Below, in pieces: positions 1-64,000 of a DNA stretch of 64,000 nucleotides. Position 1 is the stretch's first letter; the number at the start of each line of letters is the position of its first letter. Location: assembly GCA_029547205.1 (NCBI GenBank), contig JAKPPT010000068.1, positions 167,922 to 231,921 of the forward strand, in the 5' to 3' direction. The notes under the pieces were generated by a model. That model did no database searches and was not told the origin of the DNA. It was given only the letters and a program-made list of their open reading frames with translations. The position numbers and the translations under genes were made by a program. This DNA comes from Spirochaetota bacterium. Lineage in GTDB: Bacteria; Spirochaetota; Spirochaetia; Treponematales; UBA12059.

Positions 1-752
1 TAAGTAAACGAATCAATAACAACTTCAATATTTTTTTGTTCCGTAGGTGCTCTTCCTTTCATGAGCCATAAATTAATACGGGCTTGAACGTTTCCATTTA
101 ATGGTATGTCTGTCCCCATATATTCCCAACTGGCAGTTGTTTTCAATGCTGTTTCTAAATTACTGTCACCTTCTTGGCTTATGAACTGTACTTTATTTGG
201 GTTCCATAAAAATTGATGTTTTGAGTATTTTTTATCAAATTTCAAAGTAAATTTTTTATGATTGCCATTAACTTCCCAGGGCTGTACTGAATACTGAGTA
301 TTTGGCCCATCTGCTATTCCCCACCGTGAGAATTCAATATCTATTTCTCGATAATTGTATTCTGGAGCTGTTTCATCCCAGATAAAAAGGCCAAGCACTA
401 CATATTTATCAAGAGTGTCAAGTGGACTAGAAAGTACAAACGTGTATTCCCCATAACCCAAAAAGCGCTGTGTGAAAACTTCAGTACAATACCATCGGTT
501 TTTATCTTTCTTTATCGTAAGGTGAAGTCTGCCTTGCTCATCCACCCATACTGCATCTGTGCTGTCAGAAAAATAATTGGGACCAGGCCCTATACGGCTT
601 TTACTATTCTTAACATACCAGGTATAACCAGAAAATACTATTGTTCGCATAGTATCACTATATGCATCTTCATTTTCCAGAGGCAAGGTAATAAATAGGA
701 TAAATAATATTACCAATGAATAATATTGATATTTTCTGCGATTTATTATCAT
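1..752 (-). CDS. GH16-like secreted glycoside hydrolase (3' end outside window)
   Basis: The minus-strand frame is open from an ATG at 752 to the left edge, so the gene is partial and its end is not visible. Residues 1-24 form a hydrophobic export signal. The rest reads as a jelly-roll, concanavalin-like fold with a catalytic signature EIDIE at residues 136-140, which fits the GH16 pattern E-x-D-x-E (nucleophile E136, acid/base E140). Aromatic residues around it (FSRWG, WDETAPEY) fit a sugar-binding cleft. GH16 enzymes cleave beta-1,3/1,4-glucans and related glycans; the substrate cannot be told from this sequence. The start has no strong ribosome binding site. A dispersed GGGGACAGAC word lies in frame near the visible end. 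Upstream (753-856) is AT-rich and holds no gene. Confidence 0.66.
   Translation of the reverse strand, partial: MIINRRKYQYYSLVILFILFITLPLENEDAYSDTMRTIVFSGYTWYVKNSKSRIGPGPNYFSDSTDAVWVDEQGRLHLTIKKDKNRWYCTEVFTQRFLGYGEYTFVLSSPLDTLDKYVVLGLFIWDETAPEYNYREIDIEFSRWGIADGPNTQYSVQPWEVNGNHKKFTLKFDKKYSKHQFLWNPNKVQFISQEGDSNLETALKTTASWEYMGTDIPLNGNVQARINLWLMKGRAPTEQKNIEVVIDSFT
108..117 (-). repeat. GGGGACAGAC dispersed word, copy 1
   Basis: This copy is inside the GH16-like gene, where the minus strand reads ATG GGG ACA GAC ATA and gives the peptide MGTDI. The same peptide is produced by the copy in the sugar permease at 25401. Confidence 0.6.
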
Positions 753-856
753 AATAAGATTATTATAATCTATTTTAAGAAATAAATCTTTGCTTTTCTT
801 TTATAACCACATTATAATTGCATAAAAATATTTGTACCATGAAGTATCATATATAG

Positions 857-1415
857 ATTGATATAGACATTAACATCCTTGAATCCCTGCTACTACTCAC
901 TACTGTAATAGAAGCTCAGAATGAATGTATTGGAGGACATACAAGGCATGTTTCAAAATGTGCCAAAGCTCTTGCAAGTGCGTATTATTTGAGTACTGAT
1001 GAAGTTTTTGAAGTAAAAGCGAGCAGCCGTGTACATGATATCGGCTAAGTAGATATTTCTGATGCTATCTATAACAAACTGGGACTATTTGATCAAGATG
1101 AATTTGAATTAATAAAATATCCACTTATTGATAATATGGCAATTGAACAACATCATCTATCATCATTCATTCAAAACGCTATTTATAATCATCATGAGCG
1201 CATTGATAACAAAGGCTATGTTAAAGATAATACCAGTCTCTCTATCTAATAGTAAAATTATTTCCATTGCTAATACATTTGATGCAATGACAAGCTCAGG
1301 ACCTACCGAACCGGGTATTCAACATGAAAAAGCTGTAAAAATTACTTCAGACAAGGATGCGGTTCAATCAGCTTTATCAAATAATAGAAAGACAATAATG
1401 TGTCTTACTATCTAA
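857..1415 (+). pseudogene. Degraded HD-GYP domain gene (c-di-GMP phosphodiesterase remnant)
   Basis: A frame open from 857 reads GGHTRHV, then VHDIG followed directly by TAA at about 1047, then NHHERIDNKGY. These are the landmarks of an HD-GYP phosphodiesterase, including the HDIGK metal-binding motif with its lysine codon replaced by a stop. A second lesion, a frameshift near 1235-1245, moves the reading into another frame where IISIANTFDAMTSS matches the family's ADVFDALTS segment. The 95-codon open frame at 1128-1415 is partly this tail and should not be called as a gene. No start codon or sensor domain is recognisable upstream. One stop plus one shift makes this a true pseudogene rather than a single sequencing error. 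Confidence 0.85.
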
Positions 1416-1536
1416 ATACTACAATTATAAATGTTTTTCTATCGAATCCCCCTCTCCCCTAATCCTAAAGTTTTGTGTATACTTATACTAAATTATTGTA
1501 GTTTCACAGCAAACAAAGCGATCAAGGAGCTAATTC

Positions 1537-1830
1537 ATGCTTTCGTCAAAACAGCGGGCATTTTTATCTAGTTTGGCTGCCCAGCTCGATCCGATAATTC
1601 ATTTAGGCAAACAAGGTACTGAAGATGGATTTATTACTGCACTCGATAAAGCGCTTGAGGATCATGAACTTGTTAAAATACGATTCATTGATTTTAAAGC
1701 AGATCGAAAATCTATCGCTTATGAACTTGCAGAAAACCTTCATGCCGAGCTTGTTAGAGTAATTGGACATACCGCTATTTTTTACCGTAAAAGCACTAAT
1801 CCAGAAAAACAGCATCTATCCTTGCCTTGA
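1537..1830 (+). CDS. yhbY: YhbY-type CRS1-YhbY RNA-binding protein
   Basis: A 97-residue protein consisting of one CRM (CRS1-YhbY) domain. The N-terminus LSSKQRAFLSSLAAQLDPII is followed by the GxxG-loop equivalent HLGKQGTEDGF, then a basic beta strand (VKIRFIDFK) and a C-terminal IGHTAIFYR segment, as in E. coli YhbY. These proteins associate with pre-50S particles and act in ribosome assembly. The length matches the family. AAGGAG at 1523-1528 sets the ATG at 1537. It precedes the EF-G gene by about 120 bp, so both are translation-related, although a dispersed repeat lies in the gap and cotranscription is not certain. Confidence 0.9.
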   Translation: MLSSKQRAFLSSLAAQLDPIIHLGKQGTEDGFITALDKALEDHELVKIRFIDFKADRKSIAYELAENLHAELVRVIGHTAIFYRKSTNPEKQHLSLP

Positions 1831-1890
1831 ACTTTCTAGGTTACCAATTTGCAATTATCGTAACCGGTATAAAACAAGCAGAAAACAAGC

Positions 1891-1902
1891 GGGTCTGTCC
1901 CC
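1891..1902 (+). repeat. GGGTCTGTCCCC dispersed word, copy 2
   Basis: Intergenic copy, in the 117-bp gap between yhbY and the EF-G gene. It is the reverse complement of GGGGACAGACCC. Confidence 0.6.
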
Positions 1903-1947
1903 TTAGCTCTATAATTTTTATAGTAATCAGCAATAAACGGAGATAGT

Positions 1948-3975
1948 ATGGATTTACATCGCATGAGAAATATCGGGATTATGGCGCATATTGACGCCGG
2001 AAAAACTACCACAACTGAGCGAATTCTCTTCTATTCTGGTAAAACATATAAAATTGGTGAAGTAGATGATGGCAACACCGTTATGGACTGGATGGATCAG
2101 GAGCAAGAACGCGGTATCACTATCGTCAGTGCTGCAACTACAACGTTCTGGAAAGACCACCAGATCAACATCATCGATACACCTGGACATGTTGATTTTA
2201 CAGCTGAAGTTGAGCGCTCTCTCCGTGTTCTCGATGGAGCAATTGCGGTATTCTGTGCAGTTGGGGGCGTAGAACCGCAAAGTGAAACCGTCTGGCATCA
2301 AGCTGATAGATATCATGTGCCTCGTATAGCATATATCAACAAGATGGATCGCCCTGGAGCTAATTTTTTTGCTGTCATCGAAGAAATTAAAACAAAACTT
2401 GGCGCAAATCCAGTTCCTATTGAAATTCCTATCGGCGCTGAAGATACCTTCAAAGGCGTGATTGATTTAATTACACTCGAAGAACTATACTGGAATCCCG
2501 ATGATGATGGCCAGACCATCACAAAAAAACCGCTTTCATCCGATCATGAAGCTCTAGCGCACGAATGGCGTGAAAAACTCATCGATGCGCTTGCAACACA
2601 TTCTGAAGAAATCACCAATTTATTTCTTAATGAGGAGCAAATAACTGAAGAACATATACGAAAAGCCCTCCGCGAACAGACAATAACATTCAAGACTGTC
2701 CCCGTTCTTTGCGGGGCTTCACGCCGCAATATAGGTGTACAGCCGCTCCTCGATGCAGTAGTACACTACTTCCCCGCACCAGATGAAGTACCGCCAACAC
2801 ATGCGATTGATCCACGCAATGATCAAAGCGTAGAAATACCGTGCAAAGAATCAGGGATTCCGCTTGGTCTCGTATTTAAGGTGCAATACGATCGCGAAAT
2901 GGGCAACCTTTGTTATGTGCGCATGTATTCTGGTTCATTTAAAACTGCAAGCACGGTATTTAATGTTGCCAAGAAAAAACGTGAACGCATTACACGCATT
3001 CTCCGCATGCATACCAATAAAAGTGAACCCATGGATGAAGTAAAAGCAGGTGATATTGCTGTGTTTATCGGCATGAAGCTAGCACAAACTGGGGACACAC
3101 TCGGTACCGAAGGCAAACCATTGCTCCTTGAACGTATGCATTTCCCAGAACCGGTCATTTCTGTCGCAATCGAACCTAAAACCATGTCTGACCGTGACAA
3201 GCTCAAAGAAACACTGGAAATTCTTGCAAAAGAAGATCCCACATTTAAAGCTGCAGAAAATGAAGAAACCGGGCAGCTTATTATTCGCGGAATGGGCGAA
3301 CTACATCTTGATGTACTCGTTACAAGAATTTTGCGAGAATTCAAAGTTGGCGCAAAGGTTGGAAATCCTCAAGTATCCTATCGTGAATCGATAACAATGG
3401 AAGTGGAACATACGGAGCATTACGAACGTAACCTTGCCGGTAAAGACATAGAAGCAACACTCACGCTTCGTGTTAAACCACTCGCACGCGGTGCTGGCAA
3501 TACATACACAAAATCAGTACGAAACCATGAAGTTCCTGAAGAAATCTATGAAGCTATTGAACGCGCTATCAACAATGCAATGAATGGCGGCATTGTTCTG
3601 GGTTATCCGTGTGTTGATATCGGTGTGGAACTTATCGACATTGAATACAATGAACTCAAAGCGTCACCATTTGCTTATGAAGCATGCGCCAACATAGCTT
3701 TTGATGAAGCCTGCCGGAAAGCAGGACCTGTAGTTCTCGAACCCATTATGAAAGTTGATATAACAACACCGCACGATTATGTAGGAAACGTTATGAGCCT
3801 CTTATCTCAACGTGGCGGTATTATTTTGGGGTCAGACTCAAGAGGAACTATCGATGTTGTTCACGCACATGCACCTCTTGCAGTAATGTTTGGCTTCTCC
3901 ACCAGTCTCCGCTCTGAGAGCCAGGGTAGAGCTAGTTTTAGTATGGAATTTAGCCATTTTGAACAAAAGCGATAG
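1948..3975 (+). CDS. fusA: Elongation factor G, probably the second spirochaetal paralogue (EF-G2)
   Basis: A 675-residue translational GTPase. G1 is AHIDAGKTT (residues 14-22), G3 DTPGH, G4 NKMD and G5 CGAS, followed by domains II-V, including GMGELHLDV in domain III and a C-terminal FGFSTSLRS segment. Spirochaetes carry two EF-Gs, one specialised for translocation and one for ribosome recycling. The N-terminal sequence [26 protein letters not shown] with [13 protein letters not shown], and a length below 690, resemble the recycling-type paralogue (Borrelia BB0691 class) more than the translocase. That assignment is from memory of the family and is an inference. SD-like GGAGAT precedes ATG 1948. 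Confidence 0.88.
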
Positions 3976-4065
3976 CGAATTATACTTACACGGTAAAACT
4001 ATTAGGTAAGACTCATATACTAAAGGTGTTCTAAAACAGATAGCCACAGTGTTCATGTCCTTGTT

Positions 4066-4094
4066 TTGACAAAGCAATCATTCACTATCATACT
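4066..4094 (+). promoter_or_regulatory. Sigma-70-type promoter for the slipin gene
   Basis: A perfect -35 TTGACA (4066-4071), 17-bp spacer and CATACT (4089-4094) stand immediately upstream of the AGGAGG ribosome binding site at 4109. The leader would be very short. Confidence 0.55.
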
Positions 4095-4119
4095 TAAATA
4101 GCAAAATAAGGAGGTGTGT

Positions 4120-5025
4120 ATGAGTCTGTTTTTTGTTCTATTCATACTTTTTGAAATCTGGTGGATTATCTGGATTATTGTTGCTCTTACCAGAAAAGCC
4201 TATACGATGTTCACCTTTTTGCTATTTACTGATATAACATGGGTGATACTCTGTCTATTTACTGCTGATTATCTTGAATTAGGCCGTTTTGCACTGCTTT
4301 TATTACCTATCATTATTCTACCACCAATGGTTTGCATAATAACAGAATATCAGCGTGGCGTCTTATTCCGACTTGGTAGAATGAAGACTATTATGCAGCC
4401 TGGTTTCAATCTGATTTTCCCTCTGCGCATCGATATTGTTCGAAAAGTTGATATTCGAACGTTCACCATTGATGTTCCAAAGCAAGAAGTGATTACCCGC
4501 GATAATGTCCCGGTGCTTGTTGATGCTGTAGTATACTTTAATGTCTTTGATCCTGCACTGGCTGTCAATAAAGTTGCAGATTATGCCATGTCGACGAGTC
4601 TCCTTTCACAAACTGTGCTTCGATCAGTTTTGGGCCAGCATGAACTTGATGAAATGCTTTCTAAGCGTGCAGAACTTGGGGCATTGCTTCAAAAACTGCT
4701 CGATGAAGCAACTGACCCCTGGGGAATCAAAGTAAGCGCAGTTGAAATTAAATCGGTTGAGCTTGCTGAGAGCATGAAACGTGCAATGGCAAAACAAGCG
4801 GAAGCTGAGCGTGAACGGCGTGCAAAAATAATCGCAGCAGAAGGAGAACTTCAAGCCAGTGAAAAGCTTACTCAGGCAGCCTCGGTTATAGCCACACAGC
4901 CAGCAGCTCTCCAGTTACGATACCTCCAGACACTCTCAGAAATCTCCGTAGAAAAAAATTCAACAATTCTTTTCCCGCTCCCAATCGAATTGCTCCGTGT
5001 CTTTGACGCAAACTCAAAAAAATAG
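4120..5025 (+). CDS. Slipin/stomatin-like SPFH (band 7) membrane protein
   Basis: A 301-residue protein. Residues 1-75 hold two to three hydrophobic segments, followed by an SPFH domain beginning at VCIITEYQRGVLFRLGR. Typical slipin landmarks follow: QPGFNLIFPL, the VDIRTFTIDVPKQEVITRDNVPV run, and a late helix rich in alanine and charge (AESMKRAMAKQAEAERERRAKIIAAEGE). Slipins oligomerise at the membrane and organise proteins and lipids. They are often paired with an NfeD protein, but none is encoded here. AGGAGG at 4109-4114 fits ATG 4120 rather than the in-frame GTG at 4114, so the shorter start is used. It appears monocistronic, with its own promoter and a strong hairpin just downstream. 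Confidence 0.88.
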   Translation: MSLFFVLFILFEIWWIIWIIVALTRKAYTMFTFLLFTDITWVILCLFTADYLELGRFALLLLPIIILPPMVCIITEYQRGVLFRLGRMKTIMQPGFNLIFPLRIDIVRKVDIRTFTIDVPKQEVITRDNVPVLVDAVVYFNVFDPALAVNKVADYAMSTSLLSQTVLRSVLGQHELDEMLSKRAELGALLQKLLDEATDPWGIKVSAVEIKSVELAESMKRAMAKQAEAERERRAKIIAAEGELQASEKLTQAASVIATQPAALQLRYLQTLSEISVEKNSTILFPLPIELLRVFDANSKK

Positions 5026-5039
5026 CTCGTTCGCTCATC

Positions 5040-5069
5040 CATGCACATGTCACTTTTGACATGTGCATG
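5040..5069. terminator. Perfect 12-bp-arm hairpin after the slipin gene
   Basis: CATGCACATGTC pairs with GACATGTGCATG across a 6-base loop (ACTTTT). It sits 15 bp after the slipin stop. There is no U-run on the plus strand, so it is either a non-canonical terminator or an operator-like palindrome. Confidence 0.5.
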
Positions 5070-5092
5070 AAATTCCTTGAAGAAAAAGCCAT

Positions 5093-5104
5093 GGGGACAG
5101 ACCC
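5093..5104 (+). repeat. GGGGACAGACCC dispersed word, copy 3
   Basis: Intergenic copy between two convergent genes, 24 bp after the preceding hairpin. Confidence 0.6.
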
Positions 5105-5195
5105 GATAGTTTTCTAATAGTTTTCTATAATTTTTGTGTTTGTTTTTACAAGTTTTTCTAATTAATTACTCTCAAAAAAACGCTATTCCTGGATT

Positions 5196-6233
5196 TTATA
5201 CCGAGTATGTTTCAAAAAAGTCCAGAATCGCAGACCAAACTTTTTCTCGCTGCGAATCATAGAGCACGAGATTATGGTGCGCATGTTTAAAAGTATCCAT
5301 ATTTGCTATGTACATCTGAATATGCTCCGAAGAAACGCCCTCTGCAATGACGAGGCTATTTTTATGCGGCACAACTTTATCGTAGCGTGCGTGGCTTATG
5401 AAGACTGGGCAGTCGATCTCCGGAAGGCGTTTTTCCATTTGCGAAAGTCCAGCTTGAAGTGTCCATGCCTGCCTTGGGAAGATTCCCACATACCCTTTCC
5501 AGTTTCCGTCACCATCCTCACCTACCCTGTTTTGGTCTTCATAATCTGCACCGATGCTCCGGCATAACCACCCAATCATGCGGGCACAATAACCTAACGG
5601 ATTCATCACGATTCCATGTCGTAACCATGCATTGATCACAGCAGGCGAACCAATAGTTGCCACCCCTGCTGGTTTCAATTCAGGCACCTTGCAAAAATCT
5701 TCTGCCACAGCCAACGCAAGAGAACCACCCATCGAAGAGCCAACAAGACATACCGTTTTATAGATTTTCCGATACCGTATGTATTCAATTTTCACATACT
5801 CAAGATAATCCCACCACGTTGTACTAATAAGGTCCCGGGGGTGTGTACCACATCCAGGTAGTAACGGACCTGCCATATCCCATCCACGTGCCTGTACAAG
5901 AGGCCAGGAACGATGAAAATCACCAGGCGTAGAGGGAAATCCATGAATACATAAAAGAAGCCTATCATTACCTGCTTGCTCATGAAATGGTACCGCATCG
6001 GGATGATACACTGGAACAGAAGGTGTGTGCTGTTTTGGTTTTTTATAGCCTTTTGTGTTAAAAAAAATTATCAATGCAAACAAAAATCCTGCACAGGTAG
6101 TACCCACAATAAAAGACATGTTCCATCTAACATATCCAGCATATAAACCTGCACCGATCAGACAGAGTAAGATTACAGCAGAAATCCGCTTAACCATATT
6201 GATACGAATATGTTTTTCCCTCACCTGTTTCAC
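5196..6233 (-). CDS. Membrane-anchored alpha/beta hydrolase (lysophospholipase/carboxylesterase type)
   Basis: A 345-residue protein. Two hydrophobic segments near residues 13-57 anchor it, and a hydrolase domain begins at LLLCIHGFPSTPGDF (HG oxyanion region). The nucleophile elbow is GSSMGG, and C-terminal acid and base candidates lie in SHARYDKVVP and FKHAHHN. The cap-less, small-esterase layout resembles monoacylglycerol lipase and Est30-type carboxylesterases; the substrate is unknown. The open frame begins with GTG at 6233 preceded by GGGGAAG. An alternative ATG 12 codons in would also keep both hydrophobic segments. It is convergent with the slipin gene and divergent from the ODP gene, and looks monocistronic. 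Confidence 0.82.
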   Translation of the reverse strand: MKQVREKHIRINMVKRISAVILLCLIGAGLYAGYVRWNMSFIVGTTCAGFLFALIIFFNTKGYKKPKQHTPSVPVYHPDAVPFHEQAGNDRLLLCIHGFPSTPGDFHRSWPLVQARGWDMAGPLLPGCGTHPRDLISTTWWDYLEYVKIEYIRYRKIYKTVCLVGSSMGGSLALAVAEDFCKVPELKPAGVATIGSPAVINAWLRHGIVMNPLGYCARMIGWLCRSIGADYEDQNRVGEDGDGNWKGYVGIFPRQAWTLQAGLSQMEKRLPEIDCPVFISHARYDKVVPHKNSLVIAEGVSSEHIQMYIANMDTFKHAHHNLVLYDSQREKVWSAILDFFETYSV

Positions 6234-6368
6234 TGTTCTTCCCCTTTAATTAGTAGTTCGTACTTACTTAACGATTTTAGTATTTATTTTTCAGGTATAA
6301 TATAGTATATTACATTCATGCTGTATGTTTCCATGCATACCAGCAGTTATATTTTTAATATAAAAAAC

Positions 6369-6397
6369 TTGTCAATACTAATTTTTTTGTTCATACT
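6369..6397 (+). promoter_or_regulatory. Candidate sigma-70-type promoter for the ODP-chemoreceptor operon
   Basis: TTGTCA (6369-6374), 17 bp, CATACT (6392-6397), about 50 bp upstream of the ODP start. The spacing and the CATACT hexamer are the same as in the promoter before the slipin gene. Confidence 0.35.
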
Positions 6398-6447
6398 TAT
6401 AAAGAGTAATACGTTCCTATAGTATAGTAGGAATTGAGGAGCATAGT

Positions 6448-7224
6448 ATGATTAATACATCTGATGTTGGTGGTGTAGTACTCTACAGTGATGCAGACCA
6501 TAAATTTATCTGGCTCGGAGCAGAAAGCAAACAAAAATCTGGTGTTGTACAAACCATGCAATACCTTATAATTGACAAAGGAAAAGGTATTCTGCTTGAC
6601 CCGGGCGGAGTACATCTCTTTCCTCGCGTTGTCGCATCGGTAAGCAGATACATAAACCTCGATGATATCGTGACCATTTTCTTTTCTCACCAGGATCCCG
6701 ATGTATCAAGCGGTATTGCATTATGGTTAGGTGTAACCCAGGCATCAATCTATATTTCTGAATTATGGATACGATTTCTTCCTCATTTTGGTATTGTTGA
6801 TCCTGTACGCGTTAAGCCCATTGAAAAAACAGGGAAATTCCTCACACTCCCCTCCGGTGCACGCATGCAATTTATACCATCACATTTTATGCATTCGCCC
6901 GGTAATTATTCACTATACGATGAACGCTCACGAATACTTTTTTCTGGAGATATCGGTGGTGGTGTTTTTGATGAAGGTAAAGAAGAGCTCTATGCTGATG
7001 ATTTTCAGAAACACATACCTGTTATCGAAGGTTTTCATAAAAGGTTGATAGCATCAAATGCGGTTGCTCGTCGCTGGGTTGATATTGTACAGGCACTCAA
7101 CCCTGACATCATCGCCCCACAGCATGGAGCAATATTCCGTGGTGCGAGTGTTAAAGCTTTTCTTGCCTGGCTATCAACACTTCAGTGCGGTATTGATTTA
7201 CTTGATAACTGGTACAAGGAATAA
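6448..7224 (+). CDS. ODP-type oxygen-binding di-iron protein (metallo-beta-lactamase fold)
   Basis: A 258-residue soluble protein with the metallo-beta-lactamase fold of flavodiiron proteins but no flavodoxin domain. Metal-ligand candidates are visible in FSHQDPDVS, PSHFMHSPGN, FSGDIGG and the C-terminal PQHGAIF. Flavodiiron proteins reduce O2 or NO. In Treponema denticola a stand-alone protein of this type (ODP) binds O2 at a di-iron site and controls an adjacent soluble chemoreceptor. Here the next gene, 3 bp downstream, encodes exactly such a receptor, which strongly supports the sensor reading over an enzymatic one. GAGGAG sets the start at 6448. No redox partner gene is adjacent. Confidence 0.85.
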   Translation: MINTSDVGGVVLYSDADHKFIWLGAESKQKSGVVQTMQYLIIDKGKGILLDPGGVHLFPRVVASVSRYINLDDIVTIFFSHQDPDVSSGIALWLGVTQASIYISELWIRFLPHFGIVDPVRVKPIEKTGKFLTLPSGARMQFIPSHFMHSPGNYSLYDERSRILFSGDIGGGVFDEGKEELYADDFQKHIPVIEGFHKRLIASNAVARRWVDIVQALNPDIIAPQHGAIFRGASVKAFLAWLSTLQCGIDLLDNWYKE

Positions 7225-7227
7225 AGT

Positions 7228-8199
7228 ATGAAACGAAACCATAATTCCGAATTACAACCAGAGGTACCAAAAGCCAGACAGCTACAAAACCCACAAATTT
7301 CCTCACCGAACATAACAGAACCAGGTGAAATATGCAGAGATTTTGAAGATGAAATTACAATTCGTGATAACTATGCTCGTGCTATAGAATTGTTTACAAT
7401 TGGCTACAATAAAAGTGTTGTCCTGCAATCAGTAACAAACCACTCCATGAGCATTCTCGATGAAGCAATGGCTAATATCGAAGCAGGACTCTCAAGTATT
7501 GTTGCAGCATTTGAAGAAATCCGAGCAACCAGCACCAGTATAGCAGGCAATACTGAACGCATTAATGAAATGATGCAAGAAATTCTTGGCAATAATAACT
7601 CAGTCAACGGCAGTATCGCCGAACGCATGAAGGATATTGAATATGGTGCACAAACAGCTCAAGAAATAGGTTTAATGTTTGGCGAACTCCAGGAAAAAAC
7701 CAAAGGCATAACGGGTATTACATCCTCTATCCAGGATGTTTCAGACAGAACTAATATACTTGCTATCAATGCATCAATAGAAGCAGCACGTGCTGGTGCT
7801 GTAGGTAAAGGCTTTCGCATCATTGCTAACGAAGTACGTTCTCTCGCAGGACAAACAGGTAACTTTGCAAAAGAAATTGAAGCAAATATCAATGATTTTG
7901 CTAACACTGTCAACAGTATTGCCAACAAAATGAATGAATTTGTAATCATGCTTACCAGATTTAAGGATTCATTTGCTTCCGTATTAGCTGCTTCAGATGA
8001 AAATACTGACAATGCAAACAAAACAGGGCACCTGCTCACTCAAATTACCAGCTCAATGAAAGAAGAAACCCAGGCTCTTGGTGAAGGGTTGACTTCACTA
8101 GAGCGGATATCCAATAATGCTAAAGATACTCATGCAGTATTCAAAGCATTGAGAAATTCTCATAACTTCCTGGATACACTGCTCAATAAATCGAATTAA
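7228..8199 (+). CDS. Soluble methyl-accepting chemotaxis protein, partner of the ODP sensor
   Basis: A 323-residue chemoreceptor with no transmembrane segment and no recognisable ligand-binding domain. A polar N-terminus (residues 1-50) is followed by a long coiled-coil signalling hairpin. The hairpin tip and its flank read [18 protein letters not shown] and [15 protein letters not shown], diagnostic of the MCP signalling domain that docks CheA and CheW. It begins 3 bp after the ODP stop, with AAGGA overlapping that stop, so the two are cotranscribed and probably translated in matching amounts. The absence of its own sensor fits a receptor that borrows the di-iron protein as its input. Expected output is control of flagellar reversal in response to oxygen. 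Confidence 0.9.
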
Positions 8200-8272
8200 T
8201 AGAAATATTTGCTAATTCTATTAAATCAACAATAATAATTAAGCTGGAAATATTGTATAAGGATAGCATTCG

Positions 8273-9382
8273 ATGTCCAACACAACTCCAACATGTGTAA
8301 TTATTAACAGCAGATATGCTGATTTTTCAATTGAACGATCTGTGCTCGAACCGCTCGGCGTCAGGGTCATTACCGTAACAAATGATTCTTATAGCCAACC
8401 GAAACAACAGGGACAGACCTCGCAACAAACATCATCTTTACTTCCTGAAGAAATAGATGAAAATGCGTTTATCAAGAGTGCTCGAGATGCAGACGCATTG
8501 CTTATCAATCTGGCAAAAGTCACTAAAACAGTCATTGATGCTCTCCCCAGGCTCAAAGTAATTTCCCGATATGGTGTAGGCTTAGATAACATCGATGTAA
8601 CTTACGCCCAAAGCAAAGGTATCTCCGTTTTAAATGTTCCTGATTACTGTACCGATGAAGTCGCAGAACATACATTAGCACTCATGCTTGCCCTTTTACG
8701 CGGCATACCATGCCGGTCACAAGCTGTAAAAACAGGTCTGTGGGATCTACCAGAGCCACAATTCGTATTACGGGGACAGACCTTGGGTATTATTGGATAT
8801 GGAAATACAGCACGAGCTGTAATTGCTCGCTCACTTGCATTCAAACCAGCTGAAATTCTTGTCTATTCAAGACACATTGGACATGCTGCGACCGGCCAGA
8901 TTACCAAAAACAACTTGCAAACTAATAAATATGAATCAAATATTAATCCGGACTCGGATACCGATACATATCCTTTAGTAACCATGGCTCAGTATTTTCA
9001 TGTACCACTGCGTTTTGTACCGCTTGAGACACTACTTACTCAGAGTACTATTATTAGTTTACATACGGGTCTGTCCCCGCAAACCTACCGTATGCTTGAC
9101 AAACGAGCATTTTCACAAATGAAACGCGGGGTTTTTATAGTAAACACAGCCCGCGGCGGGTTAATCGATTTCGATGCACTGTATGAAGCTATTGAAAACG
9201 GTATTGTCAAGGGAGCAGGCCTTGATGTGTTTGAAACAGAACCGCCAATCTCGATGCTAACAAAGCTTACTTCGGATAAATTGATTCTCAGCGACCACAC
9301 AGCATTTCGCTCTGTTCATTCAATTGAAGAACTTAAAAGACGATGTGCTCAAAATGCAGCGCGAGGGCTTGGGTTGTTATAA
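8273..9382 (+). CDS. D-isomer-specific 2-hydroxyacid dehydrogenase (phosphoglycerate dehydrogenase-like)
   Basis: A 369-residue NAD-dependent dehydrogenase. The cofactor loop is GIIGYGNTARA (residues 172-182), and the catalytic arginine lies in NTARGG (R294), the glutamate in FETEPP, and the histidine in SDHTAFRS (H342). The family reduces 2-oxoacids to D-2-hydroxyacids; SerA, glyoxylate reductase and lactate dehydrogenase subgroups share these motifs and I cannot choose between them. No ACT domain is present. Two stretches look inserted: a polar segment at 40-60 and about 45 residues at 202-247, just after the first strand of the cofactor domain. Three copies of the GGGACAGACC word lie inside the gene in coding frame, one of them overlapping the cofactor loop lead-in (RGQTLG). 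A hairpin terminator follows. Confidence 0.88.
   Translation: MSNTTPTCVIINSRYADFSIERSVLEPLGVRVITVTNDSYSQPKQQGQTSQQTSSLLPEEIDENAFIKSARDADALLINLAKVTKTVIDALPRLKVISRYGVGLDNIDVTYAQSKGISVLNVPDYCTDEVAEHTLALMLALLRGIPCRSQAVKTGLWDLPEPQFVLRGQTLGIIGYGNTARAVIARSLAFKPAEILVYSRHIGHAATGQITKNNLQTNKYESNINPDSDTDTYPLVTMAQYFHVPLRFVPLETLLTQSTIISLHTGLSPQTYRMLDKRAFSQMKRGVFIVNTARGGLIDFDALYEAIENGIVKGAGLDVFETEPPISMLTKLTSDKLILSDHTAFRSVHSIEELKRRCAQNAARGLGLL
8410..8419 (+). repeat. GGGACAGACC dispersed word, copy 4
   Basis: In the dehydrogenase gene, encoding part of QQGQTSQQ, a glutamine-rich stretch that looks like an insertion relative to the family. Confidence 0.6.
8772..8782 (+). repeat. GGGGACAGACC dispersed word, copy 5
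   Basis: In the dehydrogenase gene, encoding RGQTL directly before the NAD-binding glycine loop. It is in the same reading phase as the copy at 8410. Confidence 0.6.
9067..9078 (+). repeat. GGGTCTGTCCCC dispersed word, copy 6
   Basis: In the dehydrogenase gene in the opposite orientation, encoding TGLSP where relatives usually have a PLTPET-like segment. Confidence 0.6.
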
Positions 9383-9385
9383 AAA

Positions 9386-9419
9386 AACAGGCTTTCTCAC
9401 GAATCGGTGACAGCCTGTT
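9386..9419. terminator. Bidirectional hairpin terminator
   Basis: AACAGGCT and AGCCTGTT arms, with an inner TCAC/GTGA pair, between the convergent dehydrogenase and TPR genes. An A-run on the left can serve as the U-run for minus-strand transcripts. Confidence 0.75.
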
Positions 9420-9470
9420 AATTTATATTGTACAATGTTTCTACTAATTAGTTAAAACAGAATCACAACA

Positions 9471-10658
9471 TCAACCTCCAGCTTCAATGCGTGCCAACAA
9501 TTCTTTTACTTTATCAGCATACTTATCAGGAGCAATTTCAGCAGCTTTATTGAGATAGGTTTTTGCATCTTCGAACCGCTTGGAAGCAAATGCATTGATA
9601 CCAAGAGCATAATATGTTATTGCTTGATCAGATCCCAACGCCAATGCTGTTTTATAGTATTCTTCTGCACGTGCATAATCATTTTTAGCATATGCAATGA
9701 GACCAAGGTAATAGTGTGCAATATAGTTATCAGGATTCTTTTTGACAGCACTCAGGAAATAAGTTAACGCTACATCATAGTTTTTATCAGTATATGCCTG
9801 AACACCTTCGGTTATGTACTCAGCAAAGGTTTTTTGATTTTTTATATAGCCAGCAAAATCGATGTCAGCATCATTTTTACTGTACCATGCCACAAAATAG
9901 TTCTTTATTTTTGCAGGCATATCCTTATCAGAAGGATTAGCGCGAAGTGATGCAATTACATCCCACATAAACCGTTGATATACAGGTTTTTCAGAATTCA
10001 AAAGGAATGATATAAATGCCCAGGACTGTGGATAAAATACATCGATGCTTAAAGTAGCTTCTTCTGAATTCATAGAAAGTAGTTTTTCAATTGTAACAAG
10101 CTTGTTTTGTGTCTGTAAAATTTTCACAGTTTCCAGCCACGAATCATTTTCCATAAACGATAATGTTTTTGTTGCTGGATCCCAGAGTACCCGTTCAAAG
10201 TATACAGCAAAACCCTCACGTATCCATACAGGCGGTTCTGCAACAAAAGCTTTTATAAATTGAACAAATGCCTGATGTGCAAGTGATGCATCGAAATCCT
10301 GAACATCTGCTTTAGAAAAAATGACTAGTTCTGAACGCTCAACTGTGGGATAGTGAATATATACAAAATCTTCTTTAGCCTGACCTGTCACTTTTTGTAC
10401 ATATGCATCAAATGCTGTTTTATCAGCAAACATACGAACTGTCAGAGGACCTTTTAGCATTGTTGTGTCAAATCGAAAATATGTATTAAAAAGCTCAAAC
10501 AGCTTTTCCAATCGTTCGGCGAGTGCATTTGCTGTCTGATTATCGCCTGTTACCCAAACTGTATAATGAGTAGTTGTAGCACTAACAAAACTTGCTTGAG
10601 CAGATACACCTGCAGTAAGCATTACAAGTATTCCAAAACAAAGGAATATTTTTTTCAT
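9471..10658 (-). CDS. Secreted TPR protein with a degenerate peptidase MA-like domain
   Basis: A 395-residue exported protein with a signal peptide ending at VSAQA. Residues of about 30-270 resemble the peptidase MA-like (gluzincin) fold, with WIREGFAVYFE matching the second metal-ligand helix. The expected HExxH is replaced by HQAFVQF, so proteolytic activity is doubtful. The C-terminal third has three tetratricopeptide repeats (DNYIAHYYLGLIAYAKNDYARAE and the two units that follow). It is likely a periplasmic scaffold. The start is ATG 10658: the GGAGG ribosome binding site lies inside the longer GTG-initiated frame, which is therefore rejected. A hairpin terminator shared with the dehydrogenase lies downstream. 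Confidence 0.72.
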   Translation of the reverse strand: MKKIFLCFGILVMLTAGVSAQASFVSATTTHYTVWVTGDNQTANALAERLEKLFELFNTYFRFDTTMLKGPLTVRMFADKTAFDAYVQKVTGQAKEDFVYIHYPTVERSELVIFSKADVQDFDASLAHQAFVQFIKAFVAEPPVWIREGFAVYFERVLWDPATKTLSFMENDSWLETVKILQTQNKLVTIEKLLSMNSEEATLSIDVFYPQSWAFISFLLNSEKPVYQRFMWDVIASLRANPSDKDMPAKIKNYFVAWYSKNDADIDFAGYIKNQKTFAEYITEGVQAYTDKNYDVALTYFLSAVKKNPDNYIAHYYLGLIAYAKNDYARAEEYYKTALALGSDQAITYYALGINAFASKRFEDAKTYLNKAAEIAPDKYADKVKELLARIEAGG

Positions 10659-10750
10659 GGAAACCTCCACTATTTAATAACAATTATACAATACAATTAT
10701 CGGCTTGTTTACCAAAAAACAAACCATATTTATGTAAAAACCTGTAAGAT

Positions 10751-11617
10751 TTATTGCCGATTGATACTTTCAATAATAATATTGACTTCTTCAATGAGAA
10801 TTCCTGTGTAGCGCTCTATATTGTCAATGATATATTGTTGGAGCCCATGAATGTTACCAGAAAGCTGTTTTCCAAATGGCATTTCTATAATCACCGTTAA
10901 TCGATATCCCTGTGAATCTGAGCGTATACTGATTTTTTGTATTCGGATTGATTCATCATATTCATCGACACAGTGAATGACCATTTGAGACAGTGCTGAT
11001 TCCGAAATTGCTACACGCCCGCGTTTTGAGAACTCAGGCCGTACTACAGCTTTCTCATATGTTTTGGGAGGAGTAATAGTTTTACCAAATCGTTTTTGAA
11101 AAAATACACGAATCGAATCATAAAAAATCTGAGGATAGCTCCGTTTGATTTCTATTGCAGGGACAGGTATGACGTGTTTCCCCTCAATTTTACGAGACTG
11201 CTTTGCCATCTCGATATCTTCTTTTGATGCAATATCTTCAATACGGATAATTTTTGATGGATAAGGAATCTGTAGCCGCTCTGCAATTTTTTTTACCATG
11301 CGTTCCGATGTACCTAAAATGAGAATATTACGCCACGTATGATGCTGAAGATAACGGGCAACTTCATCACGATGTTCTTTTTCATGAAACAGTGCAGTTT
11401 TCACTGCTGCCATGTAGCTTTTTTCGCGCTTTGCAGATTTTCCTGCTACAATTGCATCATTAACGATTAAAACACCATCATCAATAATGTATTCAATACC
11501 ATATTTTTCAGCGACAAGCTTAGCTCTAAAACTTTTGCCGGTACCGCTCTCACCAACAAGCCCAAATACAGTGATTCCCCTGATTTTCCAAAATATGCGT
11601 ATGAATAACGAAATCAT
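10751..11617 (-). CDS. P-loop NTPase fused to an Asp23/Gls24-like domain
   Basis: A 288-residue protein. The N-terminus carries a Walker A motif GESGTGKSF (about residues 21-29) and a nucleoside-kinase-like core with ILGTSERMVKKIAERL. Residues after about 200 (RVAISESALSQMVIHCV through IQQ..IERYTGILIEEVNIIIESI) match the Asp23/Gls24 fold, which occurs in alkaline-shock and envelope-associated proteins. The role of the fusion is not known to me. The open frame can start at TTG 11659, but ATG 11617 preceded by GAGTAG is preferred. It lies upstream of the TPR gene, separated by 92 bp, so the two may be coexpressed. Confidence 0.62.
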   Translation of the reverse strand: MISLFIRIFWKIRGITVFGLVGESGTGKSFRAKLVAEKYGIEYIIDDGVLIVNDAIVAGKSAKREKSYMAAVKTALFHEKEHRDEVARYLQHHTWRNILILGTSERMVKKIAERLQIPYPSKIIRIEDIASKEDIEMAKQSRKIEGKHVIPVPAIEIKRSYPQIFYDSIRVFFQKRFGKTITPPKTYEKAVVRPEFSKRGRVAISESALSQMVIHCVDEYDESIRIQKISIRSDSQGYRLTVIIEMPFGKQLSGNIHGLQQYIIDNIERYTGILIEEVNIIIESINRQ

Positions 11618-11661
11618 ATGTACTACTCTATAATTAAAAGCTATTTGGGTAAAGAGCAAAC

Positions 11662-11672
11662 GGGGACAGACC
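11662..11672 (+). repeat. GGGGACAGACC dispersed word, copy 7
   Basis: Intergenic copy, 45 bp upstream of the preferred P-loop gene start and 22 bp from the terminator hairpin that follows. Confidence 0.6.
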
Positions 11673-11693
11673 TGGTACTAGCACAAAAAAAAT

Positions 11694-11722
11694 GCAAGCC
11701 AGCATCTAGCCAGCTGGCTTGC
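11694..11722 (-). terminator. Rho-independent terminator of the DUF1015 gene
   Basis: Ten-bp arms GCAAGCCAGC and GCTGGCTTGC with a 9-base loop. On the minus strand the hairpin is followed by an eight-U run, as expected for termination of the DUF1015 transcript. Confidence 0.85.
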
Positions 11723-11765
11723 TCACTTTATACATCACACAATTGTTCAGATTATGATATGGAGT

Positions 11766-11801
11766 CCCCGTATGGTTACCGCACGCGATTACCATACGGG
11801 G
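11766..11801. other. Second strong inverted repeat downstream of the DUF1015 gene
   Basis: Perfect 11-bp arms CCCCGTATGGT and ACCATACGGGG around a 14-base GC-rich loop. It has no U-run and lies 20 bp after the DUF1015 stop, ahead of the true terminator. It may be a transcript-protecting hairpin or a protein-binding site. Confidence 0.5.
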
Positions 11802-11821
11802 TTAGAACTTGATTGTTCGCT

Positions 11822-13150
11822 TTATACAATCTTTCGTGCTTCGATATAGAATCGTTTTTCCGGAGCTTCTCCCATTGAGAACGTTTTCCGCGGCATGACG
11901 CCGTGTTCTATGATGTAAGTAAAGAATGTGTCTTTACGTACTGGAGGAAGGTACAGACCTAGATTACCTGGCTTTTTAGCAAGTTGTTCGAGGCTTTCGG
12001 TTCCATGGATATAGTCTATGCCTGATTCCTGATGTGCCTTCAAATAGCCATCAAGTACAGCTTGTATGGTCGAAGTTGCAAGCACTGCCTGTGGTTTGCT
12101 GAAACGCACAAGGCTTGTGCCTGATTCATGAATAAGTACAAATCGATGCTCTGTAGTATGTATATCATCGGTGTGTTTAACGGCTTCGGCGAAAGGCATC
12201 GGTTCGATATGAGCTCCAGCTTCTTGCAGAGCTTTTTCTAGCAACGCTTTATCGGCTTTAAAAAGCACCCGATGAATCGGATGGAACGGGAGCCCCTCGT
12301 CATAAATATTGACAAGCTCGACAAGTGCATAGCGTGCAGGGTGGTTCATAATTCCAGGATTTCCAGAGTTTGCTTTTTTGATTTCTTCCCATATCTGTTT
12401 TGCAGTAGCAAGTGAATGATTCCCGTCACCTACTGCAAATAACAGCGGTGCCTTATCAGCATACTTCTTTGTAAAAGCGTGCTGCAAGGTTTCGAGAGCA
12501 TCAGCAATTGTGGCAAGTGTACGTTCATCGGTGATATGAACACCTTTAATGTGACCTGCTTTTTGCATGAGATCAAAATCATACAGTGTCTTAAAGTCAG
12601 ACATGCGTGCATAGAGTGGTTCAATAACTGTACGACAAGGATCGTCTATGAGCAGCATTATATGTGGTAGTTCGAGAGGCGCACCCCGCCGTATTTCCAT
12701 GCGTGGAGGAAGCCGTTCGAGAATAGTTCCCTCAGTTGGTCTCACCATTGAGGTAACCTGCTTTCCAAACTGATATGCTTCCAGATCTACTGCAAATATG
12801 AGCCCTTTTCGCGGATGTTTTTCAAATGGAGTATAGCGTTCAACGAGAATAAAACCTTTACCAATGTTTTGCACTATACCTTCTCCAAGATAGTCGTGCA
12901 TTGCTTTTTGAATTGTAGCTATGCGTTGTGGTTTATCTCCTGCTTCAAGATAACACTCAGGATAGATTAAATTATAAGTACTTGGATGGCTGCCGACAAA
13001 AGCCTTTACTTCCTCCCAGTACTCAGGTTCGCTGGAATACTGATCACAAGCTACAACAGCCCAGCGTGTCATATCAATCCCCGATGCTGGTAACATAACA
13101 TCAGGAATACTTACCCCCAATCGTGAAAAACGTTCCTCCAAACCAGTCAT
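11822..13150 (-). CDS. DUF1015 family protein
   Basis: A 442-residue cytoplasmic protein recognised by the family's conserved GDGNHSLATAKQIWEE segment (about residues 240-256), the N-terminal RWAVVACDQYSSEPEYW stretch, and HPIHRVLF. DUF1015 proteins are widespread and often found near amino-acid metabolism genes, sometimes labelled SerC-linked. No activity is established to my knowledge, and this neighbourhood gives no clear pathway. AAAGGAG precedes ATG 13150. It is monocistronic, with its own promoter region (13151-13250) and a strong terminator. Confidence 0.88.
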   Translation of the reverse strand: MTGLEERFSRLGVSIPDVMLPASGIDMTRWAVVACDQYSSEPEYWEEVKAFVGSHPSTYNLIYPECYLEAGDKPQRIATIQKAMHDYLGEGIVQNIGKGFILVERYTPFEKHPRKGLIFAVDLEAYQFGKQVTSMVRPTEGTILERLPPRMEIRRGAPLELPHIMLLIDDPCRTVIEPLYARMSDFKTLYDFDLMQKAGHIKGVHITDERTLATIADALETLQHAFTKKYADKAPLLFAVGDGNHSLATAKQIWEEIKKANSGNPGIMNHPARYALVELVNIYDEGLPFHPIHRVLFKADKALLEKALQEAGAHIEPMPFAEAVKHTDDIHTTEHRFVLIHESGTSLVRFSKPQAVLATSTIQAVLDGYLKAHQESGIDYIHGTESLEQLAKKPGNLGLYLPPVRKDTFFTYIIEHGVMPRKTFSMGEAPEKRFYIEARKIV

Positions 13151-13304
13151 AGTGTCTCCTTTTATTGGTTTTTTGTAACTCTAGCACATTGTTATAAAAA
13201 AGTCAGTAATTAGTAAACTTGTGGATGTAGCTCATATACTCTAAACTTGCATGAGTAGTTATTATAGTCTAAACTTGTTACTAAGGGGGAAAGGAATACA
13301 GTAT

Positions 13305-14207
13305 ATGGATATTTCAGAAGTTTCTTATAAGAATATCATTGATGCCCTCTCTGACGGCCTTTACATTACCGATGTCAATAGAAAAATTGTATTCTGGAAC
13401 AGCGCAGCGCAATCTATAACCGGATTTTCTGCTGAAGAAGTTATTGGCAAGCACTGCTCCGACAACATACTCACCCATATCGATGATAACGGTAACAAGC
13501 TATGTCTATCACTGTGCCCGCTTGCTCTAGCAATACAGCAAGATAAGCCACAGGAAACTCATGTCTACCTGCACCATAAAAATGGACAAAGGGTGCCTGT
13601 ACTGGTTAAAGTACGACCACTCTATGATAATGAGGGCTCTATCATCGGTGCGGTCGAACTATTTTCTGATTATAGCAAACAAAAAATCTTTGAAGAAAAA
13701 CTTAAAACAATGGAACAACTGGCACTCATTGATACACTTATCCAAATTCCCAACCGAAGATATTTAGAACAGCAATTACATGCTGCTTTTGAACAAATAA
13801 AACGTTATCAAATACCGTTTGGATTCATTTTCCTGGATATTGATAATTTTAAAACCATCAATGATACCTATGGTCACTCAGTAGGTGATCAGGTATTAAA
13901 ATATGTAGCATCGACACTGCAGAACCTTACACGACCATTTGATACTGCTGCCCTATGGGGCGGAGATGAGTTCGCTCTCATAGTTTATAACGTTACAATA
14001 AGTTCACTATCTGAATTGGCTAATAGAATTCGCATGTTAATAGAAAATTCATACTATATACATGATCTAAAAACTGTTGGGGTAACAATTTCTTCAGGTG
14101 CTACGCTCATTAGAGAGACCGACTCAATTGAAACACTTATTGAACGCGCTGACAGGCTACTCTATACCAGTAAACATTCAGGGAAAAATTATTTAACTGT
14201 TAGTTAA
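13305..14207 (+). CDS. PAS-GGDEF diguanylate cyclase
   Basis: A 300-residue soluble protein. A PAS domain (about residues 10-125; DALSDGLYITDVNRKIVFWNSAAQ) is joined by a short helix to a GGDEF domain. The active site reads WGGDEF (GGDEF at 219-223), and an RPFD inhibitory I-site sits five residues before it, so an active, product-inhibited cyclase making c-di-GMP is expected. The PAS domain has several cysteines (CSDN, LCLSLCP), as in PAS domains associated with metal- or redox-linked sensing, but the cofactor is unknown. ATG 13305 is preferred to 13251 because GGGGGAAAGGA stands at the right distance. Convergent with the 5'-nucleotidase; a shared terminator lies between them. Confidence 0.9.
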   Translation: MDISEVSYKNIIDALSDGLYITDVNRKIVFWNSAAQSITGFSAEEVIGKHCSDNILTHIDDNGNKLCLSLCPLALAIQQDKPQETHVYLHHKNGQRVPVLVKVRPLYDNEGSIIGAVELFSDYSKQKIFEEKLKTMEQLALIDTLIQIPNRRYLEQQLHAAFEQIKRYQIPFGFIFLDIDNFKTINDTYGHSVGDQVLKYVASTLQNLTRPFDTAALWGGDEFALIVYNVTISSLSELANRIRMLIENSYYIHDLKTVGVTISSGATLIRETDSIETLIERADRLLYTSKHSGKNYLTVS

Positions 14208-14214
14208 AAAGTAA

Positions 14215-14252
14215 AAGAGGCTGATCAGATTATCTATCTTAATCAGCCTCTT
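14215..14252. terminator. Bidirectional hairpin terminator
   Basis: AAGAGGCTGAT and ATCAGCCTCTT arms between the convergent cyclase and 5'-nucleotidase genes, with A-rich sequence on the left and a TTCTTTTG stretch further right. Confidence 0.8.
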
Positions 14253-14281
14253 ACTGCATTATTCTTTTGTTTTACCGATCA

Positions 14282-16159
14282 TTATTTTGCAGGCGGATAC
14301 AGGAACGGATAGCTCTTTTCACGACCTTTTTGCGCCCACTCTTCTGGAATCACTTTCCAGTTGTTATCTTTTTCCAGCTTGATGACACCAGTCTGTTTTT
14401 CAAACCATTTGAGCATGTAATACCTAAGATCTTTTGTGGTTGATGATGTTACAAGTGTCATTTTTTTGAGGACTTCCGGATCAATTCCCGCACCCTTTAT
14501 AAGATGTTGTCCGCCACCCGAACCACGATAGCTATTGATTGCAACTGAATATGTTTTATTGAGATCAAACGCTTCTCCATTTGAGAGACTGATAATGGTT
14601 ACACGCTGACCCGCCGGTTTTGAAACATCAACGGTATACTTGATACCGGCAAAACTATCATAATTGTATGGACGTGTTACGGTATCATAATTATTGTATC
14701 GAGAATTGAAAACATAATTTCCATCTTTATCCTTTGCAAAATTGATAAGGTGGTCATCCGGTCCTGTCATCTGGTTCATCCACATTGCATAGTTATATTC
14801 CATGAAATCTTTTATCTGTTTGCCGGTAAGATTCATCGTGTACAAGAAGTTCTCATACTTATACAAATTGAACATATCACGCACACGAATAGTTCCATCT
14901 GCGGAAGTAGGAAGATATGCATACTGATCGAGCGGTGCAGCAATTGAAATTTGAGCAGGCTTCATGCCTGTTGTTGGGTCATTGCAAATTTCAAGCTGTA
15001 TTCTGTGTATGAGATCAACAAATGCAGAATCACCAAAAAGTGCATCTTCAGAAGTGACTTTACCTTCCATTTTACCTATTGGCCTATCTACCCAGGTAAT
15101 GAGTTCTTGTTTTGCACCATCAAATTTAGCCAAAAAATCTGCATCCGGTTTATAGTCTTTCATGGGTACAAGAACACCTGAAAAACTCTTTTTCCAGGTA
15201 CCGGTTGCTTTATCTTTTTCCATAGTCACTATTACACGAGCAACATTTGTTGCATTAGCGTTAGGACCATAAATGGGAACAATTCTGCCATCGGGACCTT
15301 TGACTGGAACTTTTTTCTTTGCAACAGGATCCCAGCCATAACCATCCCAGCCAGCATGATCGTGACCTACAAAAATAATATCAAAACCTGGAACGCGCTC
15401 TGCCACAAGCTGGCTTGCACTTTCGTTGCGTTTATCATCGGCTTTAGCTCCTCCATAGGTATAATCAACACCTGCGTGAAAGAGACCCACAATGAGATCG
15501 GGTTTTTCTTTTTGCTGGATAATTGGAATCCATTTTTTTGCAGTGTCCACCATATCTTCGACATCAAGTCCCTTCCAAAGCTGATAAGGTAGCTGAGTAG
15601 TTATACCTGGTTCCGTAAGTCCAAGAATGGCAATTTTTATACCTTTGCGGATAATTATTGTATAAGGCTTGAAATATGGCTCTCTCGTTTTTTCATCAAC
15701 TATATTTGCACAGATATAGGGCATCTGAAATTCTTTTACCAATTTATCATAAACAGCATGTCCTGCCTCAATGTCATGGTTACCGACAGTAACTACATCG
15801 TACTTCATATAATTGAGAACATCTGCCCAGATGTGCATAGCATTAGTTTTTTCAAAATTATAAAAGTACACTGTTGGTTGTCCCTGAAGTGAATCTCCAT
15901 TGTCCATGAGGATTACTTCTGCGCCTTCTGCACGCTTTTGCTTAACAAAAGTCATAACTTGTGCCATCGAAGTATCCATGGGTTTTCCCGTTATAAAATT
16001 GTATGGGAAAATAGCTCCATGAATATCACTTGTTTCGATAAATACTAGTTCAATTGGACCGTCCTGTGTGCCTTTAGTAGTTGAAACACATGCACCAAAG
16101 ACAAGCACGAGAGCAGCTACTAAAACCAGCAAGCTAATAATAAGCCTGTTTCGTTTCAT
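14282..16159 (-). CDS. 5'-nucleotidase/2',3'-cyclic phosphodiesterase lipoprotein (UshA family)
   Basis: A 625-residue exported lipoprotein with the lipobox LVFGAC at about residues 19-24. The N-terminal calcineurin-like domain shows SDIHG, MDNGDSLQG, VGNHDIEAG, GLFHAG and GHDHAGWDG, the full set of dimetal ligands. The C-terminal 5'-nucleotidase domain begins near residue 350 and carries substrate-stacking segments such as NLYKYENFLYTMNLTG. It should hydrolyse extracellular nucleotides and cyclic nucleotides to nucleosides for uptake. AAGGAGG precedes ATG 16159. The gene is monocistronic. Divergent from it, 166 bp away, starts the sugar-sensing locus. Confidence 0.92.
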   Translation of the reverse strand: MKRNRLIISLLVLVAALVLVFGACVSTTKGTQDGPIELVFIETSDIHGAIFPYNFITGKPMDTSMAQVMTFVKQKRAEGAEVILMDNGDSLQGQPTVYFYNFEKTNAMHIWADVLNYMKYDVVTVGNHDIEAGHAVYDKLVKEFQMPYICANIVDEKTREPYFKPYTIIIRKGIKIAILGLTEPGITTQLPYQLWKGLDVEDMVDTAKKWIPIIQQKEKPDLIVGLFHAGVDYTYGGAKADDKRNESASQLVAERVPGFDIIFVGHDHAGWDGYGWDPVAKKKVPVKGPDGRIVPIYGPNANATNVARVIVTMEKDKATGTWKKSFSGVLVPMKDYKPDADFLAKFDGAKQELITWVDRPIGKMEGKVTSEDALFGDSAFVDLIHRIQLEICNDPTTGMKPAQISIAAPLDQYAYLPTSADGTIRVRDMFNLYKYENFLYTMNLTGKQIKDFMEYNYAMWMNQMTGPDDHLINFAKDKDGNYVFNSRYNNYDTVTRPYNYDSFAGIKYTVDVSKPAGQRVTIISLSNGEAFDLNKTYSVAINSYRGSGGGQHLIKGAGIDPEVLKKMTLVTSSTTKDLRYYMLKWFEKQTGVIKLEKDNNWKVIPEEWAQKGREKSYPFLYPPAK

Positions 16160-16325
16160 ACATACCTCCTTACAGTATACATACTGTTATTCTGCTTTTT
16201 GCAAAGCAGCCCGTATATGTCTACAAAATTAAGTGTATATACGGAATTTTAGTGTATACCAGCTTTAGCAAAATGGCAACTCATTTTAATGGATTTTAGT
16301 AACAAGAATATGTTACAATGACAGT

Positions 16326-17330
16326 ATGCAAAAAAATTGGTTCTCTATTGCGTTAATACTATGTCTCAGCCTTTTGTTTTTGGTTAACGCAGGTTATTCC
16401 TTACTGCTTGTATATCAAAGCCAATCAGAAATCAAAACATTTTTAAATCCTGCAAATACATATCCCATGTTGTATCATATTACAGTTCTGCTTCCTGAAT
16501 CCAATGACCCTTTTATTGAACAACTTAAAACTAGCATCGAAAAAGCAGTAACTGCTGACAATGGAGCGGTAGAATTTCTTTTCTATACGCAGCAAAATTC
16601 CACAGCCGATTCCGCTGTTTCCTCAAAAGCTGAAGAACTTTTTAATTTAGCTCTGAATGCAAATGTTGATGGTATTATCATGTTTTTTAGTCAAGCTGAG
16701 TATATCAGTTCTTATGCAAAAAGAGCAAAACAAGCATCAGTCCCATTTACTGCAATAGCTATGAACTATTCTTCTGCAGCAGACTCCTACTATGTTGTAT
16801 CTTCCGATTCGTACGCTCAAGGAAAGTATGCAATTCAAGAAGCTCTTAGTGTATTGGGGAATTCTGCGCGCATTGGAATTATAGTGCCCTATTCCACAAC
16901 CGATACTGTTGATTCTGCCTCATTTTTAAACGGTGCAAAGACTGCGTTACTTGAACATGGAAAAGGGAAAATATCAGCAGTAATTTTTGAAGGAGATCCT
17001 GCGCTGCAAGGCGAGGAAGCTGGATTCACTTTATTTCACAATAAACCTGATATAAATGTAATAATTTGTTCAACTGCACACATTAGTATGAACACAGCAC
17101 AGCTATTAATTGATAAAAGTCTTGTTGGTAAAATTCTCTTAATTGGTTCCGATGAGAACTCAGAGATTTCACGATTATTAGAAAAAGGTGTTTTCAAAGC
17201 CACCATTATACGCAATGCTGATGCAATCGGGAAAGCAGCTCAAAAATTGATTATGGAGCAGATCCAGAAAACAGGTAAACCTATTCAGCTGTCTATTAAA
17301 CCTATTATTAAGAGCATAGAAAATAAATGA
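16326..17330 (+). CDS. Membrane-anchored periplasmic sugar-sensing protein (XylFII-like)
   Basis: A 334-residue type I periplasmic-binding-protein fold held in the membrane by an uncleaved N-terminal helix (residues 7-32). There is no lipobox. The fold is recognisable from the two lobes: ITVLLPESNDPFIEQL with VDGIIMFF, and ARIGIIVPYSTTDTVDSASFLNG with ILLIGSDENSEI. It is followed 1 bp later by a LytS/YesM-type kinase and a YesN-type regulator. This is the arrangement of the XylFII-LytS-YesN sugar-sensing system of clostridia, in which an anchored binding protein presents sugar to the kinase. A sensor role, not transport, is inferred from the anchor and context. Confidence 0.72.
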   Translation: MQKNWFSIALILCLSLLFLVNAGYSLLLVYQSQSEIKTFLNPANTYPMLYHITVLLPESNDPFIEQLKTSIEKAVTADNGAVEFLFYTQQNSTADSAVSSKAEELFNLALNANVDGIIMFFSQAEYISSYAKRAKQASVPFTAIAMNYSSAADSYYVVSSDSYAQGKYAIQEALSVLGNSARIGIIVPYSTTDTVDSASFLNGAKTALLEHGKGKISAVIFEGDPALQGEEAGFTLFHNKPDINVIICSTAHISMNTAQLLIDKSLVGKILLIGSDENSEISRLLEKGVFKATIIRNADAIGKAAQKLIMEQIQKTGKPIQLSIKPIIKSIENK

Positions 17331-17331
17331 T

Positions 17332-18782
17332 ATGAAAGCCAAAATAAGAAATCGAATAACATTAAATTCACTAGTAATTTTAATTATTCTTATTACAGCT
17401 ACTACTTTTACGAGTATTTTATCACTCGAATTAACACACGGCATTGGTCTGCTATTAAAGAATAACAATACGTTAAAATCAATTCGTGACAGCCTTGATA
17501 ATACGCATAAACATCTCGAAACATATTTAACTTTTAAAAATTCGGAATCGCTTAAAGAATACATCAAATGGTCAAGCACACTTGAAAGCTTAATTCCATC
17601 ACTTAACAACAGAATATACAATGATAAATTATTATTGATGGAACGAAATCTCTATTCGGTACTAACACAGTACCTTAAAACCACCAGTACTGCTGTCAAT
17701 GCAAAACGAGGAAGAAACATTCCGGTATATACAGCTGAATTTGAACATGCAGTATCTATGGTCGAATCTGCACATACAATTCTCGATACTCTGCATCTTA
17801 AAAATATGAATAGGAGCCTTTATGCGTTTGACTTTTTTAAGGAAAAGTTTGGGGAAATAGTTTTTATAAATTTTACACTTATAGCTATAGCTTTTGTTCT
17901 GAGTATTTTGATTATTTATAGGTATTCTTTTGCCATTACGGTCCCAATTACTCTGCTTGCACAATCGGCACGTGAACTTGAAATAGGCAATTTTATTCAC
18001 TCTATTCCCCAGTATGCCCATGATGATGAAATTGGAACACTCTATACAGCTTTTAATAATATGCAAAAGAGCATTAAAGATGCATTTGAGGCAATACAAA
18101 AAAAATCGGAACTAGAACAACAGGTACTTGTACAAAAAATGGAAATGCTTGAATTTCAACACAAGCTAAAAGATTCAGAACTCTTAGCGCTACAAACACA
18201 GATAAATCCACATTTCCTCTACAATACGCTATCTGCTGGTTGGCAGTTAGCACTTGCAGAACATGATGAAAGAACAGCAGAATTTTTGCAAAAACTCGCT
18301 GAATTTATTCGGTATGCTCTAAAGCCAGCAAACCGTCTCGTACTTGTATCTGAGGAAGTTGATTGCGCAAAAAATATGTCTGGCTACTAGAAGCACGGTT
18401 TGGTAATCGATTTACTTTTTCGTTTACTGTTGATGAAGAAACATTTGCGTACGAAGTTCCTGCACTTATCCTCCAGCCACTCATTGAAAATGCAATTAAC
18501 CATGGGCTTAAAGAAAAAGAACAAAACGGGTTCGTTCATATAGCTGTCGAGATTAAAAATAATATTATCATTTTTTCTGTTCATGATAATGGAAGTGGTA
18601 TGAGTAACGATGAAGTACAACGAATACTTTCTCTTCGAGAACCAGAAAAAGGAATTGGTCTTACAAATGTGATAAGAAGGATTGAACTTGCAACAAACGG
18701 TAAAGGCAAAGTATCCATTGATTCACGCATCGGTGAAGGAACAAATGTAACCATAAGCATCCCGACAGAGGAAATGCAATGA
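17332..18782 (+). pseudogene. LytS/YesM-type sensor histidine kinase, split by a -1 frameshift
   Basis: The first frame (17332-18390) encodes a transmembrane helix, a periplasmic region of about 150 residues, a second helix, a HAMP segment and the phosphoacceptor motif NPHFLYNT, then stops. The second frame (18363-18782) carries the ATPase: PLIENAINHG (N box), DNGSGM and KGIGLTNV. They join perfectly if the A-run at 18369-18374 had seven A's rather than six, giving CAKKYVWLLEARFG, the normal kinase sequence. So this is one gene with a one-base deletion in a homopolymer: a mutation, a phase-variable tract, or a sequencing error. Without repair the His box and ATPase are on separate polypeptides and the second lacks a good start. 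Confidence 0.88.
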
Positions 18783-20320
18783 AACATATACTTATTGCTG
18801 ATGATGAACAACCAATTATCAATGGCCTCAAACTTATTATTAATAAATATTTTTACGATCAATATACAATAGTTGCAGAAGCACATAATGGGCGCGAAAC
18901 TATTGAGCTTGCAGAAAAACACCTTCCAGATATTATCCTTATTGATGTTAATATGCCAGGCATCAATGGTATAGAAGCTATACGAACTATTTCCAAACAA
19001 GGCATCACAAGTGCATTTATACTCATTACTGCATTTGAAAAATTTGAAATTGCACAGGAAGCATTAGCTCTGGGAGTATGTGATTACATACTCAAACCTG
19101 TTTCCAAAGATAGGCTCGAACTTGCATTAAATACTGCATCATTACACATTGAAAAACTCCGTTACTTAAAAGAAAAAGAATTAGAATATGCCGAAAGAGA
19201 AAAATTACATGCAATTTATATGCAGGAAATATTTTTTTACAATTTAATTAACAACAAACTCACAAAAGATCATATTTATAATTTTAAAAATGCAGTTCAT
19301 ATTACAAAAAACTTTGCCTGTATTATCCTTATAAAAATTGACACAGCTGATACTTCAAACGATTTATTAAAATTTTTAACCAATTTTATTCTTTACAAGA
19401 CAAATGCATTATATAGTTCATTTTTATTTACTGATTGCAATATTATATTGCTGCCCCTTAAAGAAAAATCTGAAACCGAACTCTTTAATTTCATTAGTAT
19501 GCTTACAGAAGAATTTCAGCATCATATAGCTGCTAATAAATTACTATTATTCCCAGGAACACCAGAGAATTTTTTAAACATCAATCTATCATGGAATTTT
19601 GCAAAAGAAAAACTATTTTCGCACTATTATAGTGATACTCCGCTGCAAAATACTTTACAGGAATCGGATCTTCCATTAAAAGAATTCTATCAAACAATAG
19701 CTGAAGGAAAATATCAAAAAGCTATAAAGCTTATGCAAGACAGCATCGAAACCCTGCTATTATATGAAACAGATGCAATAAACAATTTTTCTTATACACA
19801 ACTTTACAAGTTAATTGGTATGTCTGTATGTCTATCAACTATACAAACAACACAGTCTACTAATATACTTACCATGGATGCTATAAAAATATTTCATCGT
19901 TTATGGGAAGAGAATCACAAAAGAGAAGCGCTTATCACATTGCTTCCATTATTGCAAAAACTCAACAGCTCATTGCAAATTAAAACCAATTCTCCGCTTA
20001 TCACACAAGCTCTTAATTATATACACTCCCACTACAAAGAGCCAATAAGCTTAGAAAGTGCAGCTGAAGTACTATCAGTATCACCAGCGCATCTTTCCAG
20101 AGCGATGAAGGAAGAACTAGGCAAAGGATTCGCACGAACACTTACTGAAACTCGTCTTGAACATGCAAGATATCTTCTTAAAAATCAATCATTATCAATT
20201 AAAGAAGTAAGCATTCAGTGCGGATATCAAGATCCAAATTATTTTTCAAGAGCATTCAAAACCTATACTGGATTAACTCCATTAGAATACCAGGAAAAGG
20301 AGCTTAACCATGAGGACTAG
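18779..20320 (+). CDS. YesN-type response regulator (REC plus AraC helix-turn-helix)
   Basis: A 513-residue regulator. The N-terminal receiver domain has the acidic pocket ADDE, phosphoacceptor LIDVNMPG, LITAF and LKPVSK. A poorly conserved central region of about 260 residues follows, and the last 100 residues are a double helix-turn-helix of AraC type (SLESAAEVLSVSPAHLSRAM, then CGYQDPNYFSRAFKTYTGLTPLEY). The start overlaps the kinase stop by 4 bp (ATGA), marking translational coupling and a cognate pair. The probable target is the ABC transporter operon that begins 1.3 kb downstream. It keeps an intact frame although its kinase is broken. Confidence 0.93.
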   Translation: MKHILIADDEQPIINGLKLIINKYFYDQYTIVAEAHNGRETIELAEKHLPDIILIDVNMPGINGIEAIRTISKQGITSAFILITAFEKFEIAQEALALGVCDYILKPVSKDRLELALNTASLHIEKLRYLKEKELEYAEREKLHAIYMQEIFFYNLINNKLTKDHIYNFKNAVHITKNFACIILIKIDTADTSNDLLKFLTNFILYKTNALYSSFLFTDCNIILLPLKEKSETELFNFISMLTEEFQHHIAANKLLLFPGTPENFLNINLSWNFAKEKLFSHYYSDTPLQNTLQESDLPLKEFYQTIAEGKYQKAIKLMQDSIETLLLYETDAINNFSYTQLYKLIGMSVCLSTIQTTQSTNILTMDAIKIFHRLWEENHKREALITLLPLLQKLNSSLQIKTNSPLITQALNYIHSHYKEPISLESAAEVLSVSPAHLSRAMKEELGKGFARTLTETRLEHARYLLKNQSLSIKEVSIQCGYQDPNYFSRAFKTYTGLTPLEYQEKELNHED

Positions 20321-21326
20321 AAACCCATACTATTTATTAATCATTATTTTACTAATATTTTCATGCAGCAACAAACAGGAACAAAACAAACGTTTTGTTA
20401 TTGGATTTTCACTTGACTCACTCGTTGTAGAACGATGGCAAAGAGATCTAGAAAGTTTGTCTAAAGCAGCAGAAGATCTCGATATGGATATCATAATAAG
20501 AATAGCAAATCAAAATGCAGAAACTCAAATTGCACAGATTAAGGAGCTTGCATCACTCGGAATAAATGTGCTTATTGTTGTACCCAATGATGCAAACAAA
20601 CTGACTGAAGTTATTAAATATGTAAAACGAAAACGGATTCCAGTTATCAGCTATGATAGACTAGTCTCTAATGCAAATGTCGATGTTTATATTTCCTTTG
20701 ATAATGAACAAGTGGGAAGCCTTATGGCTGATACAGCCCTGCGTGAAAAACCTAAAGGTAAATATGTCATTGTAAATGGAGCAATCAATGACAACAATGC
20801 ATTTATGATTAACACGGGTATTATGAAAATATTACAGCCTGCAATTGCCCGCGGGGATATTACCATAGCTGGAGAAATCTGGCCGGATGAATGGTCGAGT
20901 GAAGCAGTACGCACACGTTTTGAAGCGCTCATAGCACAAAACGAGCACATCGATGTTGTACTTTGCGGTAATGATATGCTTGCAGAAACTGTCATTGCCA
21001 TTCTCTCTGAAAACCGCATACTAGAAAACACACTGGTATTAGGACAAGATGCTGAACTATCAGCATGTCAGCGTGTTGCAGAACATACACAGTTTGCAAC
21101 TATTTATAAACCTGTTCAGCTTCTTGCACTTAAAGCGGCTGGTTTTGCTTTAATGCTCGCACGAAAAGAAAAACTGCCTACAGAATTCTTTATTTCTGAT
21201 GGCACGTATTCCATACCCTATACTAAATTATCTCCAATAGTCGTTACTGCATCAACACTTGATGAAACGGTTATTCGTGATGGCTTTCATAATGCCAATG
21301 AGGTGTACCGGAATACTAATAAGTAG
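20310..21326 (+). CDS. Sugar-binding lipoprotein of XylF/RbsB type (locus-specific)
   Basis: A 338-residue periplasmic sugar-binding protein with a lipobox at IFSCS (about residue 19). Two lobes are visible: VIGFSLDSLVVERWQRDL with LIVVPNDANKL and VISYDRLVSNANVDVY; then KYVIVNGAINDNNAFMIN and VLCGNDMLAE, VLGQDAELSAC. These match xylose/multiple-sugar-binding proteins. It overlaps the regulator gene by 11 bp and belongs to the sensing operon, not the transporter operon. It is similar in plan to the ChvE-like protein that follows, so it may feed the same permease or hand sugar to the membrane-anchored sensor. Confidence 0.88.
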   Translation: MRTRNPYYLLIIILLIFSCSNKQEQNKRFVIGFSLDSLVVERWQRDLESLSKAAEDLDMDIIIRIANQNAETQIAQIKELASLGINVLIVVPNDANKLTEVIKYVKRKRIPVISYDRLVSNANVDVYISFDNEQVGSLMADTALREKPKGKYVIVNGAINDNNAFMINTGIMKILQPAIARGDITIAGEIWPDEWSSEAVRTRFEALIAQNEHIDVVLCGNDMLAETVIAILSENRILENTLVLGQDAELSACQRVAEHTQFATIYKPVQLLALKAAGFALMLARKEKLPTEFFISDGTYSIPYTKLSPIVVTASTLDETVIRDGFHNANEVYRNTNK

Positions 21327-21595
21327 CTACACATTATGAACTACCATTCTGAATAGCATTTTTTTAACATTATTTTTGTAATTTTTTTGCTAATTAGTAC
21401 TCAAAAATACTGTTTACGCTACATGCAAAAAATTTCCTTCAATTTGTTATTTCTTTCCTGCTGCATGACTACAATAAGCAATGCAACAATGTTCATAACA
21501 AGGCGTTAGGTGCATGATTAACTCGATATCAATCTATGCATGAAGCGCTCAAACAGGTTAACACCTGATTTTACTTCTAAAACAGGAGGAAAAGT
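21327..21595 (+). promoter_or_regulatory. Control region of the ChvE-GguAB-type transporter operon
   Basis: A 269-bp gap between the sensing operon and the transporter. It contains AT-rich tracts, two CAAAAAATA-like elements (near 21403 and 21425) that could be regulator half-sites, a small inverted repeat CAGGT-TAAC-ACCTG near 21555, and an AGGAGG ribosome binding site at 21583. No clear -35/-10 pair was recognised. Regulation by the upstream AraC-type regulator is an inference. Confidence 0.35.
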
Positions 21596-22705
21596 ATGAA
21601 AGCAGTTCGCATTATTATGACGCTGCTCGAAAGTGTAGTACTTATATCAGTACTGTTTACTGGCTGCCAGAAAAAGGCAGCAACACAGGTTGGAATTGTG
21701 CTTCCAACTAAAGATGAACCACGCTGGATCCAGGATCAAACTCGATTTATGGAATCATTACAGAATGCAGGTTTTTCAGCAAAAGTTTTGTTCAGCCAGG
21801 GCGATTCAGCCAAAGAAAAAGCAAATGTGGAAGCATTAATAGCGGAGGGAATCAAAGTACTCATAATCTGCCCGCATGACGGAACCGCTGCAGCAGCTGC
21901 AGCTGATCTCGCAAACAAAGTTGGAGTAAAAGTAATTTCCTATGACCGTCTCATCAGAGACACCACATCAGTTGATTACTATGTAACATTTGATAGCTTT
22001 CAGGTTGGAGCTGCATGGGGAGATTATCTAATTTCTCAAGTTCCAGAAGGTTCTAAAGGAAATAACCTCTACCTGTATGCAGGAGCTGCCAGCGATAACA
22101 ATGCTTTTATTTTCTTCGAAGGTGCATGGAGCAGATTACAGCCCAAAATTGCTGATGGCACTTTTGTAGTTCGCAATTCTGATAAAGCAGTAGCACTCAT
22201 GAATAAAGCTTCACTGACTCGTGATGAAATGGCTCAAATCATTGGACAGGTTACAACCAACTGGAATTTCAATGATGCAAAGAGCAAAGCAGAGGCTAAT
22301 CTTACCGCAGTTGGCAAAGAAGCAAAAGGAACCGTATATATTTGTGCTCCTAATGATGGAACAGCACGGGCAATCGCTGATGCATTTGCTGCAGACAAAG
22401 CAGTCAGTAAATATTATATAACTGGTCAGGATGCTGAAATTGCTTCAATTCAGTACATTATTGATGGCAAACAATCAATGACTGTACTCAAAGATGTACG
22501 CACTCTCGTACAGGATGCAATCAATGCTGCAATTGCCTATATGAAAGGCTCGAATCCTCCTGTTACCACTACTTATAATAATGGCAAAAAAGATGTACCA
22601 GCTAAACCTACTGCTATTGTCGTTGTAACAAAAGACAATGTGAAAAAAGAAATCATCGAATCAGGATACTGGCCAAGCGATAATTTTACCGGACTTAGCA
22701 ACTAA
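21596..22705 (+). CDS. chvE: ChvE-type multiple-monosaccharide-binding lipoprotein
   Basis: A 369-residue periplasmic binding protein with lipobox LFTGC (about residue 24). It follows the ChvE pattern closely: VGIVLPTKDEPRWIQD, LIICPHDGTAA, KVISYDRLIRDTTSVDYYVTFD, GAASDNNAFIFFEGAW, and ITGQDAEIASIQYI with LKDVRTLVQDAI. ChvE-class proteins bind galactose, arabinose, xylose or glucose for the GguAB permease. AGGAGG sets ATG 21596. A hairpin immediately after the gene would let this protein be made in excess over the ATPase and permease, the usual stoichiometry for such systems. Confidence 0.9.
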   Translation: MKAVRIIMTLLESVVLISVLFTGCQKKAATQVGIVLPTKDEPRWIQDQTRFMESLQNAGFSAKVLFSQGDSAKEKANVEALIAEGIKVLIICPHDGTAAAAAADLANKVGVKVISYDRLIRDTTSVDYYVTFDSFQVGAAWGDYLISQVPEGSKGNNLYLYAGAASDNNAFIFFEGAWSRLQPKIADGTFVVRNSDKAVALMNKASLTRDEMAQIIGQVTTNWNFNDAKSKAEANLTAVGKEAKGTVYICAPNDGTARAIADAFAADKAVSKYYITGQDAEIASIQYIIDGKQSMTVLKDVRTLVQDAINAAIAYMKGSNPPVTTTYNNGKKDVPAKPTAIVVVTKDNVKKEIIESGYWPSDNFTGLSN

Positions 22706-22721
22706 GAGTTCATTATAAGGT

Positions 22722-22758
22722 AACGGGTGCCTGTTTAGTGCAGACACCCGTTTTTTAT
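22722..22758 (+). terminator. Intra-operon hairpin attenuator after chvE
   Basis: AACGGGTG and CACCCGTT arms followed by a six-T run, placed between the binding-protein gene and the ATPase gene. It probably causes partial termination. Confidence 0.8.
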
Positions 22759-22775
22759 AAAAAGGAGCAGATGAC

Positions 22776-24293
22776 ATGAGCACATACATGCTTGAGATGA
22801 AAAACATCACAAAACGCTTCCCAGGAGTTCTTGCGCTTAATAATGTAACTTTTTCAGTTAAAAAAGGAGAAATACACTGTCTTGTTGGAGAAAACGGAGC
22901 TGGCAAATCTACGCTTATGAAAATACTGAGTGGTGTTTATCCACATGGACAATTTGAGGGATCAATAATATTTGATGGCAACGAAGCTAAGTTTTCACAC
23001 ATTCACGACAGTGAAAAAGCAGGCATTGGAATTATTTACCAGGAACTTGCTCTCGTTCCCGAAATGATGATCTATGAAAATATATTGCTTGGGCATGAAA
23101 TACAAAAAGGTATACAAATAGATATACCTGAAATGATAAAAAAAACAGAACAGCTTTTAGAAATGGTGCATCTTTCAGTAAAGCCTACAGAAAAAATTAA
23201 AGAACTTGGAATTGGTAAGCAACAGCTTGTTGAAATTGCCAAAGCTTTAAGCAGAAAAGCAAAACTACTCATACTTGATGAACCAACAGCAGCGCTTAAT
23301 GAAAATGATTGTGAAAATCTACTTAACATAATACGGGAGCTAAAAAGTCAGGGAGTTACCTGTATTATGATTTCCCATAAACTGAAAGAAGTAATGGCTA
23401 TAGCAGACACCATTACCGTACTCCGTGATGGTCAAACAATCTGCACTCTCGATAAAAAAGAAGCTACAGAACAGCTGTTGATTAAACACATGGTTGGCCG
23501 TTCTATTGAAAATATATATCCAACACGAACACAGAAACCAACCAATGAAACTGTTCTTGAAATTAAAAATTGGTCTGGTATCGATTCTAAAACAGGTAGA
23601 AAAATCCTTCAAAATATTTCACTTACAATTAACAAAGGTGAAATAGTCGGTTTAGCTGGCCTTGTTGGATCAGGTAGAACAGAGCTAGCACGAAGCATAT
23701 TTGGAAATCCTGATGGCTACATTGTATCCGGTAAAGTAATTGCAAATGGCAAAGCCCACCAGTTTACTCATCCGCACGAAGCAATTAAAAATGGCATTGC
23801 CTATGCATCAGAGGACAGAAAGAAAAATGGTCTCATTCTTATTCAATCAATAAAAGATAACATTTTACTCGCAAATCTTAAAAAGATTTCTTCTACAATT
23901 GGAATCATCAAATCAGAAGAAGAAATTGTTCAAGCTAATGAATATGTAAAGTCGCTCACTATTAAGACGCCCAGTATTGAACAGTTTGTACTCAATTTAT
24001 CAGGAGGCAACCAACAAAAGGTTTCCATTGCAAAATGGCTATTTGTGGAACCTAAAATTCTTATTCTTGATGAACCAACACGCGGAATTGATGTTGGTGC
24101 AAAATTTGAAATTTATACTTTGATGAATCGGCTTGTAGCACAGGGTATGAGCATATTAATGATCTCATCGGAGCTGCCAGAAGTACTGGGTATGAGCGAC
24201 CGTGTCTATGTAGTCGCTGGTGGAAAAATCACCGGTGAGCTTACACGGCAGGAGGCTACTCAGGAACGAGTCATGGAACTAGCTACATTGTAA
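22776..24293 (+). CDS. gguA: Sugar ABC transporter ATPase with duplicated ATP-binding domains (GguA/MmsA type)
   Basis: A 505-residue protein made of two ABC domains. Domain 1: Walker A GENGAGKST, signature ELGIGKQQLVEIAKAL (a variant), Walker B LLILDEPTAAL. Domain 2 (after residue about 255): Walker A replaced by GLVGSGRTEL, signature LSGGNQQKV, Walker B ILILDEPTRGIDVG. The degenerate second Walker A is normal for sugar importers of the CUT2 class (RbsA, XylG, GguA). It energises the permease encoded 16 bp downstream. GGAGCAGATGAC supplies the ribosome binding site. Confidence 0.94.
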   Translation: MSTYMLEMKNITKRFPGVLALNNVTFSVKKGEIHCLVGENGAGKSTLMKILSGVYPHGQFEGSIIFDGNEAKFSHIHDSEKAGIGIIYQELALVPEMMIYENILLGHEIQKGIQIDIPEMIKKTEQLLEMVHLSVKPTEKIKELGIGKQQLVEIAKALSRKAKLLILDEPTAALNENDCENLLNIIRELKSQGVTCIMISHKLKEVMAIADTITVLRDGQTICTLDKKEATEQLLIKHMVGRSIENIYPTRTQKPTNETVLEIKNWSGIDSKTGRKILQNISLTINKGEIVGLAGLVGSGRTELARSIFGNPDGYIVSGKVIANGKAHQFTHPHEAIKNGIAYASEDRKKNGLILIQSIKDNILLANLKKISSTIGIIKSEEEIVQANEYVKSLTIKTPSIEQFVLNLSGGNQQKVSIAKWLFVEPKILILDEPTRGIDVGAKFEIYTLMNRLVAQGMSILMISSELPEVLGMSDRVYVVAGGKITGELTRQEATQERVMELATL

Positions 24294-24309
24294 ACAAAGG
24301 GAGGTATCG

Positions 24310-25494
24310 ATGATTATTGAAGATTTTAAGGCTGTAATAAAAAAGAATATTCGTGATTATGCAATGTATATTGCTTTGGTGTTTATAATGATTATTTTCT
24401 CCATTTTAACTGGTGGAAATTTTATGTCCTCACGAAACATTGCAAACCTCTTAAATCAAACTGGTTACATTGCAGTCCTTGCTACTGGAATGACACTCAT
24501 AATTGTCATACGGCATATCGATCTTTCTGTGGGATTTCTATCAGGATTTTTAGGAGCTATTACTGCAATTTTACTGACACAGTTTCATGTTGCGGTTTGG
24601 CTTGCTATTCCTATCGTATTGGCTCTTGGCGTAGTGTGCGGATTGATAACCGGTCTTCCCGTTGCACTTTTAGGAATACCAGCATTTGTATCATCACTTG
24701 CAGGCTGGCTTGTTTATCGCGGAGCACTCATGCTTTCGACCGCAGCAACAGGAACCATCATTATTCCTAATGAATCATTTAATGCACTGGGGAATGGATT
24801 TATACCTGACCTTTTTTCCTGGATACCATTTCTCCCACAATACCACAAAACCACACTGCTTATTGGTTTACTGACAATATGTGTTTTCATACTGTCAGAA
24901 ATGAGAAGCCGATCAAGAAAAATGCAGTATAATTTTGCTGTTCTTACAAAACCACTTTTTTTACTCAAAATACTGTTTATTACTTTGATAATAACTTACA
25001 TTACATTTATTCTTGCTGGATACAATGGCCTTTCCTGGACATTCGTTATTATGATGGTAGTTGTCATTGTCTATGATTTCATTGCGAGAAAAACAATGCT
25101 AGGCAGACATATTTTTGCAGTTGGCGGTAATCCAGAGGCTGCCGAGCTTTCAGGTATCAATGTGAAAAAGATAACGCTCTTTGTTTTTGGTTCTATGGGT
25201 TTTCTCTCGGCTCTCTCCGGTATACTATTTACAGCTCGCCTTAAATCAGCAACACCGCAAGCAGGGACACTCTTTGAACTTGATGCAATAGCTGCCTGCT
25301 ATATTGGCGGAGTATCAGCATCAGGAGGCATAGGCTCTATCACTGGTTCACTTATCGGTGCGTTAGTATATATGTCTCTCATGAATGGAATGAACCTTAT
25401 GGGGACAGACATATCTATGCAGTATATAATCCGCGGTCTCGTACTTGTTGGAGCTGTAATTTTTGATGTTGTTTCGCGAAAACGAAAAGCATAA
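24310..25494 (+). CDS. gguB: Sugar ABC transporter permease (GguB/MmsB type)
   Basis: A 394-residue inner-membrane protein with about ten hydrophobic segments, of the BPD_transp_2 class. Typical motifs are GMTLIIVIRHIDLSVGFLSG near the N-terminus and AVGGNPEAAELSGINVKK plus AIAACYIGGVSASGGIGSITG near the C-terminus. The length fits XylH/GguB permeases (390-400) rather than the shorter RbsC (320). It is the last gene of the operon. A GGGGACAGAC word lies in frame near the C-terminus, encoding MGTDI. GGGAGG precedes ATG 24310. A hairpin with a T-rich tail follows the gene. Confidence 0.94.
   Translation: MIIEDFKAVIKKNIRDYAMYIALVFIMIIFSILTGGNFMSSRNIANLLNQTGYIAVLATGMTLIIVIRHIDLSVGFLSGFLGAITAILLTQFHVAVWLAIPIVLALGVVCGLITGLPVALLGIPAFVSSLAGWLVYRGALMLSTAATGTIIIPNESFNALGNGFIPDLFSWIPFLPQYHKTTLLIGLLTICVFILSEMRSRSRKMQYNFAVLTKPLFLLKILFITLIITYITFILAGYNGLSWTFVIMMVVVIVYDFIARKTMLGRHIFAVGGNPEAAELSGINVKKITLFVFGSMGFLSALSGILFTARLKSATPQAGTLFELDAIAACYIGGVSASGGIGSITGSLIGALVYMSLMNGMNLMGTDISMQYIIRGLVLVGAVIFDVVSRKRKA
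25401..25410 (+). repeat. GGGGACAGAC dispersed word, copy 8
   Basis: Inside gguB in the phase G GGG ACA GAC, encoding MGTDI between transmembrane segments. Confidence 0.6.
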
Positions 25495-25580
25495 TTAAAA
25501 CGATTAATGGTACTATGAGGGTTGTTTCTGTAAAACTGTATAGAATGCAAGCTTAACGGAAACGCCGAAAGTTCTCTGTT

Positions 25581-25621
25581 GCCCTGCGGTTTGCCTCCAT
25601 TCCCGCAGGGCTATTATTTTT
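25581..25621 (+). terminator. Terminator of the ChvE-GguAB operon
   Basis: Nine-bp arms GCCCTGCGG and CCGCAGGGC followed by TATTATTTTT. Confidence 0.85.
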
Positions 25622-25651
25622 CAACTCATCTCATGGGAGCAACAAATGGGC

Positions 25652-25704
25652 TAGTGTCACGAAGCTTGTTAAAATGCTGTTTGTTCACAAGTTTCGTGAC
25701 ACTA
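25652..25704. repeat. Paired copy of the TAGTGTCACGAA inverted-repeat element
   Basis: Arms TAGTGTCACGAAGCTTGT and ACAAGTTTCGTGACACTA pair with one mismatch around a 17-base spacer. It lies between the convergent gguB and phosphohexomutase genes, and its end supplies the TAG stop codon of the mutase. A second paired copy occurs at 61710 and solo half-sites at 47081, 53480 and 57698. Confidence 0.8.
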
Positions 25705-27651
25705 ACTATCAATACGCTGCAGTGTCTCTGTCAATAATGCTACAAGCTCAGCTTCTATGCCAGGATTGTTTCCCTGAATATCTACCATAATTCTAAACAG
25801 AGGCTCAGTTCCAGATTCTCGCATCCAGACAAAACCAATCGGTGTAGTGCCGCTCTGCAGTAAAATCTTGAGTCCGCCTCTTCCAATTTCGTTCTGTGCA
25901 GTAATTGGGAATTCCTGCATACCAGAACTCTGTAAGACTGTATATGTTACATTGTCAAACTGATAAGATAGTACCGATTGTATTGTTTTATAAAATTCTG
26001 GAATCGTCAGAAAAAACTGCTGTTTTAGTTCAACGGGTGGTTTATGTTTAATCGTTAAAGCTGCCCTGCTCTCAAACACACTCGTTGTAGTCCACAGAGG
26101 CAGCGTTTCTGCAACATCTGAAAGCGAAAAAGTATCAAAATAAGCATCTCCCCGGTTTGTTCGTTCGAGCCACACTCTAAAGGGACAGACCTTGTTGCGA
26201 AGTGCAGTTATTTTTAAGAGCGAACCGAGTGTTGAAAGAGGATCACGGACGCTCGATGGATAGATGATAACTCCGCCATTTGAGCCTTCCCCAATAATAC
26301 GTACATCCCAGCCTTCTTTCCGGAGTTCGCGGGCACGGCTTACCACATTAGCTTCTCCTGTTTCAGTGCGGAACACCTTAGCGCCAAAAACCCCAGCAAT
26401 TGCATCAATCCTGAGACTCGTTGCATCGTTACAAACTACTGCAAGCTTTTTTCCTTGCTGGGCTGAAGCAAGCTCAGATAACACGGTAAGCGCGAATGTT
26501 TCCTGCGCTTCCAGCGGTCTTGGCTTCTGTTGCTCTTCATCCCAGATAACTATATTGCCTCTATCGCCATCACAATCGGGGACATACCCCATCAGTATGG
26601 TATTATCCTGTTCGTGCTCCCTGGTTAAAATTTCAGCACAGTCTGTAAGCGATTCTCCTTCCGGGACTATTCTGTGGACAAAATGACCAGGAACATTGTT
26701 AAATGGAAGATATGTTGCTCCCATGCTGGTAATAAAATTTTCATCTATCGAGAGAATTCTCGAAGACCCATTGAGTTCCGCAACTATACCAACACCATAG
26801 TTTTCTATTTCATCAGCATACGAATTAAAAACAGTTTCCTGTTCCTGCTGGCGTTCAATTGGCACATTGGTAAAAACTTCTCGCGAAAATAAGAGGTAGT
26901 CTGAAAGCGCTTGCCGTTTAACACGCGGAGCTCTCATAAACACCGCACTAACCTGTGCAGGATCGAGTGTGGCCATGAGCGAAGCAATACAGTCTATATC
27001 AGCTTTACTGCAAGCATCCTGTTTGAGTTCAGCAATAAGTCGTTTTGCAGTATCTGGCGAGAGCACTCCGCCATCAGATAAACCAAACTTGATGCCGTTG
27101 TGTCCCGGCGGGTTATGGCTTGCAGAGATATAGCAAAATCCATGCAGCTTCTGATACGGTGCTGCTGTTTCTCGATTACTTTCAGAAGATTCTGAATCAC
27201 CTGAACTGTGTGGAAGTTTAGTGCCATGCGTACTATTTGTTGCACTATGCATGTACACAGCAGCCATAATTTCCGGAGCACTCATAATAAACCCATAGTG
27301 CACAGCAATACCATGAGCAAGAAATACACGAATCATAGCATCGGCTAAAGCGGGTCCTGTCGGCCGTGTATCGATTCCAAGAATAATATGCACCGATTCA
27401 CCAGCATAGTGCTGCTTGAGAAACTGGGCAAACACATGCGCCATTCTTCCAGCAACATACACAGCAGCTGGTGTGAGAGCACTTTCCATGTCATCATCGT
27501 TACGGCCAAATACACCACGCCATCCCGATGCCGATAAAATCAATGAGTTAAAAAAAGCGCTCGCTTCTTCTGGATTTGGTTTTATTGTTAGTGGATTTTT
27601 GTCAGGGTCTCCCATATACATGGAAGTCCCCGGATAAATGCTGATGCTCAT
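25702..27651 (-). CDS. Phosphohexomutase (phosphoglucomutase/phosphomannomutase family)
   Basis: A 649-residue alpha-D-phosphohexomutase. The phosphoserine loop is SASHNP, the metal loop DCDGDRG, the sugar-binding loop GEGSNGG (GExSG-type) and the phosphate-binding loop RESGTEPLFR. It interconverts hexose 1- and 6-phosphates. It is longer than usual (450-580): there is a serine-rich insertion shortly before the phosphoserine loop (about residues 147-175) and extra sequence in the middle. The start is ATG 27651; the longer GTG frame contains the GGGAGG ribosome binding site. The stop codon comes from the adjoining inverted repeat. It follows csrA by 39 bp and may be transcribed with the flagellar block. 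Confidence 0.88.
   Translation of the reverse strand: MSISIYPGTSMYMGDPDKNPLTIKPNPEEASAFFNSLILSASGWRGVFGRNDDDMESALTPAAVYVAGRMAHVFAQFLKQHYAGESVHIILGIDTRPTGPALADAMIRVFLAHGIAVHYGFIMSAPEIMAAVYMHSATNSTHGTKLPHSSGDSESSESNRETAAPYQKLHGFCYISASHNPPGHNGIKFGLSDGGVLSPDTAKRLIAELKQDACSKADIDCIASLMATLDPAQVSAVFMRAPRVKRQALSDYLLFSREVFTNVPIERQQEQETVFNSYADEIENYGVGIVAELNGSSRILSIDENFITSMGATYLPFNNVPGHFVHRIVPEGESLTDCAEILTREHEQDNTILMGYVPDCDGDRGNIVIWDEEQQKPRPLEAQETFALTVLSELASAQQGKKLAVVCNDATSLRIDAIAGVFGAKVFRTETGEANVVSRARELRKEGWDVRIIGEGSNGGVIIYPSSVRDPLSTLGSLLKITALRNKVCPFRVWLERTNRGDAYFDTFSLSDVAETLPLWTTTSVFESRAALTIKHKPPVELKQQFFLTIPEFYKTIQSVLSYQFDNVTYTVLQSSGMQEFPITAQNEIGRGGLKILLQSGTTPIGFVWMRESGTEPLFRIMVDIQGNNPGIEAELVALLTETLQRIDS
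26182..26191 (+). repeat. GGGACAGACC dispersed word, copy 9
   Basis: Inside the mutase gene, antisense to its reading direction; the coding strand reads GTC TGT CCC and gives VCP, a third reading phase for this word. Confidence 0.6.
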
Positions 27652-27690
27652 ATTACCTCCCTGCACTGCAGTGAGGTAATAGTAATAGTT

Positions 27691-27918
27691 TTACTTTTTA
27701 TGTGCAATATCGATAGAAGGAAGCTGAATACCTCCCGATGCTGCAGCGAGTTTATTCTGCTCTTGAATAGCATCATAAAGCTCTCTGCGAAAAACCTTTA
27801 CATCAGAAGGAGCCTCAATTCCCAGTTTAACCTGATCACCCTTTACTTCGATGATAGTAATGGTTATCTGATCCCCTATTTGAAGTTTTTCATTGATTTT
27901 TCGTGATAGTATCAGCAT
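27691..27918 (-). CDS. csrA: Carbon storage regulator CsrA
   Basis: A 75-residue RNA-binding protein. It begins [22 protein letters not shown] and continues through [18 protein letters not shown], the canonical CsrA beta-strand set including the RNA-contacting LILSRK and the VFRREL segment. It binds GGA-containing leaders and represses translation of flagellar and metabolic mRNAs. Its antagonist FliW is encoded 2 bp upstream, so binding partner and regulator are made from one transcript. A tail of about 15 residues beyond the usual end is seen. Confidence 0.97.
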
Positions 27919-27920
27919 GG

Positions 27921-28367
27921 TTATTCCTTTTTGACTCTAGCAAGCTCTGCAAGAATATCATGCTTGACACTCCAGCGTGGATCTGCGAGTACCAACTGTA
28001 CACCTAGCCGTGTAGTGCGAGAAATGAGCAAAGGTCCCATAAGATTTGCCGTAACTGCACCACCCCCTGGCGGAACCGTTACAAGCACAAGCACCAGTGC
28101 ATCCTCCGGCGTTTTTATGCCAAGCTGAGTAGTATATTCATCAGGTGCATCGATAGTATAATCAGGCCTAAAAAGAAATGGATCCAGCAAAATAAAATTA
28201 AGATCAGGTGTTTGGAGTGATTGCAGATAAAAATAAGGTTTTTGCGGTGCATCCAGTAATGCATATCGTGTAAAATCTTCAAACCCTATTAAACCAGCAG
28301 GAAAGGTAATTACCTGCCGCTCATCTATTGCGATTTCTCCCATTGTTTTTGTTTGTATCGTAAGCAT
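27921..28367 (-). CDS. fliW: Flagellar assembly factor FliW
   Basis: A 148-residue protein that opens with [34 protein letters not shown], the FliW signature, and has the PFLFRPDY and [10 protein letters not shown] segments. FliW binds CsrA and releases it when free flagellin drops or rises, coupling flagellin synthesis to export. GGGGGAG stands before ATG 28367. The gap to flgL (130 bp) is longer than the other gaps of the block and could hold a second promoter, but none was recognised. Confidence 0.96.
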
Positions 28368-28497
28368 AGCTCCCCCAATCGATGTAAAGTAATTATAGCA
28401 TTTGTTATGGTATTCAATTTGAATAACTACCCTGCTTGTTTATCAGCTGGCAATTTACTCTACAGGTTTACCATAGCATTCCGCGTTACTCTTCTCA

Positions 28498-29733
28498 CTA
28501 CCGCAAAAATTCGAGCAGAGTCTGCGGTAGCACTTTCCCTGCCATACGGAGTGATGCCTCGTGAGTATACTCCATCATTTTATATTCGGTGATTGCCTGA
28601 GTTATATCAAGGTCTTTTTCATCAGCAAGGAGCTTCGTCACATCAGGGATTTCCTTGTTAAGCCGTAAGGCTGTGCTTTCAAGCCGTTCCATCACAGAAC
28701 CAATCTGTGCAAGCCGTCTGTTCATATTATCCATTGCGGAATCAATAGCACCGAGCGCTCTCCCGCTTATCTCTGCCTGGTTCCCGGTATAGAGTGCGTT
28801 CCGCAGATTCATTACAACATCGAACAGGGAACCGCCGGAAACCCGAGCTGTTACTGCATAATCATTTGGGACACCTGACCCCGAAAGAATACCCAAATCA
28901 CGGAGTACGGTACCATTTTCGTCCAATTGTATTCGGCGTGCTTCTGTCCCTTCAAGCACAAGCGTTGTATTTGCAGGATCAAGGCTGGCTTTGACTGCTG
29001 CTCCTGAATCATTTATTTTTGCAATAATTGCATGAACTGTATCGCCAGGTTTAATTGCTATTTCCTGACCGTTAATAAATATTGACGAGCTTTCCAATGC
29101 ACGGAAATTTGAAGCATTGACACTTCCTGCAACACGCTGACGCTCTGCCCAGAAAACACTATCACCAGGGATATTCATATCGATGTAGGCATTTTCTGTA
29201 ATTTCTGCCTGAGGGCTTGCTATACCTCCCATATAGAGCACTTGTGAAACTACGCTGTGTCCTGCTTCAGGAGTTTTTCCCATAACTGTGCGCCAGGGTT
29301 CTGTTCTCGATTTGTCCCCTGCAAAAATAAAATCACCATCGGGACCACGCGCATTAGCAATCTGAACAAGCTCTGCGAGGAGCTGATCAACTTCTTCTGC
29401 CATTGCTTGAGTATCGTGCTTGGTAAACGTCCCATTTGCGCCAGCTACCGCTAGTTCACGAATGCGCTGCATAATTTCTTGAGTTTGCCGCATGTAGCCT
29501 TCAACAATACGCGCCCTGTCCTGAACATACTGTACATTTTTTTCATACCGGTTAAGCCGGAACACAAAAGAGTCATACCGTACTGCATGAGCTGCTGCCA
29601 TAGGATCGTCTCTTAAATTTTCAAGCCGCTCCTGACGTGCGATTTTATTGGACATGCTTGTCATAGCATCTTCTTTACGTGCCAGCCAGAAACGCATATC
29701 ATCATTCATCATGTTTGTACTTACCCGTCTCAT
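28498..29733 (-). CDS. flgL: Flagellar hook-filament junction protein FlgL
   Basis: A 411-residue protein with flagellin-type N- and C-terminal coiled coils. The N-terminus RRVSTNMMNDDMRFWLARKEDAM and the segment PDGDFIFAGDKSRTEPW identify HAP3/FlgL. The C-terminus (ITEYKMMEYTHEASLRMAGK..LLEFLR) matches the D0 helix. The middle is extended compared with short FlgLs of about 300 residues, as is usual in spirochaetes. It joins the filament to the hook in the periplasm. AAAGGAG precedes ATG 29733, 21 bp after flgK. Confidence 0.95.
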   Translation of the reverse strand: MRRVSTNMMNDDMRFWLARKEDAMTSMSNKIARQERLENLRDDPMAAAHAVRYDSFVFRLNRYEKNVQYVQDRARIVEGYMRQTQEIMQRIRELAVAGANGTFTKHDTQAMAEEVDQLLAELVQIANARGPDGDFIFAGDKSRTEPWRTVMGKTPEAGHSVVSQVLYMGGIASPQAEITENAYIDMNIPGDSVFWAERQRVAGSVNASNFRALESSSIFINGQEIAIKPGDTVHAIIAKINDSGAAVKASLDPANTTLVLEGTEARRIQLDENGTVLRDLGILSGSGVPNDYAVTARVSGGSLFDVVMNLRNALYTGNQAEISGRALGAIDSAMDNMNRRLAQIGSVMERLESTALRLNKEIPDVTKLLADEKDLDITQAITEYKMMEYTHEASLRMAGKVLPQTLLEFLR

Positions 29734-29754
29734 GTTAAGTCTCCTTTACACAGT

Positions 29755-31629
29755 TTAGACACCCATGCGGTTGATAATAGTATCGAGCATCTGATCAAAG
29801 TGCTGAATAAACTTTGCAGCAGCTGCATAACCATGCTGAAACTTAATCATATTGGAAAGTTCCTCATCGATATTAACTCCAGAAATCGAATCCCGCATAT
29901 CGGTGAGGTTTTTTACAATACGAGCCTGTGTTTCTCCCATTCTATCAGCCTGCTCGCCCTTAAGTCCGATGCGTCCCACTGCATACGCAAAATACTCATC
30001 AAAGGTTCCCTCCTGGCCAACCATAACGGTACTTGAACGCAATTTTGCAATGGCAAGTGCAGCGTCCCCATTTCCAACTTCGGCAGGTCTACCATTTACA
30101 CCAAAACCGGCAGCAACATTGGTGATATCACCCTTAATTTCATTGGTCAGCTCGATCCAACCAGCAGGATGAGCAATCGGTGCAACACCAAACGAAGATC
30201 CGTCGCGCAGCAGCGTAGCAGCATCGGCACGGTCCCAGGTAAAGGCTCCTTCAGCACCGCTTGCATTGAGGATACCAGCATAACCAACTAGAAATTCACC
30301 GCTGTCTTCTACTGATCGAATGACAAAATCGGGATTTGCAAGGTTATCACTTACCGTTCCACGGAGTTCGAGTCTGCCATCAAATGTAAGCCGCGCAGTT
30401 ACCTCTGCACCTGAATTATTGATTCTGCTGATAATGTCGCCAACGGTATCGGTGGGTTTATATTCGATAGTGATAGGCCCCTGTGCACCTGCAAGTCTTA
30501 TTACACCTGCAATACCTACCTGATCCTGTGCATTGAGTGTGTTGCTGCCCGTCATACGGTGGAGCATTGTACTGTCGTATACACCATCGCCATTACGGTC
30601 ATAGTTACCGGCTACATTGTTTACGCGTGGCTGTTCGGTAAAAAACGCTATACCTGTTTTGCCGTTAAGCCCGTACGCATTCTGATGAATTTCGTTGACC
30701 ATATCGGTAAAGGTCAATGTCAGCGTATCGAGCAGTGCTATTTCTTCACGGATGTCGCCATCCCGAAGCTCAAACAATGAACCGAGCGAACCACCTTTAA
30801 TAAATGCCTGAGTGCCTGTATCACCCCAGCGAATCATAGTATACCCATTGTTGTTAGGATCGGTGTCGGTCTCAAACGTCCGTCCAATTTTCCCCTGTAC
30901 GAGCACATGACCATCGACATGCACCATAAACTCATTAGGATCCCGGTTGTCAGTAGTAACCGGAACGAGCTGCCCGAGTTTTTCGACAAGGAGATCACGC
31001 CTGTCATAGAGGTCGTTAGGATTGTCCCCCATGGCTTCTACCTTGACAATCTCTTCATTGAGGGCAGCAATTTGCCTGATATAGGTATTAACCTGATTGA
31101 CCGTCGTTTGAATATCCTGCTCAGTCATATCACGGGTCGAAGAAAGACGCTGGTACCGGGTGTGAATTGCATCGAGCAGGGTTTTTGCACGTTGAACAAC
31201 TGCCTCCCGCTGAGGGAGTTCTGCTGGATGCAGAGAGAGCTCCTGCCAGGAATCCCAAAATTTATCCATCTGTGTTCTGACAGAAACCTCCGATGGCTCA
31301 TTATAGATTTGTTCAAGCATCAAAATATATTTATTTCTAGTATTCCAGTATCCAAGATCTCCCATTTGTGCAACAATACGCTGATCGAGTAGTGTGTCCC
31401 TTGCACGGGATATTCGCAGGATAAGCGGACCCTGACCTATCTGACCGGGTGTCTCCTCGCGATTGAGATGAGGCATATAGAGCGGAGACATGGTTCCTAT
31501 TTCTACCCGCTGACGGGAATAGCCTTCTGTCGAAGCATTTGTAAGGTTGTGACCTATCGTAACAAGTCCCTGCTGTTGGCTGATGAGACCGCGTTTACCA
31601 ATTTCGATCCCTATAAAGGTTGATATCAT
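29755..31629 (-). CDS. flgK: Flagellar hook-associated protein FlgK
   Basis: A 624-residue hook-associated protein 1. The N-terminus carries the rod/hook motif GLVTIGHNLTNASTEGYSRQRV; the central region has the conserved LPQREAVVQRAKTLLDAI and NDLYDRRDLLVEKLGQLVPV; the C-terminus ends SGVNIDEELSNMIKFQHGYAAAAKFIQ, the D0 helix. It forms the first junction ring between hook and filament. GGAGG precedes ATG 31629. It lies 19 bp after flgN. Confidence 0.97.
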   Translation of the reverse strand: MISTFIGIEIGKRGLISQQQGLVTIGHNLTNASTEGYSRQRVEIGTMSPLYMPHLNREETPGQIGQGPLILRISRARDTLLDQRIVAQMGDLGYWNTRNKYILMLEQIYNEPSEVSVRTQMDKFWDSWQELSLHPAELPQREAVVQRAKTLLDAIHTRYQRLSSTRDMTEQDIQTTVNQVNTYIRQIAALNEEIVKVEAMGDNPNDLYDRRDLLVEKLGQLVPVTTDNRDPNEFMVHVDGHVLVQGKIGRTFETDTDPNNNGYTMIRWGDTGTQAFIKGGSLGSLFELRDGDIREEIALLDTLTLTFTDMVNEIHQNAYGLNGKTGIAFFTEQPRVNNVAGNYDRNGDGVYDSTMLHRMTGSNTLNAQDQVGIAGVIRLAGAQGPITIEYKPTDTVGDIISRINNSGAEVTARLTFDGRLELRGTVSDNLANPDFVIRSVEDSGEFLVGYAGILNASGAEGAFTWDRADAATLLRDGSSFGVAPIAHPAGWIELTNEIKGDITNVAAGFGVNGRPAEVGNGDAALAIAKLRSSTVMVGQEGTFDEYFAYAVGRIGLKGEQADRMGETQARIVKNLTDMRDSISGVNIDEELSNMIKFQHGYAAAAKFIQHFDQMLDTIINRMGV

Positions 31630-31648
31630 ACGTTCCTCCAGCGCTCAC

Positions 31649-32146
31649 TCAGAGCGATGTATCAATAACTATCGGCATGGATTCGGCATGGCGAAGAGTA
31701 CCCTTTCTCCCATACAGTTTCCCTTTTTGTTCCGGGAATAGTTCCTGCATAATTGCACCAATCGACTCCGATGAACTCTGAGCAAACGCTCGAAGCGCAT
31801 CATTTTCTATTTTTGCACGTGTTGCCATAACTTTGATATTGAGCACTGCATCTCGAATCATCGAATTGTATGGTTCCGGTATACAGGCTAAAAGTTCCTG
31901 CCTCGTAGCTGTACCAGGTAATCCGAAGGCATTGCATAATTTCTCCCATGCCTGGCATCTATTTTTTTCACACATATTTACGGTCTCTGCACTACGTGTT
32001 GCCTTTTCATATGCTTCCTGCAATAAAAGCCAATCCCTGTCAAAAATAGCAGTACGCATATCAGACTGTGCTGTAATAAACTCTGCAAGCGCACTGGATT
32101 CTTTAACTACACAACTGATGAAATAATGGATAAGATCGGTATTCAT
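31649..32146 (-). CDS. flgN: FlgN-like flagellar export chaperone
   Basis: A 165-residue, mostly helical acidic protein directly upstream of flgK. Its size and position, with alternating hydrophobic/charged helices (CVVKESSALAEFITAQSDMR; VMATRAKIENDALRAFAQSS), fit FlgN, the chaperone that delivers FlgK and FlgL to the export apparatus. Sequence identity within FlgN is low, so the call rests largely on context. ATG 32146 is used because the GGAGG ribosome binding site lies inside the longer GTG frame. It is the first gene of the flagellar block. Confidence 0.72.
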   Translation of the reverse strand: MNTDLIHYFISCVVKESSALAEFITAQSDMRTAIFDRDWLLLQEAYEKATRSAETVNMCEKNRCQAWEKLCNAFGLPGTATRQELLACIPEPYNSMIRDAVLNIKVMATRAKIENDALRAFAQSSSESIGAIMQELFPEQKGKLYGRKGTLRHAESMPIVIDTSL

Positions 32147-32179
32147 GCTTACCTCCACAAACCTGGCATTCCTTTGTTA

Positions 32180-32187
32180 CTATCGGC
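32180..32187 (-). promoter_or_regulatory. Candidate sigma-28 -10 element ahead of flgN
   Basis: The minus strand reads GCCGATAG, seven of eight matches to the flagellar sigma-28 -10 consensus GCCGATAA, 34 bp upstream of the flgN start. The -35 side is poor (TCATTATT at the expected distance), so this is tentative. Confidence 0.35.
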
Positions 32188-32202
32188 AGAGGAAATGCAA
32201 TA

Positions 32203-33261
32203 ATGAAGCTAAATTTTTGGTTTCATGAATTGTGTGGATTAAAATTGATGATTGTGAAAGTGAGTATTATATTTTGTAATGTGAAATACATATTGTTTAT
32301 AACCATACCTCTTGTATTATCAATTGCATTGTGTTCCTGTTTGCCAAAGCCATATGTTGAATCGTATATAGAATCAAATGCTGTATGGTCGGAAGACTAT
32401 CAAACCATTGCAATCATTCGAACAACCTATAAAACTCAAACCCCCGAAAAACTATTTTATGCTGATGAAACAGCTCAAGGATGGAAAAATATTATTTATC
32501 TAACCGATTCCAGTTTACAAAATCGTCAAAAAATTTATGAATGGGATGATGAAAAAGGCGACACAGGCCAGGCATGGCTGCAAACAGTTCCAGTTTATTA
32601 TAATAGTGATCAAAAAGCCTTATACTACCCTTTTCTAACCTATGGCGTTATCCGAAAAATACAAACCAATCAGGTTCATCATATAAACATACCCAAAGAA
32701 ACAATAAAAACTATATTTGTCTATGATAACAAACCAGTGTATGAATCAGATGGACTCGTTCCTGTTATTGAAGTTTTGCCATCATATTCTGGCAGCTATG
32801 TGGCAGTAGTACACCAGGTTTATATATATGATTCATTAACAGCAGGTGCATATATAACAGCAATAGGTATTTTTACATATGCAGGCGAGTATATTGGTTT
32901 CATTAACCTTTCCGAATATAACAATAAAGATATATATCTTAAGAAAAATTACTATCCTATACTCAGTGGTTTTAATGTAGTGCCAACACATACTGAAACG
33001 CTTACCGTATGGGAAAATGATACAACGTTCTATGTAATTAATCCCAACCACTGCGTTGATGGCACAAAAGCTGCATATAAAGTAACCGTTGATTCTATGA
33101 ATTTGAATATAGATATTTTAGACACTATCCCAATAATAAATTTTTCACGATCGACTGCTGGAGGTCCAGTTTCTGATGGGAACCCTAAAAAGTTTCTAGT
33201 TATTGTCAACAATCCAGAAATTCCAAATTCAAAGGAAATTGGATTAGCAATTCAAAATTAA
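32203..33261 (+). CDS. Hypothetical lipoprotein
   Basis: A frame of 352 codons that I do not recognise. Residues of about 27-48 are a hydrophobic export signal ending in IALCSC, a relaxed spirochaetal lipobox, so the mature protein should be lipid-anchored and periplasmic or surface-exposed. The mature part is beta-rich with many Tyr, Asn and Thr residues and has an NPNHCVDG segment. The start is unclear: ATG 32203 lies 10 bp from AGAGGA, but the signal peptide would fit better from the Met at codon 16. It runs divergent from flgN and is followed by decayed sequence. Confidence 0.6.
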   Translation: MKLNFWFHELCGLKLMIVKVSIIFCNVKYILFITIPLVLSIALCSCLPKPYVESYIESNAVWSEDYQTIAIIRTTYKTQTPEKLFYADETAQGWKNIIYLTDSSLQNRQKIYEWDDEKGDTGQAWLQTVPVYYNSDQKALYYPFLTYGVIRKIQTNQVHHINIPKETIKTIFVYDNKPVYESDGLVPVIEVLPSYSGSYVAVVHQVYIYDSLTAGAYITAIGIFTYAGEYIGFINLSEYNNKDIYLKKNYYPILSGFNVVPTHTETLTVWENDTTFYVINPNHCVDGTKAAYKVTVDSMNLNIDILDTIPIINFSRSTAGGPVSDGNPKKFLVIVNNPEIPNSKEIGLAIQN

Positions 33262-33521
33262 ATGAGCTTTTACGTAACATAGTCACCCACACAGAGATTA
33301 AGCCACAAGGTATCTAAAAGACATCTTTGTACCGGTTATAGCACTGACTTGGCACTATGATGCTTGGAAGCCAAGCCATTTACAGGATAACCACTGTGGT
33401 ATTCTTGCTACTCTTTTTTTACTGCATAACTCTAAACAAAGTGCTCCAGTACGCACACATTATATATCAACTGATTTCATCGACTTAAGGTAGCGTCCTG
33501 CGGGGATCATTTCTCTTCAAT

Positions 33522-33817
33522 GATCAGATAATGCAAATCGACTGCCTGACGAAGAATTTTCTGTAGTGCAGTATACACAGGTAAGCTTTGATAAAAACGT
33601 GAGTGATGCCACTGGCACTAGGGAAGCGCAGTCGATACCCAAGGGTTTTGTCCGGAGGCTCAAAGCCTGCGCTTTTACGCAAGCTAAGTATCGCTTTGCA
33701 GGATGGGCGCGCACAGAAAATGGTGCAGCCGAATATCCTGATACGGCAAGTTTTTCAATCTGGAATACCAACATCACCATCTATTCGCAATGGGTACTTG
33801 CCGTGTGGAGATTTTAA
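33522..33817 (+). pseudogene. Fragment with one InlB-type (Listeria-Bacteroides) repeat
   Basis: An open frame from 33522 encodes one beta-grasp repeat of the InlB B-repeat type. It starts VSFDKN, continues with AQSIPKGF, and ends RFAGWARTENGAAEYPD with NITIYSQW, matching the family's VTFDANGG, FAGWNTKADGSG and ITLYAQW landmarks. Such repeats normally occur in tandem in long surface proteins with signal peptides. Here there is one copy, no signal peptide and no start with a ribosome binding site, so it is best read as a leftover of a deleted surface-protein gene. The remaining part of the 33262-34032 gap carries small hairpins near 33362 and 33854 and no other gene. Confidence 0.72.
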
Positions 33818-33902
33818 GCTCGGTGTTTATGCCCAAGGCGGGCATTTACATACACCCGCGTAGCGGGTATAGTATTTTGCATAGCATTAAGTGAAAAAAA
33901 CT

Positions 33903-33968
33903 ATGCAAAAAAGAATTGTTTTGGTACTGGCCGTTCTATTCATCGCCAGTATCGCACAATGGCTTTAG
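33903..33968 (+). pseudogene. Orphan signal-peptide remnant
   Basis: ATG 33903 opens 21 codons (MQKRIVLVLAVLFIASIAQW plus one) that look exactly like a signal peptide and then hit TAG. It probably marks the start of a lost exported protein, or it could be a tiny membrane peptide. No clear ribosome binding site is present. Confidence 0.4.
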
Positions 33969-34032
33969 CAGTACAACTACTTGATTTCCATGCGGTGAAA
34001 TGGTACAGTGAATTGAAAATAAGGGAAGGTGT

Positions 34033-34509
34033 ATGGGTATACGTGGAGAATTGTTTTCTCTCAAACTGGTTTGCGATGAGCGTACCTATTTTTTTAATGT
34101 AAAAGAAAACCGATTGGGTGATTTATTTCTTACCATTGTAGAAAGCAAAGAGAATGAGCTCAATGCCTATGAACGTCATTCTGTTGTCGTTTTTAAGGAA
34201 AATCTTGATGAATTTATGAGCCAGCTTACTAAAGCAGCAGAAACGCTAAAAAGCATCAAACCAGCACCGTACACAAAAAAAATACCTCATAAAATCAGCT
34301 CCAGTGATGAACAGGCTGCATCATTCGCAGCACAAACTAAAAAACCTATCGTTCGTATTAAGAAAAATCAAGATCAGCAACATGAACACAAAAAGAAATC
34401 ACCACGTTCTGCATCAGTAGTTTCTATACGTCATAAAGAGACAAAGGATGCAAATGCAGTTCAAAATAAAACAGACTCTTCTGAAGCAGATCAAAATGCT
34501 CACGATTAA
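34033..34509 (+). CDS. PUR-domain DNA/RNA-binding protein with a basic tail (BpuR-like)
   Basis: A 158-residue protein. Residues 1-80 form a PUR-alpha domain (GELFSLKLVCDERTYFFNVKENRLGDLFLTIVESKE..YERHSVVVFKENLDEFMSQL), close to BpuR of Borrelia (annotated DUF3276 in many genomes). BpuR binds DNA and RNA and tunes gene expression. Here the tail of about 75 residues is Lys/Arg/Gln-rich (KKPIVRIKKNQDQQHEHKKK, then SPRSASVVSIRHKETKD), longer than in Borrelia. AAGGGAAGG precedes ATG 34033, and a radical SAM gene starts 11 bp after the stop. Confidence 0.88.
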   Translation: MGIRGELFSLKLVCDERTYFFNVKENRLGDLFLTIVESKENELNAYERHSVVVFKENLDEFMSQLTKAAETLKSIKPAPYTKKIPHKISSSDEQAASFAAQTKKPIVRIKKNQDQQHEHKKKSPRSASVVSIRHKETKDANAVQNKTDSSEADQNAHD

Positions 34510-34520
34510 TAAACCAGTAT

Positions 34521-36482
34521 ATGGGTAAACCGTTTTGTCTGTTCATTCAGCCTCCGTTCACACAGCTTTCCAGTCCCTATCCTGCTATCTGGTATCTGGC
34601 TGAATATGCATCACAACATGACTATGCTTATGCTGTTTATGATGATTCAATTACATGCATAGAATCAATTTTCTCTGCTAACGGACTCCGCACAATTTTT
34701 GAACTGGCTGAAAAAAATCTTAGAGGTAAAAAGCACCCCAATAAAGAAACTGAAAAACAGGTAAAGCATTTTCTCAGCAATAAAGATGCTTACTGTAACA
34801 CAATAGAATCAGTTATTAAATTTTTACAAAATAAAAACCCATCATTTGGAACCCGTCTTTGTCTCCATAACGGTATTCCTCAGGGCTGGCGTACAAAACC
34901 GCTCGTGCAAAACAGTTCACTTACCAGAGACGATGCCTATGCTATTGGAACAGCTATGCTCAATGATCTTGCAGACTTTATTCGATACGCTGTTGATCCT
35001 CATTTTAACCTCATTCAATATGGAAGCAAAATACAAAGTTCGATACACGATTTCTCGGTAATTGAATCGCAGCTAGAAACAAGTACACTCTTACCTCTAT
35101 TCTATAAACCAATACTCGAAAAACACTGTAACGATCTAATGTCATTGAATACCGATAATGATACAATTGTTGCAGGTATTTCCATTCCCTTTCCCGGAAC
35201 ACTTGTTGCCGGGCTCTATGCCTGCAAGTTTCTCAAGAATATGTTTGGGAACCGTGTTATTACGATGCTTGGCGGCGGGTATGTTTCTACGGAGCTCCGA
35301 TCAATACAGCATGCGGGTATATTTAACTATGCAGACTATCTTGCCTTTGATGCAGGATTTGGAGCACTGCAATCGGTGCTCGATATTGCTTCTACACAGG
35401 CCAATGTTGCAAGTGCATGTGAACCCGATGGTTCTCGACTCATATATTTAACAAAAGTAAGTGGCACGAACACATTTGTTCCATCAGCGCTTAACGATAA
35501 TGCAGTATCTGCTTACAATACCCTTGAGCACGATGCAATTAGAACCATACACCCGCGTTTCAAAGAACTTAAACCAGAACACTATTTAAGTATCGCAGAC
35601 AGCCAAAATCCAATGCATCGTTTATGGAATGAAACACTCTGGCTTAAATACCGCCTTGCGTACGGCTGCTACTGGCACCGCTGTGCTTTTTGCGATACCA
35701 ATCTAGATTATGTTAAAAATTATATACCTTCAGACACCCAGAAAATTTTTGCTGCAATTAGTGAGGCTGCACAAAATACTGGAATCACTGGCATACATTT
35801 TACCGATGAAGCCATGCCACCTGCACTGGTAAAACGTTTTGCAGAATTCAATGAGCAAAACCAATGCAGCTATACCTTTTGGGGAAACATTCGGTTTGAT
35901 CATGGCTGGACACAGGAACTCTGCACCTTTTGCGCAGAACGTGGTCTCATTGCAGTATCTGGTGGTATCGAGATTGCAACTGAGAATGGCCTTAACATGA
36001 CCCAAAAAGGTTTTTCACTAGATGAACTAATACATACGCTATATAACTTGCGCTCAGCAGGAATTATGGTTCACGCGTATCTCATGTACGGCTTTCCAGG
36101 ACAGACACACCAGAGCATTGCAGATTCTGCTGAAATGGTGCGCGCACTTTTTGCATACGGACTCATAACGAGCGCATTCTGGCATCGATTTGTATTGACA
36201 AAACACTCAACCTTGTATGCTCATTATACTGCTGGCACTTGTCCTTGGCTTAAACCAAAACAAAGTTATACAAAATTTGCTGATAATGATCTCGATTTTG
36301 AACACTCAAACTATGCCAATCCATGGGACACAATTCTAGAAGCCAGCCTTACCGCATGGTCTGAATTTGGTGATACACAAAAGCCATTAAGCGCATTTGC
36401 AAAAAAAATCCCTGCATACCCCCGTATTAACGGTTTAGAGTATGTAAAAAAAATTATACATGCTTTCCAGAATAAGCCATAA
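34521..36482 (+). CDS. Radical SAM protein with an N-terminal B12-binding-like region and a CX4CX2C motif
   Basis: A 653-residue protein. The N-terminal half has a Rossmann-type, B12-binding-like region (LFIQPPFTQLSSPYPAIWYLAEYA; GISIPFPGTLVAG; ITMLGGGYVSTEL) without a DxHxxG cobalamin motif. The radical SAM core starts at YGCYWHRCAFCDT: the three cysteines are spaced CX4CX2C instead of the canonical CX3CX2C. Core features follow (TDEAMPP, FWGNIRFDHGWT, GGIEIATENGLNMTQKG, AYLMYGFPGQT). The reaction is unknown. It lies 11 bp after the PUR-domain gene and overlaps the convergent cyclase gene by 29 bp. Confidence 0.8.
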   Translation: MGKPFCLFIQPPFTQLSSPYPAIWYLAEYASQHDYAYAVYDDSITCIESIFSANGLRTIFELAEKNLRGKKHPNKETEKQVKHFLSNKDAYCNTIESVIKFLQNKNPSFGTRLCLHNGIPQGWRTKPLVQNSSLTRDDAYAIGTAMLNDLADFIRYAVDPHFNLIQYGSKIQSSIHDFSVIESQLETSTLLPLFYKPILEKHCNDLMSLNTDNDTIVAGISIPFPGTLVAGLYACKFLKNMFGNRVITMLGGGYVSTELRSIQHAGIFNYADYLAFDAGFGALQSVLDIASTQANVASACEPDGSRLIYLTKVSGTNTFVPSALNDNAVSAYNTLEHDAIRTIHPRFKELKPEHYLSIADSQNPMHRLWNETLWLKYRLAYGCYWHRCAFCDTNLDYVKNYIPSDTQKIFAAISEAAQNTGITGIHFTDEAMPPALVKRFAEFNEQNQCSYTFWGNIRFDHGWTQELCTFCAERGLIAVSGGIEIATENGLNMTQKGFSLDELIHTLYNLRSAGIMVHAYLMYGFPGQTHQSIADSAEMVRALFAYGLITSAFWHRFVLTKHSTLYAHYTAGTCPWLKPKQSYTKFADNDLDFEHSNYANPWDTILEASLTAWSEFGDTQKPLSAFAKKIPAYPRINGLEYVKKIIHAFQNKP

Positions 36483-38025
36483 CTATATCTTTGCCTTTTT
36501 CCTTTGCTTCATACAAGGCACTATCTGCTTGCTTAAAAAGTTCAATCAATGAGACAGGCTGTTCATTGTCTCCATTATGCTCTATTGCCGTTACACCAAA
36601 ACTTGCAGCAATGCGAACAGAGTTTTTATCATAGTTAACAGCATCATTTCGTAAAACATGCCGCAATCGTCCTGCAACTTTTAATGTATTCTTAAGATTC
36701 GACCCAGGCAAAATTACCGCAAATTCATCACCGCCATAGCGAGCTAAAAGGTCTATGGTACGAAGTTCCTGCATAAAACGTTTTGCAACAGTTTTTAGGA
36801 CAAAGTCACCCATGAGATGTCCCATAGTATCATTTATTTCTTTAAAATTATCGAGATCAATAATAATGAGTCCGAATGCTTGTTTATTGAGTCTGCATCG
36901 ATCAAGCTCCCTAAAGCCAAAATCCATAAATGAGCGCCTGTTAAGAGCTTGCGTAAGCTCATCAACAGCAGCTTGTGTTTCCAGTTTTTGCATAAGCTGA
37001 CGTTGAATTGTTTCATCACTGATCAATAGAGCATAACCATAATGCTCCATTTCAGTAGATACAGAAACTATCTTTGATCGGTAATAATGTGGCAAATTGT
37101 GAATATCATACGTTGTATATAAAAATTCACTTTCATGTTTTTTAATTGTCTCTTCGAACAAAACGGTAAACGGATGTTCTTCTGGAAGATACACACCTGG
37201 AACCATATAGGGAAGTCCTGGTACTTTATGAACAGCAGGATTTACATCTTTTACCTGAAAAGATTTATCCAGTACGAGAAAAGCATCATTCAATGAATCT
37301 ACAGCAAGACTGCGTGCAACCGATACTACCTCAAAAAGTCCGAATCGGAAAATACCTACAGCCAGAAAAAGGACTGTCCCTGTTAAAAAAAATGGTGTAA
37401 TACCAAAACGTACCGTAAAAATATTAAGCGCATAGCATACTATGCCTATCACTGGGAAACATGTTCCAATAACGATAATCCATGCTTGTTTTCTAAGCTT
37501 TGAATGCGATTGTAAAGCATACCGGACAAGCATAACAAGGCTTGCTATCCCAATAATTTGCTGATAAATAAGTTGTACATAATAAAAAACACCGCGTTCA
37601 AAAACTAACAGATAAAAACCAGCCTGATATTCCAGTCGAGGGTTTATATAGAAAAGAGTATGGTTTCGAACTGTCCAGAGCACTAGATAAAAAAACATCG
37701 AAATAGCAATCAGCATAATATAGATTACTGGGGGGAGAACCCTGCCTGTTGTATATTTATAGGCAAAACTCAGTACAAAAACAGGTATCGCTATAATTCC
37801 TATATATTCAAACCGAAGTATAACATCGAGTACAGGATCAAGTTCGGTCTGTATTATTTCAAGAGCATATCCTCCACAATAAAAAGCCATTGCAAGGAGC
37901 AAAAACGATAGTTCAGTTGCCCCACGAATAGTCCTTCTGTAAATTGATAGGGCACTTAAATAAACATTTAAGCCTGCAAGCAGGAATAGAGAAATACTGA
38001 TTGGTAAAGCAACACTTGTGTCCAT
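36454..38025 (-). CDS. 7TM-PAS-GGDEF diguanylate cyclase
   Basis: A 523-residue membrane protein. Residues 1-230 contain seven hydrophobic segments of the histidine-kinase N-terminal 7TM type. A PAS-like region (VDSLNDAFLVLDKSFQVKDVNPAV) follows, then a GGDEF domain with the active site RYGGDEF and an RTID inhibitory site five residues earlier. It should make c-di-GMP in response to a membrane-derived signal. The last 29 bp overlap the 3' end of the radical SAM gene. It starts divergently from the phosphoesterase gene with 127 bp between. Confidence 0.9.
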   Translation of the reverse strand: MDTSVALPISISLFLLAGLNVYLSALSIYRRTIRGATELSFLLLAMAFYCGGYALEIIQTELDPVLDVILRFEYIGIIAIPVFVLSFAYKYTTGRVLPPVIYIMLIAISMFFYLVLWTVRNHTLFYINPRLEYQAGFYLLVFERGVFYYVQLIYQQIIGIASLVMLVRYALQSHSKLRKQAWIIVIGTCFPVIGIVCYALNIFTVRFGITPFFLTGTVLFLAVGIFRFGLFEVVSVARSLAVDSLNDAFLVLDKSFQVKDVNPAVHKVPGLPYMVPGVYLPEEHPFTVLFEETIKKHESEFLYTTYDIHNLPHYYRSKIVSVSTEMEHYGYALLISDETIQRQLMQKLETQAAVDELTQALNRRSFMDFGFRELDRCRLNKQAFGLIIIDLDNFKEINDTMGHLMGDFVLKTVAKRFMQELRTIDLLARYGGDEFAVILPGSNLKNTLKVAGRLRHVLRNDAVNYDKNSVRIAASFGVTAIEHNGDNEQPVSLIELFKQADSALYEAKEKGKDIVMAYSGKHV

Positions 38026-38152
38026 TGATAGAATGCGCTTTCTCTTGTGTTACAGCTACAAGTATTATAGTGCATACCAATTAGAGAGTCAAAAAATTCA
38101 CATTTCATATACATACTATAGCCTAAATCAAAAATTTGAGTATATTTGCAAC

Positions 38153-39190
38153 ATGATGAGAACTAACATTCTTAATCAGTTCAATACAAAAGTATACTGC
38201 CTTGTCATCAGCATGCTGCTTTTATCAGTCTCCTGTGTTACTCCTGAACAACAAACTAAGGACATACAACCTGAACCGTCACAATTACAAGCTCAACAAG
38301 CACCTGACGACACTACTGCAAGACTGCAATGGACTCAGCCACAAGGCAACACTGTAGGTATTGCAATCACAAGCGATCCGCATTTTGCTTCAAAAACATC
38401 CAATTCCAGTGCAAGTACTAACATTCTCAGACTCTGTGAAACCTGGTTCCAGCAAAACGTAATCCAGGGATTAATCATTCTCGGCGACTATGTGGACTGG
38501 GGTGGGAACATGAAAACATGGCAAGAAGCCGTTTCAATAATGAAAAATACTGCACCGAATCTCCCAATTTTTGGATTAGCTGGTAATCATGATATATATG
38601 GCAATGGTTTAGCAAATTGGCTTACATATAGCATGAAACCGCACAATATAGCATCGCAGCAAACACCTTATTGGGAAATACAGATACAGGATATTCATTT
38701 TCTTGGATTATATCTTCCCTGGGGTTACGCAGATTTTAATGCAAAACAAAAACTATGGCTTCAACAAACACTTTCTAATATACCAGATAATCATTTTATC
38801 GTTATTCTCACACACAGTTTTTTCTATGCATCGGGTTATTACGATTTTTGGTCCGGCGGAGCATGGTACGATAACAGAGGAAACATAACGCATATCGCAC
38901 CGCTCTTTAAAGAGAGAGCTGACCTAGTAATTTCAGGACATAACCATTATATGGAATGGATTGAGCAGGATGGCATAAACTGGGCAATTGTTGGGGCTAT
39001 GGGTGGGAAACCAGACCCCGAACCAACATACATCACGCAAGGTTCAAAATTCTTTCAGCGCAATGTTTTTGGATTGTTACTACTACAACGGACACATGAA
39101 GGCTTACGGTGTTCTTTTATCGATGAACACGGCGCTACCTTATACAGTACAACGATCACCAAACAGGTGCACAGCAATAATACAAACTAA
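38153..39190 (+). CDS. Calcineurin-like metallophosphoesterase lipoprotein
   Basis: A 345-residue exported lipoprotein with lipobox LLSVSC at about residues 22-27. The phosphoesterase domain has SDPHF, ILGDYVDWGG, GLAGNHDIYG, LTHSFF and SGHNHYME, the complete dimetal ligand set. It should be active on a periplasmic or surface phosphodiester or monoester; the substrate is unknown. The open frame extends upstream to 38018, but the signal peptide places the start at ATG 38153 (or 38156). A strong terminator follows. Confidence 0.88.
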   Translation: MMRTNILNQFNTKVYCLVISMLLLSVSCVTPEQQTKDIQPEPSQLQAQQAPDDTTARLQWTQPQGNTVGIAITSDPHFASKTSNSSASTNILRLCETWFQQNVIQGLIILGDYVDWGGNMKTWQEAVSIMKNTAPNLPIFGLAGNHDIYGNGLANWLTYSMKPHNIASQQTPYWEIQIQDIHFLGLYLPWGYADFNAKQKLWLQQTLSNIPDNHFIVILTHSFFYASGYYDFWSGGAWYDNRGNITHIAPLFKERADLVISGHNHYMEWIEQDGINWAIVGAMGGKPDPEPTYITQGSKFFQRNVFGLLLLQRTHEGLRCSFIDEHGATLYSTTITKQVHSNNTN

Positions 39191-39200
39191 ACCAATAAAA

Positions 39201-39234
39201 ATGGGGTTGTCTTACTTTTTTTAGACAACCCCAT
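39201..39234. terminator. Bidirectional terminator between the phosphoesterase and tRNA-Lys
   Basis: Perfect 12-bp arms ATGGGGTTGTCT and AGACAACCCCAT with a 10-base T-rich loop. Confidence 0.85.
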
Positions 39235-39239
39235 CTATT

Positions 39240-39312
39240 TGAGCTGCACTGGATTCGAACCAGTGACCCACGCCTTAAAAGGGCGTTGCTCTACCTACTG
39301 AGCTAGCAGCCC
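39240..39312 (-). tRNA. tRNA-Lys (UUU)
   Basis: On the minus strand the acceptor GGGCTGC pairs with GCAGCTC. The D-arm GCTC-GAGC, the anticodon arm ACGCC-CTTTTAA-GGCGT with anticodon UUU, and the T-arm ACTGG-TTCGAAT-CCAGT are all intact. The discriminator is A. CCA is not encoded. Confidence 0.97.
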
Positions 39313-39411
39313 ATCGTTCTGTATGCAGAACGTGGATTACCATATATAAAAATGATAAAATTGTCAACCTGTTTAAACTTGTTTTATGAATATTTTTTTA
39401 AGATTAACCCG

Positions 39412-40569
39412 CTATCGTTTCACGGAAACATTAACCATAATTATATAGACAGGTCGTTCTCCCGGCTCAATACCCAATTCACGACCAAAAACAGCTGTGG
39501 AAACACATAACGTATCAAGATCGAGTGTAATGCCTGCAGCGAGCAGAGCTTCACGTACACCCACAGCTATTTTTAATCGTTCAAGGATTGTAAGCTCGGT
39601 ACCTGCACTCAAAAACAGAATGGGATTTCTGGAAAGCGGCAGGAAGAGATCGAGCATATGAGAATAACCTACTGATACGTTCCACTTCAGACTATGTTGT
39701 TCCATAAAGTTCAAAAAAGGATATGCTGTGATACCTGCAGTAAGATTAGGCAATGGGATATTTACATATGATGTTATTTTAGAGCCTGCAGGATCCCCCC
39801 AAAACCCGGATAAACTCGAAAACTCTGTCGTAAAGAGTGTTGAAAAAGCATCATCGCACTGTATGCCAAATGTAAGTACATCGTACAAACCTACCTGTGC
39901 ACCAGCATCAAACCCGATGCCGGTTGTCAATAAAAACGGCAGTGCAGAATTAAAAAAATCCGCTGTTCCCAATACAGTCATAAAATTAAGTAATGAATCC
40001 GCATAATACAGCTCTGTTCTCAAAAGCCCTTTAACTTTGAGCCCACCCGCATACCACCAGCCAGCACCGATATCCCCACGGTATGCAACACCACCGGTAA
40101 CAAAAATATCTTCACGCGCTGAAATGTTTGCATAATATACAGAGCCAACATTGATACTCATTACTGTTTGGTTATAAATGCCAAAGCCTATTCCCTTACC
40201 TGAATAAGCAAAATTGATAGGTCCTGCAACATCAAAGAGAATATAAGCTCTCCCCTGTTCGTCAAAAAGGTTTGCAAGCAAAAGCCCCAGGTTAGAGAAA
40301 TCAAATGCGCCCGTAAGTATTGACGAAAACATCGATAATCCTGCACCATTCATGAGCACGTTCAAATCTGCAAACTGCATTAAAACTTGCGATAAGGCAA
40401 ACATCGCTGGATTCTGTAAGAGCAGTTCCGCAGTTCCAGCCTGTGATGCATAGAGTCCGCCATTACTGGCACTTTGAGCAGACAGATATGTCGTAAAACT
40501 CGTTGTCTGCGCAAAAACGGCTGTTCCACATACAAATAGTACTAACAAAAACCATAGTTTTTTACTCAT
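39412..40569 (-). CDS. Exported beta-rich protein, probably outer-membrane barrel
   Basis: A 385-residue protein with a signal peptide ending TAVFAQ. It has alternating beta segments rich in Gly, Tyr and Phe, such as DVAGPINFAYSGKGIGFGIYNQ and LLTTGIGFDAGAQVGLYDVLTFGIQ, typical of outer-membrane barrels. It is not assigned to a named family. It shares plan and motifs (SGKGIG; GAGLSMFS-type opening; late FxxxG strands) with the protein at 41384-42511, suggesting a duplicated pair flanking a small lipoprotein. It lies 7 bp downstream of that lipoprotein gene and ends the operon. An outer-membrane function is inferred from composition only. Confidence 0.6.
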   Translation of the reverse strand: MSKKLWFLLVLFVCGTAVFAQTTSFTTYLSAQSASNGGLYASQAGTAELLLQNPAMFALSQVLMQFADLNVLMNGAGLSMFSSILTGAFDFSNLGLLLANLFDEQGRAYILFDVAGPINFAYSGKGIGFGIYNQTVMSINVGSVYYANISAREDIFVTGGVAYRGDIGAGWWYAGGLKVKGLLRTELYYADSLLNFMTVLGTADFFNSALPFLLTTGIGFDAGAQVGLYDVLTFGIQCDDAFSTLFTTEFSSLSGFWGDPAGSKITSYVNIPLPNLTAGITAYPFLNFMEQHSLKWNVSVGYSHMLDLFLPLSRNPILFLSAGTELTILERLKIAVGVREALLAAGITLDLDTLCVSTAVFGRELGIEPGERPVYIIMVNVSVKR

Positions 40570-40576
40570 AAATACC

Positions 40577-41287
40577 TCATGGACCCATTAGGTTTGAAAT
40601 ACCATCAAATAATTGAGAAAAAGCCCCAACAAGCGGATTCGCTTCAGGATCGACACCAGAGAGCAAATCAATTATTGTCAGGACAACCTGAAACTGTGCA
40701 GAATCCTCAAGCCTCTGTATATCTTCTGGTTCAGTAATAGAAGCAGGATCAAGTATATTAAGATTTAAATCCTGTCCGACATCGAGCGCTAGAGCAAAAG
40801 CTGCTAAAGCAAGCGCATTTGTATCAAGTGCATTAAATAAATCAGGGTCAAGACAGAGCATCATGGCATCAGAATATGTGTCGTTCCAAACAATTAATCC
40901 TTGAAATTGCTCAGCCAGTGTTTCTGCATCCATCTCCTCGCCCGATATAAAGCTTGAGAATAGCGTATTGTATGCTGTTGTCAGATTGCTGGCTAAAAAT
41001 AAAGCTTCAAAAAGTTGTCTGCCTTTTTGGGCATAATCTGTAGCAGCATGATCTGTATTTCTTACAAAATTCTTAAATACCGGAACGAGACTCTGTGCCA
41101 GGGTTTTATTATTATTTGCAAGCGCTTGCTCCAATAACTGCGAAGCATCACTATACGATAAGTTAGAAAGATCACCATAATCAGAACGACGAGCCCATGC
41201 AGCGAGACTTGTAGAAAAAATATTTTCACAAGCTGTCAGGCAAATAAGTATCGAAAGTATCACAATAATAAATAAGTTCTTCTTCAT
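40577..41287 (-). CDS. Small lipoprotein between two barrel-like proteins
   Basis: A 236-residue helical lipoprotein with lipobox CLTAC (about residue 20). The mature part is acidic and mostly alpha-helical (DASQLLEQALANNNKTLAQSL; TNALALAAFALALDVGQDL), unlike the beta-rich neighbours. I do not recognise a family. The sandwich position between two barrel-like genes suggests an accessory role for them. GAGGT precedes ATG 41287. Confidence 0.65.
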   Translation of the reverse strand: MKKNLFIIVILSILICLTACENIFSTSLAAWARRSDYGDLSNLSYSDASQLLEQALANNNKTLAQSLVPVFKNFVRNTDHAATDYAQKGRQLFEALFLASNLTTAYNTLFSSFISGEEMDAETLAEQFQGLIVWNDTYSDAMMLCLDPDLFNALDTNALALAAFALALDVGQDLNLNILDPASITEPEDIQRLEDSAQFQVVLTIIDLLSGVDPEANPLVGAFSQLFDGISNLMGP

Positions 41288-41383
41288 ACGCTATACCTCA
41301 TTCAGTATCGGCATGTTTTGCATAAAAACCGCAGCCTGCTTTTAATCTAACCTGCTTTTAATCGTTATATCTGGCCACCTGGT

Positions 41384-42511
41384 TTAGAAGCGAATTGTCA
41401 TACCAAACGAAAATCCCTGTTTTGCATCAGTGGCATCACTGTATTCAGTAAATAACAATGCTTCCAACGTAAAAAACCATGCTCGAATTGCTAGACCGTA
41501 TGACAGCGCAGCATTTTTATAGCCAATAGCACCCTCTATGATTCCATTAAAAAGTGATAGAGTAAGCCCAGCACCTGTATATGAAAAAAAAGTATCAAGG
41601 TTCTGCAATGCACTGATAGCATCAGCGAGTTCTGCAGAGAGCACCATATCAGTACTATCACCAATGCCCAAAAGCTTGAGCAAGTGTATGCTTGCTCCAC
41701 ACGCTACCTGAGGAATGCTCATGAACGCCTGTTGTTCGGATGCCTGACTCGCATTAAAAGAACTAAACAGGTTACCTATTGTTGTACCCTGATAGGTCTT
41801 AAGAGGTGTAAAGCCATGAGCAGTAAGCCCTACAGAGGCTATTTTTCCTACCGTGAGCAATACGCCCGCATTGAGTTCTGCGCTTGCGCCAGCATAAACA
41901 GGAATGTTCATAAACCATTCAGATGTTCTGCCTGACATCATCGCAACAAAAGCAAAAATATCTGATTCTGTGGATTGTCCCACAAACCGAATATACGGAC
42001 GAACATCTGCTCCAAGCTGTAAGGAAAAGCCATCAGTATTGATGATGGTGAATCCGTAACCAATAATGATTGACAATTTTCCCTGTATGAGGCCTTCCGA
42101 TTCACCATATGTTATGGTTTTTGTGTATTGATCTACTATGAACTCAAAACCGAGCCCTATGCCTTTCCCAGACCAGCCTAAACCTGCAGTAAAGCCTGCA
42201 CCAAAACCATTACTCGCAAGTTGATCGCTCAAAGCAGCTGACGGCTGGTTGTTTGAGTCAAGGGCAAAAAGAGCAGGTACGTCTGTTGTAAACGGATTAC
42301 AGTAGATCCAGGACGTAAAAAAAGTCTGAAACAAAGGACCATTTGATACGGTATACAGTGCCTGATTACCTGAAAAATTTTGTAATGTCGTTGTACCTGT
42401 CTGACTTGCAACGAGTGCAAGCGTACGGGGATAGAGCAGAGGAATCTGTTCCTGTGCAAACGAGAGTGCGCTGAGTAATATAAATAAACCAATGACCTGT
42501 TGTCGTTTCAT
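41384..42511 (-). CDS. Exported beta-rich protein, probably outer-membrane barrel, ends in Phe
   Basis: A 375-residue protein with a signal peptide ending SALSFAQ. It has about a dozen amphipathic beta segments with Gly-rich turns (GFGAGFTAGLGWSGKGIGLGFEF; ELNAGVLLTVGKIASVGLTAHG) and a C-terminal strand ending FSFGMTIRF. A terminal phenylalanine on a beta strand is the BAM signal of outer-membrane barrels. It is paralogous in layout to the 39412-40569 protein. ATG 42511 is used; a longer frame to 42556 adds an unlikely N-terminus. It directly follows mtaB, with 41 bp between. Confidence 0.68.
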   Translation of the reverse strand: MKRQQVIGLFILLSALSFAQEQIPLLYPRTLALVASQTGTTTLQNFSGNQALYTVSNGPLFQTFFTSWIYCNPFTTDVPALFALDSNNQPSAALSDQLASNGFGAGFTAGLGWSGKGIGLGFEFIVDQYTKTITYGESEGLIQGKLSIIIGYGFTIINTDGFSLQLGADVRPYIRFVGQSTESDIFAFVAMMSGRTSEWFMNIPVYAGASAELNAGVLLTVGKIASVGLTAHGFTPLKTYQGTTIGNLFSSFNASQASEQQAFMSIPQVACGASIHLLKLLGIGDSTDMVLSAELADAISALQNLDTFFSYTGAGLTLSLFNGIIEGAIGYKNAALSYGLAIRAWFFTLEALLFTEYSDATDAKQGFSFGMTIRF

Positions 42512-42552
42512 GGTACCCCACATAGATAAGTGTAACGCATGCACCGTATATT

Positions 42553-43881
42553 TCAAGCTTCCAGTATATCAGCTTCTACATCAAACAGATTTGCTAGCGA
42601 ACTATCACACAAGGGCTTAATGATCCCCTGAACAACTTGACGGTTAACAGTACTGGCTATTCCAGGAAGATATACCCTGAGGTAATCTGCTGTCATGCCA
42701 GTCATTGCACCTTCTTCTTCAAGGCTTTCGAGTATTATTTCTTTTTTTACTCCAATATTCTGTTGAATATACTGCATGCGCTCTTTAGCCCCTGCTGCAA
42801 TGAGCGCTTCTGTCCGCGCTACTGCGATACGTTCCGGTATTTTAGGCTTCATCGTGTATGCAGGAGTCCCGGGCCGTGGAGAAAATGTGAACGCATGAAC
42901 TCCTCCCACCGCTAGTTCATGAATAAGATTGAGACTTTCTGTAAAATCAGCATCAGTTTCTCCAGGGAAACCGCTAATAAAATCTGCACCGAGAAAAAAT
43001 CCATTACGAGCTTTTCGCAAGCGTTCAACAGCCTGTACCACCATAGCCCTCGTGTAAGGACGATTCATGCGTGCTAAAACTGCATCAGAACCCGATTGCA
43101 GAGAAAGGTGCACATGCGGCTGTACACGAGTGTGGCTGAATACTTCAAGAAAGGCTTTGCTCACACGATCCGGCTCCCAGGAAGAAAGCCTAAATTTAAT
43201 AGTTTTAGTGTTATCAATTAGAAAAGCAAGCAGCGCTTCAAAATTCATGCTATTTGAATAATACAGACTCACATTCACACCAGTTAGTACAACTTCAGGT
43301 GCACCAAGCGCTTCATACTGTTTCACACGCTCTAACACCACGTTTGCATCGAGACTCTGCGGTTTTCCACGAGCTATGCACACCCTGCAGTATGCACAGC
43401 GCCTCGAACAGCCATCTTCTATTTTTAAAAATGGCCTCGTATGGAAGAGCTTATGCGGAAGAGTGAAAAAAAACGGGTCGGATTCACCACTGAATGCATA
43501 CTGATGAATAACTTCACTCAGATCCTCATGATCGAGCACCGCTGACACCAGTGCAGGAGCAAGCTTTGCGATACTGTTCTTTTTACTTCCCGGAATGACA
43601 ACTGTGCGCGGTCCAAAATCAAGCGCATCGGCATCAAGTTCTGCATAGCAGCCAGTAATGATCATGACTGATTGAGGATTCTTGAATAGAGCAAGGCGAA
43701 TTTCTCTTCGCGCTTTCTGTTCTGCCTTAGATGTTACCGTACAGGTGTTGATAAGGTATACATCTGCCCTATCATTCCACCCTACCAGTTCGCTCCCTGC
43801 CTGTACAAATACATTTGCGATATTCTCAGTCTCAATTTGATTGAGCTTACAGCCCAATGTTTTACATGCCAGCTTGAGCAT
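42553..43881 (-). CDS. mtaB: MtaB-type tRNA methylthiotransferase (radical SAM)
   Basis: A 442-residue methylthiotransferase. The N-terminal domain has the three cluster cysteines in TLGCKLN, INTCTVT and TGCYAE. The radical SAM motif is DGCSRRCAYC (CX3CX2C). Known MtaB proteins convert t6A37 to ms2t6A37 in tRNA. After the CxxxCxxC the usual hydrophobic PYARG is CIARG, an extra cysteine. The C-terminal TRAM-like region is present. Start ATG 43881 is preferred over GTG 43890; GTGAG ahead of it serves as ribosome binding site and it follows the TPR gene stop by one base, so translation is coupled. Confidence 0.9.
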   Translation of the reverse strand: MLKLACKTLGCKLNQIETENIANVFVQAGSELVGWNDRADVYLINTCTVTSKAEQKARREIRLALFKNPQSVMIITGCYAELDADALDFGPRTVVIPGSKKNSIAKLAPALVSAVLDHEDLSEVIHQYAFSGESDPFFFTLPHKLFHTRPFLKIEDGCSRRCAYCRVCIARGKPQSLDANVVLERVKQYEALGAPEVVLTGVNVSLYYSNSMNFEALLAFLIDNTKTIKFRLSSWEPDRVSKAFLEVFSHTRVQPHVHLSLQSGSDAVLARMNRPYTRAMVVQAVERLRKARNGFFLGADFISGFPGETDADFTESLNLIHELAVGGVHAFTFSPRPGTPAYTMKPKIPERIAVARTEALIAAGAKERMQYIQQNIGVKKEIILESLEEEGAMTGMTADYLRVYLPGIASTVNRQVVQGIIKPLCDSSLANLFDVEADILEA

Positions 43882-43882
43882 G

Positions 43883-44503
43883 TTACTCACGAAGCAACGC
43901 TAGTATGCGATCTTTCCCCTGTTTGGCATCGATATACAGAGGATTAAGTTCGAGAGCCTTTGAATAGGCCGTAACCGCATTCTGATAATCTTTTAAGCGC
44001 TCATAGATGTAGCCCAATCTCGTCCACCAGAGCACATTACTCGCATCATATAAAAGCGCAGTACTCATTGCAATGCTGGCATGCTGCAGCTTTTCCTGTC
44101 TAATATAAATTTCTCCAATAAAATAGTACACAACACCGATGCGCGAACCATCGGGTAAAAGATTAATATACTGTGTAAAATATTCTAATGCTTCTTTGTT
44201 TTTCCCCATATAAAAAGCGGCTTCCCCTAAAATTTCTATAACGCGTGGGTCGTTGCGGATAGCAAGCGCTTTTTTCGCATAGAGTTCGGCATCACCCCAG
44301 CGCTTGAGCGCAAGCAATGACCAGCAGAGTACTACATACGAATCCATATTGCTAGGATTCTGCTCAAGCTCTAATAGACAGACCTGCCGTGCTTCTTCAT
44401 ATTTTCCTTCGCGATATAATTTTAGCGCATCTGGTTTTGTTTGAGCGGTAGCCACTGATAATAGTAAAGCAAAAACTACTAGTGTAATAAAAATCTTACG
44501 CAT
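43883..44503 (-). CDS. Exported TPR protein
   Basis: A 206-residue protein with a signal peptide ending SVATAQ, then about four to five tetratricopeptide repeats (ALKLYREGKYEEARQVCLLELEQNP; LKRWGDAELYAKKAL; YMGKNKEALEYFTQYINLLP; RLKDYQNAVTAYSKALELNP). It is probably a periplasmic scaffold in envelope assembly. ATG 44503 overlaps the bactofilin stop by 8 bp and the gene abuts mtaB, so all three are translationally coupled. Confidence 0.85.
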   Translation of the reverse strand: MRKIFITLVVFALLLSVATAQTKPDALKLYREGKYEEARQVCLLELEQNPSNMDSYVVLCWSLLALKRWGDAELYAKKALAIRNDPRVIEILGEAAFYMGKNKEALEYFTQYINLLPDGSRIGVVYYFIGEIYIRQEKLQHASIAMSTALLYDASNVLWWTRLGYIYERLKDYQNAVTAYSKALELNPLYIDAKQGKDRILALLRE

Positions 44504-44852
44504 GATGGTTCATGAGACAGATACCATTAAATTTGCACCCTGGTTCAATAGCAATTTCCTTTGCAGTAATATCACCATGAACTTCTGCACAGGCAAATAG
44601 CTCCACTTTCCCACTGGCACGGATATTCCCCTTGAGATACCCACGCACCGCGACATTTCGTGCAGTAATATTTGCCTCTACTTTGGCTTTTTCATCTATG
44701 TATAAATCACTTGAACTTTCTATTGTACCGCTCATAACTCCTTTAATCATAAGCGGATACTTAAATTGCAGTACTCCATGAAACTCAACATCGTCAGCCA
44801 GTATGGTATCGAGTATATCTTCATCAACAGGAATTAAATGTACATCACTCAT
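44496..44852 (-). CDS. Bactofilin
   Basis: A 118-residue protein made almost entirely of the right-handed beta-helix bactofilin domain (DDVEFHGVLQFKYPLMIKGVMSGTIESS; VRGYLKGNIRASGKVELFACAEVHGDI). Bactofilins polymerise without nucleotide and guide cell-wall synthesis or envelope shape; spirochaetal examples influence helicity and cell morphology. It has no signal peptide, as expected for a cytoplasmic filament. ATG 44852 is preferred to the ATG at 44879, although neither has a strong ribosome binding site. It is the first gene of the envelope operon. Confidence 0.9.
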   Translation of the reverse strand: MSDVHLIPVDEDILDTILADDVEFHGVLQFKYPLMIKGVMSGTIESSSDLYIDEKAKVEANITARNVAVRGYLKGNIRASGKVELFACAEVHGDITAKEIAIEPGCKFNGICLMNHHA

Positions 44853-45018
44853 GTGCGTATTGTAGCAAGGACAGAACATTAAGGCAATATTCTAACTATA
44901 CGCTTCGCAGTTCTATGCAGATATATCACTTTTTGCTAAAATTACTTCGAGCAATGCGCTGTGGCATTAACGTTATGCACATTCTTCATGACACTAGACA
45001 AGTAATGGAGGCTTGCGT

Positions 45019-46320
45019 ATGTCCGATTTCAGTATCCCTTCACTTGGAAAATGTACGTTACAATCGCCCATTAAACTCTCAAATGTTATCGGCGATAGAA
45101 TAGCTAACTATATACGCGATAGCGATCTCGTGCGGTATAACGTTCATGCGGATATGAGCACTATATCTGATCCAACACAGTTTTTTGAAAAAGCAGGCCC
45201 TAGGGAAAAAATATACTTTGCACCGCAGCATGTACACGCTGCAATTGTTACGTGCGGAGGACTTTGTCCTGGACTAAATGATGTTATCCGGTCTGTGGTG
45301 CGCTGCTTATGGTATCGGTATGGCGTACGCCGAATAAGCGGTATCCAGTTTGGATACAGGGGATTGCTGCCAGAGTACGGATACGACATTAAACCCCTTG
45401 ATCCTGATATTGTCGACGATATTCACAAGCTTGGTGGCACTATACTGGGATCCTCCCGCGGAGGCGGAGAGCGCACTGCTGATATTGTAGATTCACTCGA
45501 ACGGCTCAATATCAACATGCTATTTACAATTGGAGGTGATGGTACACAAAAAGGGTCACTCGCGCTTGCTGATGAAATTGAGCGCCGTAACCTCAAGATT
45601 TCGGTGATAGGTATTCCAAAAACTATTGACAATGATCTTTTATACGTTGACCGGAGCTTTGGATTTGATACCGCTGTTGCTCAGGCAAGCATGGCAGTAA
45701 CAGCTGCTCACACTGAGGCACATTCATCGATAAACGGAATCGGTCTTGTAAAACTGATGGGTCGAGAGTCTGGTTTTATCGCAGTGCATACCGTTCTCGC
45801 AGTTCATGAAGTGAATTTTGTACTCATACCGGAAGTTGATTTTGATCTCGAAGGACCTAATGGGCTTTTTGTACACCTCGAACAACGACTCAAAGAACGA
45901 AACCATGCGGTCATTGTCGTTGCAGAGGGAGCCGGACAAAAGTTTGTACATGCAGAAGGAACCGATGCCTCGGGCAACAAAAAGCTGGGCGATATCGGTT
46001 TGTACCTCAAGGACGCAATCACTGCATACTTTAAGCAAAAAAACATAGAAATAAACATGAAATACATCGATCCGAGCTACATAATTCGCTCTTCGCCTGC
46101 TAATCCGAGTGATTCAGTGTACTGTGATCGTTTGGGAAGCAATGCAGTGCATGCAGCTATGGCAGGAAAGACAAAAATCATTATTGGCATGGTCAATAAC
46201 GAATTTGTTCATATTCCTACACAGATTGCTATTGCAAAACGCAACAAAGTGGAACCGGAATCGAGCTTATGGCGCGACGCGATTGAAGCAACACGACAGC
46301 CACTTTCTATGGTTAACTAA
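45019..46320 (+). CDS. pfkA: 6-phosphofructokinase, long (clade X-like) type
   Basis: A 433-residue phosphofructokinase. It shows [13 protein letters not shown], the GYRGL loop, GGDGTQKG and IPKTIDNDL, and MGRESGFI. The GGDG (not GGDD) supports ATP as phosphoryl donor, and PKTIDND is shared with long ATP-PFKs of trypanosomes and some spirochaetes rather than short bacterial ATP-PFKs (PGTIDND). Donor preference is inference from these residues. GGAGG sets ATG 45019; the in-frame TTG at 45013 is rejected. It stands alone, divergent from the bactofilin operon. Confidence 0.88.
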
Positions 46321-46361
46321 CTATGAGTTGTGCAGTTTAGTCTGCAGGTATTGTAGTCTGC

Positions 46362-46838
46362 TTAAATTTGCTCGAATTGTGATTCATCTCTTATAAATTC
46401 CGGGAAACAGTAACAAATTGTTCCCGTTCGAGTTACTCTAATTTCCGCAACCTGTTTGGCAACAAGCTTTTCAAGTACACTTTTAGATTTATCAATATCA
46501 ATATTTGCTTCCATTGCCAGGAGACTTGGAGTAACCGTACCATTATTAGCTCTCGCAAGACGTAGCGCAATAGTTTCCGGAGCTGGTAAGTTTGATTTCT
46601 CACTGTTCAATGCGTATAAACTGTTTTGCATCTGTTTTTGCTGAAGAAGCTTGAAATTTGCAGCTTCAACCTGGGTTGGCAGTGTAAAAAAGTCATATAT
46701 TGCACCAATCATTCCCAACCCTCCGGAAACCATCCAAAGTATACCCGTCGGGATTTTACCTAAATAGAATCGATGAAACCCTAATGCTCCGAAACCTGAG
46801 AGAAACCACAAAAGATATGCAATACCTACACTGTACAT
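46362..46838 (-). CDS. TM2-domain membrane protein with a winged-helix-like tail
   Basis: A 158-residue protein. Residues 1-55 match the TM2 domain (GFGALGFHRFYLGKIPTGILWMVSGGLGMIGAIYDFFTLP), two membrane helices joined by a conserved loop. After a short linker, residues of about 85-145 form a small helix-turn-helix-like domain (TVTPSLLAMEANIDIDKSKSVLEKLVAK..EIRVTRTGTICYCFPEF). The function of TM2 proteins is unknown. GGGAG precedes ATG 46838. It is convergent with pfk. Confidence 0.78.
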   Translation of the reverse strand: MYSVGIAYLLWFLSGFGALGFHRFYLGKIPTGILWMVSGGLGMIGAIYDFFTLPTQVEAANFKLLQQKQMQNSLYALNSEKSNLPAPETIALRLARANNGTVTPSLLAMEANIDIDKSKSVLEKLVAKQVAEIRVTRTGTICYCFPEFIRDESQFEQI

Positions 46839-47210
46839 AGCAGCTCCCTATAATAATTCGGATATAGTATACTGATTTTTTTATAGTAAGTCGACAATGA
46901 GTACTTTATAAGCTCAATCTATATGACAGGCATTAGACACGTCGCTCGCAATGTATAGTGCCAGGAAGCTTGTGAATACAGTCAGCAGCACAACATATAG
47001 CATATATTGATCTAGCGTAAACAATATATTGCATACATTGCTAAATATTCGACGATTCAATACTGAGAGATCGGATTTTCACAATTTTCGTGGTACTAAA
47101 CAGTAATTTTTATATTCAAAACGTGATGGTACTATAGCATGGGAAACGTATTCGCGCAAATAAAGTATTTAATTATATGGCGATGTTAATGCCAAAAAGA
47201 CGAGATTGGA
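46839..47210. other. AT-rich intergenic stretch before tRNA-Cys
   Basis: No open frame of interest, tRNA or terminator was seen. It contains one degenerate half-site of the TAGTGTCACGAA element at 47081-47098 and otherwise simple AT-rich sequence. Confidence 0.5.
47081..47098 (+). repeat. Degenerate half-site of the inverted-repeat element
   Basis: ACAATTTTCGTGGTACTA, 14 of 18 matches to ACAAGCTTCGTGACACTA. Confidence 0.45.
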
Positions 47211-47350
47211 CCCCGGCCACGGGGCACCGACTTGCTTCCAGCCTGGTTTGTTCTCAATAAACAGAGAGGCGCCGATCGGACCCCGGCCACGGGGCACCGA
47301 CTTGCTTCCAGCCTGGTTTATTCACAATAAACAGAGAGGCGCCGATCGGA
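47211..47350. repeat. 70-bp tandem duplication including the tRNA-Cys 3' end
   Basis: Units 47211-47280 and 47281-47350 are identical except for two bases. The last 14 bp of each unit equal the 3' end of tRNA-Cys, so the tRNA tail is duplicated with the 56 bp that follows it on the minus strand. The 56-bp part contains a GGGGC/CCCCGG hairpin. A seven-base remnant of a third unit (GATTGGA) stands at 47204-47210. Tandem or att-like origin cannot be told apart here. Confidence 0.85.
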
Positions 47351-47408
47351 TTTGAACCGATGCATAAAGGTTTTGCAGACCTCTCCCTTACCACTTGGGT
47401 ACGGCGCC
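47337..47408 (-). tRNA. tRNA-Cys (GCA)
   Basis: On the minus strand the acceptor GGCGCCG pairs with CGGCGCC. The D-arm is CCCA-AGTGGTA-AGGG, the anticodon loop CTGCAAA carries GCA, and the T-arm is ATCGG-TTCAAAT-CCGAT. The discriminator is U, the identity base for cysteine. CCA is not encoded. Confidence 0.96.
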
Positions 47409-47504
47409 TGGAACTTCTACTGAAGTGTACATACCATACCAAGTTTTCAATAAAAAGTAAAGTATACTGGCATGTAATCTTGTAAGAATAGTATAATCAG
47501 TACC

Positions 47505-48455
47505 ATGTCAGCAGAAAATCATGAAACAGTACTCAACCTGTTTTCCAATATTCGTGATCGAACGTACGCAAATGAGGGACGCTGTGTCTGTGAAGGGCGC
47601 ATTGTCATAGAAAAGGCACTACAGAACAATATCGAACTGGAAGCTTTACTTTGCACAGAAATACGTCTTGCGGAGTATCAGACTTTATGCAGGAGCTATC
47701 CTGCAGGCAGGTCTGTCCCCATTATCGGAAAGCCACATGCCGAAATTGAAAAACTCGCTGGCTTTGATTTTCACCGTGGAGCGCTTGCCATTGCCCGCCG
47801 TCCAGCAATACTCGAACTAACGGTGCCAGGGACAAATCTTCCAGTTCAAGGAGAATTACCGCCACCTGAAAATCATCTAACGGCACCTGGTTCTGCAAGT
47901 TCCGTATCGACTCAGCTTATGGAGACCATTACTGGCAATGTGCTGGTACTCTGGCAGGTAACAGATCCTGATAATCTGGGGACACTCATTCGGTCTGCAT
48001 CGGCACTGGGAGCCCGTGCAATCATTCTAGGGCCAGGCTCTGCTGACCCATACTGCCGTAAAGCACTCCGTACCAGCATGGGGTGTGCCTTTTCTATGCC
48101 TATCTTGCACGTTCGGGACGCCTCTGCGCTCGCTTTTTTCGCTGAGTACACTGATGCACTACTCATAGCAGCCTGTCCAGTATCTGCGGACAGAACCACC
48201 ACGGCAACGTGCCGGTACAACAAGCTCTTGCTTGAACCGTGCACTCAAGCAGTTCCCACCATAACAGAAACAACGCGGCCATTCTGGCTCATTCTCGGGA
48301 ATGAGGGGTGGGGGCTCCCGGACAATCTTTTAGCACGAGTACACTATAAGGCGGCAATCCCCATGCATAACAGCACCGATTCCCTCAATGTCGCAGCTGC
48401 AGGCGCAATTTTGCTGTATGAATTATTCTTAGATCGCCAGAACCGAATCAATTAG
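47505..48455 (+). CDS. TrmH-family (SpoU) RNA 2'-O-methyltransferase
   Basis: A 316-residue methyltransferase. An N-terminal substrate-binding region (residues 1-100; FSNIRDRTYANEGRCVCEGRIVIEKAL) precedes the SPOUT knot, with DPDNLGTLIRSASALGA (motif 1), LILGNEGWGL (motif 2) and IPMHNSTDSLNVAAAGAILLYE (motif 3), the knot that binds SAM. It methylates a ribose in rRNA or tRNA; the target is unknown. A Pro/Ser-rich linker of about 35 residues between the two parts looks inserted. One GGGGACAGACC-type word lies within the gene. Start ATG 47505 has no strong ribosome binding site. Confidence 0.88.
   Translation: MSAENHETVLNLFSNIRDRTYANEGRCVCEGRIVIEKALQNNIELEALLCTEIRLAEYQTLCRSYPAGRSVPIIGKPHAEIEKLAGFDFHRGALAIARRPAILELTVPGTNLPVQGELPPPENHLTAPGSASSVSTQLMETITGNVLVLWQVTDPDNLGTLIRSASALGARAIILGPGSADPYCRKALRTSMGCAFSMPILHVRDASALAFFAEYTDALLIAACPVSADRTTTATCRYNKLLLEPCTQAVPTITETTRPFWLILGNEGWGLPDNLLARVHYKAAIPMHNSTDSLNVAAAGAILLYELFLDRQNRIN
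47709..47720 (+). repeat. AGGTCTGTCCCC dispersed word, copy 10
   Basis: Inside the TrmH-family gene, encoding GRSVP at the end of the N-terminal domain. Confidence 0.6.
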
Positions 48456-48547
48456 TAAAAGTATTACCGCACTTCAGTTTTTTGTTATACTTTGTGTTAT
48501 ATTGTAAACGTATAATGATTTTCCTGGTTTTAACCAAGGGGGTTTTT

Positions 48548-50709
48548 ATGAAAAAGATGTTTTACATTAACAATCATTACAATACTGCTAGCAAATTGCA
48601 GTGCGCCTCTCATTCGTTCAGGCAAAGCTGACATCGAAATAGCTCTCGGCGGTGTTATACCACAAATAAGTCACGATGATATAGCTTTTCTGTCAGAAGC
48701 CCGAGCCATTACACCAAACACACTAAAAGTACGTGCTGCAATTACTGGCGAACAGTATTCAAAAACAGTATTTAAAAACATTTACCGTACCTGTACTCTC
48801 CTCTACAACCGTGCTGACAGGTCTCCCCGCTTTTGAACCTCTCACCATAAGGCTCGAAGCACTCGATTATGAAGAAAAAACCATAACAAGCTGGACAGGC
48901 ACTGTAACGCTTAATCCTGGAAGAAACAGCATCCGGGCTGTCATGAAGCCTCCCGTTGAAGCTGTTAGCAATTTCCCGGTAGGCGCTGGTGGAGTTACCA
49001 TTCCATTTGGGAAAGCTCAATTTTATCGCTACTACCATGATAACTTTAATATGATATGGCGAACCCAGATGCTCATTGCAAATACAAATGGCCAGGGCAG
49101 CATATGGATGGGTGTATACAATGAAAACTGGGAACCTCTTGAAACTATTATAACAGAAAGCAAAGCCGATGGCTGGGCGGTATTTGATTTTACTGGAGAC
49201 GAAACTATTGTTTATATAGCACTTGCCTATATACGGTCAGACGGGTATCCTCCAAAATCTTCTGGCATACAGGTTGACCTAGCTATAAAAGATACATACT
49301 TTGTCAATCCGACTGCTGTTGCATCTGGGACCGGCTCACGTTCAGAGCCTTATAATCTTTCAGACTTTAACAATTATTTCGGTGGCTTACCATTTGCAGC
49401 ATTTATCCTCGGACAGGGCACATATGAACCAATATCTATAAGTGGATCGCAATGGCTCTTAGGAGGTTTTGATCCCTCTGACTGGAAAAAGCGCACTCCT
49501 CGAACGAGTGTTTTCACAACAACACAAGACCACACTCCTGCAATAGCCATAAGTGGATACGATACCGTTGTTCTCGATGGACTCGCGGTACGTACTAATG
49601 TTACCAGTGGAGAAGCGCGAGCTGTTTTATACAACAGCACGGGAAGTCTCTCGATCAAAAATTGTGAAATTGTTGGAATTCGCACTGAATCCCTTACATC
49701 AGACATTACATCGTATGCTCTCAGATCAGACACAAATAGCTCTGGCAGCATTTTTATATATGGAAGCACCCTGAGCGGAGGAGAAATCACAGGAGCAGCA
49801 AACAATTCTATAACATTAGTTGCTATAAGTATTGAATCACCGATAGAGCTCACTGTTCTCCGCAGTCGTATTGATGGTGGTACAATACATGCAGTAGATG
49901 CAACATTTAATGACCATACTCTTCAAACATCAGCAATAAATATAAATGTTGGACTAGACCAATATACCAGCACAATAATAGCTTCCAGTTTCATTTGGGG
50001 AGGCGTCATTTACAGCAATCTAATATCACCACGCACTCAAGCTCTTACCTTTGGCGATTACAGCAATGTTTATATTACGTCTTCAATACTACATGCAGGA
50101 TATGTTAATTTTACAGGAACAGCTGACATGATCCGGATGACTGCACTTGGGAATTATAGCTCTGGTGGAACTGCATCACTCATAGTTGCAGGGTCTATAC
50201 TCGATGCTGGATACTTTGAGACTGCTACTACTATTGCAGCAGCAATAGCTTACGAACAGCAGAGTTCTATTAGTACAACAATCGCTGGTTCTATTTTTAT
50301 TACCAATAATAACAGTAATACCAGTAATGCAGAAATTACACCAACACCTGTTCATCTCTTAAACAATGATTCACAGCCAGAATTATTCGACTGTGCATTT
50401 ATCGGTCCAGAACAAAGAGCATATGTTTCAAATAGTTACCAACCCCTTAATGCAGCAACACTGATACACCTCAATGAGGTTATATCCACCTTGTTTGTCT
50501 CATACACACGTCCAGCATCATTTGCTCAATTCCTTGCAAACAACTGGAAGCCCGCAGGTTCTCTGAAAGGCTTGCAAACAACAACACTTCCTGAATCATG
50601 GGGACTCAACTCTGACTTGCTTACTCCGTATCCCTTCCTGCTTGTTGATCTCGAAAACAAAGTACGACCGGCTACTGCTTACTGGACAATTGGTCCATAT
50701 CAAAATTAA
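48548..50709 (+). pseudogene. Beta-helix (DUF1565-like) lipoprotein gene with two single-base insertions
   Basis: ATG 48548 (after GGGGG) begins MKKMF; removing one T from the run at 48560-48563 gives a clean lipoprotein signal, TLTIITILLANCS (lipobox LLANC). A second insertion, one A too many at 48774-48778, must be removed to join this to the long frame 48733-50709. Repaired, the protein would be about 720 residues: an Ig-like region, then a parallel beta-helix (SGTGSRSEPYNLSDFNN; LDGLAVRTN; many NCEIVG/GSTLSGG/RSRIDGG turns). Both lesions are in homopolymers, so either the gene is newly dead or the sequence has indels. As it stands only a signal-less fragment could be made. Confidence 0.82.
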
Positions 50710-50760
50710 TTCTTGCGTGCTGCTTAGCATTTCAAAATGCTCAGCAGCATGTAGGGTACG

Positions 50761-50772
50761 AGGTCTGTCCCT
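50761..50772 (+). repeat. AGGTCTGTCCCT dispersed word, copy 11
   Basis: Intergenic, 50 bp after the beta-helix lipoprotein gene; the last base differs from the consensus. Confidence 0.55.
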
Positions 50773-50846
50773 CTAAAAAAATTTAAAAAAATGATCAGTA
50801 TGTTCTTGCACAAACTACTCGTGAGGCATATTATCAGTATAGCTAT

Positions 50847-51299
50847 ATGAAAAAGACGTTTTTAGAAGGCTGGTCAAAAGTAGAAAAAACTACCTTAGGT
50901 ATCATCCTTACATTAGGTATCCTGTTTTTTTTCATACCGCTCGTGCTTTTACCTTTTAGAAAAAACAGTACCATCCCATCACAGCTTGCACAAAATCAAA
51001 CGATAATTTCCCTAGGCACTGTAAGAGTAAACTTTGAGCAAAAACCTAAACGAATTGTCGTACTTTCGCTGAGCGTAATCATCACAGAATCAGAAAAAGA
51101 GTTTCTCGATGAAATTTCGGTAAAAAAGAACCGCCTTAAAACAGCTGCTGAATCGTACATTCAACAAATTGCTGGTTCTGGAACACAGCAAGAGCTTGCT
51201 CCTCTCCTCAGTCAGGGACTACTGGATACATTAAACAGTATGGTTTATCTTGGGAAAATAAGTGATGTGCTCATAGAGAACTTTGAAATCATAGAATGA
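50847..51299 (+). CDS. FliL-like single-pass membrane protein
   Basis: A 150-residue protein with one transmembrane helix (residues 16-38) and a periplasmic domain of the FliL type: a beta strand (KRIVVLSLSVIITESEKEFLDEISVKKNRLKTAAESYIQQIAGS) followed by a helix and IENFEII at the end. FliL stabilises stator units around the flagellar motor. The assignment rests on fold-like pattern and length, not strong identity, and the gene is away from other flagellar genes. It is followed 9 bp later by another small gene, so the two form an operon. Confidence 0.5.
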   Translation: MKKTFLEGWSKVEKTTLGIILTLGILFFFIPLVLLPFRKNSTIPSQLAQNQTIISLGTVRVNFEQKPKRIVVLSLSVIITESEKEFLDEISVKKNRLKTAAESYIQQIAGSGTQQELAPLLSQGLLDTLNSMVYLGKISDVLIENFEIIE

Positions 51300-51308
51300 G
51301 GAGCTACA

Positions 51309-51695
51309 ATGATCGTTGAGCTTTTTAGTGTTTGTGATTTTGCACAGGATATGATGGGCAAATTGACGCTTGTCGGTGTATTCGATTCTATCTCTGTTAA
51401 AAATTTTCCTGCAGTACACCCCCTCCTCTCTATTGCGATACGCATTCGTTACACAATATTTGAACAGGGCAAGCACGATGTACGAATTGAAATTAAAGAT
51501 ACACAAAATCGTGAGCTTGTCCCAGCATTTCAGTCAAGCATCACAATTTCCGCAATGAATAGTGATTCTGTCTGTACCAATTTGACGCTTAACCTTATGA
51601 ATTTAAAATTTGATTATGAAACTACCTGGAGAATTACCTTATTTATCGATGCTCAAGAACGAGCAAACATTCCACTTTACATTCGAAAGGCATAG
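51309..51695 (+). CDS. Conserved hypothetical protein (DUF6941-like)
   Basis: A 128-residue cytoplasmic protein with no signal. It starts VELFSVCDFAQDMMGKLTLVGVFDSI and is predicted all-beta with C2-like strands (IRIRYTIFEQGKHDVRIEIKDTQ; LNLMNLKFDYETTWRITLFID). The opening closely resembles proteins grouped as DUF6941, whose role I do not know. GAGGAG precedes ATG 51309. It is coupled to the FliL-like gene. A function cannot be inferred from the neighbours. Confidence 0.62.
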   Translation: MIVELFSVCDFAQDMMGKLTLVGVFDSISVKNFPAVHPLLSIAIRIRYTIFEQGKHDVRIEIKDTQNRELVPAFQSSITISAMNSDSVCTNLTLNLMNLKFDYETTWRITLFIDAQERANIPLYIRKA

Positions 51696-51811
51696 CATAG
51701 CTCACTAATTTTTTTGCTTGCATATAATGCAAAACCAGTCTACAATAATTATCAATATAGCTATGCGATCTGCATGGCTTAAAAGTTTTTCATAATTATG
51801 GAGGAAACTTT

Positions 51812-53383
51812 ATGAAGAGAATCTTTTCCAGTTTACTCCTTGTCGCACTCATTCTGTCACTTACAGTAAGCTGCGGCCAGGCTGGTAAAGGTGGTGAGTT
51901 CATTATCAATAATGGTACTGAACCACAAACACTTGATCCCTCAAAGATTTCTGGCGTTCCTGAACACCGAATCTACATGGCATTATTCGAAGGTCTTGTA
52001 ATCAATGATCCAAAAACTTCATTAGCTGCACCTGGTCTTGCAGAAAGCTGGACAGTAAGCAATGAAGGAACAACTATTACCTTCAAGCTCAGAAAATCAG
52101 TCTGGTCAGATGGGACTCCTGTAACAGCTCACACATTTGTAAAAAGCTGGCTCAGAACACTCGCTCCTGAAACTGGTGCTGAATATGCATATATGATCAC
52201 AATGGTTGTAAAAGGTGCAGAAGATTATAACACTGGTAAAGCTGGTCCTGAAGCAGTTGCAGTGAAAGCACTTGATGACTATACACTCCAGGTAGATCTC
52301 ATTGGTCCTATGCCCTATGCAGTTGATATGATGGCACACTATGCTTATGCAGTGTTACCCATGCATGTTATTGAAAAATTGGGCGATGACTGGATTAAGC
52401 CTGAAAATATTGTCTGCAATGGTCCATTCAAACTCGAAGAATGGAAACCAAAAGAATATCTCACTGTTGTAAAAAACCCCAAATATTGGGATGCAAAGAA
52501 TGTAAAGCTTAGCAAAATTAAGTTCCTGCCTATCGATGATAACAACACCGCTTATAATATGTACAAAAATGGCGAAATGGACTGGAATACTGGTGTACCG
52601 CTCGACATGATCGATGAAGCACGCGTTCGCCCCGATTACCAGGTAGCACCGCAGGTTGCGACTTACTACTATATATTCAACATGACTCGAAAACCATTCA
52701 CCGATGTTCGTGTCCGCAAAGCTCTTGCTATGGCACTTGATCGACAGGAACTTGTTACGAAAGTAACAAAAGGCGGACAGATGCCTACCTATGCAATGGT
52801 TCCCCCCATGGAAGGATATACCCCAGCTGCTGGCAATCCATTCAATGTAGCTGAAGCTCAAAAGCTTTTAGCTGAAGCTGGTTATCCAAACGGTAAAGGA
52901 TTCCCCAAAGTAGTGCTGCTCTACAACACGAGCGAAGGTCACAAAAAGATTGCTGAATGGGCACAGGAACAGTGGAAAAAATATCTTGGCATCGAAGTTG
53001 CACTTGTAAACCAGGAATGGAAAACCTTCCTTGATACACGTCAGAACTCCCACGATTTCGATTTCTGCCGCGCTGGCTGGGTTGGTGACTACCTCGATCC
53101 AAACACCTTCCTCGATATGTTCATATCAACATCAGGCTTAAATGACGGGCTCTATAACAATCCACAATTTGATGAACTTGTTAAAAAAGCTGCTACAATG
53201 CCAGCAGGAACTGAGCGCCTCAAAGTCCTCCAGCAAGCTGAAGAGATTATGGTTACTCAGGATCAACATGTTATTCCGCTTTATCACTATGTAAACATCG
53301 ATCTTATCGATCTTTCAAAGTGGGGCGGCTGGTATCCGAACCCGCTCGGAATACATAACTGGAAATTTATTTTTAGAAAATAA
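51812..53383 (+). CDS. oppA: Oligopeptide ABC transporter substrate-binding lipoprotein OppA
   Basis: A 523-residue periplasmic binding protein of the SBP_bac_5 family, with lipobox LTVSC (about residue 21). The family signature is clear: NNGTEPQTLDPSKISGVPEHRIYMALFEGLVI, LAESWTVSNEGTTITFKLRKSVWSDGTPVTA, and RPDYQVAPQVATYYYIFNMTRKPFTDVRVRKALAMALDR. It binds peptides in the periplasm and delivers them to OppBC. GGAGG precedes ATG 51812. A strong hairpin follows the gene, so the abundant binding protein is likely transcribed in excess of the permease genes downstream. Confidence 0.95.
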   Translation: MKRIFSSLLLVALILSLTVSCGQAGKGGEFIINNGTEPQTLDPSKISGVPEHRIYMALFEGLVINDPKTSLAAPGLAESWTVSNEGTTITFKLRKSVWSDGTPVTAHTFVKSWLRTLAPETGAEYAYMITMVVKGAEDYNTGKAGPEAVAVKALDDYTLQVDLIGPMPYAVDMMAHYAYAVLPMHVIEKLGDDWIKPENIVCNGPFKLEEWKPKEYLTVVKNPKYWDAKNVKLSKIKFLPIDDNNTAYNMYKNGEMDWNTGVPLDMIDEARVRPDYQVAPQVATYYYIFNMTRKPFTDVRVRKALAMALDRQELVTKVTKGGQMPTYAMVPPMEGYTPAAGNPFNVAEAQKLLAEAGYPNGKGFPKVVLLYNTSEGHKKIAEWAQEQWKKYLGIEVALVNQEWKTFLDTRQNSHDFDFCRAGWVGDYLDPNTFLDMFISTSGLNDGLYNNPQFDELVKKAATMPAGTERLKVLQQAEEIMVTQDQHVIPLYHYVNIDLIDLSKWGGWYPNPLGIHNWKFIFRK

Positions 53384-53402
53384 ATAGCCATCATGAAAGA
53401 AA

Positions 53403-53434
53403 AAGGCTGTCCTCAGGCAAGGACAGCCTTTTTT
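53403..53434 (+). terminator. Terminator after oppA
   Basis: AAGGCTGTCC and GGACAGCCTT arms with a six-T tail. The same stem sequence recurs in the terminator at 58692. Confidence 0.88.
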
Positions 53435-53479
53435 AACGTACGTACAGAAAATCTAAAGCTAGAAGAAGCCTGCAGTTTT

Positions 53480-53497
53480 ACATTTTTCGTGACACTA
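53480..53497 (+). repeat. Solo half-site of the inverted-repeat element
   Basis: ACATTTTTCGTGACACTA, identical to the reverse complement of the left arm of the paired copy at 61710. It lies in the oppA-oppB gap. Confidence 0.7.
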
Positions 53498-53628
53498 GAG
53501 AGATTTTAAGAAAAAAACATAGTTTTATTAAATAAAATACGAATTTGCTAGCACGTTTTGAATTTTCAGCATATAATAGTAGTCATTCGGCTGTAAGCCG
53601 TACTATCCTACAACAAAGCGAGGATGTA

Positions 53629-54561
53629 ATGGGACGTTACATAATACGCAGAATTATCAGTGCAATAATAACGCTGTTCATTATTATCACACTGAGCTTC
53701 ATTATCATTCATAATACCCCGGGTGGACCATTTTCATCGGAAAAAAAGCTACCCCCTGAAATTTTACAAAATATACTCAAGAAATATCACCTTGATGAAC
53801 CACTCCATAAGCAATATCTCAGGTACCTTGGCGATATTATTTTGAAAGGTGATTTTGGTCCTTCATATCGATACAAGGATTATACTGTTAACGAACTGCT
53901 CATAAAACAATTCCCAGTATCGGTACAATTAGGCGTAACCTCTCTTTCTATTGCTGTGATACTTGGTGTCCTCGTTGGAATTACCGCAGCACTCAAACAA
54001 AACAGGTGGCCTGATTATGCATCAATGTCTATAGCAGTACTCGGTATTTCAATACCGCTCTTTGTTGTCGGTCCTATACTCATGTATATTTTTGCATTAA
54101 AACTCAAAATACTCCCTACATCCGGATGGATAACCTCACGCTATGGTATTTTAACTGTTATCATGCCAGCTTTTACATTGATGTTCCCCTATTTTGCTTA
54201 TATATCACGCATGTCTCGAAGCTCAATTATCGAAGTGCTTCGATCTGACTATATCCGCACAGCCCGTGCTAAAGGCCTTAAAGAGAGCGTTGTAATCGGG
54301 AAGCATGTCCTTAAAGGTGCACTGTTACCCGTTGTTACCTACTTAGGACCAGCTTTCTCTGGTATAATAACCGGTTCAGTCGTTGTTGAAAGTATTTTTG
54401 TGGTACCAGGTATTGGAAAACTCTTCGTCGATGCAGCATTAAACCGAGACTATACCGTGATTATGGGAGAAGTTATTCTCTATTCACTCATTCTCATCAC
54501 TGCAAATCTTATTGTGGACTTGCTGTATGGGCTTTTAGATCCACGCATCACATACAAATAA
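53629..54561 (+). CDS. oppB: Oligopeptide ABC transporter permease OppB
   Basis: A 310-residue inner-membrane protein with six hydrophobic segments. The N-terminus GRYIIRRIISAIITLFIIITLSFIIIHNTPGGPF is typical of OppB/DppB, and the EAA loop is YIRTARAKGLKESVVIGKHVLKGALLPVVTYLG. It pairs with OppC to form the peptide pore. The open frame reaches upstream to 53545, but ATG 53629 after GCGAGGATG is the natural start. It begins 246 bp after oppA and is separated from it by the terminator. Confidence 0.95.
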   Translation: MGRYIIRRIISAIITLFIIITLSFIIIHNTPGGPFSSEKKLPPEILQNILKKYHLDEPLHKQYLRYLGDIILKGDFGPSYRYKDYTVNELLIKQFPVSVQLGVTSLSIAVILGVLVGITAALKQNRWPDYASMSIAVLGISIPLFVVGPILMYIFALKLKILPTSGWITSRYGILTVIMPAFTLMFPYFAYISRMSRSSIIEVLRSDYIRTARAKGLKESVVIGKHVLKGALLPVVTYLGPAFSGIITGSVVVESIFVVPGIGKLFVDAALNRDYTVIMGEVILYSLILITANLIVDLLYGLLDPRITYK

Positions 54562-54570
54562 GGAGCGCAT

Positions 54571-55656
54571 ATGCCAAACATACAGGACAATACACGTAAT
54601 GCAGTTAATGAATTTAGCCAGTATGTGAAACCCGTTTCACTCTGGGCAGATGCATGGAAACGCTTACGAAAAAATAAAATGGCTATTTTAGGTTTATGGA
54701 TTGTAGGCATTTATTTTTTTATTACACTCTTTGCTGATTTTCTACCATTCTATAGCTATCGTGATCAAGAAATGCTCCATATTAACCTTCCTCCATCACT
54801 ACAGCCAGCAGGAAGAGTAGCATTACAAAAATTAGAAAAAGATAAAGCTAAAATTGAAAAAGCACTTGAAACTCAGGATAGACAGGACCTTCGAGATGCG
54901 CTTGCCCAGATCAACCATGATATTGATAAACTCAAACTTGAAATCCAGAACAACCCCATACATAAAAAAGTCTATATTCTTGGAACAGACTATCTTGGCC
55001 GTGACGTTTTGGCTCGCACTATCTATGGTGGAAGAATTTCTATTCTAATTGGCATAGTCGGTACACTGACAGCAGGTCTCATTGGTGTAGTGTTAGGTTC
55101 TATTGCTGGTTTTGCAGGCGGCTGGATCGATAACTTCTTGAGCCGCATCGTAGATATTCTCTACAGCCTTCCTTACATGCTCATAGTTATTATGATCATG
55201 TCTTCGCTCCCGCAAGGTTCTGACAGTACAATTGTGTTATTCTTTGCAATAGCACTCATTTCATGGCTGACGATGTTCCGTGTTGTCCGCGGACAGATAA
55301 TGAGTCTTAAAAATTCAGAATTTGTAGAAGCTGCTAAATCGATGGGAGCACGTTCAGGCCGAATTATTTTCCGTCATCTGCTTCCAAACACCATTGGTAT
55401 CATTATTGTTTATTCCTCATTGCAATTCCCCAGCTTCATTATGAGTGAAAGTTTTCTTTCATTCCTCGGACTTGGTGTTTCAGCACCTAAAGCTTCCTGG
55501 GGAACCTTGGTGAGTGAAGGTGTTCAGGGAATGCAGCTATACCCCTGGCGTCTCTTTGTTCCCGGCCTTGCAATGACTATCTTCTTGTTTGCTGTCAATT
55601 TTATTGGTGATGGCTTACGAGACGCACTTGACCCACAGGGTAAAAATAGAAATTAA
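54571..55656 (+). CDS. oppC: Oligopeptide ABC transporter permease OppC with a periplasmic coiled-coil insert
   Basis: A 361-residue permease. The N-terminal helix (GLWIVGIYFFITLFADFL) and the core beginning at ILGTDYLGRDVLARTIYGGRISI match OppC/DppC, and the EAA loop is FVEAAKSMGARSGRIIFRHLLPN. Between them, residues 78-128 carry an insertion of about 50 residues, a charged coiled coil (LQKLEKDKAKIEKALETQD and what follows) not present in most OppC proteins. It sits on the periplasmic side and could contact OppA or stabilise the complex. AAGGAG precedes ATG 54571, 9 bp after oppB. Confidence 0.94.
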   Translation: MPNIQDNTRNAVNEFSQYVKPVSLWADAWKRLRKNKMAILGLWIVGIYFFITLFADFLPFYSYRDQEMLHINLPPSLQPAGRVALQKLEKDKAKIEKALETQDRQDLRDALAQINHDIDKLKLEIQNNPIHKKVYILGTDYLGRDVLARTIYGGRISILIGIVGTLTAGLIGVVLGSIAGFAGGWIDNFLSRIVDILYSLPYMLIVIMIMSSLPQGSDSTIVLFFAIALISWLTMFRVVRGQIMSLKNSEFVEAAKSMGARSGRIIFRHLLPNTIGIIIVYSSLQFPSFIMSESFLSFLGLGVSAPKASWGTLVSEGVQGMQLYPWRLFVPGLAMTIFLFAVNFIGDGLRDALDPQGKNRN

Positions 55657-55667
55657 GGAGTCCACCT

Positions 55668-56654
55668 ATGTCAGATGAAGTAATTTTACAGGTTAGAAAC
55701 CTCAAAGCATATTTTAAGCTTGATGAAGGGCTCCTCAAAGCAGTTGATGGTGTGAGCTTTGATCTACGGAGAGGCGAAACGCTCGGAATTGTAGGGGAAT
55801 CGGGTTCCGGGAAAAGTGTAACGAACCTTGCCGTCATGAAACTAATTCCTACACCTCCTGGACGCATTGCTGGAGGTGAAGTGCTATACAAAGGAAAAGA
55901 TATTATCAAAATGACCGATGAGGAAATCCGCCAGATACGTGGAAATAAAATTTCCATGATCTTCCAGGATCCCATGACGTCTTTGAATCCTTTCCTCCGC
56001 ATCAGCACTCAGATGATTGAGACTATCGTACTCCATCAAAAAGTATCCCCTAAAGAGGCACGAAATAAAGCGATTGAAATGCTCAAACTTGCAGGTATTC
56101 CTGCTGCAGAAAAACGTATCGATCAGTATCCGCACCAATTTTCTGGCGGTATGCGCCAGCGTGTCATGATTGCTATGGCACTCTCCTGTAACCCCGAAGT
56201 ACTCATAGCTGATGAGCCGACAACCGCTCTCGATGTTACTATCCAGGCACAGATTCTCGATCTCATTAAAGATCTTTCGCAAAGACTCGGTACCGCAGTC
56301 ATTCTCATCACACACTCACTCGGTGTTGTAGCAGGAATGTGCGATATGATTAACGTGATGTATGCAGGACGGGTTGTAGAGCGCGGTTCCACTGACGATA
56401 TTTTCAAAGATCCCAAACATCCGTATACCGTCGGACTTATAGAAAGCGTTCCCCGGCTCGATAAAGAGCATAAAGCTCAAAAGCTATTTTCCATCCCCGG
56501 ACAGCCACCTAATGTCATTAACCTGCCTGACTGCTGTCCTTTCTATCCGCGATGTAGTAAGGTTATGGATATTTGTAGAACAAAATATCCACCAGAGAAA
56601 ACACTTGGACATAACCGCACCGTATCATGCTGGCTGTATGCAGAGGAGAAGTAA
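55668..56654 (+). CDS. oppD: Oligopeptide ABC transporter ATPase OppD
   Basis: A 328-residue ABC ATPase: Walker A GESGSGKSV, signature FSGGMRQRV, Walker B LIADEPTTALD, then the C-terminal oligopeptide extension with DCCPFYPRCSKVMDICRTKYPP, whose cysteines bind a cluster in this subfamily. It powers OppBC together with OppF. AAGGAG precedes ATG 55668, 11 bp after oppC. Confidence 0.96.
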   Translation: MSDEVILQVRNLKAYFKLDEGLLKAVDGVSFDLRRGETLGIVGESGSGKSVTNLAVMKLIPTPPGRIAGGEVLYKGKDIIKMTDEEIRQIRGNKISMIFQDPMTSLNPFLRISTQMIETIVLHQKVSPKEARNKAIEMLKLAGIPAAEKRIDQYPHQFSGGMRQRVMIAMALSCNPEVLIADEPTTALDVTIQAQILDLIKDLSQRLGTAVILITHSLGVVAGMCDMINVMYAGRVVERGSTDDIFKDPKHPYTVGLIESVPRLDKEHKAQKLFSIPGQPPNVINLPDCCPFYPRCSKVMDICRTKYPPEKTLGHNRTVSCWLYAEEK

Positions 56655-56656
56655 TT

Positions 56657-57652
56657 ATGGCAGAATCAAACACCTTGCTCGATGTTCAAAATCTTAAGAT
56701 GTACTTTAAATTCAAGACCGGCAGTCTGTTCAATAGGCAACATGGCTACATTTATGCAGTTGATGATGTGAGTTTTTCGATAAAAAAAGGCGAAACGCTC
56801 GGTTTGGTAGGTGAATCTGGTTGCGGTAAATCAACAACGCTCCGTGCCATTTCCAGGCTCCATGAGCCAACTAGCGGCAAAGTCTACTTAAATGGCACTG
56901 ATATCACAAAGCTGCACTATGAAGAAATGCTCAAAGCTCGGCGCAATATGCAGATTGTGTTCCAAGATCCCTATGCATCTTTAAATCCACGCATGACTAC
57001 CCGCGATATCATTGCAGAACCCATGAAGATCTTCATGAAAGAAGGACTCCTCAAAACCACCAAGAAAGAAATGGACGAACGGGTAGAACAGCTCATGGAA
57101 AAGGTAGGACTTTCCCGCTTTTTCAAAAACCGATACCCGCATGAGTTCTCTGGTGGTCAGCGTCAGCGCATCGGTATTGCACGTGCACTGGCACTCAAAC
57201 CGGAACTTATTCTCTGCGACGAACCAGTATCTGCGCTCGATGTATCAATTCAAGCTCAGATTCTCAACCTGTTTAAGGACTTGCAGCAGGATCTTGGGCT
57301 CACATATCTCTTTATTGCACATGATCTCGCAGTTATTAAGTATATCTCAGATCGCATTGCAGTTATGTATCTCGGTAAGATTGTAGAAATCAGCGAAGCT
57401 GATGAGCTCTACAAAAAACCGCTCCATCCCTATACACAGGCACTGCTGTCAGCAGCTCCCATTCCCGATCCTGAAATCGAGCGCAAACGTCAGCGTATCA
57501 TCCTTACTGGCGATGTTCCATCACCAGACAAACAGCGCCCCGGCTGTTATTTCTACGACCGCTGTCCTAAACGTATGGACCAATGCAAAGCATCGCAGCC
57601 TGAACTAAAAGAACTAGCACCCGGTCATAAGGTTGCGTGCTTTCTTTACTAG
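56657..57652 (+). CDS. oppF: Oligopeptide ABC transporter ATPase OppF
   Basis: A 331-residue ABC ATPase with Walker A GESGCGKST, signature FSGGQRQRI, Walker B LILCDEPVSALD, and the C-terminal extension PGCYFYDRCPKRMDQCKASQPE. The AGAGGAGAAG at the oppD end is its ribosome binding site, so ATG 56657 is used and the longer frame to 56627 is rejected. It is the last gene of the opp operon. Confidence 0.96.
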   Translation: MAESNTLLDVQNLKMYFKFKTGSLFNRQHGYIYAVDDVSFSIKKGETLGLVGESGCGKSTTLRAISRLHEPTSGKVYLNGTDITKLHYEEMLKARRNMQIVFQDPYASLNPRMTTRDIIAEPMKIFMKEGLLKTTKKEMDERVEQLMEKVGLSRFFKNRYPHEFSGGQRQRIGIARALALKPELILCDEPVSALDVSIQAQILNLFKDLQQDLGLTYLFIAHDLAVIKYISDRIAVMYLGKIVEISEADELYKKPLHPYTQALLSAAPIPDPEIERKRQRIILTGDVPSPDKQRPGCYFYDRCPKRMDQCKASQPELKELAPGHKVACFLY

Positions 57653-57697
57653 GAAAGAATTTTTTGCAGCCTAAATGTTGTAGAGATACTTTAATCT

Positions 57698-57715
57698 ACA
57701 AGCTTCGAGACACTA
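57698..57715 (+). repeat. Solo half-site of the inverted-repeat element
   Basis: ACAAGCTTCGAGACACTA, one mismatch to the reverse complement of the left arm at 25652. It lies just before the opp terminator. Confidence 0.65.
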
Positions 57716-57719
57716 ACCA

Positions 57720-57764
57720 AAGGCTACCCCGAACTAATTTGCTCAATGGGGTGGCCTTTTTTGT
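57720..57764 (+). terminator. Terminator of the oppBCDF operon
   Basis: AAGGCTACCCC and GGGGTGGCCTT arms (one mismatch), loop of 17, then a T-run. Confidence 0.85.
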
Positions 57765-57835
57765 GCTCATAAATACTTGAATTTACATTAAATTATAACT
57801 ATAATTAAATAAATCAATAATAATGAGGTGGTACT

Positions 57836-58639
57836 ATGAAGCGTTTTTCTCTTGCAGTGCTTTTTTTAGCATTCACTGTCATGCTGTTTGCACAAACCTA
57901 TAAAGATGGTTTGTACTTTGCACAGGATACACAATATGGCAACTCAGGCTGGAAAGAACAAGTCGTAGTAGAAGTTAAGGGCGGTAAAATTGTTAGTGTC
58001 AATTGGAACGCTGTATCAAACCTTGGTATGCCCGATAAAAAGACCTACGCAAGCCAGGGTGGTTATGGTATGGCTCAAGCCGCCAAACAGGGGGAGTGGC
58101 ACATTCAAGCAAAACGTGTGGAAGACTATCTCATTCACGTTCAAGATCCATCAAAAATTACCTATGATGCAACGACAGGCAAAACCGATGTTATAAGCGG
58201 CGCGACAATACATGTCAATTCATTTGTAGAACTCGTAAAAAAAGCACTGGCAAGTCAGCCTGTTAAAAAAGGTATCTACAAAAAAGACGGTTGGTTCTAT
58301 GCAGCAGCACAGGAATTTGATAAATCTGGATGGAAAGAAACAGTTCTCGTTACGGTAGTAAATGGCACTATTGTTGATGTTGTCTGGAATGCACTGCCCA
58401 AAGATCCAAAAGGAAAATCGAAACTCGTAAGCTCCCTCGCTGGTGCATACCCCATGAACGGGGCACAGGGTCCCTGGCACGTACAGGCAGAGCGAATGCA
58501 AAAGGCACTGTTGGATAAGCAAAACCCTGCCCTCATCGCTGTTAAGAGCGATGGTAAAACCGATGCCGTATCCGGTGTCAGTATTACAGTAGGCTCATTT
58601 TTACAGCTTGTTTCGCAAGCGCTTGAAAAAGCAAAATAA
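57836..58639 (+). CDS. Exported protein with two FMN-binding domains
   Basis: A 267-residue exported protein with a signal peptide ending MLFAQ. Two similar halves (about 25-140 and 147-265) each match the FMN_bind domain. The first ends DVISGATIHVNSF, a good covalent flavinylation site (D-x-x-S-G-A-T). The second reads DAVSGVSITVGSF, where the AT is VS, so it probably does not carry FMN. Such proteins are electron carriers flavinylated by an Ftp/ApbE enzyme in spirochaetal periplasms. It sits alone between two terminators. GAGGTGG precedes ATG 57836. Confidence 0.85.
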   Translation: MKRFSLAVLFLAFTVMLFAQTYKDGLYFAQDTQYGNSGWKEQVVVEVKGGKIVSVNWNAVSNLGMPDKKTYASQGGYGMAQAAKQGEWHIQAKRVEDYLIHVQDPSKITYDATTGKTDVISGATIHVNSFVELVKKALASQPVKKGIYKKDGWFYAAAQEFDKSGWKETVLVTVVNGTIVDVVWNALPKDPKGKSKLVSSLAGAYPMNGAQGPWHVQAERMQKALLDKQNPALIAVKSDGKTDAVSGVSITVGSFLQLVSQALEKAK

Positions 58640-58691
58640 CTATAATTTGATAGAGAATAATCAATACTTTTAGTTGATTACATACACACAT

Positions 58692-58725
58692 AGGCTGTCC
58701 TGAACTTTATGGACAGCCTTTTTTA
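58692..58725 (+). terminator. Terminator after the FMN-binding gene
   Basis: AGGCTGTCC and GGACAGCCT arms with a T-run, the same stem as the oppA terminator. Confidence 0.88.
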
Positions 58726-58854
58726 TCTTTCTATTTGTTTATACACCAGGGCCTGCAGAATATTTTTTAGGGTTAAAAAATTCGCAACAGCAAAAATCGC
58801 AATAGTGAAAATTGCTCCATACGGATTTTTATTTACTAAATTGATATTTTTTGA

Positions 58855-58868
58855 CATACTATAGTATG
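58855..58868. promoter_or_regulatory. 14-bp perfect palindrome upstream of the DUF3160 gene
   Basis: CATACTATAGTATG stands 43 bp before the start of the DUF3160 gene and overlaps a TTGACA (58851-58856), as an operator would. No good -10 at 17 bp from that hexamer was found. Confidence 0.35.
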
Positions 58869-58910
58869 AATAATCAGTTTTATTGCCAGTAATAAAACAT
58901 AGAGGTTAGT

Positions 58911-61637
58911 ATGAAAAAAATGAATAACACGCTTATAGCACTGAGTGTTATCATGTGCGCCATTGCTTTTAGTGGTACTTCCTGCAGTAAAAACCAGGCA
59001 CTACAAAACGAACCGATTGCACAAAATACTGTTCCAAAACAAACACCCGAACCGGGCTATTTTCGTAAAGATTTTTTTACTCGACACTATGAAGAACTTA
59101 GCAGCCAATATGCGAGTTACTATGCAGAACCAATTCATTTTCAAAAGCTTGATGTTCCTCCGTATAATCGACTTGCAGTCGTTGCGGGTAAACGAGCGCT
59201 CTTTTATCCAGGAGCAAAATTAAACCAGCAAAAAGACATAGAAAAACTTAAAAAGCCAATAGAAATTCCGTTTGGTACCTTACTGCCTATTTTTTCAGAA
59301 ATAAAAACTCCAGAAGGTTCAACATTTTTTCATGATGACTATTACCATTACTTTTACGAGACTGAGTATGATGGCAAACGCGGCCTTGTATTTGGCGCAG
59401 ATCTTTTTGGCATGGATAAAGATCCAGCTGTCACACTTGAAGCATGGCGTTTATATACAAAGAAAACCAGTAAAGAACTCACATCGTTTGCCGGGCTTGT
59501 TAAGCTCCCCGATGCTGTAACGGGAATGATAGAAGATTTAGGAATTGCTTATGTTCCAGCAAAAAACGCAACACTTCGTTCCGCGCAGTCAACCGGTTCT
59601 CTGCTCCGAGCCATGTATGAAACCCGCGCAACACAGATAGAATCAGGAGAAGACCCTGCACCACTATTTGTTACTGCCGATTTATTTATCGAAGCATACT
59701 ATGAAATCGCAGCAAACCTTGAACACAGGCTGCTTCCGGTTATTGAACTACCGCTCATAAAACAGTTTATTCAGGAATCACTTAACTACTTTTCCAGAGT
59801 AAAGCCAAAAGATTCTAAGACACAGGCTTTACACACCAAAGCTATATATTTTTTACAAACCGCAGAATTGATCCTTGGCACCATTCCAGAATACGTAATT
59901 GAATTTGACACCTATGAAAATATAGATATCGTTAAGAAAAAAGTATATTCTAAATCAGAAATTTTCTCTCAATTTCCAGATCAGGTTCAACATGATGCTG
60001 AGAACCTTCTCACTGCAGAAAGAGACTGGTATTCAGAAATATTTGATGCAACGATTAATACAAGCAATCCAGGAACTATTATAAAAGACAATCAGTCATA
60101 CGATAGCAACTATATTATCAATAGAGTTCTGACATGGTTCACTCTCGCTTCACTTGATATAAACACTATTAGTCACTTAGATTCCGCCACATTCAAAACC
60201 AGACATGGAACTATTGCATGGATTTTATATTTACTTACAGGTTTGAGTGAAAACGAACAGGCACTGCAAACACTAACAGCACTTATTAAGGCTGAGTCAC
60301 TCTTACGACAAAACTATGAGATAAAAATTTCTAAGGATTTTATACAATTCCTCAAACAGGAAAAACTCACACCGATTGGTACATGGATACACGACCCTGC
60401 AAAAACGCTTTCTACAATTACCAGAATACAAAGAAAATATAACGACACTTCTCTTTCTAAAACCGATGATACGAACAGTATGCCATCAGATCAAGGTCAG
60501 GTGAGGAAACTATTAGCTATACTTGTACCAAAAATCAGCCTCGAAACAACAATCTTTTCACAGCTTACCAATCCAAAGATCCAGAACAGAACCATTCTAA
60601 GCGGGCTGGATTTTATAAACTGTTTTGAAGATTATTCTTTTCTTACACTATCATACATCAACAAATTTCCCGAACTTAAAAACCAGTACGAACTTATCAG
60701 AACAGGCTTCTCTAATAGCACACTACCTGCTATTCAAAACGTACAGGAGCCAGCTCGATCGATTATAGCTCTCAAACAGGATAAAGAAACCAATCAGCAG
60801 TATACCAATTCACCAGGCTGGAAAATAAAAAATGCATTAACCGACCTTATATGTCTCACACTGGCACTTCCTTCTTCCAAACTTGCAATACCTTCCAATG
60901 CTCCAGTTTTATCAACTGCGGAGATGGTACAGACAGAACAAAAAAACAATCTTCCTTCCCGCATTGAACCTTTGTGTCCGCTTGCTCACTGGATTGAACC
61001 ACGAGCATCGCTTTACAAAACCATGCAGTCTGCAACACTTACATGGAAATCGCTCATAAGCTCAGTAAAAACATCGGAATCTTCTCTCATTGCAGACGCT
61101 CGCAATAAAGCTATCGATGAAACTATAATAATGTTAGATAATTTTAACATGATACTTGCACAGTGCGAACTCATAGCACAAAAAGAACTTTCTGGAGAAA
61201 GACTTACAACAGAAGAGAATACGTTTATTCTGCATATTCCACAATCATTAACAGCTCTCATTACAGCAATGCCTAAAGCTTCTGCATTTACTGGCGCCTC
61301 GCTTGCTGTGCAGCAGGAAAGCCTTGATGAGAATAGCAACTCAACCGTGATGTATGATACTTATGATACTGAAGAACCTGCGCTTTTTTTACCCTCCAGA
61401 AGACTTATATACCGCACTAATAATGAAAATGGGATTACGGAGCTATATGCCGGTCCTGGTATACCTTATATACTGTATATTCCCATACTATTACCTGATG
61501 GAAACCGTGTTATTGCAACTGGTTTTTTGTATAGCTATTTAGAGTTTACTCAATCAGTTGGCTACCTCACAGATTCCGAATGGCAAAACATAGTCTTTTC
61601 TGATGAAGCAGCTATGTACACGCTGGAATGGGAGTAA
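58911..61637 (+). CDS. DUF3160 family lipoprotein
   Basis: A 908-residue exported lipoprotein with lipobox SGTSC (about residue 25). Recognised as DUF3160 by the mid-N-terminal segment PLFVTADLFIEAYYEIAANLEHRLLPVIELPLIKQF and its long helical body; members are found in many environmental bacteria and archaea and their role is unknown. The lipid anchor and size suggest a periplasmic or surface protein. GAGG precedes ATG 58911. It is monocistronic. Confidence 0.8.
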   Translation: MKKMNNTLIALSVIMCAIAFSGTSCSKNQALQNEPIAQNTVPKQTPEPGYFRKDFFTRHYEELSSQYASYYAEPIHFQKLDVPPYNRLAVVAGKRALFYPGAKLNQQKDIEKLKKPIEIPFGTLLPIFSEIKTPEGSTFFHDDYYHYFYETEYDGKRGLVFGADLFGMDKDPAVTLEAWRLYTKKTSKELTSFAGLVKLPDAVTGMIEDLGIAYVPAKNATLRSAQSTGSLLRAMYETRATQIESGEDPAPLFVTADLFIEAYYEIAANLEHRLLPVIELPLIKQFIQESLNYFSRVKPKDSKTQALHTKAIYFLQTAELILGTIPEYVIEFDTYENIDIVKKKVYSKSEIFSQFPDQVQHDAENLLTAERDWYSEIFDATINTSNPGTIIKDNQSYDSNYIINRVLTWFTLASLDINTISHLDSATFKTRHGTIAWILYLLTGLSENEQALQTLTALIKAESLLRQNYEIKISKDFIQFLKQEKLTPIGTWIHDPAKTLSTITRIQRKYNDTSLSKTDDTNSMPSDQGQVRKLLAILVPKISLETTIFSQLTNPKIQNRTILSGLDFINCFEDYSFLTLSYINKFPELKNQYELIRTGFSNSTLPAIQNVQEPARSIIALKQDKETNQQYTNSPGWKIKNALTDLICLTLALPSSKLAIPSNAPVLSTAEMVQTEQKNNLPSRIEPLCPLAHWIEPRASLYKTMQSATLTWKSLISSVKTSESSLIADARNKAIDETIIMLDNFNMILAQCELIAQKELSGERLTTEENTFILHIPQSLTALITAMPKASAFTGASLAVQQESLDENSNSTVMYDTYDTEEPALFLPSRRLIYRTNNENGITELYAGPGIPYILYIPILLPDGNRVIATGFLYSYLEFTQSVGYLTDSEWQNIVFSDEAAMYTLEWE

Positions 61638-61709
61638 AGGGGTTAAGTAAGTAAATAATGATTAGTGCAGGATTGCTTAATTTTACAGGCTAACATTGCA
61701 TGCTCAGTA

Positions 61710-61764
61710 TAGTGTCACGAAAAATGTGAAAATGCTGGTTTTGTTCACAAACTCCGTGACACCA
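61710..61764. repeat. Paired copy of the TAGTGTCACGAA inverted-repeat element
   Basis: Left arm TAGTGTCACGAAAAATGT and a right arm ACAAACTCCGTGACACCA around a spacer that shares AAAATGCTG and TTGTTCAC with the copy at 25652. It separates the convergent DUF3160 and small-lipoprotein genes. Confidence 0.75.
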
Positions 61765-61836
61765 GGGAAAGCCAGGTTTGCAGGGTTTAAAACTACGCTG
61801 CAATACCTGACTATGCACCCATAAAACATTTTTTAT

Positions 61837-62292
61837 TTAATTTTTATTAAACGTTGCGTTCCCCCATCCAGTAACCGATCCAGTATATACTGAGAACGCT
61901 TCGCGAAAAGTTCCAGAGCCAGATCTGCCATCGGGAATTGTACCTGAAAGATATATTTCCGCATTTACCCGATCATTATTCTGGTTGTAGTAATATCCTG
62001 TTATTGTAGCTGAAAAATTGGTACCATCATAGTATCCCGTTCCGGGCTGCCAGTTTACTGGATATGAACTCGTGTCATGAATGTCAGTAATGGTAAGATT
62101 GCCATTATTGTCATTTATATAAAATGTTGCTGAGGTAGTAGCACCAATGACAAAGACTTGCGGATTCGTTGAACCTGTTGTATAAAAAGATGCTGTCCAG
62201 TTACCCGTCAAATTTTTTCTATCTATAAAAGGCGTACAGGCAGCTATTATCAAAAGAACTATAACTATTAAAATAGCATAAGTCTTTTTCAT
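61837..62292 (-). CDS. Small beta-rich lipoprotein, second gene of a sigma-54 operon
   Basis: A 151-residue lipoprotein with lipobox IIAAC (about residue 19). The mature part is a small beta-sandwich-like domain (LTGNWTASFYTTGS; TFYINDNNGNLTITDI; YYDGTNFSATITGYYYN; IYLSGTIPDGRSGSGTFREAFSVYTGSVTGWGNATF), the pattern of lipocalin-like small lipoproteins. The function is unknown. AGGAGG precedes ATG 62292. It follows the P13-like gene by 10 bp, so both are expected from the sigma-54 promoter upstream. Confidence 0.75.
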   Translation of the reverse strand: MKKTYAILIVIVLLIIAACTPFIDRKNLTGNWTASFYTTGSTNPQVFVIGATTSATFYINDNNGNLTITDIHDTSSYPVNWQPGTGYYDGTNFSATITGYYYNQNNDRVNAEIYLSGTIPDGRSGSGTFREAFSVYTGSVTGWGNATFNKN

Positions 62293-62302
62293 ACCTCACC
62301 TC

Positions 62303-62839
62303 CTAGAGGTGTATAGTGGCAACTGCAGTGAAACTCCAGTTATTGCTAGCGTCTGGAAGCATATACACATTATATGCCACACCATTCATCCCAAGTGCTG
62401 TGCGGAGTACTCTGTTATACTTATTTGAATAAACAAACGGCTGTACTATCTCGTAAATCCTCGAGGCAAGTAACACTATTGTTCCTGTTGTAAACATTCC
62501 TGCGTTAAAAGAACCATATCCTATACTTACCAGCAAAATACCGCCCAGATCACCACATAATGCGATTGTCCCGCCACCCGTATCACCCTGGATATATGAG
62601 CCAATTCCACATCCAAGCACAAGGTTCAAAATAAATGGTAACACTGGTTCATTTTTATGCTGATTATAAATCATCATTTTTTGTGAACCAGTTAGATCTT
62701 TTGCAAGATCAGCAATGGCATACTGGTTTGTAAATAGATTATCATCTATTAACATATTTATTTGAAAAAATGCATTATCATCTGCAAAAAGAGAAGCCCC
62801 CGCAGTTACAATAAATATGAGTACCAGTAATTTTTTCAT
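62303..62839 (-). CDS. P13-family-like membrane protein
   Basis: A 178-residue exported protein with a signal peptide ending ASLFA. The region NQHKNEPVLPFILNLVLGCGIGSYIQGDTGGGTIALCGDLGGILL resembles the P13 outer-membrane porin family of Borrelia, with further hydrophobic segments and no lipobox. ATG 62839 is set by GGAGG; the longer frame to 62875 is rejected. A sigma-54 promoter lies about 60 bp upstream. Identity to P13 is modest and recognised by pattern, so the porin activity is unproven. Confidence 0.62.
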   Translation of the reverse strand: MKKLLVLIFIVTAGASLFADDNAFFQINMLIDDNLFTNQYAIADLAKDLTGSQKMMIYNQHKNEPVLPFILNLVLGCGIGSYIQGDTGGGTIALCGDLGGILLVSIGYGSFNAGMFTTGTIVLLASRIYEIVQPFVYSNKYNRVLRTALGMNGVAYNVYMLPDASNNWSFTAVATIHL

Positions 62840-62909
62840 ACAATACCTCCATGATAATAATTTTACTAACCCCATGCTAAAAAACGCATGGCAGTTTGCT
62901 ATGTATTAA

Positions 62910-62924
62910 GCAAAAAGTGTGCCA
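62910..62924 (-). promoter_or_regulatory. Sigma-54 promoter for the P13-like/lipoprotein operon
   Basis: The minus strand reads TGGCACACTTTTTGC: TGGCAC at -24 and TTGC at -12 with exactly ten bases between GG and GC, the invariant spacing of sigma-54 promoters. The start would be near 62899, leaving a leader of about 60 nt. Confidence 0.8.
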
Positions 62925-62976
62925 AAAGTAATTATACTCTGTCTCCCGGAATACAGATGCAAAATTGGACTGCACC

Positions 62977-63035
62977 GTTACAATACACATAATATGTGTA
63001 ACTTTTGTTACAGTGCATATGTAAATTTTGTTACA
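62977..63035. promoter_or_regulatory. GTTACA/TGTAAC cluster, candidate activator-binding sites
   Basis: GTTACA occurs at 62977, 63007 and 63030, with TGTAAC at 62997 and TGTAA at 63020. They form GTTACA-N14-TGTAAC and GTTACA-N7-TGTAA pairs, 78-136 bp upstream of the predicted sigma-54 start, the range for enhancer-binding proteins. The remaining 63036-63163 sequence shows nothing else. Confidence 0.6.
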
Positions 63036-63163
63036 TTATTGGTACATCATACATTTAATTACTTTCAAGAAGACAGATGACAGCACACTATATATAAATA
63101 GTAATTAACTTACATACACAAAGTTCACTTATCACCTGGTATATTTTATGCTTATTGAAAAGC

Positions 63164-64000
63164 ATGACAACCAATGATACCATGATAGATATGGCACAAA
63201 CTATTTCTATTCTTGTAACCTTTGTTGGCAATCGCGACCCCTATCCTGAAAACGACGAAGAACCAGGGCCTATACTTTCTTTTATTTTTGCAAAACATCC
63301 TGACGAAGCCTATATCCTCTGTTCAAACAGTACATATTTAGAGCGAGCCAATGACCTTGAATATGAAGCACGATCCGAAGGCAATACAACACGTTTCCAT
63401 CCGATTGACTTTTTTGTTAAGGACGCAATCGATTATAAAGAAATCTGGGAAACTCTCATACATGTACTTAAAACAATACAGGATGATGTAAATACAAAAC
63501 TTCCTAAAAACACTAAACCTAACTGGATATTTTTAATTGATTCAGGTACTCCACAAATGAAGACCTGTCTTTTGCTGGCATCACAGTTACAGATTGTTGA
63601 CGCAGAAATTTATCAAGGAATACCACCACAATTTGGTGGCGGAATCTATAAACCACGAAAAATTATAACTGAAAATTTACCATTTTTTAAATCTGAAAAA
63701 AATGGTACTTACAGTAAGCCAGCATCACACTTATCCGATTTTTATGGATCGGAAAAAACATTACAGAATATTTCATACGAAATACAAAAAGCTTCTTTGT
63801 ATGACGAACCAGTACTAATTTTAGGAGAAACAGGTACCGGCAAAACAATGATTGCACGCGCAATCCATAAAAACAGCAGCAGAAAAGATTTTCCTTTTAT
63901 AGAAATAAATTGCTCTGCTATACCAAAAGAGCTTGCAGAAAGCGAGCTTTTTGGCCACATGAAAGGATCGTTTTCGGGAGCAACATCACATAGAAGCGGG
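63164..64000 (+). CDS. CARF-domain sigma-54-dependent activator (RtcR-like), 3' end outside window
   Basis: The frame is open from ATG 63164 to the right edge: 279 residues seen. Residues of about 12-160 look like a CARF-type Rossmann sensor ([14 protein letters not shown]; a long variable part; [20 protein letters not shown], where SGTPQM is the CARF ligand-loop signature). From about residue 190 an AAA+ enhancer-binding domain starts: Walker [27 protein letters not shown], and the sigma-54 contact loop GSFSGA in place of GAFTGA. E. coli RtcR has this architecture and activates RNA-repair genes when its CARF domain binds RNA ends. No rtcB or rtcA is seen here; the divergent operon with a sigma-54 promoter is the likely target. 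Confidence 0.82.

Follow-up and report, generated by a model that had tools for sequence, protein, structure and literature searches.

A gene pair encoding an ODP-type di-iron protein and a soluble chemoreceptor in a spirochaete: a probable oxygen-sensing module of the known type

Two adjacent genes in the window (the whole 64,000-nucleotide stretch of spirochaete DNA that was analysed) form a real and complete member of the known ODP-receptor system. As judged from its sequence and its structural model, the first gene encodes an ODP-type protein, since Pfam, ligand residues and predicted fold agree, and the second encodes a soluble chemoreceptor. Together they very likely constitute a module of the established ODP type for sensing oxygen (and perhaps iron), probably translationally coupled, that would act via the receptor on CheA. 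The organism appears to be a spirochaete of environmental type and not an oral treponeme. The ODP oxygen-taxis module documented here, in what seems to be an environmental lineage of the Treponema order, is complete and accompanied by its downstream pathway. Comparison of the receptor with the others in the genome further asks how a receptor of another class enters a spirochaete array.

Results

The first gene encodes an ODP-type protein

The features of the first gene are as follows.

6448..7224, + strand: ODP gene (oxygen-binding di-iron protein, 258 aa), ATG at 6448, stop at 7222-7224; supported by PF19583, PDB 6qnm and AlphaFold/Foldseek
6436..6441, + strand: GAGGAG, read directly 6 nt before ATG 6448, likely the ribosome-binding site for ODP
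6688..6705, + strand: predicted metal-ligand motif H81-Q-D83-P-D85-V86 (HxDxDV), from alignments of 25 and 81 ODP rows
6892..6894, + strand: predicted ligand H149, from the alignments; flavodiiron proteins also have His here
6949..6951, + strand: predicted ligand D168, from the alignments of 25 and 81 ODP rows
7120..7125, + strand: Q225-H226, H226 being a predicted ligand and Q225 ODP-typical, in 80/80 rows reaching the site

The first-pass annotation had let the pair begin at 6369, which is 79 bases upstream of the ATG, whereas its end at 8199 agrees with the end of the receptor gene. The encoded protein scores 237.4 bits against the Pfam family ODP (PF19583, curated cut-off 27.2). This cut-off alone is insufficient for ODP identity because flavodiiron proteins pass it too, at lower scores. 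Pfam also places the protein in the Lactamase_B superfamily, and found no flavodoxin domain in it at E ≤ 0.001. Among solved structures, the ODP chains 6qnm (E 7e-117; 65.7% identity over 248 residues with the printed part of the PDB sequence) and 6qrq (E 3e-94) are the nearest, and flavodiiron proteins match the sequence at E about 1e-5. When the AlphaFold model (pLDDT 88, pTM 0.89) was submitted to Foldseek, the ten best matches were all ODP chains, followed by flavodiiron proteins, and the TMq values with ODP structures, 6r9n among them, were 0.84-0.93. By their Foldseek titles, 6qnm and 6qwo are the ODPs of T. denticola and T. maritima, and 6r9n is the peroxy di-iron form. The T. maritima protein (6qrq, 6qwo) has the same fold (TMq 0.89-0.93) but is only 53-54% identical to the ODP described here. 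In NCBIfam neither the ODP nor the receptor scored above a cut-off. A flavodiiron-fold protein without flavodoxin domain had been claimed from the sequence, with a comparison of its model to the ODP structure as the proposed check; these results bear out the claim on both counts.

The ligand pattern that had been noticed (HxDxD, H, D, H) is complete, as H81-x-D83-x-D85, H149, D168 and H226, and these residues stand at the ligand positions of flavodiiron proteins. Alignment with the ODPs of close relatives showed that the HxDxDV motif, V86, H146 and Q225 are invariant in 25/25 rows, the last three being ODP-typical residues besides the ligands. When the ODP of the window was aligned with those of 80 named loci, H81, D83, V86, H146, H149 and D168 were invariant in 81/81 rows and D85 was kept in 80 of them (one D85N), the conservation of residues 81-86 in this set being partly by construction because FSHQDPDV was one of two search patterns; Q225 and H226 are kept in all 80 rows that reach them. 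Three positions set the protein apart from flavodiiron proteins: D83 is replaced by Glu in those compared (the PDB alignment and the genome's own flavodiiron-like protein), H146 is absent from two flavodiiron proteins compared, and these two have G or S at the Q225 position. V86 and Q225 agree with what PMC7785958 describes for the T. maritima ODP, in which a Gln at motif 5 takes over from the third His of motif 2. The ligand set alone does not prove iron rather than zinc in the cell; a crystal structure exists of zinc-reconstituted T. maritima ODP (Foldseek title).

Two other readings of the first gene were weighed and rejected. That it encodes a non-signalling zinc hydrolase of the metallo-beta-lactamase type, placed beside a receptor gene by chance, is extremely unlikely. 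The protein does share the Lactamase_B superfamily, and distant ODPs are labelled 'MBL fold metallo-hydrolase' in plasmid records, but the zinc motif of these hydrolases is HxHxDH, in place of which HQDPDV (HxDxDV) is found here; this decided the rejection, and the 237-bit ODP match and the adjoining receptor gene in 79/80 loci argue in the same direction. We also consider it very unlikely that the protein is a flavodiiron-type enzyme that reduces O2 or NO and scavenges O2, with the receptor reporting its activity indirectly. The fold of the di-iron domain is indeed that of flavodiiron proteins, which match at E about 1e-5. This reading was rejected, however, because the flavodoxin domain that should follow the di-iron domain is absent. 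In addition, the HxExD motif of flavodiiron proteins is missing here (D83 in place of E), Q225 and H146 are missing from the flavodiiron proteins compared, and the genome already has its own flavodiiron-like protein, separate from the ODP, in a 443-codon open frame on contig C69. An ODP-type protein is thus the reading retained for the first gene.

The second gene encodes a soluble receptor without sensor domain

The receptor gene and the parts of its product discussed below are the following.

7228..8199, + strand: soluble sensor-less chemoreceptor, 323 aa; PF00015, no transmembrane segment, AlphaFold helical hairpin
7216..7221, + strand: AAGGAA, read directly within the final codons of ODP, likely the ribosome-binding site for the receptor
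7402..7455, + strand: conserved N-terminal stretch, residues 59-76, candidate ODP docking site (spirochaetes), from receptor alignments
7513..7518, + strand: E96-E97, candidate methylation site, invariant in alignment A2
7723..7857, + strand: receptor tip, residues 166-210, expected CheA/CheW-binding hairpin, from receptor alignments

Both genes lie on the + strand and are separated by 3 bases. Since AAGGAA lies inside the last ODP codons, ODP and receptor are probably translated together. The receptor scores 90 bits against Pfam PF00015 (MCPsignal, cut-off 35), its sole domain above a curated cut-off; a sensor domain was not found by Pfam at E ≤ 0.001, nor a transmembrane segment by a simple hydropathy scan. 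A sensor-less, membrane-free receptor 3 bp after the ODP gene, as first described, is therefore what the window encodes. The AlphaFold model is a helical hairpin (mean pLDDT 77.8) with a low-confidence N-terminus (residues 1-38) and helices at 39-188 and 193-321, and it was used for helix limits only because its pTM is low (0.42). The low-confidence start of about 38 residues (window 7228-7341) exceeds that of the 20 relatives in alignment A2, given the starts that we chose. The receptor of T. putidum is 41% identical over 282 residues, and the receptor described here is about 38 residues longer at its start.

The tip of MCPs is the CheA/CheW-binding region, and in the model residues 59-76 are located at the other end of the bundle. 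Within this stretch G59, Y60, N61, K62, L66 and T70 are kept in at least 80% of the spirochaete ODP receptor rows, and no column of it reaches 80% conservation in ODP receptors outside spirochaetes. In spirochaetes, this segment (GYNKSxxLxxVT) is in our view the leading candidate for the place where the ODP docks. E96-E97 could be a methylation site.

The gene pair is conserved in spirochaetes and in other phyla

To place the pair among its relatives, 25 close relatives of the ODP were fetched. A receptor gene follows the ODP gene in 24/24 of those with readable sequence, and the 25th ends at a contig end. This pairing, like the match of the ODP to its crystal structure, lies well outside what chance would give. 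One of the 24 receptor genes, that of L014, is split over two frames, possibly an assembly error there, and another is cut at a contig end. Alignment A2 was built from 20 of the 24 after exclusion of L011, L014, L022 and L027 (no clean start, frameshift or contig end). In a sample of relatives that includes this genome, PF19583 has a match in 54/58 genomes, a figure that is not an ODP count because flavodiiron proteins match this family also. With a profile of the close ODPs, 45/392 genomes of the phylum, this one included, match at E ≤ 1e-40. The close ODP type is therefore widespread in the phylum, though not universal.

A search of named genomes led to 161 ODP relatives, of which the best 80 were kept. 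A receptor frame follows the ODP gene on the same strand in 79 of these 80 loci, and the 80th ends within the ODP gene; since the loci were chosen by similarity to spirochaete ODPs, other gene arrangements are under-represented in this count, and since several genomes are shared with the 24 close relatives the two sets are not independent. Between the stop codon of the ODP and the first receptor codon in the alignment lie 6 to 290 nt (median 30, 79 loci). At L064 the receptor is split, and at L076 and L114 it is cut by contig ends. By their titles and taxon labels, the loci belong to Spirochaetota, Thermodesulfobacteriota, Aquificota, Nitrospirota, Campylobacterota and Thermotogota, apart from a few loci without phylum label. 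The first-pass annotation had suggested that this organism, if the pair is functional, shows it not to be limited to oral treponemes. As a novelty this does not hold, as the pair is also found in environmental spirochaetes and at least five other phyla and its wider occurrence had already been published: PMC7319448 describes ODPs recruited into various bacterial and archaeal pathways, in two operon orders beside receptor genes.

ODP and receptor distances are correlated (r = 0.83 for 76 pairs and 0.86 for the 50 spirochaete pairs, with 0/2000 permutations as high), a correlation that shared descent alone could yield because the comparison has no control gene.

The genome encodes a chemotaxis pathway of the T. 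denticola type

We next looked for the pathway on which the pair would act. The genome (2.65 Mb, 151 contigs, 99.6% complete) contains one CheA match, three CheW domains, one CheX and three FliG_C matches, one of them weak and with an internal stop. Genes for CheA (830 aa), a CheW-CheR protein (449 aa), CheX (154 aa) and a CheY-like receiver (145 aa) stand in a row on one strand; a check for CheX-linked genes elsewhere, suggested by the first reading, turned up cheX in the same row as cheA. Pfam finds Hpt, P2, dimerisation, ATPase and CheW domains in CheA, and the third CheW domain belongs to a small protein encoded apart from this row, on contig C35. The CheA row and the presence of FliG indicate that a target pathway for the pair exists. 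PMC7666581 gives such a CheW-CheR protein as the hallmark of F2 systems.

The same paper describes the ODP TDE2498 as an oxygen sensor for T. denticola chemotaxis, the receptor TDE2496 as devoid of membrane or sensing modules and able to modulate CheA, and a change in CheA ordering in the array upon ODP loss. According to the review PMC6978683, ODP binds iron and oxygen and contacts its cognate receptors in a conformation-dependent manner. The system described here resembles TDE2498/TDE2496 (6qnm, 6r9n) in its ODP (66% identical, same ligand residues and fold), in a partner receptor without transmembrane segment or sensor domain and in an F2-type gene set with CheW-CheR and CheX, but the organism belongs to a different spirochaete family.

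Receptors of the genome occupy 16 distinct reading frames (17 matches, two in one frame). One of them, L048 (contig C57, about 63359-63769, - strand), has an MCP signalling domain followed by SBP_bac_5 (157 bits), and no standard tip motif was found. To our knowledge an MCP signalling domain before a family 5 extracellular solute-binding domain is an unusual order.

ODP-linked receptors group apart from the conventional receptors compared

The tip of the ODP receptor reads AARAG and is followed by 133 residues. At the Arg position, which aligns with R388 of E. coli Tsr, the genome's 14 other receptors that carry the tip motif all show His (AAHAG or SAHAG). Eleven of these 14 have 165-182 residues after the tip, the rest having 48, 113 and 196, and the C-terminal arm of the ODP receptor is about 36 residues shorter than that of most sister receptors (about 169 residues). 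Two relative genomes were compared, with 15 loci each out of 23 matches each, one per genome being its own ODP receptor. In G024, a genome from the family of T. lecithinolyticum, His is found in 15/15 receptors examined. In G031, 10 of the 13 receptors with the motif have His and three have Arg, and two have short arms of 132-133 residues, so that neither the tip His nor the arm length is a rule. Among ODP receptors classed as spirochaete 48/50 have Arg at this site (one His, one Lys), as do all 26 from outside spirochaetes.

A tree was computed for 126 receptors, and a single branch in it (support 100/97, recovered in 100% of 200 bootstrap trees) separates the 77 that are linked to ODP from the others. 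The trees were computed on 150 columns, with many long branches flagged and a small conventional set. They took 76 of the 79 partner receptors (L064, L076 and L114 were too short) and the alignment 75 (L124 also left out); among the genome's own conventional receptors L043, with too little after the tip, and L048 were left out. After addition of Tsr, Tar, Tap, seven plasmid receptors and the receptor of PDB 3g67, the 77 ODP-linked receptors stay together (100/96). The only addition that falls among them is 3g67, so that the strict count for the 77 alone is two changes and not one. We take 3g67 to be the soluble receptor Tm14 of T. maritima, a species that also has an ODP; it lies inside the ODP-linked group but is only distantly related to the receptor described here. 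The conventional receptors in the comparison, 59 in all with 13 from this genome, lie without exception on the other side of the branch, and in the enlarged tree the spirochaete conventional receptors cease to form their own group.

Another assignment of the ODP receptor, as an ordinary short receptor like those of E. coli, was considered and rejected: Tsr, Tar, Tap, the seven plasmid receptors and six receptors from non-spirochaete ODP loci all group with the conventional ones. The comparison suggests that the ODP receptor belongs to a dedicated class that is plugged into arrays of another class, a class reading limited by the tree's holding no short soluble receptors selected for being ODP-free. 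More tentatively, and with slightly less than even confidence, we propose that ODP and its own class of soluble receptor are one lineage found in at least six phyla, apart from the conventional receptors of their hosts and differing from them in length and tip in spirochaetes, and that they may travel as a portable oxygen-taxis cassette for foreign arrays, with the spirochaete docking site in GYNKSxxLxxVT. No pointer to the receptor-class mismatch was found in the portions covered of the literature on ODP and soluble receptors, a coverage that does not extend to Muok 2019 (PNAS). What this analysis adds, and what is worth a second look, is the separate lineage of the ODP receptors and how poorly it matches the remaining receptors of the host.

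Proposed mechanism of signalling

We propose the following mechanism for the pair. The ODP has the predicted fold of the di-iron half of a flavodiiron protein and lacks the flavin domain used to reduce O2, so that O2, once bound, would stay at the iron site and serve as the signal. The protein would then act on the soluble receptor, perhaps at the end far from the tip, while the receptor tip would enter the CheA/CheW array of the cell, where it would change CheA activity and thereby swimming. O2 binding, the ODP-receptor contact and the effect on CheA are inferred from the work on T. denticola; the docking end and the dedicated receptor class are our own proposals. Insertion into the same array is not self-evident because tip and length differ from those of the other receptors of the genome.

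That mismatch lends some support to another reading, in which the pair does signal but the receptor sits in a cytoplasmic cluster of its own, or the main input is iron status or redox rather than O2. For the input, the title of Muok 2019 (PNAS) names Fe(II) as well as O2 as signal. A cluster of its own is harder to reconcile with the single CheA match of the genome and with T. denticola, for which PMC7666581 reports that no cytoplasmic arrays were observed. Taken together we regard this reading as unlikely, and retain oxygen (perhaps iron) sensing through the receptor on CheA. How the receptor inserts into the array could bear on CheA ordering, since ODP loss changes that ordering in T. denticola (PMC7666581).

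Other gene arrangements around ODP-like genes

ODP-like genes were also observed in other contexts. On a Pseudoalteromonas plasmid (L170:3372-4717) a 205-aa protein annotated as a chemotaxis protein, without Pfam match, precedes an ODP, and a Shewanella plasmid has a similar arrangement whose upstream partner is a hypothetical protein. These pairs resemble the one described here in the PF19583 match of the Pseudoalteromonas protein and the short chemotaxis-annotated protein just upstream of it, but the order is reversed, and the standard tip motif is absent from both partners (205 and 207 aa). In Eleftheria a GGDEF gene adjoins an ODP-like gene, and in Acinetobacter the ODP-like gene has no signalling neighbour. 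The window itself encodes a PAS-GGDEF diguanylate cyclase (13251-14207) about 5 kb downstream of the pair, which no evidence here links to the ODP. In two relatives of the same order (L029 and L030), Pfam finds ODP, GGDEF and receiver domains fused in one protein, a possible link from oxygen to cyclic-di-GMP.
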